Of a DNA stretch of 53,967 nt, positions 1 through 53,967 are shown one piece after another. How positions within the stretch are numbered: the stretch's first letter is position 1; each line of letters opens with the position of its first letter. The position numbers were made by a program, and so were the translations under genes. Below the pieces are notes generated by a model, which was not told the origin of the DNA, did not search any database, and worked only from the letters and a program-made list of their open reading frames with translations. Origin of the DNA: Nitrosomonas sp. Lineage in GTDB: Bacteria > Pseudomonadota > Gammaproteobacteria > Burkholderiales > Nitrosomonadaceae. The stretch spans positions 1 through 53,967 of the forward strand of contig NZ_JAMWZS010000017.1 of NCBI RefSeq assembly GCF_024282095.1, given 5' to 3'.

Positions 1-104
1 ACCATTGCTTTTTCCAAACCACGCATTTAAAATGCCACCCGTTACTGGCTTTCCAAAACGCCGATTGAACGATTGACGGCATAGCAACTCAAAAAGCAGT
101 AATT

Positions 105-208
105 CAATGGAAACTAGGGTTCCGGTCGGTGCACTAAACGGCGTCAGGTCCAAGAGTTTCCGGTCTCGTGATAACGAGGCTCCACGGAGGGAAAAAAGCC
201 CGGGAGAT
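105..208 (+). promoter_or_regulatory. Guanidine-I riboswitch (ykkC class, type 1)
   Basis: The leader carries the conserved blocks of the ykkC/guanidine-I aptamer in the right order: CTAGGGTTCCG at 114-124, GGTCCAAGAG at 147-156, and ACGGAGGGAAAAAAGCCCGG continuing into GAGA at 184-207. Known members bind free guanidinium and switch on genes for guanidine export or breakdown. The gene downstream, 64 bp away, opens an operon of permease, DUF1989 pair, carboxylase and allophanate hydrolase, the breakdown gene set that this riboswitch typically controls. The outer limits of the P1 stem are approximate because they were read by eye, not folded. Confidence 0.9.
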
Positions 209-213
209 TAAGC

Positions 214-256
214 GTAATGTACGTGAAGTGCATTACAATCTCGGCAAACCCTTTTT
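214..256 (+). promoter_or_regulatory. Possible riboswitch expression platform (hairpin and T tract)
   Basis: An inverted repeat GTAATG (214-219) / CATTAC (231-236) follows the aptamer, and a run of five T lies at 252-256. TCTCGGC at 239-245 could also pair imperfectly with the 3' end of the aptamer (GCC and GAGA within 198-207), which would make it exclusive with ligand binding. This is compatible with ligand-controlled termination or RBS exposure, but the T tract does not directly abut a strong GC stem, so the mechanism is undecided. Confidence 0.35.
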
Positions 257-271
257 GTATGGAGACTTGTT

Positions 272-1708
272 ATGTCAGGTTCAACGAAACAAACCGTTTC
301 TTCGCAAGATGCCCATGTAGTCGGCGATGTACTCAATCGCAGCATGAGTGTATGGCACAGCTTCACGCTGGGTTTTGCGGTTGTCTCGCCGGTCGCCGGA
401 CTCTATGCCATCATCGGTGTGCAAACCACAGTTACCGGTGGCGGTTGGTTTGCTGCATTAGCGGTCTGCTTGATCATGCAGCTACTGGTGGCTACCGTTT
501 ATGCAGAATTGTCTTCGCAATTCCCGATTGCGGGCGGTGCCTATAAATGGGCACGGCAACTGGGTGGCGCCATCGCCGGGCAATATGCAGGTGTGATTTA
601 TATTTGTTCCACCATTGCCATGGTCACGACAACCGCTTACACAGGCGGTTTCTGGCTCGCCACCTTTTGCGGATCGCAGGGTGATGGCGGCGCGATGATG
701 GTGCTTTGGGGCGCCCTATTTCTCTTTCTCTGCACACTACTCAATCTGGCGCCTGTCGGCATTTTCAATCTGGTGATCAAGCTCGGTGTTTACGCTGAAG
801 TTGTAGGGTCATTCGGCGTGGCACTGCTGTTATTTCTTTTCTTCCGTCAGCATTCTTTCATGGAATTGTTCCAGCATATGGGTACCGGAACTGCGCCCAG
901 TGAAATGGCTGCTTTTCTGGCGGCACTGGCTATCGCCGGTTGGGCTTTTATCGGTTTTGATGCCTGCTCCACCACAGCGGAAGAAACCCATCAACCGAAA
1001 CGCATGGTGCCGCGTGCAATTCTCATGTCGCTACTCGTTGTCGGCACAGTGGTTTTATTTAACTCAGCCGCACTGATCTTGGCATTTGATCATGACACAT
1101 TGAGAAATTCCAGCCATACCGCTGATCCGGTGACGCCATTGATTGCCAGCAGCATTGGCGCTTGGTTTGAAAAACCCTTTCTGGCCATTGTGATGACTGC
1201 TTTTCTGGCCTGCGGCGCATCCATGACCAAATATACTTCCCGCATCGTTTACTCCATGGCGCGGGAAGGCAATATGCCAGCCATGTTGAGCCGGGTAACG
1301 GCCAGTAAAACACCACGTAATGCGGTTCTCTTTACCGTTCTGCTGGCAGGTTGTGGATTGATTTTCGGACTCAATGATGATGCCGTGGCCACCATAATCG
1401 CTTTTGGTACCGGCGGTTTATACGCCATGTTCACGTTCACGACTGGATTTGCATTGTTTGCCCGGCTCACAGGCCGGTGGAATCCGCAACTCGGCGAATT
1501 AAAGCTTGGCGCATGGGGTCTGGTCATCAATATCCTGGCATTCATTTGGTCGTTGTTTGAGGTCATCAATATCGCCTGGCCCCGCCCGTATGCCATTTCA
1601 GCCGATGCGCCATGGTGGCAATTATGGGCAACGCCACTGGTACTCGGCAGTATTCTGACCATCACCACACTATATATCCTTTGCAAGAAATGGATTAGCA
1701 CTAAGTAA
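272..1708 (+). CDS. APC-superfamily amino acid/polyamine-type permease, probable guanidine (or guanidino compound) importer
   Basis: This 478-residue protein is almost wholly hydrophobic, with about twelve membrane segments, and has the look of the APC superfamily. A short polar N-terminus leads into a first helix with the small-residue-rich stretch GFAVVSPVAGLY, and a YAELSSQFPIAGGAYKWA segment follows, typical of helix 2-3 of amino acid permeases. ATG at 272 has a GGAG ribosome binding site at 261-264. It is the first gene after the guanidine-I riboswitch and lies 24 bp upstream of the deiminase genes. Related permeases are often annotated as urea carboxylase-associated. The substrate is inferred only from the operon: guanidinium, urea or an amino acid are all possible. 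Confidence 0.85.
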   Translation: MSGSTKQTVSSQDAHVVGDVLNRSMSVWHSFTLGFAVVSPVAGLYAIIGVQTTVTGGGWFAALAVCLIMQLLVATVYAELSSQFPIAGGAYKWARQLGGAIAGQYAGVIYICSTIAMVTTTAYTGGFWLATFCGSQGDGGAMMVLWGALFLFLCTLLNLAPVGIFNLVIKLGVYAEVVGSFGVALLLFLFFRQHSFMELFQHMGTGTAPSEMAAFLAALAIAGWAFIGFDACSTTAEETHQPKRMVPRAILMSLLVVGTVVLFNSAALILAFDHDTLRNSSHTADPVTPLIASSIGAWFEKPFLAIVMTAFLACGASMTKYTSRIVYSMAREGNMPAMLSRVTASKTPRNAVLFTVLLAGCGLIFGLNDDAVATIIAFGTGGLYAMFTFTTGFALFARLTGRWNPQLGELKLGAWGLVINILAFIWSLFEVINIAWPRPYAISADAPWWQLWATPLVLGSILTITTLYILCKKWISTK

Positions 1709-1732
1709 AATTGCTTTAACAAGGAGTTCATC

Positions 1733-2461
1733 ATGAATCAACAAAAAATTATCTGGAAACAATCCATACCCGGCGGATGCCACTGGTCCGGCATCATGCG
1801 TCGCGGCACCACGTTACGCCTGACGGACGTGAGTGGTGGTGCAAATGCAGCGGTGCTGTTCTTTAATCAGGAAGAAAAGCTCGAACGCTACAATATGGCA
1901 GATACACTGAAATCGCAGCATACCTTCCGTCTGACCCAAGGACACGCGTGCCATTCGGATATGGGACGGATTTTCTGCTGCATCACGGCGGATACCGCCG
2001 GCTGGAACGATACCGTATGCGGATTGAGTGACGCTCAATTAATACAACAAAAATATGGCATTGCGCGTTATCAGGAACACCGCAATCACATGTTTCGCAG
2101 CGGCCTGGACGGCATGTTGATCGAACTGGGTAAATGGGGATTAGGCATGCGCGACGTTGTGTCCAATATTAATTTCTTCAGCAAAGTCACTGCTGATGCC
2201 GACGGCGAGCTGACATTTCATGCCGGTAACAGCCAGGCAGGTGATTATATTGATCTGAGTTTTGCAATGGATACCTTGGTCATCCTCTCGGCTGCCCCGC
2301 ATCCGCTGGATACAAAGCCAACTTACCAGCCCGGCACCGTTGATCTGTCGGCATTTGTGACACCCGATGCAGCAGCCTCAATATGCCAACAGATTGCCGA
2401 AAACGTCAGAGGATTACACAATACCCATCGGTTCTATCACCCCTGTGGAGGTGCGCAATGA
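1733..2461 (+). CDS. cgdB: Carboxyguanidine deiminase subunit (DUF1989; urea carboxylase-associated protein 2 type)
   Basis: This 242-residue protein belongs to the DUF1989 family and is a divergent paralogue of the next gene. Shared blocks include LFFNQEEKLERYNMADTLKS, ADTAGWND and SNINFF. Characterised pairs (CgdA/CgdB) form a heteromeric carboxyguanidine deiminase that removes ammonia from carboxyguanidine to give allophanate. This copy has HRNHMF where its partner has SCRDNF, so it lacks that cysteine and may be the less catalytic or structural partner (inference). An AAGGAG site precedes ATG 1733, and the stop overlaps the next start as ATGA, which suggests translational coupling and equal amounts of the two subunits. 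Which paralogue is called A or B follows the usual order and is tentative. Confidence 0.8.
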   Translation: MNQQKIIWKQSIPGGCHWSGIMRRGTTLRLTDVSGGANAAVLFFNQEEKLERYNMADTLKSQHTFRLTQGHACHSDMGRIFCCITADTAGWNDTVCGLSDAQLIQQKYGIARYQEHRNHMFRSGLDGMLIELGKWGLGMRDVVSNINFFSKVTADADGELTFHAGNSQAGDYIDLSFAMDTLVILSAAPHPLDTKPTYQPGTVDLSAFVTPDAAASICQQIAENVRGLHNTHRFYHPCGGAQ

Positions 2462-3123
2462 ACACGCAAACTATGATAGCCAGCAAACTCAACCCGGATC
2501 TCGCCGTCGTCGATGAAATTTGTGCGGCCGGCGAACCCTGGGTCGGAATCGTCAAGCAAGGGCAAATTTTTCGCATCGTTGACCTGGAAGGCAATCAAGC
2601 CGTCGACACGCTATTTTTCAATGCCGGCCACGCCTTGGAACGTTATAGCGCCACCGACACCATTCGCGCTCAGAATAAGTTGTATCTGACCACCGGCAGC
2701 AAACTCTGCTCCAATTTCGGCAACACCATGCTCACAATTGTCGCGGATACCTGTGGACGGCATGATACATTGGGCGGTGCCTGCGCGGCGGAAAGTAACA
2801 CGGTGCGCTATGCACTGGAAAAATATCCGATGCACAGTTGCCGGGACAATTTTCTACATGCACTGGCCCATGAAGCAGTTTGTGAACAGCTCAACATGAG
2901 CAAGCGTGACCTGCCGAGCAACATCAATTTTTTCATGAATGTCCCGGTCACCGAAGCAGGTGGATTGGAATTTGTCGATGGCGTCTCGGCACCGGGCAAA
3001 TACGTCGAGATGCAGGCTGAAATGGATGTATTGGTATTGATTTCGAATTGTCCGCAACTCAACAATCCGTGCAATGCCTATAATCCGACACCGATCCGGT
3101 TATTGATCTGGGATTCCCAATAA
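2458..3123 (+). CDS. cgdA: Carboxyguanidine deiminase subunit (DUF1989; urea carboxylase-associated protein 1 type)
   Basis: The protein has 221 residues when started at ATG 2458, which overlaps the previous stop and is preceded by a strong GGAGG. A longer in-frame start at 2383 would lie inside the upstream gene and is rejected. Hallmarks are VDLEGNQAVDTLFFNA (41-56), ADTCGRHDTLGGAC (96-109), SCRDNF (127-132) and NCPQLNNPCNAYNPTP (197-212), all typical of the UAAP1 type. The conserved cysteines and histidines fit a metal-dependent deiminase. With its paralogue it should convert carboxyguanidine, the carboxylase product, to allophanate and ammonia. It is 44 bp upstream of the carboxylase gene. 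No urease-type gene is present. Confidence 0.83.
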   Translation: MNTQTMIASKLNPDLAVVDEICAAGEPWVGIVKQGQIFRIVDLEGNQAVDTLFFNAGHALERYSATDTIRAQNKLYLTTGSKLCSNFGNTMLTIVADTCGRHDTLGGACAAESNTVRYALEKYPMHSCRDNFLHALAHEAVCEQLNMSKRDLPSNINFFMNVPVTEAGGLEFVDGVSAPGKYVEMQAEMDVLVLISNCPQLNNPCNAYNPTPIRLLIWDSQ

Positions 3124-3167
3124 TCGATAAATCCAGTTGATGATTCATCAAGAAAAAGGATAACGCT

Positions 3168-6100
3168 ATGTTCGATAAAGTCTTGATTGCCAATCGCGGC
3201 GCCATTGCTTGCCGGATTACTCGCACCCTGCGCCGCATGCATGTCAAAAGTGTCGCCGTTTATACCGAAGCCGATGCGTTATCGCGGCATGTCACCGAAG
3301 CCGATGAAGCCTACTGCATTGGCAGCGGACTCGCTGCGGAAAGCTATTTGCGCACCGATAAAATCCTGGAAATTGCTCAGCAAAGCGGCGCGCAAGCGAT
3401 TCATCCCGGCTATGGTTTTCTTAGCGAGAAAGCCGATTTTGCCGAGCAGTGCGCCGCGCATGGCATCTGTTTTATCGGCCCTACACCGCAACAAATGCGC
3501 GCGTTTGGTTTAAAGCACACAGCACGCGCCTTGGCACTGGAGAATCAGGTGCCGTTGCTGCCGGGAACCGGTTTATTAGAAAACCTTGAAGCAGCGTGTC
3601 ATCAGGCCAAACACATCGGCTATCCCGTCATGTTGAAAAGCACCGCCGGCGGCGGCGGTATCGGCATGCGTTTGTGCTGGAACCAGGATGAATTGGTCGG
3701 TGCCTACGAATCGGTCAAAACGTTGGCACAAAACAATTTCAAGGATGCCGGTTTATTCCTGGAAAAATTTGTCGACCGGGCGCGTCATATCGAAGTACAG
3801 ATTTTCGGTGATGGCAAAGGCCAAGTCGTCGCACTGGGTGAGCGTGACTGTTCCATGCAGCGGCGCAACCAGAAAGTCATCGAGGAAACACCCGCCCCCA
3901 ACCTTGCACCGCATCTGCGCCAAGCGTTGCTGGACACGGCGGTACGCCTTGGTAAAGCCATCAGCTATCAGTCTGCCGGCACCGTTGAATACATTTTTGA
4001 TGCTGCCAATGGCCAATTTTATTTTCTTGAGGTCAATACCCGCCTGCAGGTCGAACATGGCGTGACGGAAGAAGTCACCGGCATTGATCTGGTGGAATGG
4101 ATGGTGCGGCAGGCGGCTGGCGACCTCCCTCCCCTCGAATCTTTCACGATCAAACCTACTGGTGCTTCGATTCAGGTACGGGTGTATGCCGAAAATCCCG
4201 CAAAAGATTTTCAACCCTCCAGCGGTACACTCACCGCAGCGGAGTTTTCCACCGCCGCACGTGTTGAAACCTGGGTTGAGCGCGGTATTGAAGTATCCGC
4301 GTTTTATGATCCGATGCTGGCAAAAATCATCGTACATGCACCAGAGCGGGAAATAGCCATCGCCAAGCTATTGACCGCATTGGACAATACATCGCTGCAT
4401 GGGATTGAAACCAATCTGGCCTATCTCAAACAGATTCTGCGCAGCACGGTGTTCCGCAATGGGCAATCGACTACGCAATTCCTCAATGGCTTTCATTATC
4501 AGCCGCACAGTATCGATGTTCTGAATGCCGGCGTGCAAACCACGATACAGGATTATCCCGGGCGGATCGGTTACTGGCATGTCGGCGTTCCGCCTTCCGG
4601 ACCGATGGATAGTCTGGCTTTCCGCTTTGCCAACCGGTTGGTCAGCAATCCCGAGGATAGCGCCGGACTGGAAATCACGCTGGCAGGCCCGACACTGCGT
4701 TTTAATTGCGACAGCATCATTGCCATCTGTGGCGCGCCTATCGATGTATCGCTGGATGGCGAGCCGCTGCCACTATGGCAATCCCATGCCATCAAAGCCG
4801 GTGCACTCGTGCAATTTGGCAAAATTCGGCAAGCCGGCAGCCGGGTTTATCTGGCCGTACACGGTGGTTTTCAGGTACCCGATTATCTGGGCAGCAAATC
4901 CACCTTTACACTCGGCCAATTTGGCGGACATGCCGGACGCGTGCTGCGTGTCGGCGATGTCTTGCATGTGCAACCGCTGCCATCTTCCCAACCGGCGCCA
5001 CAACATTTGCCGCAACCATGGGCGCCGCTTTATACAAATCGCTGGGAAATTGCCGTATTGTACGGCCCTCACGGCGCGCCGGATTTCTTTACCGCAGCGG
5101 ACATTGAACAGTTTTTTGCCGCCGAGTGGAAGGTACATCATAACTCCAGCCGTACCGGCGTGCGGCTGATCGGCCCTAAACCGAAATGGGCGCGTAGCGA
5201 TGGTGGCGAAGCCGGCCTGCATCCCTCCAATATTCACGACAATGCCTATGCCATCGGCGCAGTCGATTTTACCGGCGATATGCCGATTATCCTCGGCCCT
5301 GACGGCCCCAGCCTGGGTGGTTTCGTGTGCCCGGTCACCATCGTCCAAGCGGAATTGTGGAAAACCGGGCAACTCAAACCCGGCGACAGCATCCGCTTTT
5401 ATCCGGTATCGATGGAACAGGCGCTCGCATTGGAACAACAGCAAAACCAACTGATTCAACATCTTCATGCGGATGCAAGTTCGCCGATAGTTGCTCGATC
5501 CGAAAAACCAGGCAGCCCCATTCTGCACTGCATTCCGGAGAGCACAGCACAAGTGCAAGTCACTTATCGCCAATCCGGCGATAAATACCTGTTGATCGAA
5601 TATGGGTCGGCGGTACTCGATCTGAATTTGCGCTTTCGTGCACATGCATTGATGACCTGGTTGCAACAATGCATCGATAATGGTGAGCTTTGCGGCATTC
5701 TGGATCTGACACCCGGCATACGCTCATTACAGATTCATTTTGACTCAAGCCAACTGGCACGCGAAAAATTACTGGCGCTTCTGATCACGGGCGAAAGCCA
5801 ATTGCCATCGATTGATGACATGGAAGTACCGTCCCGCATCGTCCACCTGCCTTTATCCTGGGATGATGCGGCCACGCGGCTCGCCATCGAAAAGTATATG
5901 CAATCGGTACGCAGCAATGCGCCCTGGTGCCCGAGCAATATTGAATTTATTCGCCGCATTAATGGGCTGGAAAGCATTGAGGAGGTTCAGCATATCGTAT
6001 TTGCAGCCAGCTATCTGGTGATGGGGTTGGGCGATGTCTATTTGGGCGCGCCCGTAGCAACCCCGCTGGATCCGCGCCATCGTCTGGTCACCACCAAATA

Positions 6101-6794
6101 CAACCCGGCGCGCACCTGGACACCCGAAAATGCCGTCGGTATCGGTGGCGCCTATTTATGCGTATACGGTATGGAAGGTCCGGGCGGTTATCAGTTCGTC
6201 GGCCGTACCGTGCCGATGTGGAATCGTTATCGCCAGACCACCGATTTCAAAGATGGTCAACCGTGGTTATTACGCTTCTTCGATCAAATTCGTTTCTACC
6301 CGGTCAGTGAGAGTGAACTGCTCAAACTGCGTAAGGATTTCATCAGCGGACACTTCAAACTGCGCACGGAGGAGACGACTCTCAACTTGAAACAGTACCA
6401 TGCCTTCCTGCAACAACATGCCGCCAGCATCAGCACATTCAAAACCCGGCAGCAGGCTGCATTTGAGGCCGAACGGCAACGTTGGGAAGCCAATGGTCAA
6501 GCGCAGTATGTCAGTGAAGATACGCTCGATGAAGCGGATTCACAAAGCGAACTGGATTTGCCGGAAGGTGCGCAAGCCGTCAGCTCTCAGGTAACCGGCA
6601 CTGTGTGGAAGCTGCTGGTCAAAGCAGGTGAACAGGTGGAAGCAGGCAAGCCGGTGGTCATGATTGAATCGATGAAAATGGAATTTCCGGTGGATTCGCC
6701 CGTTACCGGCACGGTGCAGCAGTTATGTTGCAAACAAGGCGGATATGTCTCTGCCGGACAAGTGCTGTTCATCATCCAGGAAAACCCATCATGA
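3168..6794 (+). CDS. Biotin-dependent guanidine/urea carboxylase
   Basis: The 1208-residue multidomain enzyme has the urea carboxylase layout. A biotin carboxylase part covers about 1-445, with HPGYGFLSE (79-87), a glycine-rich ATP-grasp loop [10 protein letters not shown] (157-166) and [14 protein letters not shown] (288-301). A KipA/AHS2-like half of the carboxyltransferase follows at about 450-770, then a KipI/AHS1-like half at about 800-1045, and a biotinyl domain at about 1130-1205 with ESMKME, biotin on Lys1170. It uses ATP and bicarbonate to carboxylate urea or guanidine. Its neighbours (riboswitch and deiminase pair) favour guanidine, since a urea carboxylase would need no deiminase. 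Most family members are annotated simply as urea carboxylase. Start ATG 3168 follows an AAAAGGA site. Confidence 0.9.
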
Positions 6795-8623
6795 TGCGCA
6801 AGTTTCTCCCGCTGAGTGATATACCCTCTTTGCTGCAACGCTACGCCAGCGGCGAGCTATCACCCACGCAAATAGTGGAAACCATTCATGCCGACATTCA
6901 GCATGATCCCGATCATATCTGGATTTCGACACTGTCATTGGAGTCATTACGAGGTTACGCCCGCAAAGTGGAAGCGCAAGACATGACGTCATTGCCGCTG
7001 TATGGCGTGCCTTTCGCCATCAAGGATAATATCGATCTGGCGAACATACCAACCACCGCGGCCTGTCCGGCTTTTGCCTACACGCCATCGCGCAGCGCCA
7101 CAGTCGTGCAAAAATTGATCGATGCCGGCGCGATTCCCATCGGCAAAACCAATCTCGATCAGTTCGCCACCGGATTGAATGGCACGCGGTCGCCTTATGG
7201 TGCGTGCCGCAATGCATTCAATCCCGAATATATTTCCGGCGGCTCCAGTTCAGGTTCGGCGGTCGCTGTCGCCAAGGGGCAGGTGTGTTTCAGCCTCGGC
7301 ACCGATACCGCAGGTTCGGGCAGAATTCCCGCCGCTTTTAATAACCTGATTGGCTATAAACCCACCAAAGGCTGGTTTTCTGCGCAAGGCATGGTGCCCG
7401 CCTGCCGTTCCCTCGATACGGTATCCGTCTTCACTCATACCGCCGCCGATGCAGTGCACATCCTGGCAATCTGCGCCGCTTATGACACAGCGGATAGCTA
7501 TTCTCGTGAAAGAGAAGCACATGGATTCGATTTCGGCACAGCACCCCATTTTCACTTCGGTATACCGCGTCCGCAACAACTGAAATTCTTCGGTAATCGC
7601 GACAGCGAGCGATTGTTCAATGATGCCGTAGCCCGCATGCAGGCACTGGGTGGAAAAACTGTCACGATAGATTTCGAGCCCTTTCTCGAAGCTGCGCGCC
7701 TCCTCTACGAAGGCCCCTGGGTGGCGGAACGTTATGCCGCCATTCAATCTTTCTTCGAGCTGCACAGTGATCAGATCATCGCACCGGTGCATGAAATCAT
7801 CGCGACCGGGAAACAGCGCTCAGCTGCGGATGCTTTCAATGGCATCTATCAACTACGCAGAATCAAACAGCAAGCAGATCAGATTTGGACACAAGTTGAT
7901 TGTTTGCTGACACCAACCGCCGGCACGATCTATCCCATTTATGCCATGCAGCAGGATCCCATAGGCCTCAATACCAACTTGGGCTATTACACCAATTTTA
8001 TGAATCTGCTCGACTATGCCGCAGTCGCCGTGCCTGCCGGTTTTCAAAGTGATGGACTACCTTTTGGCATCACGCTGGCAGCACCGGCCCACCAGGATGA
8101 ACCACTGCTGCATCTGGCGCATCGACTGCAACAAGTTTACTCATTGTCATTGGGTGCAACCGGCATTGCGATGCCCCGGAATATCCCCTTCCCTGCCGCA
8201 TCCCGATCCGGCCAGGTGCGGATAGCCGTCTGCGGCGCACATTTGTCGGGTTTACCGTTGAATGAACAATTAACCAGCCGCCACGGCCGATTAGTCATCA
8301 GCACGACCACTTCGCCCGATTACAGGCTCTACGCGTTACCGGGAGAATCACCGCAACGCCCTGGCTTAGTTCGGGTTAACAAAAATGAGCAAGGCGTTGC
8401 CATCGAAGTGGAAATTTGGGAGTTACCGGCACGCGAATTGGGCAGTTTTGTGGCCAATATTCCGGCACCGCTAGGCATCGGCACCATTACCCTGGCAAAC
8501 GGCAAAACAGTGCAAGGCTTTCTCTGCGAGCGTTACGCTATCGACAATGCAACAGATATCAGTCATTTCAGCGGATGGCGCAACTACTTAGCCGCCCCTG
8601 CAAAACGCTTGGAAGCCCTATAA
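6791..8623 (+). CDS. atzF: Allophanate hydrolase
   Basis: This 610-residue amidase-signature enzyme hydrolyses allophanate to two ammonia and two CO2, the last step of the pathway. The Ser-cisSer-Lys triad is visible: Lys78 in AIKDN, Ser152 in GGSSSGS and Ser176 in [10 protein letters not shown], with the spacings seen in AtzF and malonamidase. The C-terminal part (about 440-610) matches the extra domain of full-length allophanate hydrolases. The start is placed at ATG 6791, which overlaps the carboxylase stop by 4 bp; a tandem ATG at 6794 is equally possible. The longer frame from 6725 lies inside the carboxylase and is rejected. It is the last gene of the operon. Confidence 0.92.
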
Positions 8624-8669
8624 ATGTTCGAACTCATGCGAATTAGCAAACGCTGGAATCCCTGGGAAA

Positions 8670-8910
8670 TTATAATATAGGCATCAAAACCTGAGGAAAT
8701 GAGGGGAAACTTAAATGCCGATTGATAATTTTTCTCATGCTCATCTCGACCAGATGGCAGGTGTCCGACAACGGCTGACGACCGGCCCGAGTGTGGGGTA
8801 CCTTGGGAATACCTTTTGGTGTCGGCGCATTCAGCTGTTCAATCTCAGCAATGACAGTCGCCATATCGGATTGCAGAGATTCTTCGAACAGGCTTGGCAG
8901 CGTCGAGAGT
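8670..8910 (-). pseudogene. IS66 tnpC transposase fragment
   Basis: The minus strand reads LPSLFEESLQSDMATVIAE, then EIEQLNAPTPKG and RQPLSDTCHLVE. This resembles the part of IS66 TnpC where an acidic coiled region (LFEE, EAEL type) is followed by a RQPLPxHLPR-type motif. Only about 80 codons are open, there is a stop at 8911-8913, and the zinc-finger and DDE regions are absent, so this is debris. The overlapping plus-strand frame at 8715-8981 has no recognisable content and is treated as a shadow. Confidence 0.55.
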
Positions 8911-9060
8911 CAATTGATCAAGCCGGACGAGTGACTTCATGGTCGTCGTTATATCATGAAACGACATCAATCTATTGTTAACATTGAATTATTGTGTATA
9001 TTTGCACGCGTAAATGTGCAAGCGGCGCTGTTGATAAGCGTTACCAGTCGACTTCCGTCG

Positions 9061-9210
9061 TTACCCATTCCCACTGCGATTGCGTCGATTTAAAACAACG
9101 AACCCCAATACCTGCTGCACCAGTATCGACAAACCGTCAATACCACGGCGCATATCCACCGGCGCAACCATCATCCGGATTTGCCCGGCAAATGCAATCA
9201 GTTCAGGCAT
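9061..9210 (-). pseudogene. IS66 tnpB (Orf2) N-terminal fragment
   Basis: Reading the minus strand from ATG at 9210 gives MPELIAFAGQIRMM, then VAPVDMRRGIDGLSILVQQV. The PVDMRRGIDGL block is the signature of IS66 TnpB near its N-terminus. The frame meets a stop at 9061-9063 after about 49 codons, against roughly 110-120 in intact TnpB, and the conserved middle (the FVFRNRxGD region) is reduced to VLNRRNRSGN. With the tnpC fragment nearer the guanidine operon, it shows an IS66 element degraded in place. The 150 bp up to the smbP end hold nothing else recognisable. Confidence 0.7.
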
Positions 9211-9368
9211 CGCAAAAACTCAGCAAGCCATTGGGGGCAATATCTTCCGGTATTTCCAATACATGCTCACCTGAACAACAGAGCCCAAACAACTTACCAC
9301 CGGTGCGGCTGCCTTAATCGTCACCGGTATCAGCGAGGCACCCTCTCGTCCATGCCGATAAATCAGAT

Positions 9369-9722
9369 TTATTTTGCAGCTGATTCGCGCATATGCTTCA
9401 AGGCTTCTGCGACATGTTTGGTTGCTACATCGGCATGATCTTGTTGAGCATGTGCGATGGCTTCATCCAAATGTTTGATTGATTCGGTCATATGTTGCTG
9501 GTGCGCGCCAGCGAGTTCCTGTTCCGCGGCTTTTGCATGCGTAAGGCTTTCTTGCGCATGTTCCAGCAATGCCTTGGCATGACCCGCCTGGCCATGAGTT
9601 TGGGCTGTCTCTGCATGTTTTATCGCTTCAGCGGCGTGCTGATTGATGTCAGAAGCAATAGCCTGAGCATTGAGGAAAAGTGCTAATAAACCGATTGTAA
9701 TGATAATTCTCATGATTTTCAT
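9369..9722 (-). CDS. smbP: Small periplasmic His-rich metal-binding protein, SmbP-like
   Basis: A 117-residue protein starts with a signal peptide (about 1-22, ending AQAIA). It continues as a repetitive helical chain of short units with regularly spaced His, such as EAIKHAE, LLEHAQESLTHAK and KHLDEAIAHA; 13 His are present in the mature part. Length, repeat pattern and motifs such as LLEHAQESLTHAKAA closely match SmbP, a copper/divalent-metal-binding periplasmic protein described from Nitrosomonas europaea. ATG 9722 is chosen because AAGGAG sits 7 bp upstream; a longer start at 9740 would place that site inside the coding region. Ammonia oxidisers have heavy copper needs, so a buffering role is plausible. 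Confidence 0.82.
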   Translation of the reverse strand: MKIMRIIITIGLLALFLNAQAIASDINQHAAEAIKHAETAQTHGQAGHAKALLEHAQESLTHAKAAEQELAGAHQQHMTESIKHLDEAIAHAQQDHADVATKHVAEALKHMRESAAK

Positions 9723-9785
9723 GATGCCACTCCTTTTCAATATGGATTTAAAAAAGATTTCGTACTGTAATATAAAGTTTAGCAG

Positions 9786-10553
9786 TTAATGCATCAAACT
9801 ATTGAGTATTCTATAATCAACCCATCCTTTATCAAGCATCGCGCCTTTGATTGGGGTACATGGCCGGGATGGTTCGCCGAGGTCGGATAAAACCGCGATG
9901 GCACCGCTAAAATCCTGTGAACGCGTATAACCGCTGACTGTAATGAGCGTCGGGAGGTTTGCCGCCAGTGCAGACTTCAGGCCATTTTCCGAATCTTCTA
10001 TGGCAATGCAGTGCTGCGCGGTTAAGTTGAGTTGATTCAGTACCCAAAGATAAATATCGGGCGCCGGTTTTTTCATGGGTACGATGTCACCGGCGCCAAT
10101 GACATCGAACCAGCCAATTGATTCTTCGCCTAACGTTGATTTGAGCAGAGCAGTGACATTTTCCATCGTCGTTGTGGTGGCAATCGCCAGTTTTATTTTT
10201 TCCTGGCGTAATTCGTGAATTAGCCGTGCGACGCCGGGACGTAACGGAATGCTGCCGGTTTCCATCAGTGATTCAAAGTATTTGGTTTTGGTTTTGTGCA
10301 AGCTGGCAATCCATCCCGTCAAGTCGCTTTGGTTAAGCATGGCGGGAACATGTTTTTCCATGTAATAGCGAATCCGTTCTTTTCCACCGGTAACCTGTAA
10401 TAGCTCACCATACAGATCAATGTCCCAATGCCAGTCGAGATTAAATTGTTTGAATGCAGCATTGAAAGCAAGACGATGACCGTCTTGCTCTGTGTCGGCA
10501 AGTGTGCCGTCAACATCAAACAGTACAGCCTGTAATTTGTTTTCTGTATTCAT
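9786..10553 (-). CDS. cbbY: HAD-superfamily phosphatase, CbbY-like (xylulose-1,5-bisphosphate phosphatase)
   Basis: The 255-residue protein has the HAD motif I FDVDGTLADTE with Asp13 and Asp15 as nucleophile and acid/base, motif II near ATTTT, a motif III lysine in KKPAPDIYL and acidic residues in IEDSENGL. The cap region with LYGELLQVTGGKERI is typical of CbbY, which removes xylulose-1,5-bisphosphate, a misfire inhibitor of RuBisCO. That role fits an autotroph. No RuBisCO genes are in this window. It lies 14 bp downstream of sua5 on the same strand and is probably co-transcribed with it. Confidence 0.8.
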   Translation of the reverse strand: MNTENKLQAVLFDVDGTLADTEQDGHRLAFNAAFKQFNLDWHWDIDLYGELLQVTGGKERIRYYMEKHVPAMLNQSDLTGWIASLHKTKTKYFESLMETGSIPLRPGVARLIHELRQEKIKLAIATTTTMENVTALLKSTLGEESIGWFDVIGAGDIVPMKKPAPDIYLWVLNQLNLTAQHCIAIEDSENGLKSALAANLPTLITVSGYTRSQDFSGAIAVLSDLGEPSRPCTPIKGAMLDKGWVDYRILNSLMH

Positions 10554-10567
10554 TGTGTTAGATAATT

Positions 10568-11608
10568 TTAGTGATTATTGGATAAGCGATGGCTCGCGCG
10601 TTGCAAACGATCCGCAATGGCTAACCAGTCGGGATGATCAGGCGGTGCTTCGACCAGCAGGTAGTCAAATGCCGCCTGATCAAACTGACGCAATTTTGCA
10701 TACAATTGCTGACCATATGCAATTGGATCTGCAGGCATGGCGCATTGTTCGATAGATTGACCTGAAAGTTGTGATGTATCGATATTCGACCAAGTCATGA
10801 TCAGTATTCGAAAATTTTGTGCTGCTAATGCTAACGCATGTTGTCCTATTTGTTCGAGCGGATATACGCTTAATGGTGTTACAGGTGCATAATGTGCCGG
10901 TAATGATCCGGACGTGCGTATTGTCGGGTTGATCGTGTTGTGCGCTAGCATGACCGGACCGTTCAGCACAGCCTCAAGTGCAGATAATGCAATTCCGCCC
11001 GGGCGCAGTATCCTGGGTGATTCGTCATGAAAACTGATGATCGTGCTTTCCAGGCCAACCGTACAGGCACCGCCATCCAAGACCATGTCGACATTGGCAC
11101 CCAGTTCCTGTTGCACATGTGCCGCTGTAGTCGGACTGATGCGTCCAAAACGATTCGCGGATGGTGCAGCCAGTGCTTTTTCCGGTCCTAATGCGTCAAG
11201 TAATGCCAGTGCAATCGGATGCGCCGGTATGCGTATTCCTACGGCACTCTGACCGCCGGTAACGCTGTCCGGTATGTGGCGGCTGCGTTGCAGAATCAAT
11301 GTGAGCGGTCCGGGCCAAAAGTGGCTGGCTAATTTCCAGGCAGATGCCGGTATTGCCTGCGCCCAATAATCCAAATGGGAGATAGCGCCAATATGGACTA
11401 TCAGCGGATGATCAATAGGCCGCTGTTTTATTTTATAGACTCTGTTGATCGCATCATGGTTTGTGACATCAGCGCCGAGACCATAAACAGTTTCAGTAGG
11501 AAAAGCCACCACACCGCCTGCGCATAATATTCGCGTGGCTGCAGTAACCTGCTCTTGTTGTTGCGGCGGCAGATCTGATTTACCGGGAGCGTACTGTGTC
11601 TGTTCCAT
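10568..11608 (-). CDS. tsaC2: L-threonylcarbamoyladenylate synthase (Sua5 type)
   Basis: The 346-residue protein has an N-terminal YrdC domain (about 20-205) with FPTETVYGLGAD and KQRPIDHPLIVHI, which bind the nucleotide and threonine, followed by the extra C-terminal Sua5 domain (about 230-346) after a linker containing SGSLPAHYAP. It makes threonylcarbamoyl-AMP from threonine, bicarbonate and ATP for the universal t6A37 modification of ANN-decoding tRNAs. The length fits the two-domain Sua5 class and not the short YrdC class. cbbY follows closely downstream. Confidence 0.9.
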   Translation of the reverse strand: MEQTQYAPGKSDLPPQQQEQVTAATRILCAGGVVAFPTETVYGLGADVTNHDAINRVYKIKQRPIDHPLIVHIGAISHLDYWAQAIPASAWKLASHFWPGPLTLILQRSRHIPDSVTGGQSAVGIRIPAHPIALALLDALGPEKALAAPSANRFGRISPTTAAHVQQELGANVDMVLDGGACTVGLESTIISFHDESPRILRPGGIALSALEAVLNGPVMLAHNTINPTIRTSGSLPAHYAPVTPLSVYPLEQIGQHALALAAQNFRILIMTWSNIDTSQLSGQSIEQCAMPADPIAYGQQLYAKLRQFDQAAFDYLLVEAPPDHPDWLAIADRLQRASHRLSNNH

Positions 11609-11671
11609 TCACGTGGTTTTTTGCGTTTTAATTCAAATAAACGAGAAAATCCAATGTTTCTTTGTAAGCAA

Positions 11672-12844
11672 TCATGGCACATTGTCATACCAGTCATAAT
11701 TTAGCACGCCTTGCATCATACGTACGATATAAAAACTCAGCCAATTGACAATATATTTGCGCCAGGAGAAAAAGCTCCTGTTTGCCGGCGTAATGTGTAC
11801 GGATTCTTGTGTAATGGCGGTTTTCAGGCTGGTTCTCAGTTCATTGGAAAACTGATGATCTTCAATGACAATATTCGCTTCTCGCGCCATAAGCAAACTG
11901 AAAGGGTCAATATTGGACGAGCCTACCGTTGCCCAATACTGATCAATGACAGCTACCTTGGCATGTAGATAACTGCGATTATATTCATAAATTTTTATTC
12001 CGGCTTTTAATAGATTTTCGTAGAGTGCCTGAGTGGCATGATATTGCAAACGGTATTCAATTTTGCCTTGTAGCAAAAGCTCAACATTAACGCCACGTTG
12101 AACAGCGTCTTTCAGCGCGTTACTAAATTTTCTCCCCGGCAGAAAATAAGCGTTGGCAATAATGATTTCAGTCTGTGCCTGGTTAATGGCTTCCAAATAA
12201 GCGTGTTCGATGTCATGACGATGGCGCCAATTATCGCGTATCACGAATGCAGCTTTCTGATTGCCGCAAGGCTTGTCCACCGGTTGGATAGTCATAGGGA
12301 TAATCCAGCGTTTCTTCAGGTGCACCCACGCGACCAACATCCATAAATGCTTCACAGCCTGGTGTATCTGAACCAGCAATGGACCCTTGACAGCAACCGC
12401 ATAATCAAAGCGCGGTGTCAGTTTTTCCGGATTGTGTTGATCGTCGATGATATTGATGCCGCCGACAAAAGCGATTTGTGCGTCAATGATGGCTAATTTG
12501 CGATGCATGCGGCGCAGACGATAGCGGCGTGGCATTGAGAAAACAAATTCCGGCCGAAATATCAATACCTTCATACCGGCTTGCAGCATACTGTTTATTT
12601 CAACCCGGGGGAGATTCTGCGAACCAAAGCCATCCAGCAGCAGATGCACAGATACGCCACGTTGTGCTGCACGTTTCAAAGCTTGTGAGATTTTTATGCC
12701 GATGGCATCATATTCAAAAATATACGTTTCAATGTGTATTTCAAATTGTGCTTTTTCTATGGCGGCTTCCAGTTCGGGAAAATACTCCTCCCCATTATGC
12801 AACAGGGCAATTTGGTTGCTCTCAACAAAATGAGAATTTTTCAT
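11672..12844 (-). CDS. clsB: Cardiolipin synthase, ClsB-like phospholipase D protein
   Basis: This 390-residue protein has two phospholipase D HKD motifs, HRKLAIID near residue 120 and HAKVAVID near 300, each followed by a glycine/serine-rich GG(I)N or GSSN segment. There are no N-terminal membrane helices, unlike ClsA, so it resembles the soluble or peripheral ClsB group that makes cardiolipin from phosphatidylglycerol and a second phospholipid. The C-terminus has an aromatic, hydrophobic patch that may hold it at the inner membrane. It stands 71 bp downstream of nadA on the same strand. Confidence 0.85.
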   Translation of the reverse strand: MKNSHFVESNQIALLHNGEEYFPELEAAIEKAQFEIHIETYIFEYDAIGIKISQALKRAAQRGVSVHLLLDGFGSQNLPRVEINSMLQAGMKVLIFRPEFVFSMPRRYRLRRMHRKLAIIDAQIAFVGGINIIDDQHNPEKLTPRFDYAVAVKGPLLVQIHQAVKHLWMLVAWVHLKKRWIIPMTIQPVDKPCGNQKAAFVIRDNWRHRHDIEHAYLEAINQAQTEIIIANAYFLPGRKFSNALKDAVQRGVNVELLLQGKIEYRLQYHATQALYENLLKAGIKIYEYNRSYLHAKVAVIDQYWATVGSSNIDPFSLLMAREANIVIEDHQFSNELRTSLKTAITQESVHITPANRSFFSWRKYIVNWLSFYIVRMMQGVLNYDWYDNVP

Positions 12845-12915
12845 CGATGGATAATCTGTTGATAATGCAGCATCCGAATGCTCTCATTTACGTTTTCGGG
12901 TGCTGGTTAGCGTAA

Positions 12916-14013
12916 CTACGAAATCTTCAACATTCTATCGAGTGCCAATCTGGCTAGCCGGGCTTCGTTCTCAGGGACTTTGATTTGATTCACGACATTG
13001 CCGTTGACCAGATTTTCCAATGCCCAAGCCAGATGCTGCGGATCAATTCGTGCCATGGTCGAACACATGCATACCATGGGTGACATGAATTGGACAATTT
13101 TACCTTCTGATTTGAATTCTTCCGTAATGCGGCTGACCAGATTCAATTCCGTGCCGACCAGCCAGCGTGTGCCACTTTTTGCTGCTGCAATGGTTTTGAT
13201 GATGTATTCAGTCGAGCCGACATAATCGGATGCTTTGCAAACCTCATAACTGCATTCGGGATGTGAAATGACGGTGCCGTCGGGGTGCTGATTGCGAAAA
13301 CGGATAATGTGCTGCGGCTGAAACATTTGATGAACGGAGCAGTGGCCTTTCCATAATAAAATCTTGGCCTTCTTGATTTGCTCCGGCGTTAATCCACCCA
13401 TGGGTTCATCAAAATTCCATACCGGCATTTCTTCCAACGGAATGCCTAATTGATGCCCGCTCCAGCGACCGAGATGTTGATCAGGGAAAAACAAGACTTT
13501 CTCCCGCTGATTGAATGACCACTGCAGAACTTTACTGGCATTGCTGGATGTGCAGACAATGCCTTCGTGTTCGCCGCAGAAAGCTTTGAGATCAGCCGCG
13601 GAATTGATATACGTGACCGGCGTGAACATTTCATCGGGGTCCAGTATTTCCGCAAGCTCGCGCCAAGCGCGCTCAACGTTGGAAAGATTGGCCATATCGG
13701 CCATCGAACAGCCGGCCGCCATATCGGGAAGAATGGCGATTTGTTGCGGACTGGAGAGCATGTCCGCAACTTCAGCCATAAAATGAACGCCGCAGAAAAC
13801 CAGGTAATCCGCGTCAGTCTGAGCCGCGAGATGGGAGAGTTTTAACGAATCACCGGTCAGATCGGCATGCCGGTATACATCCGCCCGTTGATAGTGGTGA
13901 GCCAGAATGACGGCGCGTTTTCCCAGAATTTCTTTGGCAGCGATAATACGCTGCGCACACGCTTCATCTTGTAATTGATCGTATTTCTCAAATTCAAAGG
14001 CTTCTGCACGCAT
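12916..14013 (-). CDS. nadA: Quinolinate synthase A
   Basis: The 365-residue protein is NadA, which condenses iminoaspartate (from NadB) with dihydroxyacetone phosphate to quinolinate in de novo NAD synthesis. Motifs seen are ILAHHYQ near 37-42, PDMAAGCSMAD (97-106), VCTSSNA (153-159), HPECSYEVC (251-259) and CMCSTMARI (315-323). Conserved cysteines at 102, 225 and 317 are the likely 4Fe-4S ligands by family pattern. The length is within the usual range for proteobacterial NadA. nadB and nadC are not nearby. Confidence 0.95.
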   Translation of the reverse strand: MRAEAFEFEKYDQLQDEACAQRIIAAKEILGKRAVILAHHYQRADVYRHADLTGDSLKLSHLAAQTDADYLVFCGVHFMAEVADMLSSPQQIAILPDMAAGCSMADMANLSNVERAWRELAEILDPDEMFTPVTYINSAADLKAFCGEHEGIVCTSSNASKVLQWSFNQREKVLFFPDQHLGRWSGHQLGIPLEEMPVWNFDEPMGGLTPEQIKKAKILLWKGHCSVHQMFQPQHIIRFRNQHPDGTVISHPECSYEVCKASDYVGSTEYIIKTIAAAKSGTRWLVGTELNLVSRITEEFKSEGKIVQFMSPMVCMCSTMARIDPQHLAWALENLVNGNVVNQIKVPENEARLARLALDRMLKIS

Positions 14014-14124
14014 TGCGATATCTTCTTATGAAGTGTTTGTCGAATAATACACGGTATCATACTCAGATATCGATCCAAGTTGAAAGTTTAAACGCATGGA
14101 AAAGTCATGCAAAAATCTATTCGT

Positions 14125-14153
14125 TAAGTGGGAATTTTAGTTCTGGTATAATT
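14125..14153 (+). promoter_or_regulatory. Sigma-70-type promoter for the lpt-rpoN operon
   Basis: A perfect TATAAT at 14148-14153, preceded by TG one base upstream (an extended -10), has a weak -35 match TTAAGT at 14125-14130 with a 17 bp spacer. It sits about 80 bp before lptC in the divergent gap between nadA and lptC, which holds no gene. Confidence 0.5.
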
Positions 14154-14231
14154 CAAAAAGCATGTATTTTAATCAGTGAGATTAGATTGATATTGAATAT
14201 TCTGGAATAATCTTAACCAATAATCGTTTAA

Positions 14232-14798
14232 ATGTTCAGTCGCCTTCATATCAGCTTTCCTTTGGTTCTTTTTATTCTTCTGATTCTATTGACATTTTGG
14301 TTGGATCGGATAACCCGGCCGCCTGAGCAAACTAAGGATGATGATTTGTATCGTAATCCTGATTATATCGCTGAAGATTTGTCGGGTATCCAAGTGGAGT
14401 ACGGCAGAGCGATTCAGCGAAAATTTACTGCGCAGAAGTTGTCTCATTATCTCAATGAAAATGTTACGCAGATGGAGCACGTTAGTTTTGTGAATACCGA
14501 ACCGGAAAAGCCGCTCATTCGTTTGCAGGCGGATCGTGCGGAAGTGAGAAATAAAGGTGAGAATATTTTCTTGACGAACAATGTGACTGCAATCAGAGGT
14601 GCTGATGATGAAAAAGGCAAAATTACCTTGACGACTAATTTTTTGCATCTTATTCCGGATGAAAGCTTGGTTAAAACAGACCAAGCGGTAACTATTTCAA
14701 GATTGCAGACTACGATCAACGCGATCGGGATGGAACTGAATAATCAGTCTGGGATGATACAGCTCCTGACACGAGTGAAAGCAGTCAATACTAAGTGA
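14232..14798 (+). CDS. lptC: LPS export protein LptC
   Basis: The 188-residue protein has one N-terminal membrane helix (about 8-26) and a periplasmic beta-jellyroll-like domain with DLSGIQVEYG and LIRLQADRAEV, as in LptC. It takes LPS from the LptB2FG complex and passes it to LptA. It overlaps the start region of lptA and opens the operon. In many relatives kdsD and kdsC precede lptC; here the neighbour upstream is divergent nadA. The ribosome binding site before ATG 14232 is weak. Confidence 0.85.
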   Translation: MFSRLHISFPLVLFILLILLTFWLDRITRPPEQTKDDDLYRNPDYIAEDLSGIQVEYGRAIQRKFTAQKLSHYLNENVTQMEHVSFVNTEPEKPLIRLQADRAEVRNKGENIFLTNNVTAIRGADDEKGKITLTTNFLHLIPDESLVKTDQAVTISRLQTTINAIGMELNNQSGMIQLLTRVKAVNTK

Positions 14799-14809
14799 TA
14801 AAAGAAACC

Positions 14810-15340
14810 ATGAAATTTATTTATGTCGTGTGCTTATGTGGTTTGCTCTTTGCCCAGTCTGCGATGGCTGAGCGGGGGGATCGGAAAAAACCGCTTCACC
14901 TGGAGGCCGATCGTGCGACTGTTGAGGATGTTAATCGTAAAGAAGCCAGCCGGGTCAGTGTATTCACCGGAAATGTGATCCTCACGCAAGGCACCATGCG
15001 GATTAACGCTGATAAGGTGATCATGAAAGAAGATCTGAACGGATTCAAGCAGGCGACAGCAACCGGAGATCTGGTTAGTTTTCGTCAGAAACGTGATGGC
15101 TTGAATGAATATGTCGAAGGTTGGAGTCAACGAGTTGAGTACGATAGCAAGACGGATAAAATTGAATTATTCCGGCAAGCACGATTAAAACGTGGTTCTG
15201 ATGAAGTGCAAGGCGATTATATTTCCTATGATATGAATAGTGAATTCTTTAAAGTGATCGGCAGCAAGGAACGCGGTGTTGAAACGGGACCTGATAAACG
15301 AGTACGCATCACTATCCAACCTAAAGACAAATCTGAGTAG
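14810..15340 (+). CDS. lptA: LPS transport periplasmic protein LptA
   Basis: LptA bridges the periplasm with an open beta-jellyroll that carries LPS to the outer membrane. The product has a signal peptide (residues 1-20, ending SAMA) and then the OstA-like domain with LEADRATVED, FTGNVILTQGTMRINADKV and YDSKTDKIELFRQARLKRG. I chose ATG 14810 (176 residues) because the signal peptide then starts cleanly; a GTG at 14795 overlapping the lptC stop would add five residues. Confidence 0.9.
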   Translation: MKFIYVVCLCGLLFAQSAMAERGDRKKPLHLEADRATVEDVNRKEASRVSVFTGNVILTQGTMRINADKVIMKEDLNGFKQATATGDLVSFRQKRDGLNEYVEGWSQRVEYDSKTDKIELFRQARLKRGSDEVQGDYISYDMNSEFFKVIGSKERGVETGPDKRVRITIQPKDKSE

Positions 15341-15382
15341 CACATTTCGATGCTAGATTAGAAATCAATGTAATTCCAGCGA

Positions 15383-16105
15383 ATGAGCGAGCTAAAAGCC
15401 AGTAATTTAAAAAAGCGTTATAAATCACGCACCGTAGTACAAGATGTCTCTTTTTCACTGAATAGCGGTGAAGTGGTTGGTTTGCTGGGTCCGAATGGTG
15501 CAGGGAAAACCACCTGTTTCTATATGATCGTCGGTCTGATGCCTCTCGATGGCGGGGGAGTATATCTGGATGATCAGGATTTAAGTCAATTGCCGATCCA
15601 CCAAAGGGCAAATCTCGGATTGAGCTATTTGCCGCAAGAAGCATCGATTTTCCGACGTCTGACCGTTGAAGAGAATATTTTTGCCGTATTAGAGTTGCAG
15701 AATTTGGATGATGCGACAAAACAGCGGTATTTAGATGGCTTATTACATGATTTGCATATCAGTCATTTGCGTAATAATTCGGCAATCAGTTTGTCGGGAG
15801 GCGAGCGCCGCCGCGTTGAGATAGCCCGTGCTTTGGCATCGCAGCCGCGTTTTATCCTACTCGATGAACCTTTTGCTGGTGTTGATCCGATTGCTGTTGT
15901 GGATATACAGAAAGTGATCACGTTTCTTAGAGAACGAAAAATTGGTGTACTGATTACTGATCATAATGTTCGCGAGACATTAGGAATTTGTGATCGAGCG
16001 TATATCATTAGTGAAGGTCAGGTGCTGGCTAAAGGTAAACCGGAAGAGATCATTCATAATGAACAAGTCAGGGAAGTTTATTTGGGAGAACATTTCCGAT
16101 TGTAA
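15383..16105 (+). CDS. lptB: LPS export ATPase LptB
   Basis: This 240-residue ABC ATPase has Walker [10 protein letters not shown] (36-44), the signature LSGGERRR near 135, Walker [11 protein letters not shown] near 158 and a switch histidine in LITDHNVRE. It powers LPS extraction by LptB2FGC at the inner membrane. It is 42 bp after lptA and 49 bp before rpoN, the standard proteobacterial arrangement. Confidence 0.95.
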
Positions 16106-16154
16106 CGTTACGAATGGATTGAGTCATTTAGCAATCGATAGTTGCTCCTAAATC

Positions 16155-17612
16155 ATGAAACCAACACTTCAATTAAAGCTGGCTCAGCAGCTTAAACTGA
16201 CACCTCAACTACAGCAGTCTATTCGATTGCTGCAGTTATCAACGCTTGAACTCAATCAGGAAATTGAACGTATTGTGCAGGAGAATCCATTATTGGAATT
16301 GCGTGAAGATTGGAACACATCGGCAACGGATTGTTCACCCATGGATTCAGAGTCTTCTGACTCACCAGATTTTGAAAATAGGCCAGCTGAGATGGCAAGC
16401 TCTTCTGAAGACAAAGTATTACCTGAAGAAACGCATAAAGATGATTTTGAATGGCCTCAGGAGAATCTTTTTTCTTATGGTGCTTATGAGGATGACGATC
16501 ATGATGCGCCACAGATTCCTGCCAAACCAATCAGCTTGCGTGAATATTTGAATGTACAAGCATCGTGCTTGAATCAGATTTCCGAGCGTGAGAGAAGGAT
16601 TATTGGCTTATTAATCGATAGCTTGGACGATGACGGCTATCTGCTCCAGCCTTTAAGCGAGCTCATGGAAATGCTGCCTGCAGAGCTAGGCATCAGTCTC
16701 AATGATTTGCAGAGTGCGCTAAAGTATTTGCAGCGCCTTGATCCGCCGGGTGTGGGCGCACATGACCTACAAGAATGTCTGGCGCTGCAACTGCAAGCGC
16801 TGCCTGATAGCATGGCGCATCGCGATCAGGCGTTACGAGTGGTGCAAGAGTACCTGAAGATCTTGGCATCGCATGATTTTATTCAAATCAAGAAATTATT
16901 AGGATGTGATGATCAGAGCTTGCGTGCTATTCAGAAGTTGATCACCAACTTGAATCCTAAGCCGGGCGCTGAATTCAGTTCTCAAAGCGCACGCTACATT
17001 GTGCCGGATGTCACCGTGACAAAAAAGAATGGCGTTTGGGTGGCGAATCTTAATATAGACGCGCTTCCGAAACTCAGTATTAACCATCTGTATGCTAACA
17101 TATTGAGACAAGCGCAGCATAACTCAGCAAACACGTTAGCAAACCAACTGGGTGAAGCGAAGTGGCTGATTAAGAATATTCAGCAGCGTTCAAGTACCAT
17201 TCTGAGTGTGGCTAACGCTATTGTAGCGCGGCAGCAGCAATTTTTTGAACATGGAGAAGTTGCGATGCGTCCGCTGGTATTACGGGAAATTGCAGAAACT
17301 TTGAATTTACATGAATCTACGGTATCACGCGTAACCACACAAAAATTTATGCACACGCCTCGCGGAATTTTTGAGCTGAAATATTTTTTTGGCAGCCATG
17401 TATCCACAGATTCCGGAGGAGCCTGTTCAGCGACGGCGATTCGTGCATTGATTAAGCAATTGGTACAAGAAGAAAACTCCAAGAAACCCTTGAGTGATAA
17501 CAAAATTGCAAATATTCTTGAACAGCAAGGTATTGTCGTTGCTCGTAGAACTATCGCGAAATATCGGGAATCGTTGTTAATCCCTGCAGCAAATCTTCGC
17601 AAATCATTTTAA
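16155..17612 (+). CDS. rpoN: RNA polymerase sigma-54 factor
   Basis: The 485-residue sigma factor starts with the glutamine/leucine-rich region I (LKLAQQLKLTPQLQQSIRLL) that interacts with enhancer-binding ATPases. An acidic region II spans about 55-120, the core-binding part follows, and it ends with the RpoN box ARRTIAKYR (463-471), which reads the -24 element. It directs transcription of nitrogen and other regulated genes. Hpf and the PTS-Ntr protein downstream are its usual partners. Full length, no defect seen. Confidence 0.95.
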   Translation: MKPTLQLKLAQQLKLTPQLQQSIRLLQLSTLELNQEIERIVQENPLLELREDWNTSATDCSPMDSESSDSPDFENRPAEMASSSEDKVLPEETHKDDFEWPQENLFSYGAYEDDDHDAPQIPAKPISLREYLNVQASCLNQISERERRIIGLLIDSLDDDGYLLQPLSELMEMLPAELGISLNDLQSALKYLQRLDPPGVGAHDLQECLALQLQALPDSMAHRDQALRVVQEYLKILASHDFIQIKKLLGCDDQSLRAIQKLITNLNPKPGAEFSSQSARYIVPDVTVTKKNGVWVANLNIDALPKLSINHLYANILRQAQHNSANTLANQLGEAKWLIKNIQQRSSTILSVANAIVARQQQFFEHGEVAMRPLVLREIAETLNLHESTVSRVTTQKFMHTPRGIFELKYFFGSHVSTDSGGACSATAIRALIKQLVQEENSKKPLSDNKIANILEQQGIVVARRTIAKYRESLLIPAANLRKSF

Positions 17613-17631
17613 TTAGAATAAAGGAAGGATA

Positions 17632-17958
17632 ATGAATCTTAAACTTACCGGCAACCATGTGGAAATTACCGATGCCATGCGTGATTATGTCACTTCAAAA
17701 ATCAGTAAAATTACACGTCATTTTGATCATGTGATTGATGTCAGTGTCATTTTATCGGTAGAGAAGCTGAAACAAAAGGCGGAAGCGAACGTCCATGTGC
17801 GCGGCAAAGATATTTTCGTGGAAACTGATAGTGAAGACATGTATGCATCGATTGATAGTCTTGTAGACAAGCTGGACCGGCAAATACTCAAGCACAAAGA
17901 AAAGAACCTTGAGCGTCGCAACCACGGTGCATTGAAAGATCAGGATTTTGAGCAATAA
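17632..17958 (+). CDS. hpf: Ribosome hibernation promoting factor (short type)
   Basis: A 108-residue protein of the HPF/RaiA (sigma-54 modulation) family: LTGNHVEITDAMRDYV at the N-terminus, then a conserved basic/acidic helix with DSLVDKLDRQILKHKEK. It binds the 30S decoding region in stationary phase and blocks translation. The length matches the short HPF type without the dimerisation extension. It has an AAGGAAGG-type site and follows rpoN by 19 bp. Confidence 0.92.
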   Translation: MNLKLTGNHVEITDAMRDYVTSKISKITRHFDHVIDVSVILSVEKLKQKAEANVHVRGKDIFVETDSEDMYASIDSLVDKLDRQILKHKEKNLERRNHGALKDQDFEQ

Positions 17959-18051
17959 AGAATTATTACGCATGCCTCTGTTTCCAAGCAATAGCCTCAG
18001 ATATTTCTTGGAGCACCACATTAGCATTTGACTGAACTAATCTTTTTTTCC

Positions 18052-18519
18052 ATGAATTTAATTTCACAATTATTACCGCCGTCCAATGTTATTGTTGATT
18101 TAGATGTTGCCAGTAAGAAACGTGTGTTTGAGCAAGCCGGGTTACTATTTGAAAATACCAGTCAGATCGCGCGCAGCCAGGTTTTTGATAGCTTGTTTGC
18201 ACGCGAGAAGCTGGGTTCAACAGGCTTGGGGCAAGGCGTTGCTATTCCGCATGGTCGGATCAAAGGGCTGCGCGAAGCGGTTGCCGCTTTGGTAACGATG
18301 AAGGAAGCCATTCCGTTTGACGCGCCTGATGGTCAACCAGTCAATATCGCCTGTATTTTATTGGTGCCGGAAAAAGCTACCGATAAGCACTTACAAATTT
18401 TAAGTGAATTAGCGCAAATGTTCAGCGATAAACAGTTTCGTGAAAATATCCTGCGCAGTAAGGATGCGGCGGAGATTCATAGACTCATCGCTGATTGGGA
18501 ACCGAATGTCACAAATTAG
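18052..18519 (+). CDS. ptsN: PTS-Ntr EIIA protein PtsN
   Basis: EIIA-type domain of 155 residues with the phospho-acceptor His67 in GVAIPHGRIKG. It receives phosphate from EI-Ntr and NPr and regulates nitrogen, potassium and envelope functions; it does not transport sugar. The start is uncertain: ATG 18052 fits the family N-terminus (MNLISQLLPPSNV), while an upstream TTG at 18028 would add eight residues; neither has a good ribosome binding site. Its end overlaps hprK by 14 bp. Confidence 0.88.
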   Translation: MNLISQLLPPSNVIVDLDVASKKRVFEQAGLLFENTSQIARSQVFDSLFAREKLGSTGLGQGVAIPHGRIKGLREAVAALVTMKEAIPFDAPDGQPVNIACILLVPEKATDKHLQILSELAQMFSDKQFRENILRSKDAAEIHRLIADWEPNVTN

Positions 18520-19465
18520 CATTGCACAGTTATTTGAAGATAAAAAGGAAAAGCTTGGCTTAACCTGGATAGCCGGCCAGAGCGGCGGCACTATCGAGCT
18601 CAGCGATGAGGCGATCGAAAAATCCGCTCAAGGCATGATCGGCCACCTGAATTTTATTCATCCGGATTGGATTCAAGTCATCAGCAGCGATGAAATTCAT
18701 TATTTAAACAAACTCGAACCGGCTTCGCTTGAGAAGAAGCTGAATCAGCTGACGCACAGTAACTTGGCTTGTATCATTGTCGCAGATAATGCCGAGGCCC
18801 CTGTGTCCGTCTTTAACATGGCCAGTAGCTGTAATATTCCATTGTTGTGCTCGCCGTATCCTAGTCTGGAAATTATCTGGGTAATACGTACCTATTTAGG
18901 GAGTGTTCTGGCACCCTCCTGTAGCTTGCACGGCGTACTGCTGGATGTTCTGGGTATGGGCGTCATGATCACAGGCGAAAGCGGCGTGGGTAAAAGTGAA
19001 CTGGCCTTGGAGCTGATCAGCCGCGGTCATGGCTTGGTTGCTGACGATGTCGTGGAGTTACGCCGCATTGCGCCTGAAACATTGGAAGGCCGCTGTCCTC
19101 CGATGCTAAGGGATTATCTCGAAGTGCGGGGACTGGGCATGCTGAATATCCGTACAATTTTTGGCGAAACAGCGGTGCGGCGCCATAAGAATATGAAGTT
19201 GATCGTTCATCTACAAAATAGTGGTGGAACCGATACTAGCGTGTTGGAACGATTACCTTTGAGTAATCTGAATGAAAATATTATGAGCGTTGATATTCGT
19301 AAGGTCATTATTCCTGTGGCTGCCGGGCGGAATCTGGCGGTTCTGGTTGAGGCGGCAGTACGGAATTATGTCTTGCAATTACGCGGTATCGATAGCATGA
19401 AGGATTTTATCGAGCGCCATGAACAAGTCATGAATGGCGAGTCAGCAGACAAGAATCAAAAATAA
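18506..19465 (+). CDS. hprK: HPr kinase/phosphorylase
   Basis: The 319-residue protein has the HprK N-terminal domain, the conserved LHGVLLDVLG (141-150), Walker A GESGVGKS (157-164) and the C-terminal K/P-loop region with a conserved RRIAPE segment. It phosphorylates or dephosphorylates HPr on serine. The start at ATG 18506 lies within the end of ptsN; the longer frame from 18440 is rejected because its extra residues come from the ptsN overlap. In betaproteobacteria ptsN-hprK pairs form a regulatory PTS. No HPr or enzyme I gene is in the window. Confidence 0.92.
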   Translation: MSQISIAQLFEDKKEKLGLTWIAGQSGGTIELSDEAIEKSAQGMIGHLNFIHPDWIQVISSDEIHYLNKLEPASLEKKLNQLTHSNLACIIVADNAEAPVSVFNMASSCNIPLLCSPYPSLEIIWVIRTYLGSVLAPSCSLHGVLLDVLGMGVMITGESGVGKSELALELISRGHGLVADDVVELRRIAPETLEGRCPPMLRDYLEVRGLGMLNIRTIFGETAVRRHKNMKLIVHLQNSGGTDTSVLERLPLSNLNENIMSVDIRKVIIPVAAGRNLAVLVEAAVRNYVLQLRGIDSMKDFIERHEQVMNGESADKNQK

Positions 19466-19534
19466 CGCAATATTTGCAAAATATCTCCAAATCGTTCTTA
19501 ATGAGAGCGATTTCTTAGATTAACTCTGATTGAC

Positions 19535-20152
19535 ATGAAAAACCCCCAAACAATCACTCTGGCACTGACCGGTGCATCCGGAATGCCTTATGGTATCCGC
19601 TTGCTGGAGAAATTGTTGGCTGAGAATAAGCAGGTCTATCTGTTGTACTCACAAGTAGCGCAGATTGTCGCGCAGCAGGAAATGAAATTAGCCTTACCTT
19701 CTCGCGCTAAGGAAACCGAAATATTTTTTAATCAGTTATATCATTTGCCCGCAGGACAGCTACGTGTATTTGGCCGTGAAGAATGGTTCGCGCCAGTAGC
19801 CTCGGGTTCGAATCCTGCGGATGCCATGGTGATTTGTCCTTGCACGATGGGAACCCTGGCGGCGATTGCTGCAGGTATGAGCCAGAATTTGATCGAACGT
19901 GCGGCGGATGTGACATTAAAGGAAAATCGCCCGCTTATTATCGTGCCAAGAGAGACGCCGTTTTCTACAATTCACCTGGAAAACATGCTCAAGCTGGCAC
20001 GTAGTGGCGTAGTCATTCTAGCGGCGAATCCGGGTTTTTATCATCACCCGCAGACGATACAGGACATGGTGGATTTTGTTGTTGCCCGTGTTCTGGATCA
20101 TCTGGGTATCCAGCATACACTGATGCCTCGTTGGGGAACCGAAAACGACTAA
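19535..20152 (+). CDS. ubiX: Flavin prenyltransferase UbiX
   Basis: The 205-residue protein makes prenylated FMN, the cofactor of the decarboxylase UbiD in ubiquinone synthesis. Family blocks are LALTGASGMPYG at the N-terminus (flavin-binding), ICPCTMGTLAAIAAG, DVTLKENRPLIIVPRETPF and HLENMLKL. It follows hprK by 69 bp on the same strand and converges on the next minus-strand gene with an 18 bp gap and no obvious terminator. Confidence 0.93.
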   Translation: MKNPQTITLALTGASGMPYGIRLLEKLLAENKQVYLLYSQVAQIVAQQEMKLALPSRAKETEIFFNQLYHLPAGQLRVFGREEWFAPVASGSNPADAMVICPCTMGTLAAIAAGMSQNLIERAADVTLKENRPLIIVPRETPFSTIHLENMLKLARSGVVILAANPGFYHHPQTIQDMVDFVVARVLDHLGIQHTLMPRWGTEND

Positions 20153-20170
20153 TGCCAATAGGTTGAATAT

Positions 20171-20785
20171 CTATTCGGCAGAATCCTGAAGTGTGGCGAC
20201 AGGTGTGAGCGCATGGTTTTGGGTATGAAAAATGCCCGCTTCAGTTACCACATAATGCATCGCGATATCATGTGGTTGGGGATGAATATTTTCCAATCGC
20301 AGGATCTCAAAAGCGATCCCGATGGTTAATGGCTGCGGTTGATAAGTAGCCAGAGTACGATCAAAATACCCGCTACCATAGCCCAAACGATAGCCATGCC
20401 GATCAAACCCTACCATTGGAACAAGAACCGCATCAACCCTGACAGTTCTTGCCTCTGCAGGAACGGGGATATTATGAGCACCATTTTTCATGGGTGCGTC
20501 AGGCAGCCACTCACGAAAACAAAGCGGCTCATTTTTGTTAATGATTTCCGGTAATGCGAGCGTTGCTCCCTGTTGTCTAAAGTACTCAGCAATTAGCCGT
20601 GGGTCGTATTCGCCGCGGAACGGCCAATAAATTCCAATCGTCATTTTCTGAAGTTTGGGAAAACCTTGCTTAAGAAAATCAGAAATTAGTTGACTCCATT
20701 GCTGATGAACTTCATCCGATATGGCCTCGCGGGCTGCAATCAATTGCTTACGTTGATGTTTCCTCCATTCCGATAGATTTTCCAT
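20171..20785 (-). CDS. fau: 5-formyltetrahydrofolate cyclo-ligase
   Basis: The 204-residue protein belongs to the 5-FTHF cyclo-ligase family, which uses ATP to turn 5-formyl-THF into 5,10-methenyl-THF. It has the Arg/Lys-rich N-terminal helix, the central IYWPFRGEYDPR and the signature GYRLGYGSGYFDR near residue 130. It starts 15 bp after the mutY stop and is probably co-transcribed with it. Confidence 0.88.
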   Translation of the reverse strand: MENLSEWRKHQRKQLIAAREAISDEVHQQWSQLISDFLKQGFPKLQKMTIGIYWPFRGEYDPRLIAEYFRQQGATLALPEIINKNEPLCFREWLPDAPMKNGAHNIPVPAEARTVRVDAVLVPMVGFDRHGYRLGYGSGYFDRTLATYQPQPLTIGIAFEILRLENIHPQPHDIAMHYVVTEAGIFHTQNHALTPVATLQDSAE

Positions 20786-20800
20786 GGTTTTTATTTGAAC

Positions 20801-21871
20801 TCAGGTAGTAAGGGTACGGTTATCAGATAAGAAATTTTGTTTTAACAGTTTCCTGACAGGTGTCGGAATAGCTTGTTCAAGTGCGTCAGTTGGTTGAATC
20901 CAAATGAATTTATTGGATGGTACGAGAGTGTCTGAAATGACTTGCAGCAGCTGTGGATAAATGCGTAACTTGAAATGTGTAAATTGATGATCTAACGTTG
21001 GTAATTCAATGGGGGGCTGGACCTTGATGCCCCAATGGTGTTGACAATAAAGTGCAGCATCCGTCCTGGCTTCGATTTCGGGTAGACACCATAATTCTCC
21101 CCAGATACCTGAAGCGGGTCTTTTCTCTAAAAGTAATTTTTGATGTTGCATCAGCAGTAAGAAAACGGTTTCCTTTTGTGGTAAAGGTTTGCGCAATTTT
21201 TTTGTTGGTAATTGATCCACCCGGTTTTCTTTGTATGCAACACAGTGCTGCTGCAACGGGCAAGCCTGACAAAGAGGGGCGTGACGTGTACAAACGGTAG
21301 CGCCCAGATCCATCAATGCTTGTGTGTAAATTTCAATCTGACCGTCACGATAATGAACGGGTAACAATTCTTCAGCTTTGTTCCACAATAGGGCTTGTAT
21401 CTTACTGTCGCCCGGATAGCCTGTAATTCCAAAGCAGCGTGTGAAAATTCTCTTCACATTGCCGTCCAGAATAGCTTCGCGTTTGCCAAAAGCAAAAGCG
21501 GCTATGGCGGCAGCAGTTGAGCGTCCGATTCCCGGCAGTTGTTGGAGCGATGTTAAGGTATCCGGGAATTGTCCTTGATAATCTTGCATCAGGATGCGCG
21601 CAGCTTGATGTAAGTTGCGGGCACGTGAATAATAGCCAAGACCGCTCCAGAGTGCCAGTACCGCATCGAGAGGCGCCTGCGCCAGACTGCTGATCGTCGG
21701 GAATGCTTGCATGAAGCGCAGATAATAAGGAATGACCGTATTGACTTGCGTCTGCTGCAGCATAATCTCGGATAACCAGATAGCATAAGGATCCCGACTC
21801 CTTTGCCAAGGCAGATGATGGCGACCGTATTGCTTATGCCAATGCATTAACTGAGTTGCGATCAATGACAT
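20801..21871 (-). CDS. mutY: A/G-specific adenine glycosylase
   Basis: This 356-residue DNA repair enzyme removes adenine mispaired with 8-oxoguanine. It has the catalytic Glu in LSEIMLQQTQV, the helix-hairpin-helix LPGIGRSTAAAI followed by the catalytic Asp in ILDGNVKR, a 4Fe-4S loop C-x6-C-x2-C-x5-C beginning VCTRHAPLC, and a C-terminal NUDIX-like 8-oxoG recognition domain (about 225-345). Length and domain order are normal. Confidence 0.94.
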   Translation of the reverse strand: MSLIATQLMHWHKQYGRHHLPWQRSRDPYAIWLSEIMLQQTQVNTVIPYYLRFMQAFPTISSLAQAPLDAVLALWSGLGYYSRARNLHQAARILMQDYQGQFPDTLTSLQQLPGIGRSTAAAIAAFAFGKREAILDGNVKRIFTRCFGITGYPGDSKIQALLWNKAEELLPVHYRDGQIEIYTQALMDLGATVCTRHAPLCQACPLQQHCVAYKENRVDQLPTKKLRKPLPQKETVFLLLMQHQKLLLEKRPASGIWGELWCLPEIEARTDAALYCQHHWGIKVQPPIELPTLDHQFTHFKLRIYPQLLQVISDTLVPSNKFIWIQPTDALEQAIPTPVRKLLKQNFLSDNRTLTT

Positions 21872-22003
21872 CTTTGCACGCCTAAGTAAGCTGTTTTCAA
21901 AGAATGGAGTGGCGCATGAGTTTTTATCATTGTGGAGTAAAGCCTGAGCAACTGAGTTTACAATGTCAAGAGGGGAGCAATATGGATGGTTTTTGCAAAA
22001 AAG

Positions 22004-22258
22004 TTACTCAAAAACAACTTCATTAAATTTGGCATTGGGTGTCAGCACTTGCATTTTGGCAAGCTGGGTTAATTCAATGTGCTGTCTCGAACCGCAATCA
22101 ATGACTAAACATTCGCGTCTTTCAGGAGAATTAACGATATCAATGGCTTTGCCCTCAATGATCTGGTTATTTTTTAACATGAGCTTAAGCTGATAGCCAT
22201 ACATACAAGCTACTTCGACAAAATCATGAAGTTCACACGAGATTGCATCCTGAGTCAT
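22004..22258 (-). CDS. rof: Rho-binding antiterminator (Rof/YaeO family)
   Basis: An 84-residue protein resembling Rof/YaeO, which binds Rho and blocks its RNA binding. The pattern ISCELHDFVEVAC at the start, a central LKLMLKNNQIIEGKAID and the later ECLVIDC segment match the small seven-strand Sm-like fold of YaeO. It is a single gene between mutY and the plus-strand ynfA. Confidence is moderate because the family is short and divergent. Confidence 0.7.
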   Translation of the reverse strand: MTQDAISCELHDFVEVACMYGYQLKLMLKNNQIIEGKAIDIVNSPERRECLVIDCGSRQHIELTQLAKMQVLTPNAKFNEVVFE

Positions 22259-22403
22259 AGCGATAGATTCCTTTAAGTGGTATTAAGTAAGCATACTATA
22301 TACGATACCGGAAGCAAGATGGCAAGGCGGCATTAAACTGAGTTGCACTGACCGTCAAACAATTTTGTTGGGGTTATTTTCAATGTCATTTCAAAACTAA
22401 GTG

Positions 22404-22739
22404 ATGGAAATTCTAAAAACATTAGGCCTATTTACTGCTACTGCGCTTGCCGAGATAATTGGCTGTTACTTGCCCTATCTTTGGTTAAAGGAAGGAAAAT
22501 CTATCTGGCTGCTTCTGCCGGCAGCAATTAGCTTGGGCATATTTGTCTGGTTACTGACACTTCATCCTCAGGCTGCGGGTCGTGTCTATGCCGCATATGG
22601 CGGTGTTTACATTTGCGTGGCGCTGATGTGGTTGTGGGTGATTGACGCGGTTCGGCCAACCGTCACAGACTGGATTGGCGTACTGATTTGTTTAGCCGGT
22701 GCGATGGTAATTATGTACGGCAGGCAATTGGTTAGGTAA
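22404..22739 (+). CDS. YnfA/UPF0060 family small membrane protein
   Basis: A 111-residue protein with four hydrophobic segments and the family motifs [26 protein letters not shown] and a C-terminal GAMVIMYG. YnfA-type proteins resemble small multidrug transporters, but their substrate here is unknown. ATG 22404 is used; a GTG directly before it at 22401 is possible. The gene is alone between two minus-strand genes. Confidence 0.88.
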
Positions 22740-22780
22740 GTAGAGAGGCGTAATAAATTGTGCCAAATCTCAGTTCCAAT

Positions 22781-23614
22781 TTAGCCTTCATGCTGCTTAT
22801 CAGCGCCTACGATGGTCATAATTTCCCATGCCTGCAAGTGCAAAAGTTTGGCTATTTCGTCATAATCATCAGGCAAAGCGGCATCATCCCAACCATTGGC
22901 AGAATGTCTGGCTAGATTGACAGCGAGGGTCACATTACGAACGCGCTGCAGGGTTGAGCTGTTGTCGTCCATCAGCGTAATTAACAGTTGTGGTAATTTC
23001 CATGTCACAGCGAGTTCCAGCTGCAATTGATTCAATGTGAATCCAAAAATGCTTTCTTGTGCGGTTGCACTGCGTATGGTTTTGTCTTGTTTCTGTAGGT
23101 TTCTGATCTGCAGCATTTCGTTGGGTGCAAAGCACCACATCAATATTTCCGCAATATCATGCAACAATGCTGCGACACGGATTTCTTCAAAATGTAAGTC
23201 GTGCAGGCGAACTGCCCAGTCAAACGCATAGGAAGAGGCAATATTTGAGCGATGAGCGGTTTTTAACAGATAAACGAGCGCACTCATGTTATTGCGTCCC
23301 AGGATTTCTTCCACCAGTGGTTTTGCAGAGACTTTATTTAATGTCGTTTCGAGTCCAAGCATCATGACAATCTGCTCGACCTCCACGACGTCATGTCCCT
23401 GATTGCGATGTTTATGCTGTTGCAAATAGCGTAGTAGCTTAACTGTCATAAGCGGATCATATTTCACAGCGTGGGCAATGCTGCGAGCGCTTAGGTGCTG
23501 CTCATCTTGTTCCAGGATGGCAAGATTACGTGCAGTTTGTTTTAAAACAGGAATTTCTGCGGTGGTAAGAAAATCTACCCATTCTGATAGTTTTCGCTGT
23601 TTTTGCGGTAGCAT
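22781..23614 (-). CDS. HDOD domain signalling protein
   Basis: This 277-residue protein has an HDOD domain over most of its length, with LLRYLQQHKHR near the N-terminus, AALLHDIAEILMWCF near 150 and a C-terminal helical region. HDOD proteins are HD-GYP relatives without intact catalytic residues and act in signalling and motility control. Its first line MLPQKQRKLSEWVDFL is typical of stand-alone HDOD proteins. No partner gene is evident nearby; a 144 bp gap separates it from trpC. Confidence 0.75.
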   Translation of the reverse strand: MLPQKQRKLSEWVDFLTTAEIPVLKQTARNLAILEQDEQHLSARSIAHAVKYDPLMTVKLLRYLQQHKHRNQGHDVVEVEQIVMMLGLETTLNKVSAKPLVEEILGRNNMSALVYLLKTAHRSNIASSYAFDWAVRLHDLHFEEIRVAALLHDIAEILMWCFAPNEMLQIRNLQKQDKTIRSATAQESIFGFTLNQLQLELAVTWKLPQLLITLMDDNSSTLQRVRNVTLAVNLARHSANGWDDAALPDDYDEIAKLLHLQAWEIMTIVGADKQHEG

Positions 23615-23758
23615 GCTGAGCTCCTGATTTAAGGTGTCGTGCAGTTTCCTACGACATTTCTTTATAAATTTTTAGGAAACAACAAGCTATCTACTTTCAG
23701 TTACTCAATCAGAAATGTGTTTTTGCGGGAGTTCGTGCTAAAACCATGCAGCAATGAA

Positions 23759-24613
23759 TCACGAAAATAATCGTTCTAGTTCAATGCCTGGATCTTCAGC
23801 GCGCATGAAAGCTTCGCCGACAAGAAATGCATTCACCTGGTTGTTGCGCATCAATGCAACATCTGCGGGGTGATGTATACCGCTTTCCGTGACAACGATT
23901 CGATGAGATGGAATTTTATGCAGTAATTCCAATGTCGTGGTTAGCGATGTTTCAAAAGTCCGTAAGTTACGGTTATTAATGCCTATTAGCGGTGTGGCAA
24001 GTTGCAGTGCCAGATCCAGTTCTGCCGCATCATGAACTTCCACCAGCACAGCCATGCCCAGTGAATTGGCCAGTTCTTCAAGTTTCAGCATTTGCACCAA
24101 AGGCTTGGCGCCGGATTCACGGCTATCGTGTTCTAACAAAAAAGCACTGACTATCAGCAAAATACAATCCGCATTCATGGCACGCGCTTCAGCAATCTGA
24201 TATGCGTCAAGAATGAAATCCTTACGCAAAACCGGAAGCTGGCACGCGGCGCGTGCTGCTTGTAAATACTCGGGGCTGCCCATGAAAAATTGTTTATCCG
24301 TCAATACCGATAGGCAGGCTGCGCCATGCCGCGCGTAAGTTTTGGCGATTTCGGCCGGTAAAAATTCAAACGATTGCGCATTTGCTCCGGATGAACGTCC
24401 ACGCAAGATGCCTTTGCTGGGACTGGCTTGTTTGATCTCGGCAATCACAGCCGATTGCCCCGCATCGATTTTGTTACGAATCGCTGCGATAAAATCACGT
24501 GGAGGGAGCGCTGATTGGGCTTCCTGAAGTAATAGTGAATAGCATTTTGATGCTTTGGCGGCAGCAATTTCTTGTTTCTTGACAGTAAGAATTTTTCTCA
24601 GAATATCGGACAT
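23759..24613 (-). CDS. trpC: Indole-3-glycerol phosphate synthase
   Basis: A 284-residue TIM-barrel enzyme of tryptophan synthesis. Motifs: [16 protein letters not shown] near 57-72, [43 protein letters not shown] and VTESGI. It closes the ring of carboxyphenylaminodeoxyribulose phosphate. ATG 24613 is chosen; the longer frame would extend back into trpD, whose stop ends one base away. It is the last gene of trpG-trpD-trpC. Confidence 0.95.
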
Positions 24614-24614
24614 G

Positions 24615-25646
24615 TTATTTTTCAGCAGAAATTTTTTGAGTGAACGCCACGAGTTCATGCAGTTTCTTGAATGCCGCACCGCTTTCAATAGCTTGCTGCG
24701 CTGTTTTTATGCCCTGTTCAAGCGTGTCCACAATACCGGCCGCATAAATAGCGGCGCCGGCGTTGAGTAAAACGATATCACGAGCAGGGCCGGCGACATT
24801 TTCCAACACGGAAAGCAGCATTGTTTTGGCATGCGCGCTGTCCGTAACCTGAATCGCTTCGATTGAAGATGTTGTAAGATTAAAATCTTCCGGCCGGATG
24901 GTATAAGTCTCTACCTTGCCGTTTTTCAATTCACTGACATGTGTTTCACCGGTTATTGTAATTTCATCCAATCCATCGTGTCCGTTGACTATCAACACAT
25001 GTTGACTGCCCAGTCGCTGCAGCACATGCGCCAACGTTTTAACCAGATCGCGATTAAATACACCGAGTACTTGCCGTTTGGCGCCGGCAGGATTGGTGAG
25101 CGGTCCGAGGATGTTGAATAATGTTTTGACACCGAGTTCGCGCCGTACTGGCGCGGCGTGTTTCATGGCAGCGTGATAATTGGGAGCAAACATAAAACCG
25201 ACACCGATTTCACTGATGCTCTGTGCAACTTGTTGCGGTGTTTGATTCAAATTAACATCGAGCGCTTCAAGGACGTCAGCGCTACCTGATTTGCTTGAAA
25301 CTGATCTGCCGCCATGCTTGGCGACGCGCGCCCCCGCAGCTGCGGCAACGAATGCCGACGCCGTTGAAATATTGAATGTGTGTAATGAATCTCCGCCTGT
25401 GCCACAGGTATCGACCAGATGAGCGCTATCGGGAATTTCAACCTTGGTTGCCAATTCACGCATGACTTCGGCAGCTGCGGCTATTTCTCCGATGGTTTCT
25501 GTTTTTACCCGGAGACCGATGATGATTGCAGCGATAAGAACGGGTGAGAGTTTCCCTTGCATGATTTGCCGCATTAGGGACACCATTTCATCGTGCGGTA
25601 TTTCTTGATGCGCAATAATACGGTGCAGTGCTTCTTGTGGAGTCAT
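24615..25646 (-). CDS. trpD: Anthranilate phosphoribosyltransferase
   Basis: The 343-residue enzyme couples anthranilate with PRPP. Family motifs are [16 protein letters not shown] near 78-93, [22 protein letters not shown]-like, [19 protein letters not shown] and [11 protein letters not shown]. It sits between trpG (9 bp upstream) and trpC (1 bp downstream), so the three are one transcription unit. Confidence 0.96.
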
Positions 25647-25655
25647 TGCGTGACC

Positions 25656-26237
25656 TTATTCAGCCTGATTTACAGATCGGTTAAGAAAATTTTCGAGCAT
25701 TTGATGTCCATGCTCGCTCAAAATGGATTCGGGATGAAATTGGATACCTTCGATGGCCAGTGTTTTATGGCGTATCCCCATAATTTCACCGTCTTCGGTC
25801 CATGCTGTAATTTCAAGACAATCGGGTAATGTCGAACGCTCGATGACCAGTGAGTGATAGCGAGTCGCGATAAAAGGGTTTGGCAAATCCCGAAAAACAC
25901 CCTGATTATGATGAAAAATTGGCGAAGTCTTGCCATGCATCAATTGTTTTGCATGAATAATCCGTCCGCCGAATGCTTGCCCGATACTTTGATGCCCCAG
26001 GCAAACCCCCAAAACCGGAATATCCCGGCTGAACTGGTTAATCACTGACAGCGATACTCCCGCCTCATTGGGCGTGCAGGGGCCGGGAGAAATGACTATT
26101 CGTTCGGGGTTGAGTTGCGAAATTTTATCCAGGGTAATTTCATCATTCCGGTATACAACAACGTGTTCGCCCAATTCAGAGAAATATTGCACCAAGTTGT
26201 AGGTAAAGGAGTCGTAGTTATCAATCATTAGCAACAT
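25656..26237 (-). CDS. trpG: Anthranilate synthase glutamine amidotransferase component
   Basis: A 193-residue class I glutamine amidotransferase with the oxyanion strand [13 protein letters not shown], catalytic Cys79 in [16 protein letters not shown] and the His/Glu pair in IQFHPESIL near 170. It supplies ammonia to TrpE. trpE is not adjacent: upstream is a divergent gap before rpsF. It may also serve aminodeoxychorismate synthase (PabA), which is very similar. Confidence 0.93.
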
Positions 26238-26373
26238 ATTTTGTTAACACTTTGTTTGTACATGCTATTGTTAAAATTTTCGTGAGAAAGATTATATCAA
26301 ATGATGGGTGGTCAAATTAAACGAATAAATTTTACCAGTTCAATGATAATGCTAATAATATAATCACAATTAT

Positions 26374-26402
26374 TTGAACATTATTTGATATTGCCTTATT
26401 AA
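26374..26402 (+). promoter_or_regulatory. Candidate promoter for the rpsF operon
   Basis: TTGAAC at 26374-26379 and TATTAA at 26397-26402 are separated by 17 bp, a fair sigma-70 match. A second -10-like TATAAT at 26359-26364 has no good -35. Both lie in the AT-rich 245 bp divergent gap between trpG and rpsF. Confidence 0.4.
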
Positions 26403-26431
26403 TTCAGTAAAATTACACGGTTTTAAACCTT

Positions 26432-26464
26432 GTCTCACCATGATTATCTCAATTGATGGGAGAC
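26432..26464 (+). promoter_or_regulatory. Hairpin in rpsF leader, possible S6:S18 autoregulatory site
   Basis: GTCTCACCAT (26432-26441) pairs with ATGGGAGAC (26456-26464) with one bulged A, giving a nine-pair stem 8 bp before the ribosome binding site of rpsF (AAAGGA at 26473-26478). Leaders of rpsF operons in many bacteria carry an S6:S18-binding stem that represses the operon. The position fits, but I do not see the diagnostic CCG bulge clearly, so the identity is tentative. Confidence 0.4.
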
Positions 26465-26482
26465 TTTACCCAAAAGGAATTT

Positions 26483-26890
26483 ATGCGACACTACGAAATA
26501 GTTTTTATTGTTCATCCTGATCAAAGTGAACAAGTGCCAGCAATGATCGAACGTTATCGTGGTATTGTTACTACAAAGAACGGCAAAATTCATCGTATGG
26601 AAGATTGGGGGCGCCGCCAACTTGCCTATCTGATTCAGAAAGTTCATAAGGCGCACTATGTGTTAATGAATATCGAGTGTGATCAAGAGACCTTGGATGA
26701 CTTGGATCATGCGTTCAAATTCAATGATGCTATTCTGCGTCATTTAACCATTAAAACAAAAGGGCCTGTCACAGAACCATCACCCATGATGCGCCAAGAG
26801 GAAAGATCGAGTGCCGCAGGCTTGCACACTGCGGATGTAAGCGCTGAGGAGTCCGATGATACGCCGGAAGAATCCAGCGCCTCTGCGTAG
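26483..26890 (+). CDS. rpsF: 30S ribosomal protein S6
   Basis: The 135-residue S6 begins [17 protein letters not shown] and has the usual [12 protein letters not shown] and [11 protein letters not shown] segments, then a low-complexity acidic tail rich in Ser and Glu (about 100-135), as in many proteobacterial S6 proteins. ATG 26483 has an AAAGGA site; the upstream in-frame ATG at 26453 lies inside the leader hairpin and is rejected. Confidence 0.96.
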
Positions 26891-26896
26891 ACTGTA

Positions 26897-27199
26897 TTGC
26901 AATTGGAATGTAACCAAACAATCATTTGTGGAAAAATTGCCAAACTAGGCATTTTGCGTTACACGCCTGCCGGTATTGCCGTTATCGAGTTCACAGTCAA
27001 GCATGTATCTCGACAAAAGGAAGCTGGTGTAGCTCGACAAATAATATTGGATATTCTTGCAGTAGCATTGGGACAATTGGCTTTGACTGTTGCCGGATTT
27101 AAGCTTGACAGTACGGTTAAACTCATTGGGTTTCTCAATAGAAAAAGTCATATGAATCAACAGTTGGTATTGCATACCGATCATATCGAACTTATTTAA
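26897..27199 (+). CDS. priB: Primosomal replication protein N (PriB)
   Basis: A small OB-fold protein of about 100 residues that helps restart stalled forks through PriA and SSB-like DNA binding. [13 protein letters not shown] and [19 protein letters not shown] are characteristic, and the place between rpsF and rpsR is diagnostic. No ATG exists near the N-terminus, so it must start at TTG 26897 or TTG 26903; neither has a clear Shine-Dalgarno sequence, and coupling to rpsF termination 6 bp upstream is likely. Confidence 0.88.
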
Positions 27200-27218
27200 T
27201 CAGATAATAGGAATTAAA

Positions 27219-27500
27219 ATGACACGTTTTACAAGACGTAAAGACAGTAAAGACAAAGAAAGAGAGAAAAAAGCCAATCGTCCTTTGTTTAAGCGCAAAA
27301 AGTTTTGTCGTTTTACTGCGGAAGGCATAAAGAATGTTGATTATAAAGACATTGAAATCTTAAAAGACTTTATTAGTGAGAATGGCAAGATAATTCCAGC
27401 GCGCATAACCGGAACAAGCGCTTTTTATCAGCGCCAGCTCAGTACAGCAGTGGAATATGCTCGTTTTCTGGCACTATTGCCTTATACTGATCAGCACTAA
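27219..27500 (+). CDS. rpsR: 30S ribosomal protein S18
   Basis: The 93-residue S18 has the core [22 protein letters not shown] and [13 protein letters not shown], with a basic N-terminal extension of about 20 residues rich in Lys, Arg and Glu compared with the 75-residue E. coli protein. It pairs with S6 on the platform of the 30S subunit. It is 19 bp after priB. Confidence 0.95.
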
Positions 27501-27511
27501 GGAGTCATGAT

Positions 27512-27967
27512 ATGCAAATCATTTTGATGGAAAAAGTTACTAATTTGGGGCAATTGGGTGACATTGTGAATGTCAAAAGCGGTTTTGCGCGTAATTATCT
27601 GATCCCTCAAGGAAAAGCAAAACGTGCAACCGAACAGGCGATTGCAGAGTTTCAATCTAAACGCGCCGAGCTTGAGAAGATTCAAGCGGCATCGTTAGCA
27701 GCTGCTCAGGCTATTGCTGATAAATTGGATGGATTGTTAGTACAGATTACCCAAAAAACCGGCAATGACGGCAAGTTATTTGGTTCAGTCACCAATGCAA
27801 ATATTGCTGAAGCGCTTGCTGTTCAAGGTTTTGTCATTGAAAGATCAATGATTCGCATGCCGAATGGGCCGCTGAAACAAGTTGGGGATTACCCGCTTAC
27901 CGTTGCGCTGTACAGTGATGTTTCAGCAAGTATTACTGTCTCTGTGTTAGGCGAAGCAATGGTTTGA
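27512..27967 (+). CDS. rplI: 50S ribosomal protein L9
   Basis: The 151-residue L9 begins [24 protein letters not shown], with the [13 protein letters not shown] segment, the long connecting helix and the C-terminal 23S rRNA-binding domain ([16 protein letters not shown]). It lies 11 bp after rpsR with an AAGGAG site, and a terminator follows. Confidence 0.97.
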
Positions 27968-27998
27968 TAGTTATAAAAAACTCTCAGAGAAAATGCTT

Positions 27999-28027
27999 AA
28001 AAAGGACTATTCACATAGTCCTTTTTT
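27999..28027 (+). terminator. Rho-independent terminator after rplI
   Basis: AAAAAGGACTA (27999-28009) and TAGTCCTTTTTT (28016-28027) form a stem with a 6 nt loop that ends in a run of six T, 31 bp after the rplI stop. It ends the ribosomal operon and leaves dnaB to its own promoter. Confidence 0.88.
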
Positions 28028-28089
28028 ATTTGGAATTCAGCAGATGATAGAATTAAACATTAACCACTTGTGTTCCTAAATGGATATCC

Positions 28090-29478
28090 ATGGCGCAATC
28101 ACCCATCAGTATCAGTCAAGATCAGTTTTTAGATTCCTATAAAACTCCGCCGCACTCTATTGAAAGTGAACAATCTGTGCTGGGTGGACTCATGCTGGAT
28201 AATAATGCCTGGGAGAAAGTTGCCGACATCATTACCGATAGTGATTTTTATCGACAGGATCATCGTCTGATCTATCATCATATTTGTAAATTGATCGAGC
28301 AAAACAAGCCTGCCGATGTTGTCACGATCGCCGAGTCGTTGGAAATATCAGCAGAACTTCAAACTGTTGGCGGACTCGCGTACATAGGCACGATCGTACA
28401 AAATACCCCGTCGGCCGCTAATATCAAACGCTATGCCGAGATTGTCCGTGAACGTTCAATTATGCGTAATCTGGCGCAGGTTGGCGTGCAGATAACGGAT
28501 TCTGCTTATAATCCCGCTGGCCGCTCTGCAGCCAATTTACTAGACGAAGCGGAAGCAAAAGTTTTTGAAATTGCTGAAGAAGGTGCCCGAGGTAAAGAAG
28601 GATTCATGGATATTCAACCGCTCTTGAAGCAAGTGGTTGAAAGAATAGAATTACTTTACAGCCAAGATAATCCGAGCAATGTAACCGGCATTGCTTCCGG
28701 TTTTCACGATCTCGATCAAAAAACATCCGGATTTCAACCCGGAGACCTGATCATTGTAGCGGGCCGGCCATCCATGGGTAAAACGGCCTTCTCGCTCAAT
28801 ATTGCAGAACATGTTGCCTTGGAATTGCATAAACCGGTCGCTGTATTCAGTATGGAGATGGGTGGCGCACAGCTGGCAATGCGTATGCTGGGATCTGTCG
28901 GCAAGCTGGATCAGCATAAGGTTCGTACCGGTCGTCTTGACGACCAGGACTGGCCTAGACTGACCCATGCATTGGGCAAGCTCAATGAAGCGCCTATTTT
29001 TATCGATGAGAGCGCGGCGCTGAATGCGCTGGAACTGAGAGCACGGGCCAGGCGGCTTTATCGTCAGCATGGTGAGTTGGGCTTGATTGTGGTGGATTAT
29101 TTGCAGCTGATGTCTTCCAGCAGTCAAGGCGAAAATCGTGCCACTGAAATTTCGGAAATATCGCGCGCTTTAAAAGGATTAGCCAAAGAACTTAAAGTGC
29201 CTGTGATCGCATTGTCCCAGCTTAACCGGAGTCTTGAACAGCGCCCCAATAAGCGCCCTGTCATGTCGGACCTGCGGGAATCGGGTGCAATAGAACAGGA
29301 TGCCGATGTGATTCTGTTTATTTACCGTGACGAGGTGTATAACCCGGACTCACCCGACAAAGGTATTGCAGAAATTATCATTGGTAAACAGAGAAACGGG
29401 CCGATTGGCAAGGTTGATTTGACTTTCCTGGGCGAATATACCCGTTTCGAAAGCTATGCTAAGTCAGAATATTATTAA
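28090..29478 (+). CDS. dnaB: Replicative DNA helicase DnaB
   Basis: The 462-residue helicase has the N-terminal primase-interacting domain (PPHSIESEQSVLGGLMLD), a linker, then the RecA-like domain with Walker A GRPSMGKT near residue 225, Walker B region LIVVDYLQLM, RATEISEISRALKGLAKEL and the ALSQLNRSLEQR block. No intein is present. The stop at 29478 leaves 74 bp to the convergent gene. Confidence 0.97.
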   Translation: MAQSPISISQDQFLDSYKTPPHSIESEQSVLGGLMLDNNAWEKVADIITDSDFYRQDHRLIYHHICKLIEQNKPADVVTIAESLEISAELQTVGGLAYIGTIVQNTPSAANIKRYAEIVRERSIMRNLAQVGVQITDSAYNPAGRSAANLLDEAEAKVFEIAEEGARGKEGFMDIQPLLKQVVERIELLYSQDNPSNVTGIASGFHDLDQKTSGFQPGDLIIVAGRPSMGKTAFSLNIAEHVALELHKPVAVFSMEMGGAQLAMRMLGSVGKLDQHKVRTGRLDDQDWPRLTHALGKLNEAPIFIDESAALNALELRARARRLYRQHGELGLIVVDYLQLMSSSSQGENRATEISEISRALKGLAKELKVPVIALSQLNRSLEQRPNKRPVMSDLRESGAIEQDADVILFIYRDEVYNPDSPDKGIAEIIIGKQRNGPIGKVDLTFLGEYTRFESYAKSEYY

Positions 29479-29552
29479 CAGGATGTTTCTCAGTAGTTCG
29501 ATTTGATCCATATTTTCCATTGACTTGCAGTTTCAATGAGAGCTAATCCACC

Positions 29553-30182
29553 TTATTTCTTGGTGATGGCAAAGTAGCTTGTCATCAGATTGCGGTAGTT
29601 GGGCAGATAGCTGGAAAATAAGGCACCCAGACCTTCGACATCGTTGCGCCAATCACGGTGCAATTCGCAGGCCACGCCAAACCAGCTCATCATCTGCACG
29701 CCGGCTGCTTGCATACGCATCCAAGCTGCATCACGGGTCACTTCATTGAATGTACCGGAGGCATCGGTGACGACAAACACTTCATAGCCTTCCTCGATGG
29801 CGGACAATGCCGGAAAGGCAACGCAGACTTCGGTGACTACGCCGGCGATGATCAGTTGCTTGCGGTCGGTCTTTTTAATCGCCTTGACGAAATCTTCGTT
29901 GTCCCAGGCATTGATGTTGCCGGGACGTGCGATGTAAGGCGCGTCGGGAAACATTGCTTTGATTTCAGGAACGAGCGGTCCGTTCGGGCCATCCTCGAAA
30001 CTGGTGGTCAGAATGGTGGGTAGTTGAAAATACTTGCCGCACGCTGTCAAAGCCAGTACGTTATTTTTGAATTCATTCGGCGAGAAATCCTGTACCAGCG
30101 AGATCAGTCCTGCCTGGTGGTCTACCAATAGTAAAACAGCATCATCTTTGGAAAGTCGGTTGTATTTGAAAGTCTGGTTCAT
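29553..30182 (-). CDS. Isochorismatase-like cysteine hydrolase (YcaC type)
   Basis: A 209-residue protein of the isochorismatase-like family, probably with the Asp21 (LLLVDHQAG), Lys108 (TDRKQLIIAG) and Cys120 (VVTEVCVAF) catalytic triad, and the ending VACELHRDW seen in YcaC relatives. YcaC-like enzymes are hydrolases of unknown physiological substrate. I start at ATG 30182 (MNQTFKY), preceded by a GGAG; the longer frame to 30224 would add 14 residues from upstream. It is followed upstream by a SnoaL-like gene 38 bp away and a pirin, and these three may be one stress or detoxification unit. Confidence 0.82.
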   Translation of the reverse strand: MNQTFKYNRLSKDDAVLLLVDHQAGLISLVQDFSPNEFKNNVLALTACGKYFQLPTILTTSFEDGPNGPLVPEIKAMFPDAPYIARPGNINAWDNEDFVKAIKKTDRKQLIIAGVVTEVCVAFPALSAIEEGYEVFVVTDASGTFNEVTRDAAWMRMQAAGVQMMSWFGVACELHRDWRNDVEGLGALFSSYLPNYRNLMTSYFAITKK

Positions 30183-30220
30183 TGCCGTGCTCCTTAGGGT
30201 TTTGAGTATGAAGCTATCGT

Positions 30221-30571
30221 TCAATACAGCGCATAGAAACGGTCGCTGATGATCTTGCCGTCCTGCCAGTGTTGCACCGCCACCTGATCGAATTTTTTAT
30301 GCCCGAAGTCTTTGTGCTGATACTCGTAATGCCACTCGGTCATCGTCACGTTGTCACCCACGGCGGTCGATATGATTTCCGATTTAAGCCATGCCTCAAC
30401 ACCTTTGAATAACTCGGATTCACGGTCTTTGGCTTGTTTTAAACCTTGTGCCACCACATCATTTTTCTCGATCACGATACAATCGGGATGATAATATTTA
30501 TCCATCGATTCCAGTATTTCACCTTTGAGAATCATCCGATTTAAGTCGTTGAGCTGCTCTTCCAAAGTCAT
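30221..30571 (-). CDS. SnoaL-like (NTF2-fold) protein
   Basis: A 116-residue protein with the NTF2/SnoaL-like pattern: an N-terminal helix pair, YHPDCIVIEKNDVVAQG, and beta strands with EWHYEYQHKDFG and QHWQDGKIISDRFYALY. Such folds serve as isomerases, hydrolases or ligand carriers, and no active residues can be assigned. It lies between the isochorismatase-like gene and the pirin on the same strand. Confidence 0.7.
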   Translation of the reverse strand: MTLEEQLNDLNRMILKGEILESMDKYYHPDCIVIEKNDVVAQGLKQAKDRESELFKGVEAWLKSEIISTAVGDNVTMTEWHYEYQHKDFGHKKFDQVAVQHWQDGKIISDRFYALY

Positions 30572-30631
30572 TTTTATTTCCCCGAATTGAATGATGATTG
30601 GCTCAATAGATTCTATTGCCTAATCAGCCTG

Positions 30632-31530
30632 TCAGTGCTCATGATATTTCCCCATCTTGCCACTCTGATAATCCACCATGGCCTGGCGAATTTCCTCTGC
30701 AGTGTTCATAACAAACGGGCCGCTGCCCGCGATAGGTTCATCGATCGGTTCACCGCATAGTAGCAGCGCTGTCGTATTGGGTGCGCTATCGATATGAATA
30801 TAATCACCTGCCCGATCAAACAAACCGACTTCTGCTGCGCCAATGGTTTCAGATCCATTGACGCGCGCCGAGCCTTTGAGCACTGCCAGCAGGGTGTTGT
30901 AGCCATCCGGCACAACCAGGTCGATGGGCTGTTCGTTGGTTAAACGCAAGTCCCATACGTTGATTGGCGAAAAGGTATGCGCCGGTCCAGCAGTTCCCTC
31001 GAATTCACCGGCAATGACACACGCACACTTCCTTGACCGTTCGGGAGCTGGACGACAGGAATCTGGCTATTCAGGATACTTTGATAACGCGGGGGCGACA
31101 TCTTATCTTTGGTAGGTAGATTGACCCATAATTGCACCATCTCAAGCACACCGCCATGTCGCGCAAAATCCCGACCATGGAATTCTTCGTGGACCAGACC
31201 GGAAGCTGCCGTCATCCATTGCACATCGCCTGGGCCAATTTTGCCGCCGTTACCGGAACTATCACGGTGTTCCACTTCACCACTATACACAATGGTAACG
31301 GTTTCAAAACCGCGATGTGGATGCTCGCCCACGCCGCGGCGTTGTTCGGTCGGTGGAAATTCCATCGGTCCTGCATAATCGAACAGCAAGAAGGGACTGA
31401 TCATGGGCCCCAGCGCTGAATAGGAAAACAGTGTGCGCACCGGAAAACCATCACCGACCCAATGCTGATTTGTATTTCGCTGGATGCGCAACAATTTCTT
31501 GAATGATGCTTCAGGTTTTATTGTCATCAT
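30632..31530 (-). pseudogene. Pirin family protein, interrupted by a 2-bp frameshift
   Basis: The frame from ATG 31530 reads as a pirin N-terminal cupin with DYAGPMEFPPTEQRRGVGEHPHRGFETVTIVYSGEV-type metal-binding residues (His in GEHPHRGF, Glu in EEFHGR). At about 31017-31022 the reading frame shifts. The expected order VRV-IAGEFEGTAGPAH would be restored by removing one GT/AC pair from a GTGTGT-like dinucleotide run. After that the second frame gives the C-terminal cupin (DLRLTNEQPIDLVVPDG to GKYHEH, ending at 30632). The uncorrected product would stop at residue 196. Pirins bind metal and act as quercetinase-like or redox-responsive proteins. It could be a true pseudogene, a phase-variable tract or a sequencing error. 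Confidence 0.8.
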
Positions 31531-31628
31531 GAATTGTCTCCTGTTATTGAGGAATCACGCCCATTCATCATACTACGCTATTGTTCGCATGAGCAATTTG
31601 GAAAGCTGCTGGGAAGCGGCTCAATTGA

Positions 31629-31640
31629 TGAGAATTCTCA
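31629..31640. promoter_or_regulatory. Perfect 12-bp palindrome TGAGAATTCTCA
   Basis: A perfectly symmetric 12-mer lies 23 bp before the CRP-type site and about 100 bp upstream of the pirin start. It could be an operator half-site pair, but a palindrome of this size can occur by chance. Confidence 0.3.
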
Positions 31641-31662
31641 ACCAAAACTGTTTCTGTATGAA

Positions 31663-31682
31663 CATGTGAGTTTTGTCACATG
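31663..31682. promoter_or_regulatory. CRP/FNR-type operator
   Basis: CATGTGA-GTTTTG-TCACATG is a perfect 7-bp inverted repeat with a 6-nt spacer; its core TGTGA-N6-TCACA (31665-31680) equals the classical CRP consensus. It is about 135 bp from the pirin start and 200 bp from the protease start. Which gene it controls, and whether the regulator is CRP-like or another family member, is not shown. The same stretch could also form an RNA hairpin. Confidence 0.5.
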
Positions 31683-31882
31683 CCTGTGATTATTAGTGCA
31701 GTTATATTTTGCATTAGGGGAGTTTTTTCATGAACTTCCCTGAATTAGAAGATCGATATTGAATTTCTAACATTTAGTAATTTATCGACCAGATGATCTC
31801 GGGCAAATCAAACGAAATTAGGATTGATAGTATCCTTGAGTGAAATTCAAATTTAATTAATTAAAAGAATAGGAGCTTTGCG

Positions 31883-33061
31883 ATGAAGAAGATCAAATTT
31901 TTCCGACTAGCTGCAGTTTTTATGTCGCTATCTTTCCTAAGTGCTACGAGCTATGCAGCAGTTTCTGGTGGCGAAGTAAAACAGAGCGGCAATGTAACTA
32001 TTTTAACAGCGCCATCAAATAATCTGCAGTCTCAAATGGCTAATATTAATTTTTCTGGTGCGCGTGCAATACAAATGCCCGAACCGCCACAAATGGTACC
32101 GGAAACTCTGGAAATTTCCGGCGGAGCAAAGAAAGCCTTTAAAGGCACACCTGGTTTTTCATCCGGGCAATCAGGAAACGGCAAGGAAAATCCTATGTCG
32201 ATTCCTAAATTGAATTCAACCGATGCAAGTGATGGAATCTCAACACAAGAATTTGGAACATTCCAACATCCCTTCACTACATCACGTGCCGATGCTAAAG
32301 CGGGTCGAGTGTCTAAAGAATATCCTTTTAGAGCATCTGGTAAGCTATTTTTCAATATCGGCACAAGCACATTCGTTTGTTCTGCTTCTTTAATCAAAAA
32401 AGGCATCATAGTAACTGCTGCTCACTGTGTAGCGGGGTACGGAACTAACGCGTTTTATAGTAATTGGGTCTATGTACCTGCCAAGAATGATAGATTTACT
32501 CCTAATGCGCCCTATGGTGTATATGGCGTTACGAGTGCTGTAGTCATGACGTCATGGATCAATGGAACTGATGGATGTGATGTTGTTTGTCCAAATGATG
32601 TTGCCGTGCTGGTGGCAGCTCCTATTGCAGGTGTATACCCTGGTGATCGCACAGGTTTCTTAGGCTATGGCTGGAATAACTTTGGTTTTACTTCTTTTGC
32701 AGGACTTAATGCAACCGAAATTACCCAATTAGGTTATCCGGTAGGACTGGGGAATGGTGGTGCGATGCAGCGTACAGATTCGCTTGGTTACACGATAACA
32801 ACTGCCGGATGGTTTAACAATATCCAGATTGGTTCAAGAATGAGGGGTGGTTCCAGTGGTGGACCTTGGATTGTAAATTTTGGTATTGACCCTGCTGCAA
32901 CGCCTGATCTTCCAGGCCTAAGCGCTCAAAAGAATACCATTGTTGCCGTGACAAGTTGGGGTTACACCAGCACTGATCCCAAGGTACAAGGAGCCAGCCC
33001 GTTTACGAGCGGTAATATTGTGCCGCTGGTCAACACAGTCTGCCCTAGCGCAGCATGTTAA
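31883..33061 (+). CDS. Exported trypsin-like serine protease
   Basis: The 392-residue protein has a signal peptide (about 1-25, ending SYA), a low-complexity propeptide-like stretch (about 26-145) and a chymotrypsin-fold domain. The triad is His181 in VTAAHC, Asp239 in PNDVAVL and Ser325 in GGSSGGPW. Cys pairs 166/182 and 232/236 probably form disulfides, with two more Cys at the end. A GGAG site precedes ATG 31883. Neighbours are a pirin group and an IS3 element, so its role (secreted digestion, defence, matrix turnover) is open. Confidence 0.88.
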   Translation: MKKIKFFRLAAVFMSLSFLSATSYAAVSGGEVKQSGNVTILTAPSNNLQSQMANINFSGARAIQMPEPPQMVPETLEISGGAKKAFKGTPGFSSGQSGNGKENPMSIPKLNSTDASDGISTQEFGTFQHPFTTSRADAKAGRVSKEYPFRASGKLFFNIGTSTFVCSASLIKKGIIVTAAHCVAGYGTNAFYSNWVYVPAKNDRFTPNAPYGVYGVTSAVVMTSWINGTDGCDVVCPNDVAVLVAAPIAGVYPGDRTGFLGYGWNNFGFTSFAGLNATEITQLGYPVGLGNGGAMQRTDSLGYTITTAGWFNNIQIGSRMRGGSSGGPWIVNFGIDPAATPDLPGLSAQKNTIVAVTSWGYTSTDPKVQGASPFTSGNIVPLVNTVCPSAAC

Positions 33062-33084
33062 TGTATAGTAATGCATAGCAGTAA

Positions 33085-33105
33085 GCCCCCGGTTATGTCG
33101 GGGGC
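33085..33105 (+). terminator. Hairpin after the protease gene
   Basis: GCCCCCG (33085-33091) pairs with CGGGGGC (33099-33105) through a 7 nt loop, 24 bp after the protease stop. There is no T run after it, so it may act as a terminator, an RNA stabiliser or both. The IS3 left end begins 9 bp later. Confidence 0.6.
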
Positions 33106-33113
33106 ATCACAAT

Positions 33114-33137
33114 TGAATCGCCCCGGGTTTTCCAGAG
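33114..33137. repeat. Left inverted repeat of the IS3 element
   Basis: It starts TGAATCGCCCCGGG and ends TTTTCCAGAG, and pairs with 34396-34419; mismatches with that copy are at positions 9 and 14. Confidence 0.88.
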
Positions 33138-33163
33138 ATAAAATGGTTTGAGAGGCGGAAGAG

Positions 33164-34444
<1,281 letters not shown>

Positions 34445-34449
34445 ACTGC

Positions 34450-35370
34450 TTAAATGTCCCAAGGCACTCTTTTTATACCAGCTAATGCCTGCAATGCGCC
34501 AATGCTGGGCCAGTAATATTGCTTAAGCCTACTATAGCTTTCATCTGATATTTCATCGTAACCTTCTCTTCCTTGATTAATCTTTTTATACAAACTCACC
34601 ATGAACTGCTTCAGCCTAGGTCTTTGTCGCAGAAAACGCTCGGATTTTGTATTGAAACTAATTGCTGCTTTATGCAACCATTTCACTCTGCTTTCATAGG
34701 TAACATTAATTTTCTTGAAGTTGTAATCATCAAAGTAATTTGGAGAGATTTCAAGAAACTGACATAGTTGACGCATGAAGCCGTGTATATCACGATCCAT
34801 GTCTTCAAAAAACATTACCTTGATTTGATTTTCTGGAAACTGCTGGTAGTAATATTTGAGGTAATCGGCATAGCGACCAAAACTGATCACTTTCAAATAC
34901 CATTCATCAATACCCAGTTCGACAGGGGTTTTCTGGCCGGAGTCATAAGCAATGCATTTATCAATGTACTCCTCAAAACTCAAGTCCTTACTGATATTCA
35001 GCTTACCAACGTGGAAGTTAAACGAAGAATACATTCGATCTATAGGGTTTCTCAAAATGAACAGCAGTTTAGTGTGAGGTATCATCGCATGGATGCGTAC
35101 TGCTACTTCTGCCCCACTACCGAGATAGCCTGGTGAAGCTTCCATCACTATCGCTGCTTGATGAGCACAGTCTTCAAAATAGCTTGCATAATTGGCAATA
35201 TCCTTCTCGCGATCACCGGTATATGAATTACGGAAGAAATCTGTTTCTTTGATAATTGAGCCACAAACTGAAGGATGCGTACTCAGATAGGTAAACACCG
35301 ATGTTGTACCAGCCTTTTCTGTGCCAGCAATAATAAAATTGGCCAAACCGGTTCCGGGTACTTTCTTCAT
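34450..35370 (-). CDS. Sulfotransferase domain protein (NST/OST-like)
   Basis: The 306-residue protein has the 5'-phosphosulfate loop AGTEKAGTTSVFTYLSTHP near 16-34, which binds PAPS, and the 3'-phosphate motif LRNPIDRMYSSF near 112-123, as in heparan-type sulfotransferases. The C-terminal SRLKQYYWPS block is also typical. It probably transfers sulfate from PAPS to a sugar of the nearby exopolysaccharide. Its end is 31 bp from the IS3 right end, but the protein looks complete. It is the most downstream gene of the EPS group. Confidence 0.85.
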   Translation of the reverse strand: MKKVPGTGLANFIIAGTEKAGTTSVFTYLSTHPSVCGSIIKETDFFRNSYTGDREKDIANYASYFEDCAHQAAIVMEASPGYLGSGAEVAVRIHAMIPHTKLLFILRNPIDRMYSSFNFHVGKLNISKDLSFEEYIDKCIAYDSGQKTPVELGIDEWYLKVISFGRYADYLKYYYQQFPENQIKVMFFEDMDRDIHGFMRQLCQFLEISPNYFDDYNFKKINVTYESRVKWLHKAAISFNTKSERFLRQRPRLKQFMVSLYKKINQGREGYDEISDESYSRLKQYYWPSIGALQALAGIKRVPWDI

Positions 35371-35518
35371 GTATTACACACCTTTCTTGAGAACAAGGAA
35401 TTAAATCATCTTATGCTGCTTGAATACAAAAATCAGATATTATGATTCACAATTATTATTTATTTCAAGCTGTTGTAGTACATTATTTTGAATAAACTGC
35501 AGAAAAATATAGGCTAGA

Positions 35519-36328
35519 TTAGTCACGGCCACGCGCTGCTCGCTCCAAGTTGCCGATTAGGGATACTTCTTGCAAAAATTTTTGTCCTCGTAAACGCCGC
35601 CATAATACTCGCATGATGAATACCGGATTACCCACGATATAACGCACAAACATCCTTCTCGGTTCCATGATGAACCGAAATAACCATTCTAAGCCAAATT
35701 GGCGCATCCATTGCGGTGCACGTGGCATTGTGCCAGAATAGAAATCAAACAATGCTCCCACACCCAGCAAAACAGGGACACGTAGTTTATCGGCATTACG
35801 AGCAATCCAAAATTCTTGCATCGGCACCCCCATTGCCACCAAAAGGATTTGTGCATCACTGTCATTGATAGCTTTGATCACTTCCGGTTCATCATCTGCA
35901 CTAAAGTAGCCATCATGAGTCCAAACAATATTCAGGCCAGGAAATTGATTACTCATGTTATCTGCACAACGTTGCGCGATGCCTGGATGCGCTCCAAGGA
36001 GCGCCAGCTTAATTCCGGAATCTGCAGCATCACGACAAATTAATGGAAACAGGTCTGTTCCATTGACATTGTCCTTGAGTAGACAACCCGCAAACCTAGA
36101 AGCTAATCGCATGCCGCTACCATCTGCAAATAACAGAGTTCCTCTATCCTGCAATACACAAAGATAATTCGTATTTACAGCGGCGATATTAATACAATGC
36201 GCGTTGACAAAATAAATCTTACGCCGCACACCTAACTTGGCATCGTGAATAATATTCGCACTCGCACCGATTAATGTTGTATCTTCTATATGTAATCCAA
36301 ATAAAGAAACATGACTCATAGAATACAT
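35519..36328 (-). CDS. WecG/TagA/CpsF family glycosyltransferase
   Basis: The 269-residue protein has the GT26 hallmarks VNAHCINIAAVN, ADGSGMRLASRF, NGTDLFPLIC, GVGALFDFYSG and RAPQWMRQFGLEWLFRF. These enzymes usually add N-acetylmannosamine-type (or related) sugars to an undecaprenyl-linked GlcNAc acceptor. In an EPS locus it probably adds an early sugar of the repeat unit. Start is M1 at 36328, or M4 at 36319. Confidence 0.88.
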   Translation of the reverse strand: MYSMSHVSLFGLHIEDTTLIGASANIIHDAKLGVRRKIYFVNAHCINIAAVNTNYLCVLQDRGTLLFADGSGMRLASRFAGCLLKDNVNGTDLFPLICRDAADSGIKLALLGAHPGIAQRCADNMSNQFPGLNIVWTHDGYFSADDEPEVIKAINDSDAQILLVAMGVPMQEFWIARNADKLRVPVLLGVGALFDFYSGTMPRAPQWMRQFGLEWLFRFIMEPRRMFVRYIVGNPVFIMRVLWRRLRGQKFLQEVSLIGNLERAARGRD

Positions 36329-36375
36329 TCACCTTAACAGTTTTGTCAGTGTCTACAATTGATAGCGTTCCATAA

Positions 36376-37494
36376 CTATCGCTTACCAAGAATTGCATCA
36401 TAAACATGAGCCACACTCTGTGCCATACTGCGATCTGAAAAACTTGCCACCTGTAATCGGTAAGCTTCTTCGCGTATAGCATTCCAATCATATTTATTAT
36501 TTATTAGCTCTGCCAATACAACAGCCAACTTCTCCGCATTTCCTGCAGGGACTATCAAACCAGTGCGCCCATGTTCCAGCACTTCTGGGATTCCTTCCAC
36601 ATCTGACGCCACTACCGGCACTCCCATCGCCATGGCTTCCAAGATTACCATGGGCATACCTTCACCAAAAAGGCTAGGTAATACCAATACATCCATTTTG
36701 GCAAACTCGGCGTTTACATCTTGAGTGAAGCCAATCCAGTCGATTACATCCGCAACACCTAGGCGTTCAGCCATTTCTTTGATTGTCTTTTCATACTCTA
36801 TCGTTTCAAATGGACCTACTGCTCGTAGACGTACAATTTGTCCCATCTGACGTAATTTTGCCAAAGTCTGGATCAGAACTTCCATGCCTTTACGTGGACG
36901 AAAAAGCGCCACACTACCGATTACCCATTCCACATTTGACTTGAGTCGATTGGGTAAAGTACCAGGCGTTACTACTCCATTAGCGACCATACTAATTCGC
37001 GTCGACGGCCATCCCTGTTTCCTCAGATAGATTTCAAGGCTTCTCGATACTGGAATCAATCGCGCAACTCCAATTAGACTCAATCGTTCCATGATCGCAT
37101 TCTTACGATTGCGCCAAACGCTTTCAGTATCACGTGTAGTAGGACTATGTACGTGATGCACTAACGGCACACCAGTCAACCAAGCTGCTATCCGTCCTAC
37201 CAAGGCGGCACGCGGAGTATGCGTATGCAATAGGGCATAACCATCTTGTTTCATAATACGTGCAATTTTCCATGCCGGTGCTAAATCAAATTTAGACTTC
37301 ATCGGCACTTCAAATAATGGCACGGTAGAATTCCGACAGGCAGAAAACTTAGCTGGTTTGATGCAAACAAAACCCACTTCATAACCATAATCTGGTAAAC
37401 GCAAAGCCAGAACATCCTGCACTCGCTCGGCACCGGAGAAAAATTCTCCGTTGATAACATGCATAATTTTTATTTTCTTCTCACTGACATTCAT
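36376..37494 (-). CDS. GT4-type glycosyltransferase
   Basis: This 372-residue GT-B enzyme has the N-terminal acceptor domain (IMHVINGEFFSGAERV), the linker and the C-terminal nucleotide-sugar domain with VLPSLFGEGMPMVILEAMAMG, where the EGMPxxxLEAMA pattern with its E-x7-E binds the donor. The start is uncertain: ATG 37494 fits the fold (MNVSEKKIKIMHVI), while a TTG at 37557 would add 21 residues of unlike composition. The sugar it transfers cannot be inferred. Confidence 0.85.
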   Translation of the reverse strand: MNVSEKKIKIMHVINGEFFSGAERVQDVLALRLPDYGYEVGFVCIKPAKFSACRNSTVPLFEVPMKSKFDLAPAWKIARIMKQDGYALLHTHTPRAALVGRIAAWLTGVPLVHHVHSPTTRDTESVWRNRKNAIMERLSLIGVARLIPVSRSLEIYLRKQGWPSTRISMVANGVVTPGTLPNRLKSNVEWVIGSVALFRPRKGMEVLIQTLAKLRQMGQIVRLRAVGPFETIEYEKTIKEMAERLGVADVIDWIGFTQDVNAEFAKMDVLVLPSLFGEGMPMVILEAMAMGVPVVASDVEGIPEVLEHGRTGLIVPAGNAEKLAVVLAELINNKYDWNAIREEAYRLQVASFSDRSMAQSVAHVYDAILGKR

Positions 37495-37753
37495 GTTAGG
37501 TACATTGATAAAGGAATTGAACGAGAATTCTTGCTCTCCCGCATTAATATTGATCAATCACATCTTTAGAGAATCCAGGAAAACGTATTAAGATACCGCA
37601 GATAGATGAGCATTATTATTCCAAAGCTGCTTCCAATTCAACACGTGGAAACCTATCCGCTAAACATTTAATTGACTAATGCGCTAATACCCAAAATATT
37701 TATTCTACATACAACTATATGATCTTTAATCATGTTCCATAACAGTACTACCA

Positions 37754-39274
37754 TTATCCCTTCGATACGAAAGGAGCAAAAAAATAGGCGCGACGACGCA
37801 ATCCTCGATTCAATAGTACTTTATCAAATTGGTTTAATGGCTTCACCAGCATCAATCCCGGCACGTAGCCCAGCAACATTACAGTAAGCCCCCACCATGC
37901 CCCCAATTCATGTTCAATCATACAACCGATAATTGCCAACAATACAGTTATACCAAAGCCACGCAAAATACCCAACCAATCTAGCTTCATACGCCCAGCT
38001 TGGCGGTTTAACCAAAATAAAGTCAGGCTATTCAACAACCACACACTGAGCACAATTCCACTAGCCACCCCAATCAATCCCCAATTCGAGCCAACAACAA
38101 CCGCTAACGGTGACATCACAGACAATAAGCTAAAATACTTTAACTGACGAGTGTATGGGAATATCTGCATGATCATGATAACTAGTTGTCCCTGGCTGGT
38201 AGCACCCAAACCCAGCAGCATAATCAGCATAAGCATACCCGCATCAACAAAGCGCCCACTACTAGCCACCATGATGAGCGAATCACCTGCGACAACTATC
38301 GCTGCCATACAAACAGTAATGACAAGCAAATTACTCTTCCACAACAGCGCCATGCCTTGCTTAACCACGTCAATCTCTCCAGCCACATAGCGAGAAATTA
38401 GCATAGGCCGAATAATATTAGCCAGCAGCTTAGCAGGCAAATAGCGTCCGATCATCAATAACAACTGCTGTAGAAAGGCAAACATACCAGCTGCTTCAAG
38501 CCCTAGCGTATGCGACACAAGGATACGGAGCGCGCCAAAGCTTGCGATGGCCCGTAGCAAATTAACCCCAGCCATATGCCACGCAAAGCTAAGTATCTCA
38601 TATATACTTATCTTTAAATTACCCTTATCGGGCAAGGCGCGCAATTTTTTCATTAAGAAAAACTCAGCTAATAAAAAGCAGCCTAGCGATACAACCAAAT
38701 CTACCCAAAGTAAATATTCCAAAGTCAGATGCTCAGCAATTACCAACACGGCTATTCCAATTAAACGCCCTAAAGGCATAAGGGCATGAATTAATTGCGA
38801 CCATCGCTGCTCCAGAAGACACTCGAGCATTTCCGCGGCATAGCGAAAACCAATAACGGTAATGATGAGTCCTACTGCTAGAAAGGTAGCATCCTTCTGC
38901 GGCACACTAAAGCCCATCCATGCAGCGATATCGGACCAGAAGGTAGCGATTAATGCCGCCCACGCTACCATAATAGCCAGTCGAATTAGAGTCATCCAGC
39001 GAACAAACCATATTAGATCACCCGGTGCTCCTCGTGCTGCTAGCTCTGGCAGATAGCGCCGAACCGCGTCCAACATACCTAATGAGCTCAGCGGCACCAT
39101 CATTTCTACCATTCCCCACAGAACCATATAAGTTCCATAGTCTATCGGCATTAATAAACGTACCAACCATAGTGTGAGTATCAGGGAAGCAATCGCTTGC
39201 GCAGTTCGTCCCAGTAGAAAATGCTGAATAGCTTGGCGAAAACGTTTGCCAGAATAGAGATCAGAATTATTCAA
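37754..39274 (-). CDS. Polysaccharide flippase (MATE/MVF-like, Wzx-type)
   Basis: The 506-residue protein has about twelve to fourteen hydrophobic segments spread over its length, begins with a short basic tail and QHFLLGRTAQAIASLILTLWLV, and has the PIDYGTYMVLWGM type of segment near the N-terminus, all features of Wzx/polysaccharide-biosynthesis exporters. It probably flips undecaprenyl-linked repeat units across the inner membrane. Its ATG overlaps the stop of the upstream glycosyltransferase by 4 bp. No fold was tested. Confidence 0.82.
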   Translation of the reverse strand: MNNSDLYSGKRFRQAIQHFLLGRTAQAIASLILTLWLVRLLMPIDYGTYMVLWGMVEMMVPLSSLGMLDAVRRYLPELAARGAPGDLIWFVRWMTLIRLAIMVAWAALIATFWSDIAAWMGFSVPQKDATFLAVGLIITVIGFRYAAEMLECLLEQRWSQLIHALMPLGRLIGIAVLVIAEHLTLEYLLWVDLVVSLGCFLLAEFFLMKKLRALPDKGNLKISIYEILSFAWHMAGVNLLRAIASFGALRILVSHTLGLEAAGMFAFLQQLLLMIGRYLPAKLLANIIRPMLISRYVAGEIDVVKQGMALLWKSNLLVITVCMAAIVVAGDSLIMVASSGRFVDAGMLMLIMLLGLGATSQGQLVIMIMQIFPYTRQLKYFSLLSVMSPLAVVVGSNWGLIGVASGIVLSVWLLNSLTLFWLNRQAGRMKLDWLGILRGFGITVLLAIIGCMIEHELGAWWGLTVMLLGYVPGLMLVKPLNQFDKVLLNRGLRRRAYFFAPFVSKG

Positions 39275-40488
39275 ATCGTCTGCCCAAGTAATTCTTGGTA
39301 TTTTGACTCCACCAAATCAGCTATCACGTCATAGGTACGATTCTCCCGTACCCACTTCGGTCCTTTTGCCGCCATGGCTCGCGCACTCTCAGGATCATCT
39401 AATAAACAACAAACTTCTTCAGCAAAAGCTTGCTCACTCCATGGAATACATCTTCCAACGCCACTTGCTTCCATTACTTGACGCTGCTCAGGGTGCTCGT
39501 TAGCCACAATGCATTTGGCCATAGCCATATATTCAATAAGTTTGGTGGGGGAAGTAGAAAGTAAAACAGGTATCGGGTAGAAAGGTGAGAAACAAATATC
39601 TGCTCGTTTCACCAACTCCCAAGCCTGCTCCATAGGTAAAAAACCTGTTATGGTTACGGCATCCGACAACCCTAATCGAGATATTTCCTTTTCGACCGCT
39701 TGGCGATCACTCGATAGCTGACCATCTCCCACATATAATAGCCGGGCATCAGGATAGTTCGATCGCACTTGCTGAAGCACACGCACCAGCATTTCTGATT
39801 GACGCAACTTCATGATAATCCCAAGATGAAGTAATACAGGTGCATTTGTGTTCGGTGCAACAGCATCTTCAGGTTTGCCTACTTGGTCAGCTCGAATGCC
39901 CATAGGAACTGGAGTCATCTTAGCAAAAGAAATACCTTGTTGCGCTACATCCTCCTTCATACGCACGCTTTGTACGAAGACATGATCAGCTAGTGGCAAA
40001 ATAATCTTATAAAGCAGAATCCTGATAGTCTGCCCCTTGAACCAAACTAAACGGTAATGAGGCACGATCCGGTTACGCGCCTGATGTAGCTTGGATTCTG
40101 CAAATGGATAGGACATCCAGTAAATAAAACGAGCATTAGTCAGACGGGCTGCTAGCCAAGCAATCAAACTAGCAAAAAACTTATCACGTACCTGGATCAC
40201 ATCATACTGACCTTTAATGGCAAGCGGGAGGATCATGAAATCCCCCCACATGCCTAACAGATTATCATTTATTATTCGACCCAGTAACCCCTTATATCTA
40301 CTTCGCGGTGTAAGATACACAGTATTATTCAACCAATTTGTTGGCGAAGAAATACTGAGCGCTTCCGGTCCTCGCTGCATCAGCCAATCGATCTGATGAC
40401 CTCGCATTGGCATCTGCTTAGCGAATAATTCCACTACATCTGCACGAAATGGCGGGAAACGATCTTCTACAATATAGAGCATCTTCAT
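39271..40488 (-). CDS. GT4-type glycosyltransferase
   Basis: The 405-residue protein is GT-B. The N-terminal half has YIVEDRFPPFRADVVELFAKQ and WMSYPFAESKL; the C-terminal half has LLYVGDGQLSSD, SDAVTITGFLPMEQAWELVKRADICFSPF and SPTKLIEYMAMAKCIVA, the donor-binding part with a PTKLIEYMA motif in place of EGxPxxxLEA. It is translationally coupled to the flippase gene by a 4 bp overlap, which suggests action on the same lipid-linked unit. Confidence 0.85.
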   Translation of the reverse strand: MKMLYIVEDRFPPFRADVVELFAKQMPMRGHQIDWLMQRGPEALSISSPTNWLNNTVYLTPRSRYKGLLGRIINDNLLGMWGDFMILPLAIKGQYDVIQVRDKFFASLIAWLAARLTNARFIYWMSYPFAESKLHQARNRIVPHYRLVWFKGQTIRILLYKIILPLADHVFVQSVRMKEDVAQQGISFAKMTPVPMGIRADQVGKPEDAVAPNTNAPVLLHLGIIMKLRQSEMLVRVLQQVRSNYPDARLLYVGDGQLSSDRQAVEKEISRLGLSDAVTITGFLPMEQAWELVKRADICFSPFYPIPVLLSTSPTKLIEYMAMAKCIVANEHPEQRQVMEASGVGRCIPWSEQAFAEEVCCLLDDPESARAMAAKGPKWVRENRTYDVIADLVESKYQELLGQTI

Positions 40489-40593
40489 GGTAATTTCTCT
40501 GCCTCCTGTGAGCAGGCACTCGGCATATTCGACTTAACAAAATTAATTTCTGTTAAAAATATCAGTATAGTTCTCTAAAGATGAGACATAGCG

Positions 40594-41595
40594 TTAACGA
40601 TAACCTAAACGATGATTCATGTTGCCACCAATGCGTTCAAAGAAATCTAGCTCTTCTCCATTGAGCTCAGTTAGCCAACGCTCATCTAGCCGTATTCCTT
40701 TTCCAGGAGAAAATTTTGTATAATTGCCATTGACAAGATGCCGTGTGGATTGGGCGAGATCAAGCATGTTCGGTTCGAAAGAAATTCCAGCAAAATCACA
40801 CAATAGCTGACCAGCTTTTCTCGGATCAGATGCAATATCTTCATATCGTATTTTGAGTAGACTACCCGGAGTGATATGGCTTTCTAGCAAGGGCAGCGCA
40901 CGACGGTAATAGCTTAGCCATCCATGCACACTTTCAAATTGACTGCGCCCACTAGAACGGCGTGAAAGATAAACTCCTCTTCCATCACGAATCAGCAGTA
41001 TTACTTTGACAAGGTCTGGCCAACGCTGATGCAACTCAATCGCTTCGCGAAAAACTTTAGATGAATCTACAATGATAGATTTGTTCCAGCAACTAGAAAT
41101 CTCTCGATATAAATTCATCTTATTATGAAGCGCCTTAAGCAATGTAGGCGGTATAGGAAAGTCCTTACGTAAGCCATGCGGCAAGTGATCCCGAATTTCC
41201 ATCCACGCCTTACGTAAGTTAATTGCCAAACGATATGCAGGCTTTTGCTGCTGATAGTCAATCTCATTAAAGGCAATAATATCCCATAACTTGAGTTTAT
41301 ATGGATCCTTTATTAGATCAATACCTTGAAATGCTAAAACAGCATCAAAAATCTTTCGCCACTGTACGCAAACACGCAACTTATCACCACAACTACATGT
41401 GGCATTCAAACTAATGGCTTTGCCCAAAAGATCGACTTCTCCCAACGAAGCGATTTTGGAGTGCCCCCCCAAAAACATATCAGTCAGAGTAGAACCACTG
41501 CGCGCTGCGGAACAAATATATAGAACGCGAAAATCATCCTGAGCATTCCTTTTTGCCTGATCATAATTAGGATATATCATTTTAGGTATTCCCAT
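40594..41595 (-). CDS. Sulfotransferase family protein
   Basis: The 333-residue protein has a 5'-phosphosulfate-binding loop YICSAARSGSTLTDMFLGGH near 25-45 and a 3'-phosphate motif LLIRDGRGVYLSRRSSGRS near 200, both needed for PAPS binding, and C-terminal DERWLTELNGEELDFFERIGG. A CSCGDKLRVCVQW cysteine cluster near 66-79 is unusual for the family and may bind metal or a disulfide. It resembles sulfotransferases that act on polysaccharides. Confidence 0.8.
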   Translation of the reverse strand: MGIPKMIYPNYDQAKRNAQDDFRVLYICSAARSGSTLTDMFLGGHSKIASLGEVDLLGKAISLNATCSCGDKLRVCVQWRKIFDAVLAFQGIDLIKDPYKLKLWDIIAFNEIDYQQQKPAYRLAINLRKAWMEIRDHLPHGLRKDFPIPPTLLKALHNKMNLYREISSCWNKSIIVDSSKVFREAIELHQRWPDLVKVILLIRDGRGVYLSRRSSGRSQFESVHGWLSYYRRALPLLESHITPGSLLKIRYEDIASDPRKAGQLLCDFAGISFEPNMLDLAQSTRHLVNGNYTKFSPGKGIRLDERWLTELNGEELDFFERIGGNMNHRLGYR

Positions 41596-41636
41596 CTTTA
41601 ATTATTCAATAAATCGACTCTCTCACAATGAGTACA

Positions 41637-42560
41637 TCATGATCTATTATTTGTTTCAAAACCCCAGCGACACAAAGTATCTCTCTGCACATCATGCACT
41701 ATCTTCAATTCCACTTCGGTCCAACTACGAGTCCATGCTTCCTGTTTTGGCGCGAGATGCAAGGATTCTATGACATTCCAAAACGCGACATCTTTTTGTG
41801 TAGCTACCCCCATAAAATCCAAGATACGTTGTAATTGCTCACACGGGTTGCGCAGAAGTTCATCATATCGCACTTCCAATAGGTGATTACTCTGAATCAG
41901 CGCAGTTCCTTGCTCCAGTGTTTGCATTTCCTCAACCCAATTTCGTGCTGCAAGTTCCAATGGATTAGAACCCGCTACAACCATTTGTTGGGGTGTTTTG
42001 CCAGCCCAATACAAGATGTGGTCATTCCACCAAGCTACTCGCAGCGAAGAATAAGCCACTCCACGACCATCCCTAATTAGATGAATATATTTTGCATCAG
42101 GAAAAATTTGTTTAAGAAGTGGTATACGACGATTGTTGGCAGTACGTTTGGTCAACAATACCTCGTTACGAGAAGTCTGGCGAATACATTCAAATTTATC
42201 CTGCAAGCATCCAGCCATTTGAGGCTGCAAGCGATAATCACCTGTAGGTATTAGAGGAATACCGCAACTGGTATATACCGATTCAGCCTCTGAGGGAGTT
42301 GGTACAATAGAATGCAGCCATTTACGTCGTTCATTAAAGTAAGCATTACCTTGCTCTTTAAACCAAGTTTGGCGTTTATACTCTGGAAACTGATTGAGTA
42401 TATATTGCAAATAGGCCAGAAATGGCCAATTAGGATATCGCTTTTGGTAATTACTTAAATACGCTACACCCCGATGGGTAGATAGTATCTTGTAAAGTAG
42501 CGTAGTACCAGAACGACCTGCACCAAGAAGGAATACTACGCGCGCCCCTCTTTTGCTCAT
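41637..42560 (-). CDS. Sulfotransferase family protein
   Basis: The 307-residue protein has the P-loop-like VVFLLGAGRSGTTLLYKILSTH near 8-29 and HLIRDGRGVAYSSLRVAW near 159, plus the conserved NWVEEMQTLEQG and LEVRYDELLRNP near the C-terminus, where sulfotransferases bind the acceptor. Its nearest neighbour on the upstream side is another sulfotransferase. The two are similar in layout but not closely in sequence, so they may act on different positions. Confidence 0.82.
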   Translation of the reverse strand: MSKRGARVVFLLGAGRSGTTLLYKILSTHRGVAYLSNYQKRYPNWPFLAYLQYILNQFPEYKRQTWFKEQGNAYFNERRKWLHSIVPTPSEAESVYTSCGIPLIPTGDYRLQPQMAGCLQDKFECIRQTSRNEVLLTKRTANNRRIPLLKQIFPDAKYIHLIRDGRGVAYSSLRVAWWNDHILYWAGKTPQQMVVAGSNPLELAARNWVEEMQTLEQGTALIQSNHLLEVRYDELLRNPCEQLQRILDFMGVATQKDVAFWNVIESLHLAPKQEAWTRSWTEVELKIVHDVQRDTLCRWGFETNNRS

Positions 42561-42655
42561 AATTCCCTCCGATAAATTCGCTCTAAACTCTTCTCAGTAA
42601 TATCCCTCAACAACACAACCATATAGCGCATTAACATAGCAAACACAGCTAATCC

Positions 42656-43528
42656 TCACTTTGCTTTATTATGTAATGCCTTCCAGCTTGGCCAAGGCAA
42701 ATCCTCTCTCCCAAGCTGAAGCGACAATTCACGCATATCATCAGCTAGCATGTTTTGCAAATGTATCTTAGTATCGTCACGCATTGGTGGAATAACCTGA
42801 CGTAAGTCTATCTGGTTATATTTGCGACGCAAACGACGAACTAAATCACTTTTCTTGGTTGTTTCAACTATTTCACTAGCCCCTATAGATCGCCCGAGCT
42901 TCCCTAACCGCTTTAGAAAGTAATCTATTCTGGTATTTTTTATGACTAGACTTTCATTTATTTTTTTTTCCAGAAACCAGGATTGATAGTCTTCCGATAT
43001 GCCTAGGAAGCGATACAAATTCAATGCTTGACCGAGAGGATCATCACGAATATCCTCCTGAAAAATCACCAAAATCTGATTGCGCGGAAATACAGCAAGC
43101 CAACGAACGAGCTGCTGTGCGTAACTTGATTGCACTAAATACATGGGATTGTTCATTAACCCGTTTTCAAATTCAAGATTCTGACCAGTTACATGACCAA
43201 GCCTGACTTCATGCAGATGATTTGAATAAGCACGTTCTATCGGGTCGCGTAGGGAAAGTACGATTCGCATATTTGGATTATAAAGAAACACTCGCTCAGG
43301 CGTATCGGTATCCGAAAAATATGAAGGAGATACTTCACCTATCATCTTTACAGGGTCAATTTCCCCCACATGCCTTTCATACCACTCATACCCGAAGTTA
43401 TAGTAGTATGAGAAAAAATCAATCTCTTTTCCTGGGAGGACCGCCACCTCTGGATGATCAGAAAGGACACGGTGCACCCAAGTAGATGCGCATTTCTGCG
43501 CACCAATGCCTATGAAATTAATTTTCAT
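42656..43528 (-). CDS. Sulfotransferase domain protein
   Basis: The 290-residue protein has NFIGIGAQKCASTWVHRVLSDHP as its PAPS 5' loop, then LPGKEIDFFSYYYNFGYEWYERHVG and the 3'-phosphate motif LSLRDPIERAYSNHLHEVR. This layout resembles the NST/OST group, like the sulfotransferase at the far end of the locus. ATG 43528 is chosen because the longer frame to 43606 adds residues unlike any family N-terminus. It is one of four in this locus. Confidence 0.84.
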   Translation of the reverse strand: MKINFIGIGAQKCASTWVHRVLSDHPEVAVLPGKEIDFFSYYYNFGYEWYERHVGEIDPVKMIGEVSPSYFSDTDTPERVFLYNPNMRIVLSLRDPIERAYSNHLHEVRLGHVTGQNLEFENGLMNNPMYLVQSSYAQQLVRWLAVFPRNQILVIFQEDIRDDPLGQALNLYRFLGISEDYQSWFLEKKINESLVIKNTRIDYFLKRLGKLGRSIGASEIVETTKKSDLVRRLRRKYNQIDLRQVIPPMRDDTKIHLQNMLADDMRELSLQLGREDLPWPSWKALHNKAK

Positions 43529-43627
43529 TTCTATAATAACGACATATGAATTATTTAACCCATCATCTTGGGGATGAAGCTGGAAAACTATTCCAAAAGA
43601 GAACAAATCCGCTATTCATCATAGCTA

Positions 43628-44203
43628 TTATTTCTCTCCATAAAAATATGTTGCTATTGAAAAATAAGTTTTATCCCATAAATCAATCCCACACGAAATC
43701 TCCTTGAAATCTTCCATCCATATCCTTAATCCGTCTGGGCTAGCACGCCAATAATCTTTTGGAGCTTCGTGATAGGGATAAAGCCATGGTAATTGAACCC
43801 ATATTTTTCCACCAGGCTTTAGAACTCTCTTGAGTTCACTTATGGCTTTCAAAGGATAAGGAACATGCTCCAATATTGATATACAGACCACGGCATCAAA
43901 ACTTTCGTTCTCAAAGGGCAAATCATGAATATCGTAATGATAATCAATGAAATCACGCATATCAAACTTGTCAACACTTACCCAATTAGGTCCATATTTT
44001 TTACCTACATTATCTTTTACCCCAATTTGCAGGCATGATTTACTTTCACAGCTTTCGATAAATTCTTCAAATATCCTTTTATATTGAACACTCCCACCTG
44101 TTCTACCTAACTTGATTGCAGCTCGCTTGTATTGGATGAGGTAATACACAAATGGTGAAAGGATTCTCAATCTCGAATATATATTTTTCAACATGTTTTT
44201 CAT
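43628..44203 (-). CDS. SAM-dependent class I methyltransferase
   Basis: A 191-residue protein with the Methyltransf_11 pattern: SVDKFDMRDFIDYHYDIHDLPFENESFDAVVCISILEHVPYPLKAISELKRVLKPGG-type core, then a C-terminal WLYPYHEAPKDYWRASPDGL segment often seen in capsule and EPS loci. The glycine-rich motif I is short (LQIGVKDNVG), so SAM binding may be atypical. It might methylate a sugar of the EPS; the substrate is unknown. Confidence 0.72.
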   Translation of the reverse strand: MKNMLKNIYSRLRILSPFVYYLIQYKRAAIKLGRTGGSVQYKRIFEEFIESCESKSCLQIGVKDNVGKKYGPNWVSVDKFDMRDFIDYHYDIHDLPFENESFDAVVCISILEHVPYPLKAISELKRVLKPGGKIWVQLPWLYPYHEAPKDYWRASPDGLRIWMEDFKEISCGIDLWDKTYFSIATYFYGEK

Positions 44204-44398
44204 TCTCTTCTCCTATCATTAACCGCATAAAAAATCATTCATTTCCACGAAAAAACAAGTTGATCAAAACGATATTCCCTGGAATTGCTTCAATCACTTC
44301 GGCCATGCCTATCCTCCAATAGCAAATTTTCGTAAGAACTAGTCACATCCCTTATTCGTACGATAAAACTTTTGTAATGTTCGCAAAATCTTTGCTTT

Positions 44399-45928
44399 TC
44401 ATGATCCATTCATCTTCTCATAGCTCTTTATGAAACGTGACCAGTATGCTGCCTGACCAAGCATGAACATCATAAGGAATTGAATCGGATTGGAATAGAA
44501 ATGAAAATTTTTGTATGGTAACGTTATAGCAAGTAATAGCAAACCAATTGCACCTACTCTGAGGAAAATACGATGAATCTCTGGAACAGCTTCATTCCTA
44601 GCACCCCGGCTAGAAACTTGCACACCAGATATTAATACAAGAAGAAAAACTAAATGCCCTAAGATGCCTATCTCCCAAAGTAGAATAACAGAGGAAAATG
44701 TGTTCAATTGATAGGGAAAACGATTTACTAACTCGCCAGTACCGATTCTACTGGCAAATGTTGCTCCCATACCATAACCAAATAAGCTGTGCTGTATATC
44801 GCCACTCATGACGTTAATATCCCACCAGTTCACTAAGTGATTAATACGCCCCAATTGACGCCCATTTGAAGATTCCGTTTCCGGACTTAATGCTCTCATT
44901 ACACGATCATAAGTTGAAGTAGCTTGATTCTTGTTGAATGTATGTGTTGAAATCTCTCCGTAGTGAAGCTTTTCATAAACCATAAAAATGCCACCGACCA
45001 ACAAGAGTGCACCAATCATAACAACAACCGATTCTATGGGGCGCCGTAATAACTCTTTACGATAATACAGACCAATAACAATCGGCAACAGCATAACTGC
45101 TGCCTTAACTTCCGCCAAAGCTATCGTGCCAAGACTCGTTACTACGACCAGCACCATCCACATACCACGCAATTTCCCTTCACGCCATAGCGCTATGGCA
45201 GTCAGCATCGCGATCAGCAACATTATAGCCATAGCGGCACTATCACCGCCACCTTCAATAGTGCCTTGAAACGTACCAATCACAGCATCCCAAGGAGAAA
45301 GTCGCACACTCTTTTTAGCCACAAAGAAATATTGATAAATTGCCATTGGAAGTTGCATAACCGCCACAACCATAAGAGCCTTCCATAATTGCACCAGCAT
45401 TTCCTGACGAACTAAACCCAACATAAAGACAAGCATTAATGGCCACATAAATAGGTAATGACGAGATGCATTCACAAATTCCGAGAATTTAGGTTGATCA
45501 ATTATGGTAGAGAAAGTTATTAACAGAAGAAAGGTAGCAGGCCAGAAAAAATCCTTTGAAATTGGAGCTGCCAGTATATTGGCTTTGCTACGTAGCAGGT
45601 GGAGTAACACAGGTAACAATAGCGCCGCACTCACCAAGACAGTAAACCATTGAAGCTGCGAAAATCGTATAAAGTAGGCACTCGGCCCAGTGATCAAGAA
45701 TGCCGCCAAAAATATAATCCATACTGTCCAGCCAGCAGGAGCAGCAAGGACAAAAAAAAGACCATACAGAGCTAGCAAAGCGATCAAAAGAATTACGTTA
45801 CCGAACGCTGCAAATATACCACTTAATACTGATAGAAATAAAACACCAGTAACTAGAAGGGCAATAGGCAGTGCTCTTGAGTTCAGACTACTACTAGACA
45901 TTAGTAAAATTGGTACTTTTACGCTCAT
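44399..45928 (-). CDS. O-antigen ligase/polymerase-like membrane protein
   Basis: The 509-residue protein has about ten to twelve hydrophobic segments and a large periplasmic loop (about 320-400) with SLFGYGMGATFASRIG, the pattern of the Wzy/WaaL (Wzy_C) family. In an EPS locus it probably polymerises the repeat units at the periplasmic face of the inner membrane. The start at ATG 45928 is unsure because no good ribosome binding site is seen. A 660 bp non-coding gap separates it from epsI upstream. Confidence 0.75.
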   Translation of the reverse strand: MSVKVPILLMSSSSLNSRALPIALLVTGVLFLSVLSGIFAAFGNVILLIALLALYGLFFVLAAPAGWTVWIIFLAAFLITGPSAYFIRFSQLQWFTVLVSAALLLPVLLHLLRSKANILAAPISKDFFWPATFLLLITFSTIIDQPKFSEFVNASRHYLFMWPLMLVFMLGLVRQEMLVQLWKALMVVAVMQLPMAIYQYFFVAKKSVRLSPWDAVIGTFQGTIEGGGDSAAMAIMLLIAMLTAIALWREGKLRGMWMVLVVVTSLGTIALAEVKAAVMLLPIVIGLYYRKELLRRPIESVVVMIGALLLVGGIFMVYEKLHYGEISTHTFNKNQATSTYDRVMRALSPETESSNGRQLGRINHLVNWWDINVMSGDIQHSLFGYGMGATFASRIGTGELVNRFPYQLNTFSSVILLWEIGILGHLVFLLVLISGVQVSSRGARNEAVPEIHRIFLRVGAIGLLLLAITLPYKNFHFYSNPIQFLMMFMLGQAAYWSRFIKSYEKMNGS

Positions 45929-46591
45929 AATTAACTATTGATATTACGAAGTAGTACTGTTACTCTGAACAATTAAGGGTAGAAATATTCTCAGTAGAAA
46001 TTGCGGCACTTCAAATCTAACGATAAGGAAATACGATAAGATCGTGTGCACACGCACAAATGGTACATCCCAGGTGACTTGGGCTACTTATTTTACTTAG
46101 CTATCAATTTCAACACCATATTTGAATTTCAAAAAATTTAGATTGAATCTGTAATACAGAAATAATGAAGCCTCATCTGAGCTATAATGATATCAATACA
46201 AGTTCTTGCTTCCCCTTCTATCACTCATCAATTGCGCGAAGGGGTTTATATATATGTAGTGGTATTTTTATGTTCCATTCCCAATCAACAAATAGAATCA
46301 AGAGCTGTACCAGATTTCTCCTAACATAGTTCATTAACAAAATAGGATGAATTGTACAAAAAGTTCGTCTATAGTTAGATAAAATAGTGACAGCTTTGGC
46401 ACATTACAACGATATGCTTTCTTCATCTCCCTAAAACATCTACTCATTTTCTATCTTCTGCCTTACAACACGAACGAAAGCCTTATATCAGCAATATCAG
46501 ATCCCTAATTTAATTAAGTAACATAAAATACTCAAGATGTCTTTCAAGTTATATTTGTTGTTACTCATTCATATATGTTGAATTTACTATT
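45929..46591. other. AT-rich non-coding gap within the EPS locus
   Basis: The 663 bp gap holds no credible ORF on either strand. CCCCTTC (46212-46218) and GAAGGGG (46238-46244) form a 7-bp stem with a 19-nt loop followed by TTTATAT on the plus strand, which could be a weak terminator or RNA element. A promoter for the ligase gene must lie here if epsI and the ligase are not co-transcribed. Confidence 0.5.
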
Positions 46592-47278
46592 TTATGTTTC
46601 AAAAGCCCCTATTAATCTAATACGTTCCCTAGTACCAATTATTGATAGCAAATTCTGTATAAAAGTAGTTTGAAGACGATAGGCACTATCTTCATCACGT
46701 GATATGGAAGATATACGCACCAACATCCCATCAGGCACACTTCCGGTCAGACCATAACGTAGTTGCTGCAACTTCTGATCAAAACCAGGTAACACTGCTT
46801 TATTACCAATCGTAACCCAGTAGATAATCGGTTCATTTCTATTACCTTTAACTGCTAGCAAACGTTTAATCGGTAATTTTCCATATTGTGTAAGTAGCTC
46901 ATCTGATAGAGTCTTCACTATCTCGAAGCCTTGTACGTAATAGCATACTTCGGGCTTATGTACTGCTAAATTGTCGCTCTGATCTCCCCCGTATGCTACA
47001 GAAAGCATGATATGTTCACCCAGAGAATTAACGTAGGTTCTTGCCAATGTTTGGTTGTATATCTTGTCAAGATTAGCTTGTGTTTCAGCATCAACTTGAA
47101 GTGGTAGAATTGATTTATCAATTTTCCAATCCTCAAACGTCTCAGGAATCATGACCTCAAGATTGATCTCTTCCTGCTGATCGGCAATCTTTATAGTTGG
47201 AGTCAGGGCCATAGTTAAAGCACCGGATGACACCATTAATACTCCCATAGTAATACTTATAACTAACGATTTTCTCAT
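46592..47278 (-). CDS. epsI: Exosortase-associated protein EpsI
   Basis: A 228-residue exported protein with an N-terminal hydrophobic anchor (about 5-25) followed by an EpsI-type domain (DUF3485) with PETFEDWKID, the YVNSLGEHIMLSVAYGGDQSD block, HKPEVCYYVQGFEI and an acidic end. EpsI-type proteins are found fused or adjacent to exosortases and are thought to take part in their function. Here it is a separate gene 148 bp after the exosortase, at the downstream end of the eps core. Confidence 0.88.
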   Translation of the reverse strand: MRKSLVISITMGVLMVSSGALTMALTPTIKIADQQEEINLEVMIPETFEDWKIDKSILPLQVDAETQANLDKIYNQTLARTYVNSLGEHIMLSVAYGGDQSDNLAVHKPEVCYYVQGFEIVKTLSDELLTQYGKLPIKRLLAVKGNRNEPIIYWVTIGNKAVLPGFDQKLQQLRYGLTGSVPDGMLVRISSISRDEDSAYRLQTTFIQNLLSIIGTRERIRLIGAFET

Positions 47279-47426
47279 TGCTTTCCCCCTCTGTCATAAA
47301 AACAACACAATTCGATCTTTATGAACAAGCTAAATCACATCAGACTGCAACTATCAAATATATTTACACACAACAGATGCTTAATATAATATCATCAGAT
47401 AGTTAGCAATAATTACAAAAAGACCA

Positions 47427-48320
47427 TTAACCATTATTTAGTCGCGAAACACCCATCGGCTGTGTCTTAACAAAATATTGCAATAACGTATCCACACTAA
47501 GAATTAATATCAGCGCACTGATAAATAGAACCATTCCAGCAAATCCATGTAAAAACCCCTGCCCCGCAGCATCACCGTAATGGTAGGTAATTAGAGTAAG
47601 CACAATGACACGGATTACGTTAGCGGTAAAAGAAATAGGTACCACAAGAATAGCCAATGTCACATTACGAAAAACTGAAGTATGATGAACAAGACTCAGA
47701 TAGAACAATCCGAGCGCTTCTAATGTCAGTAATGTCTGCAATCCAGCACAAGCATCTGCTACAAGAAGCTGATATGGTCCAATTTGCAGAATAACTCCGT
47801 TTCGTGCTATCGGGTAATTAGCCCAAAATAAAACATGTTCCGCCGTATATGAAACTGCCATCTTCATTGGCATAGTAAGTAAGCTTACCAATTGACTGGG
47901 CAACGGTATCATAAACAATAAGAAAAAAATTGGAAACCACATAACCTTCAAAGCACTATTACCTCGTTTCATAAGTAGTATTGCTACTAGTACTATAATA
48001 AAGGATCCCATTTCAAATACTAATATCTGTTGAGAACGACCAATAATATAGAGGAACAGAGCTATGAAAAATAATATCCATCCCGAGATTGAGGTTGACT
48101 TACCCTCACCTTTACTTATCATTTCTGGCCATCGACGATAGATAAGCCAAAGCGCAAGAAACAAAATGATCGGCCCATGCGCTTGCTCTTCTGTAGTCCA
48201 CAATCCACAGAATAAGCTATAGAAGGTAGGGACATATAAAGCAAATAATCCCAACAATACGGGCCCCCATTCTAATGCAATTAATTTTGAGCTGTGCAAT
48301 TTGGGCAATAGAGAAAACAT
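47427..48320 (-). CDS. xrtB: Exosortase B (EpsH/XrtB type)
   Basis: This 297-residue integral membrane cysteine protease/transpeptidase has the conserved triad Cys191 in VADACAGLQ, Arg237 in TANVIRVIV and His258 in FLHGFAGM, set among eight or so membrane helices. Exosortases process proteins with PEP-CTERM tails, which are then released or attached to EPS. No PEP-CTERM protein is seen in the window. It sits 14 bp from epsG and is followed by epsI, as in the methanolan locus of Methylobacillus. The B subtype is inferred from that arrangement. Confidence 0.88.
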   Translation of the reverse strand: MFSLLPKLHSSKLIALEWGPVLLGLFALYVPTFYSLFCGLWTTEEQAHGPIILFLALWLIYRRWPEMISKGEGKSTSISGWILFFIALFLYIIGRSQQILVFEMGSFIIVLVAILLMKRGNSALKVMWFPIFFLLFMIPLPSQLVSLLTMPMKMAVSYTAEHVLFWANYPIARNGVILQIGPYQLLVADACAGLQTLLTLEALGLFYLSLVHHTSVFRNVTLAILVVPISFTANVIRVIVLTLITYHYGDAAGQGFLHGFAGMVLFISALILILSVDTLLQYFVKTQPMGVSRLNNG

Positions 48321-48334
48321 AATCGAATTGTTTA

Positions 48335-49240
48335 CTAGAAATCAATCAAAACAGAGCCTACTACTTCGCTACCACTATATTTAAGCTGTTCACTCATAGT
48401 ATTGATATCACTTAAACGGGTATTATTCTTATGCGCTACTATCAATACACCGCTTGTACGCGCAGCAATGGCTAGTGCGTCAACCCCACTCGAAAAAGCC
48501 AAGGTGTCATAAAGAATCACATCAAACTGATCCGCAAGCTGATCATTCAACTCGTCAAATGAGTTACGATTCAGAAGCTCCAAAGGATTAGGCGGGGTCG
48601 TGCCTGCTGGCAGAACAGATAGATCAACGAAAGATTCTATCTTGGAAATTACTTCAAAAATATTCGCGCGATCAGCAAGAACATCAGATAAACCTTGCTT
48701 ACTTCTTAGATTGAAAATCTCATGCTGCTGCGGACAGCGTAAATTAGCATCAATTAATAATGTCCTCTCCCCAAGCTGCGAAAACACCACCGCGAGATTA
48801 GCAGCAAAAAGACTCACTCCATCACCAGAGTTATAGCTAACAATTGCCAGTGCTTTACGCCCCGAAGTAAACCAACGTAACATTAATTGACTGCGCACCG
48901 CACGAAAAACCTCAACTTGGGCACCGAAGGGTTGATAAGCAACTACAAGTTCCGGTGGATGATTTCCTTGCCCTGGCAATAAATAAGGATAATCAAACTG
49001 TTGCGCCAATACCAATTGAATATCAGCTTCAGTAATCAAACCCAATTTAAGCGCAGCATCGCCAAAACGTAAACCACTCTCTTTCTGTAAACGTAATACA
49101 CGTTCAGCTTCGACTGGTGTAATCTTTCCCATATCTAACAGAATGTGGCCAATACTAAATTTATGAAGTGAAGATGCATTCGGGCTAACTGAGTTTGAAG
49201 CGATAAACCTCTTTGTTTCCGAAGGACCTGAAGTACTCAT
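48335..49240 (-). CDS. epsG: EpsG-type tyrosine kinase-like ATPase (chain length regulation)
   Basis: The 301-residue protein has an N-terminal MshEN-like domain (ITPVEAERVLRLQKESGLRFGDAALKLGLI), then a BY-kinase/ParA-like ATPase with AIVSYNSGDGVSLFAANLAV in place of a standard Walker A (the usual lysine is missing, as in other EpsG), a Walker A' LLIDANLRCPQQHEIF and Walker B LYDTLAFSSG. There is no tyrosine-rich tail (it ends VVGSVLIDF), so it may not autophosphorylate there. It partners EpsF in chain length control. Confidence 0.84.
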   Translation of the reverse strand: MSTSGPSETKRFIASNSVSPNASSLHKFSIGHILLDMGKITPVEAERVLRLQKESGLRFGDAALKLGLITEADIQLVLAQQFDYPYLLPGQGNHPPELVVAYQPFGAQVEVFRAVRSQLMLRWFTSGRKALAIVSYNSGDGVSLFAANLAVVFSQLGERTLLIDANLRCPQQHEIFNLRSKQGLSDVLADRANIFEVISKIESFVDLSVLPAGTTPPNPLELLNRNSFDELNDQLADQFDVILYDTLAFSSGVDALAIAARTSGVLIVAHKNNTRLSDINTMSEQLKYSGSEVVGSVLIDF

Positions 49241-49250
49241 TTTCTTTTTC

Positions 49251-50636
49251 CTATTTTAGGCTTAAATTGATTCTTCGCATCAAACGTGGCCAAGTCAACT
49301 GCACGCGCTTCTGTTCTGATACTCCCCATTTTATTACGCCAAGAACAGGCGTTTGGAGTACATCTACTAAATCTTCTGGTGAGCGCACGCGTTGATCAAC
49401 CATTTCTGCAAGTAAACCAACTCCTAGCCCAAGCAAAGTACCTAGGAATATTGACAGAACCATATTAAGTAATAACTTAGGACTATCTGGTTTATCTGGA
49501 ATTTTTGCCGCATCAAGGATGGAAACATTCGATAAATTAGACTGCCCCTCAAGAGTAGTCTGATTTAAGCGCTGCATAGCGCTGTTATATGCTTGTTGAG
49601 CACCCTCCACTTCTCTAGTAAGAAGCTGAAGCTCATCTCTCGCACGATTAAGAGAAAGTACTTTAGTTCTTTGTTCTTCAAGTGCAGCACGAATCTCAGC
49701 CTCTTGACTGATAGCGTTATCGGTAGTAGTTTTGATATGCTTATTAAGCTCAGATCGCAATTTCTCCACTTCCGCTTTGGCTCCTATATAGCTAGGATGG
49801 TTGCGTCCCAATTTCTGTGAAATTTCTGAAAATCTAGACTCTGCCTGGGATAAATCTATCTTAAGGTTATTAATCATTACATTCCTAACAACACTCTGAG
49901 TTTCACCACCGCGATAATTATTCCCCTTCTCCGATGCTGCTCCTATCAACTCCGCTTGAGCAACCACTAATTGACTAGAAAGATCGTTTAGTCGTCTTGT
50001 CTCAACATCAAGACGAAAATCTGCATCAATGATCCCATTATCATGCTGATACACTGTCAGTTTTTTCTGTGCTGTTTCCAATCTGTCACGTAACAAGTTA
50101 AGTTGACTGGTAAAATATGTCGCTGCTTTTTGTGACGGTTCTACTGTAAGACGGATGTTTATCTCTTGATAAGCATTCGCAAAAGCATTGGCAATGATTG
50201 AAGCAAACACGGGATCAACACTCATAAAATTTATTCGAATCACGCTGCTATCACGTGCAGTCTCAACATCCAAGTTTTTAAGAAGAAAAGTAGCCAACCA
50301 ATCACGTAACTCCATATTAGTACTGCTATCCTCATACTGTTTTTTCACAACTTCACTCTGATCAAGTTTAAGCTGATCCACCACCATTAACGCAGTTTTA
50401 GAACTTTTAATGACATCTAATTGAGTAGCCATATAACCCGTAATCTGCTGTGCAGACAGAATAACTCCAGTCACAGGATCAGGGCCTTTATGAGTTAGCA
50501 CTAGAGTGGCCGCCGATTTGTAACTTTTTGGCAATAACAAACTAACTATCAGAGTAGTCAATACTGTCACAATAAGTGCAAGCAAAATAATCTTGCGACG
50601 AGCCAATATAATAAGAAGAAACCGGGAGTAATTCAT
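49251..50636 (-). CDS. epsF: EPS chain length determinant protein EpsF (Wzz-like)
   Basis: The 461-residue protein has two membrane helices (about 12-33 near the N-terminus and near 400-425), a long periplasmic coiled-coil part between them (heptad-like stretches rich in Glu, Gln, Leu) and the PDKPDSPKLLLNMVLSIFLGTLLGLGVG segment that marks Wzz-type co-polymerases. With EpsG it regulates chain length and export. A 441 bp gap lies before epsE. Confidence 0.88.
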   Translation of the reverse strand: MNYSRFLLIILARRKIILLALIVTVLTTLIVSLLLPKSYKSAATLVLTHKGPDPVTGVILSAQQITGYMATQLDVIKSSKTALMVVDQLKLDQSEVVKKQYEDSSTNMELRDWLATFLLKNLDVETARDSSVIRINFMSVDPVFASIIANAFANAYQEINIRLTVEPSQKAATYFTSQLNLLRDRLETAQKKLTVYQHDNGIIDADFRLDVETRRLNDLSSQLVVAQAELIGAASEKGNNYRGGETQSVVRNVMINNLKIDLSQAESRFSEISQKLGRNHPSYIGAKAEVEKLRSELNKHIKTTTDNAISQEAEIRAALEEQRTKVLSLNRARDELQLLTREVEGAQQAYNSAMQRLNQTTLEGQSNLSNVSILDAAKIPDKPDSPKLLLNMVLSIFLGTLLGLGVGLLAEMVDQRVRSPEDLVDVLQTPVLGVIKWGVSEQKRVQLTWPRLMRRINLSLK

Positions 50637-51076
50637 AGCTAAAATCTCATTTCTGACTTAACCAAACACCATCGGCAAAGCCTTAATCTTGTATTGATGA
50701 GCATCTCAATGTGCACAAAAACCATCATCCACTCCTCGCAACCTATCCTATAACTAGCTTTATTGATCATACTGCTCACCTTCTCTCTCCCCCTAGTTAC
50801 GAATGTATACCTAAACAATAACTTTCATCTAATCCAGTCACCAACACATCACAACATAATCCATAATCCTAACCTCTTCTACTAATTGTGACTTTCAATA
50901 GATGATAATTTGTGAGAAACCTCTCAGATACAGTTCCCATAGACCTAACACTCTCTTATTTACAGTATCACCTGATATATAATAGGCACTTAAGTCGCAT
51001 CTCAAATGGTACAAGCTCTGATATTCCTTTATCATCTACGACAAAAAGCAGAAATACAAAGCTTGAGGAAAAAATA
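50637..51076. other. AT-rich non-coding gap between epsF and epsE
   Basis: The 440 bp gap contains no credible ORF. A short inverted repeat TGAGA/TCTCA at 50913-50926 is the only structure seen. In many related loci epsE and epsF are closely spaced, so this gap may contain an internal promoter or a remnant of a lost gene. Confidence 0.45.
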
Positions 51077-51886
51077 TCAAAATAAACTTTCCTTGATATA
51101 TATTACGTCATCCGGCTGAACCCAATCACTAGAATTGACAGTCAATACCTGCAAATTACCTTCAGCATCACGACGTTGAATTCTTAGACCACGCTCAGTA
51201 CCCCGTTGAGTTAGTCCTCCTCCTACTGACAATGCTTGCATAACTGTCATATTACGCTCAAGCCTGTAAGCGCCAGCGCGTTGCACCTCGCCATATATAT
51301 AAAACCGTGGAGCTCGTTCAACATAGATCAAATCATCACTTCGCACAATTAAATTCCGAGTTAAATCACTGGAGCGAATCATCTCCAAAACATCAATCAC
51401 TTCTTTAGTAGATTTGTCTCCATCTGAGCGAATCAAAGTAACTACTTCCCCCCCATCAGGCATTATCCCTCCCGCCATAGCAAGAATATCTGTTAAACTT
51501 CGTTTTCCCTCGATTGGATAACGTCCTTGATTACGAACATAACCGAGCACAGATACCATCTGACTCTGTAATGAAGCAGCAAAAATATTAACTTGAGGCT
51601 TGCGTAAGATGTCACGACTTTCCAGTAGATTTACTATCTTTCGTTCAGCAGCAGACGGAGTTAATCCACCAACAAATATCTCACCTAACAATGGGAAGGT
51701 AACATTTCCTGTTTCGCTTACTTTCGTATCGGTAGTAAGATCCGGGTGTCCATAAACAAATATTTTTAGCGTATCTCCTGGTCCTATTACACTTTCCTTC
51801 AGCTTTCCAGCAACTGCACTACCAACATAAACCGTCCACGAGAGCACAAAAATCAGTATTAGCAATAATAGCTTCGTTTTATTCAT
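51077..51886 (-). CDS. epsE: Polysaccharide export protein EpsE (Wza-like)
   Basis: The 269-residue protein has a signal sequence (about 1-27), a Poly_export domain with VIGPGDTLKIFVYGHPDLTTDTKVSETG-type start and SLBB-like repeats with VSVLGYVRNQGRYPI and IYGEVQRAGAYRLE. It belongs to the outer-membrane polysaccharide secretin family. The start at ATG 51886 gives a clean signal peptide; the longer frame to 51973 adds 29 residues of no family likeness. It is 101 bp from epsD. Confidence 0.88.
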   Translation of the reverse strand: MNKTKLLLLILIFVLSWTVYVGSAVAGKLKESVIGPGDTLKIFVYGHPDLTTDTKVSETGNVTFPLLGEIFVGGLTPSAAERKIVNLLESRDILRKPQVNIFAASLQSQMVSVLGYVRNQGRYPIEGKRSLTDILAMAGGIMPDGGEVVTLIRSDGDKSTKEVIDVLEMIRSSDLTRNLIVRSDDLIYVERAPRFYIYGEVQRAGAYRLERNMTVMQALSVGGGLTQRGTERGLRIQRRDAEGNLQVLTVNSSDWVQPDDVIYIKESLF

Positions 51887-51987
51887 AATAAATGCCTTAA
51901 ATGTCCATTTATCCATAATTTTTTGACATACCACATCTAATTCGCTAAAAAATAAACTCCTAAGATACAGCAAGAAAGTTATGTTTC

Positions 51988-52938
51988 TTATTTCAGCCCC
52001 ATGATACCACGCTCAATTGCTCCTTCTGAAGTAGGTTCAGGTAGATTTAAATTACCTACAGTATCAGGATGGTTTATATCATCCATTAACTGAGTAGCTG
52101 GTCTTTCGGTGTTCCGCGCTGGTGCTTTAGCATTAAGATATTCTATTTTTGCTGATGAACGTAAACGGGCAATTTCTGCATCAATTGCCTGCTTATATTT
52201 ATGATTGGTTAAGTATTTCTCAATCTGCAATGCAGCATCAGTAGCTGTGACTGGACTATCTTTGATCTCATTGACAGAAACTAGCGAACTATTCTCTTGC
52301 TCATTAATGATAAAAACATGGTTCTTACCTTTCTCTCGCATCATTGTTACCATTTCAAGTGGCAGATCTGCAGTACTGCGTGATGCCAAGCTACGGAAAT
52401 ACTGCACATTCTTTTTATCAAGCCAAGCTGCAACTTCACCAGTGGACTTAGCAGCATCTATCACTGCCCTTAATTCGCTACTAAGATCTTTGGTGGCAAT
52501 GCGCAATATCGTCAAATCAAATTGTTTGCGTTGTGCGAAATACTCTGGATGCTTCTGGTAATACTCATTAACCTCGGCCTCAGATGGTTTAGTAATTTTA
52601 CTCACTATACCCTGCAAATATGCCTGCGCAATAATCTGCGCATTAGCTCTCTCACGTGCCTGCATGACATCTGGAGTTCGGTCAAGCTTGTTACGTATGG
52701 CTTCATCTACAATCAATTGACGAGCGATTAACGACTCCAGCAATTGCTTGCTAGAAGCCTCGTACTGATCGGCACGTACACCAGCACGCCTTATTTCATC
52801 ATTAAGTTGAAGTGTAGTAACTTCTTGACCATTAATACTAACTAATGCTTGTCCGGGCTTCTTTTCCTTAGGTTGATTATCACAAGCAGAAAAAACCAAA
52901 ATAGAAAACAATACCAATCCTATCAATTTCATCCGCAT
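51988..52938 (-). CDS. epsD: EpsD-type peptidyl-prolyl isomerase lipoprotein
   Basis: The 316-residue protein has an N-terminal lipobox-like segment VFSAC with Cys19 and then the SurA/PpiC-like N-terminal helical part (VSINGQEVTTLQLNDEI, LIARQLIVDEAIRNKLD), a parvulin-like centre and a C-terminal extension. EpsD family isomerases assist the export apparatus of EPS. The start is placed at ATG 52938; the frame also opens at 52953. It is the first gene of the eps core in the window. Confidence 0.82.
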   Translation of the reverse strand: MRMKLIGLVLFSILVFSACDNQPKEKKPGQALVSINGQEVTTLQLNDEIRRAGVRADQYEASSKQLLESLIARQLIVDEAIRNKLDRTPDVMQARERANAQIIAQAYLQGIVSKITKPSEAEVNEYYQKHPEYFAQRKQFDLTILRIATKDLSSELRAVIDAAKSTGEVAAWLDKKNVQYFRSLASRSTADLPLEMVTMMREKGKNHVFIINEQENSSLVSVNEIKDSPVTATDAALQIEKYLTNHKYKQAIDAEIARLRSSAKIEYLNAKAPARNTERPATQLMDDINHPDTVGNLNLPEPTSEGAIERGIMGLK

Positions 52939-53309
52939 ATATGTTACTACCATAGAATTTCACCTTTATGATTTAAATTATAATAAAGCAGCACTTAACG
53001 AACGCACCTTCGACTTCACCGCATTAACCACAATATTACGATCAGTAAATACAAGCATCTCCAATTCAGTTACGACAACCTGATAAGAAACTTTAATACA
53101 AATCATAGCGTATTCATATTCTCTATATGAATGCACATCCATTATAAATCCTATCTATCCCCATAAAAAACCGAATAAGCAAACAATATACGCTTTAATT
53201 CTCCAAAAAACGGTTAGAGAAATGATTTTTTCCAGAAATCGTTAAAATTGTGATAGAAACAACTCCGACTGGCTAGAAAAGAAGTGGCCTCCCACAACTA
53301 TACCCTTAC
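52939..53309. other. AT-rich gap between epsD and the IS21 end
   Basis: The 371 bp region holds no recognisable gene. It should contain the promoter of the eps core on the minus strand unless transcription enters from beyond the insertion. No clear -35/-10 pair or sigma-54 site was found by eye. Confidence 0.45.
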
Positions 53310-53333
53310 TGACACTGGTAGAAAATTGACCAG
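53310..53333. repeat. Left end of an IS21-family element
   Basis: TGACACTGGTAGAAAATTGA, continuing CCAG, resembles the terminal repeats of IS21-family elements (TG, a GAAAA core and TGACCAG). It is followed 55 bp later by istA. The right end is not in the window. Confidence 0.65.
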
Positions 53334-53388
53334 GTAATTCACGTATCTTGCTTAAATTTTAAGTAGGAGAATTTAAGAGGTGATTACC

Positions 53389-53886
53389 ATGGTTATGTAT
53401 GCGAAGATACGACGGATGTATTACCGTGAGCACCTGTCGATCAATGAAATTCAACGACGAACGAGTTTGTCACGGAGCACGATAAAAAAATGGCTGCAAG
53501 CGCCGAGTGACAGCACGGTGAAATATCAAAGGGCAAAGAAGTCGGACAAGCTAACGCCGTTTGAGTTCAGGTTGATGTTTGGCGCTGAAATCGGATGCCC
53601 GTCGTCCCAAGAAAGATCGCCGCACGGCATTGTGTTGTTCAAAGAAATATTGAACGAAGATTATGCAGGCGATTATACGATTATTTGCGACTTTATCCGC
53701 AACTGGCGCAATCAAGAAAACCAGAGCACGGCGTATGTGCCGCCGAGGTTTACGTTGAGTGAAGCATTTCAGTTTGACTGGAGTGAAGAGTGACTGGCAA
53801 TTGGCGGCATACCGAAACGCGGCATTTACGACAACATGACTGCGACTATCCACCTGAGATACGGCGAACATGAGCCTACGCAAAGT
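53389..53886 (+). pseudogene. IS21 istA transposase, decayed
   Basis: ATG 53389 starts an IstA: MVMYAKIRRMYYREHL, then SINEIQRRTSLSRSTIKKWL is the DNA-binding helix-turn-helix, then the catalytic region with FQFDWSEE. A stop at 53791-53793 follows directly, and the next bases read GGIPKRGIYDNMTA, which in intact IstA comes about 50-60 residues after FDWS. So an internal part has been lost and the second catalytic residues are not in frame. A stop follows again near 53893. Confidence 0.82.
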
Positions 53887-53967
53887 CAGTTGTAGTAGTT
53901 CAGACTTGATCTGACAGTAGAGTCTTGCCCAAGGTGGGATTACCCGGTTTGATAGAGGTGTGAATCT
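53887..53967. other. Unassigned tail of the window
   Basis: This final 81 bp follows the istA debris and shows no istB or other recognisable coding; it may be an IS end or junction, and the window is too short to tell. Confidence 0.3.

Follow-up and report, generated by a model that had tools for sequence, protein, structure and literature searches.

The window analyzed here (the whole stretch of 53,967 nucleotides from Nitrosomonas sp., contig NZ_JAMWZS010000017.1) carries near its start a Guanidine-I riboswitch aptamer followed by five genes, which very probably (roughly 0.92 by our estimate) form an operon induced by guanidine in a Nitrosomonas-type ammonia oxidizer, importing guanidine and degrading it to ammonia. 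This assignment was made from sequence; the ligand, the substrate, the direction of regulation and the transport function are those suggested by published work on relatives. The following features were distinguished:

103-208, + strand: Guanidine-I (ykkC) riboswitch aptamer (RF00442, 88.2 bits, model positions 1-107)
181-263, + strand: proposed alternative structure using the 3′ end of the aptamer, then five T at 252-256 (MFE fold)
261-264, + strand: putative Shine-Dalgarno sequence GGAG of the permease gene (from the sequence)
272-1708, + strand: APC-type permease, probable guanidine importer (PF13520, 121.7 bits)
1733-2461, + strand: DUF1989 protein UAAP1, predicted carboxyguanidine deiminase subunit (TIGR03425, 327.6 bits, cut-off 205.95)
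2458-3123, + strand: DUF1989 protein UAAP2, predicted other carboxyguanidine deiminase subunit (TIGR03424, 341.9 bits, cut-off 284.7)
3168-6794, + strand: predicted guanidine carboxylase, 1208 aa (TIGR02712, 1965.6 bits, cut-off 1303.85)
6791-8623, + strand: allophanate hydrolase (AtzF type) with C-terminal domain (TIGR02713, 816.4 bits, cut-off 511.05)

A preliminary, sequence-only reading had recognized aptamer blocks at 114-124, 147-156 and 184-207, all of which were found at these bases, and had proposed a search with the Guanidine-I covariance model. This search (cmscan) returned a full-length match to RF00442 (model positions 1-107 of 107; gathering score 63), with an E value of 1.6e-14 for the whole window and of 1.2e-16 for positions 1-400 alone. 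Two positions of the aptamer alignment are flagged as lying outside standard pairing. RF00442 was among three Rfam family matches exceeding the gathering score in the whole window, and no other Rfam family was detected in 1-400 at E values up to 1. It is also the single Guanidine-I match in the entire genome (2.80 Mb, 81 contigs, 99.97% complete). The end of the aptamer (208) is separated from the ATG codon of the permease gene (272) by 63 bases. Upstream of the aptamer the contig contains 102 bases, and a scan of positions 1-9000 for promoters placed no sigma-70-like site in front of it. The genome has one SMR-family exporter gene; it is located on another contig, on which there is no Guanidine-I match. 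A class I aptamer preceding the guanidine carboxylase operon of Vreelandella boliviensis has been reported to bind guanidine with a KD of 44 uM and, in the concentration range tested there, not to bind methylguanidine.

The gene order downstream of the riboswitch (permease, two DUF1989 genes, carboxylase, hydrolase) is as the sequence-only reading had claimed, and the spacing of the five genes (gaps of 24, -4, 44 and -4 bases) fits a single transcript. The start codons at 2458 and 6791 were chosen by us; the mechanically called ORFs begin at 2383 and 6725, respectively. All five encoded proteins were searched against Pfam and NCBIfam. The permease matches PF13520, yet scores only 167.3 bits with TIGR03428, the model of the “urea carboxylase system” permease (cut-off 740.45 bits); it is thus an APC permease lying outside this model. 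Both DUF1989 proteins exceed the cut-offs of their families, and the UAAP1 and UAAP2 pair is predicted to constitute the carboxyguanidine deiminase CgdAB. The order “cgdB-cgdA” given to these two genes may, though, be reversed, since in V. boliviensis cgdB is reported to adjoin the carboxylase gene. The carboxylase is composed of biotin carboxylase, CT_A_B, CT_C_D and biotin carrier domains (Pfam), with the biotin site MKM at 1169, and the allophanate hydrolase contains PF01425 (amidase) and PF21986 (C-terminal) domains. The best NCBIfam names of these proteins include “urea carboxylase” and “urea amidolyase associated protein”, i.e. the misleading automatic naming that had been anticipated.

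Two residues have been used to recognize guanidine carboxylases. Palatinszky et al. 2024 (PMC11410670) give as a criterion Asp at the position corresponding to residue 1584 of the Kluyveromyces lactis enzyme, and state that Asp at position 1330 separates guanidine from urea carboxylases; likewise, a 2025 review (PMC12186494) ascribes Asp to guanidine carboxylases and Asn to urea carboxylases at the discriminating position. The K. lactis urea carboxylase/urea amidolyase (3va7, 5i8i) aligns along the whole window carboxylase. In the alignment with 5i8i (1829 aa), in which facing positions were counted by eye, D700 of the window carboxylase faces Asn1330 and D956 faces Asp1584. The window carboxylase has Asp at both marker positions, and the Asn characteristic of urea carboxylases at K. 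lactis position 1330 is absent. Both Asp residues are conserved when 84 distinct proteins of the length classes 740-830 and >1150 aa, among them that of the window, are aligned (others, e.g. contig-edge fragments, were dropped): they are present in 71 of the 71 full-length proteins and in all 13 shortened ones described below.

Taken from the published work, the pathway would proceed as follows. Binding of guanidine to the aptamer would switch the operon on (direction according to PMC11410670) and the permease would import guanidine. The carboxylase would convert guanidine, ATP and bicarbonate to carboxyguanidine, which the DUF1989 pair would deiminate to allophanate with release of one ammonia, and the allophanate hydrolase would split allophanate into CO2 and another two ammonia. 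No match to urease alpha was detected in the genome, so that the two remaining nitrogens would be released by no other known route than the hydrolase.

The guanidine degradation operon proposed in the sequence-only reading is therefore supported by the riboswitch match, the marker Asp residues and the DUF1989 pair. These same three features (an aptamer for guanidine in front of the operon, Asp700 in place of Asn, and two deiminase-type subunits) led us to reject urea amidolysis; that the operon serves a urease-less bacterium to degrade urea by means of urea carboxylase and allophanate hydrolase is very unlikely, even though this would agree with the best NCBIfam name and with the genome lacking a urease alpha match. 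In the literature, too, the carboxylase of betaproteobacterial ammonia oxidizers (beta-AOB) has been counted as a urea gene (a 2024 paper, PMC11135946), and the N. europaea genes are named urea carboxylase and urea amidolyase in a 2026 paper dealing with phage infection of this species, as far as the accessible parts of these two papers go. It is more improbable still that the aptamer is a ykkC relative sensing ppGpp or PRPP: two riboswitch classes related to guanidine-I are reported to bind these ligands (PMC6031431), but the Guanidine-I match is full-length and well above the cut-off, and every downstream gene fits guanidine.

A greater, though still minor, probability attaches to an explanation that differs in purpose only, namely that the same chemistry serves mainly to detoxify harmful guanidine, the gain of nitrogen being incidental. 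PMC11410670 cites that 1 mM guanidine inhibits N. europaea, and according to the same paper none of the five AOB strains examined made use of guanidine when it was the only substrate; three of them converted part of the guanidine to nitrite, only with ammonium present. The operon may therefore serve detoxification or nitrogen supply, not energy. Moreover, 46 of the 78 carboxylase-bearing genomes of the genus lack a hydrolase over the cut-off and 20 of the 78 also lack a urease over the cut-off, which implies that known enzymes do not recover all of the nitrogen in every case. Detoxification alone is opposed by the importer at the head of the operon, which would be odd for such a purpose, and the allophanate hydrolase retained in the window genome.

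An operon of this kind is already known from beta-AOB. Guanidine genes were reported in 135 of 145 genomes of betaproteobacterial ammonia oxidizers, an APC permease is encoded nearby in most ammonia oxidizers having such genes, and the arrangement of Nitrosospira multiformis is drawn in Fig. 1c of that work (PMC11410670). The guanidine carboxylase operons it describes share with the window the riboswitch, the APC permease, the deiminase, the marker Asp and the hydrolase, and in the accessible parts of the paper no difference from the window was found. The window genome has no urease alpha match, and urease is reportedly missing in N. communis Nm2, one of the three guanidine-converting strains (PMC11410670). 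Raoultella, Klebsiella and Vreelandella operons encode the same enzymes behind guanidine riboswitches (PMC12186494, PMC12508155); as described there, they differ in taking up guanidine through an ABC importer and in carrying an additional riboswitch of class II, whereas the window operon has only one riboswitch, of class I, and its permease is of the APC type. The guanidinase (GdmH) operon of the comammox organism Nitrospira inopinata is reported to resemble the window in its Guanidine-I riboswitch and APC permease, but GdmH hydrolyzes guanidine to urea in a Ni-dependent reaction without ATP, in contrast to the carboxylation predicted here.

The distribution of the operon was examined in 85 genomes of the genus. 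A Guanidine-I match is present in 73 of them, a TIGR02712 carboxylase over the cut-off in 78, an allophanate hydrolase over the cut-off in 34 and urease alpha over the cut-off in 50. The nearest carboxylases are those of Nitrosomonas MAG NEU_AOB_2 (94% identity) and Nitrosomonas sp. Nm84 (95%; values for the best segment in both cases), and the window carboxylase groups with these two with a support of 99 in a quick tree. A scan of named genomes yielded 79 loci. Within a set of 63 named loci (L037-L099, including non-Nitrosomonas), all five genes occur together in 25, the hydrolase being in one frame in 23, and 19 contain the four genes without the hydrolase; the remaining loci are contig fragments or have other arrangements. 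In four loci (L061, L066, L077 and L079) a permease and a carboxylase were found without an adjoining DUF1989 gene or hydrolase. The gene following the carboxylase varies from group to group in the hydrolase-less loci inspected (methyltransferase-like, kinase-like, MltD-like and others, named by eye).

When only carboxylase-bearing genomes of the genus at least 97% complete were considered, 31 of the 57 lacked the hydrolase and 14 of the 57 also lacked urease; here, “lacking” means none over the cut-off, and genome G004, for example, holds a hydrolase in two pieces that fall under it. Compensation of hydrolase loss by urease was rejected, as no association was detected in these 57 genomes (Fisher p = 0.29): urease was present or absent, respectively, in 18 and 8 genomes with the hydrolase and in 17 and 14 without it, the sets having been assembled by hand from match listings. 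A lone C-terminal domain of the allophanate hydrolase was also considered as a substitute, but this gave no lead; small ORFs with this single domain occur in a number of genomes, with neighbors that differ in the seven loci inspected.

The MFE fold of 103-285 points to a likely alternative hairpin in the leader, with pairs 186-191/249-254, 198-200/243-245, 204-209/237-242 and 214-222/228-236. This fold also pairs 181-184 with 260-263, which covers the Shine-Dalgarno bases. Comparison with the RF00442 alignment indicates that the hairpin and the last stem of the aptamer would be mutually exclusive. Among 19 related leaders, 89.8% of the hairpin cells (the 181-184 pairs left out) are in standard pairs, compared to 38-44% for slid versions. 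Covariation in these leaders does not go beyond that of shuffled alignments (79 of 500 shuffles reach the score), and a two-sided change occurs in just 1 of the 24 hairpin pairs. In a wider group, comprising 58 of the 62 reference leaders (L009, L033, L070 and L097 omitted), GGGA at the aptamer end and a downstream UCYC are paired in 56 to 58 of the 58, and all changes in these motifs are one-sided. At least four T follow the hairpin in 12 of the 19 nearer leaders and in 18 of the 58 wider ones. Tentatively, pairing of the aptamer 3′ end with the downstream hairpin when guanidine is absent may be regarded as a candidate switch, of termination or of translation.

Analysis of the wider family revealed a second, shortened carboxylase (open frame of 761-811 aa) in 13 of 125 genomes, seven of them from the window's genus and six from a second genus, which we infer to be Nitrosospira. 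In two of the shortened proteins subjected to Pfam analysis, CT_A_B, CT_C_D and biotin carrier domains were detected, but no biotin carboxylase; in the open-licence literature no mention of this missing domain was found. Truncated frames of other lengths were not counted in this search, e.g. those of G124 (778 aa, beside a contig start), G031 (867 aa) and G043 (939 aa). In a sample of 399 genomes of the order, which includes some family members, the only clear shortened carboxylase was that of G008, itself of the family; G481, whose 787-aa frame matches only positions 105-767 of the query, was not counted.

In a quick tree, all 13 shortened carboxylases fall on a single branch (SH-aLRT 100). 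Pairwise dN/dS values among 11 of the genes, where dS was computable, range from 0.05 to 0.12, similar to those of eight full-length partners (0.04 to 0.13). All 13 proteins retain D700, D956 and the biotin lysine. Fourteen positions are nearly fixed for a different residue in the shortened forms, and four of these (695, 705, 963 and 964) are no more than ten residues away from D700 or D956. Each of the 13 genomes also encodes a full-length carboxylase. In the seven genomes of the window's genus, the shortened gene is the last one after a Guanidine-I riboswitch and the permease, UAAP1 and UAAP2 genes, and this operon either adjoins the full-length gene or lies on a different contig. The same order was observed in four of the six genomes of the second genus (L131, L132, L135 and L136); in L133 and L134 the part upstream of the shortened gene is lost at a contig end. 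In L131-L134 of this genus, biotin-synthesis-like genes lie between the two carboxylases; these were called by Pfam for the L131 genes and for one L132 gene preceding the riboswitch, and by eye for the rest.

No allophanate hydrolase over the cut-off was detected in any of the 13 genomes with a shortened carboxylase. Among genomes of the second genus without it, 16 of 17 contain the hydrolase (the exception, G108, is 80% complete), and absence of the hydrolase is associated with the shortened gene (Fisher p = 6.9e-5). The corresponding value for the window's genus is p = 0.037, with 39 genomes having neither. Since the genomes are related, these are not independent events, and our reading of the quick tree is that it fits a few transfers rather than 13. 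A 30-residue hydrolase remnant (27.3 bits) beside the full-length carboxylase gene of G106 speaks for hydrolase loss.

The plain and more likely explanation of the shortened protein is that its biotin is loaded in trans, by the biotin carboxylase of the full-length partner or by AccC. This is the simpler proposal, but hydrolase loss is not among its predictions. A candidate that would predict such loss, and that we consider improbable, is an ATP-free transcarboxylase that takes the carboxyl group from allophanate and passes it to guanidine; the Propionibacterium transcarboxylase is a precedent for a biotin enzyme working without ATP. Allophanate and guanidine would give urea and new carboxyguanidine, from which the deiminase pair would remake allophanate, the full-length carboxylase merely starting the cycle. 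Overall, guanidine plus water would yield urea plus ammonia, with no ATP consumed per turn. Such an activity would jointly explain the missing ATP-using domain, the constant full-length partner and the missing hydrolase, because the latter would destroy the carboxyl donor. The argument is weakened by the 39 hydrolase-less genomes of the window's genus in which there is no shortened gene.

The window thus represents another case in which genes labeled as urea genes appear, by riboswitch and marker residues, to be guanidine genes. Urea labeling persists, as illustrated by the 2024 paper (PMC11135946) cited above; the 2026 N. europaea paper, in its accessible parts, favors a pyrimidine role and offers guanidine as an alternative. 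If the shortened carboxylase were indeed a transcarboxylase, it would provide a new, cheap way of opening guanidine in bacteria that live on very low energy.

A second carboxylase (761-811 aa) that lacks the biotin carboxylase domain was identified in 13 of the 125 genomes of the family. As listed below, these shortened proteins are encoded in loci of the genus of the window (L026-L036) and of a second genus (L131-L136). Each of the 13 genomes also contains a full-length carboxylase, and none carries an allophanate hydrolase scoring above the curated cut-off (TIGR02713).

Shortened carboxylase genes (coordinates within each locus)
L026: 13661-16021, shortened carboxylase
L027: 3829-6216, shortened carboxylase
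L029: 886-3228, shortened carboxylase
L031: 9731-12085, shortened carboxylase
L034: 13971-16286, shortened carboxylase
L035: 3164-5518, shortened carboxylase
L036: 3029-5374, shortened carboxylase
L131: 12961-15282, shortened carboxylase
L132: 6837-9158, shortened carboxylase
L133: 186-2582, shortened carboxylase
L134: 10282-12555, shortened carboxylase
L135: 3867-6188, shortened carboxylase
L136: 1012-3420, shortened carboxylase

In L131, L132, L133 and L134 of the second genus, biotin-synthesis-like genes are located between the shortened and full-length carboxylase genes. Downstream of the shortened carboxylase of L026 lies a psRNA2 element (16798-16977), further to that of the window, where two RNA elements besides the riboswitch were detected:

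33441-33556, ALIL pseudoknot (RF01497, 64.4 bits)
53809-53967, minus strand, psRNA2, truncated at the window end (RF02349, 74.9 bits)

ALIL pseudoknots are frameshift signals, found mostly in insertion sequences.

At 5112-7281 of L128, in genome G044, a lone allophanate hydrolase gene is directly preceded by a Guanidine-I riboswitch (92.5 bits), and this pair is separated from the carboxylase operon of that genome by approximately 100 kb. Small stand-alone proteins similar to the allophanate hydrolase C-terminal domain are encoded in loci L116-L122, where the flanking genes vary from locus to locus.

In four loci (L061, L066, L077 and L079) the guanidine carboxylase gene immediately follows the permease gene, and neither a DUF1989 gene nor a hydrolase gene was found adjoining the two. 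Among the 78 carboxylase-bearing genomes of the genus search (G000-G084), allophanate hydrolase above the cut-off is missing in 46, and a urease above its cut-off is missing as well in 20; the guanidine pathway therefore often lacks a known end.
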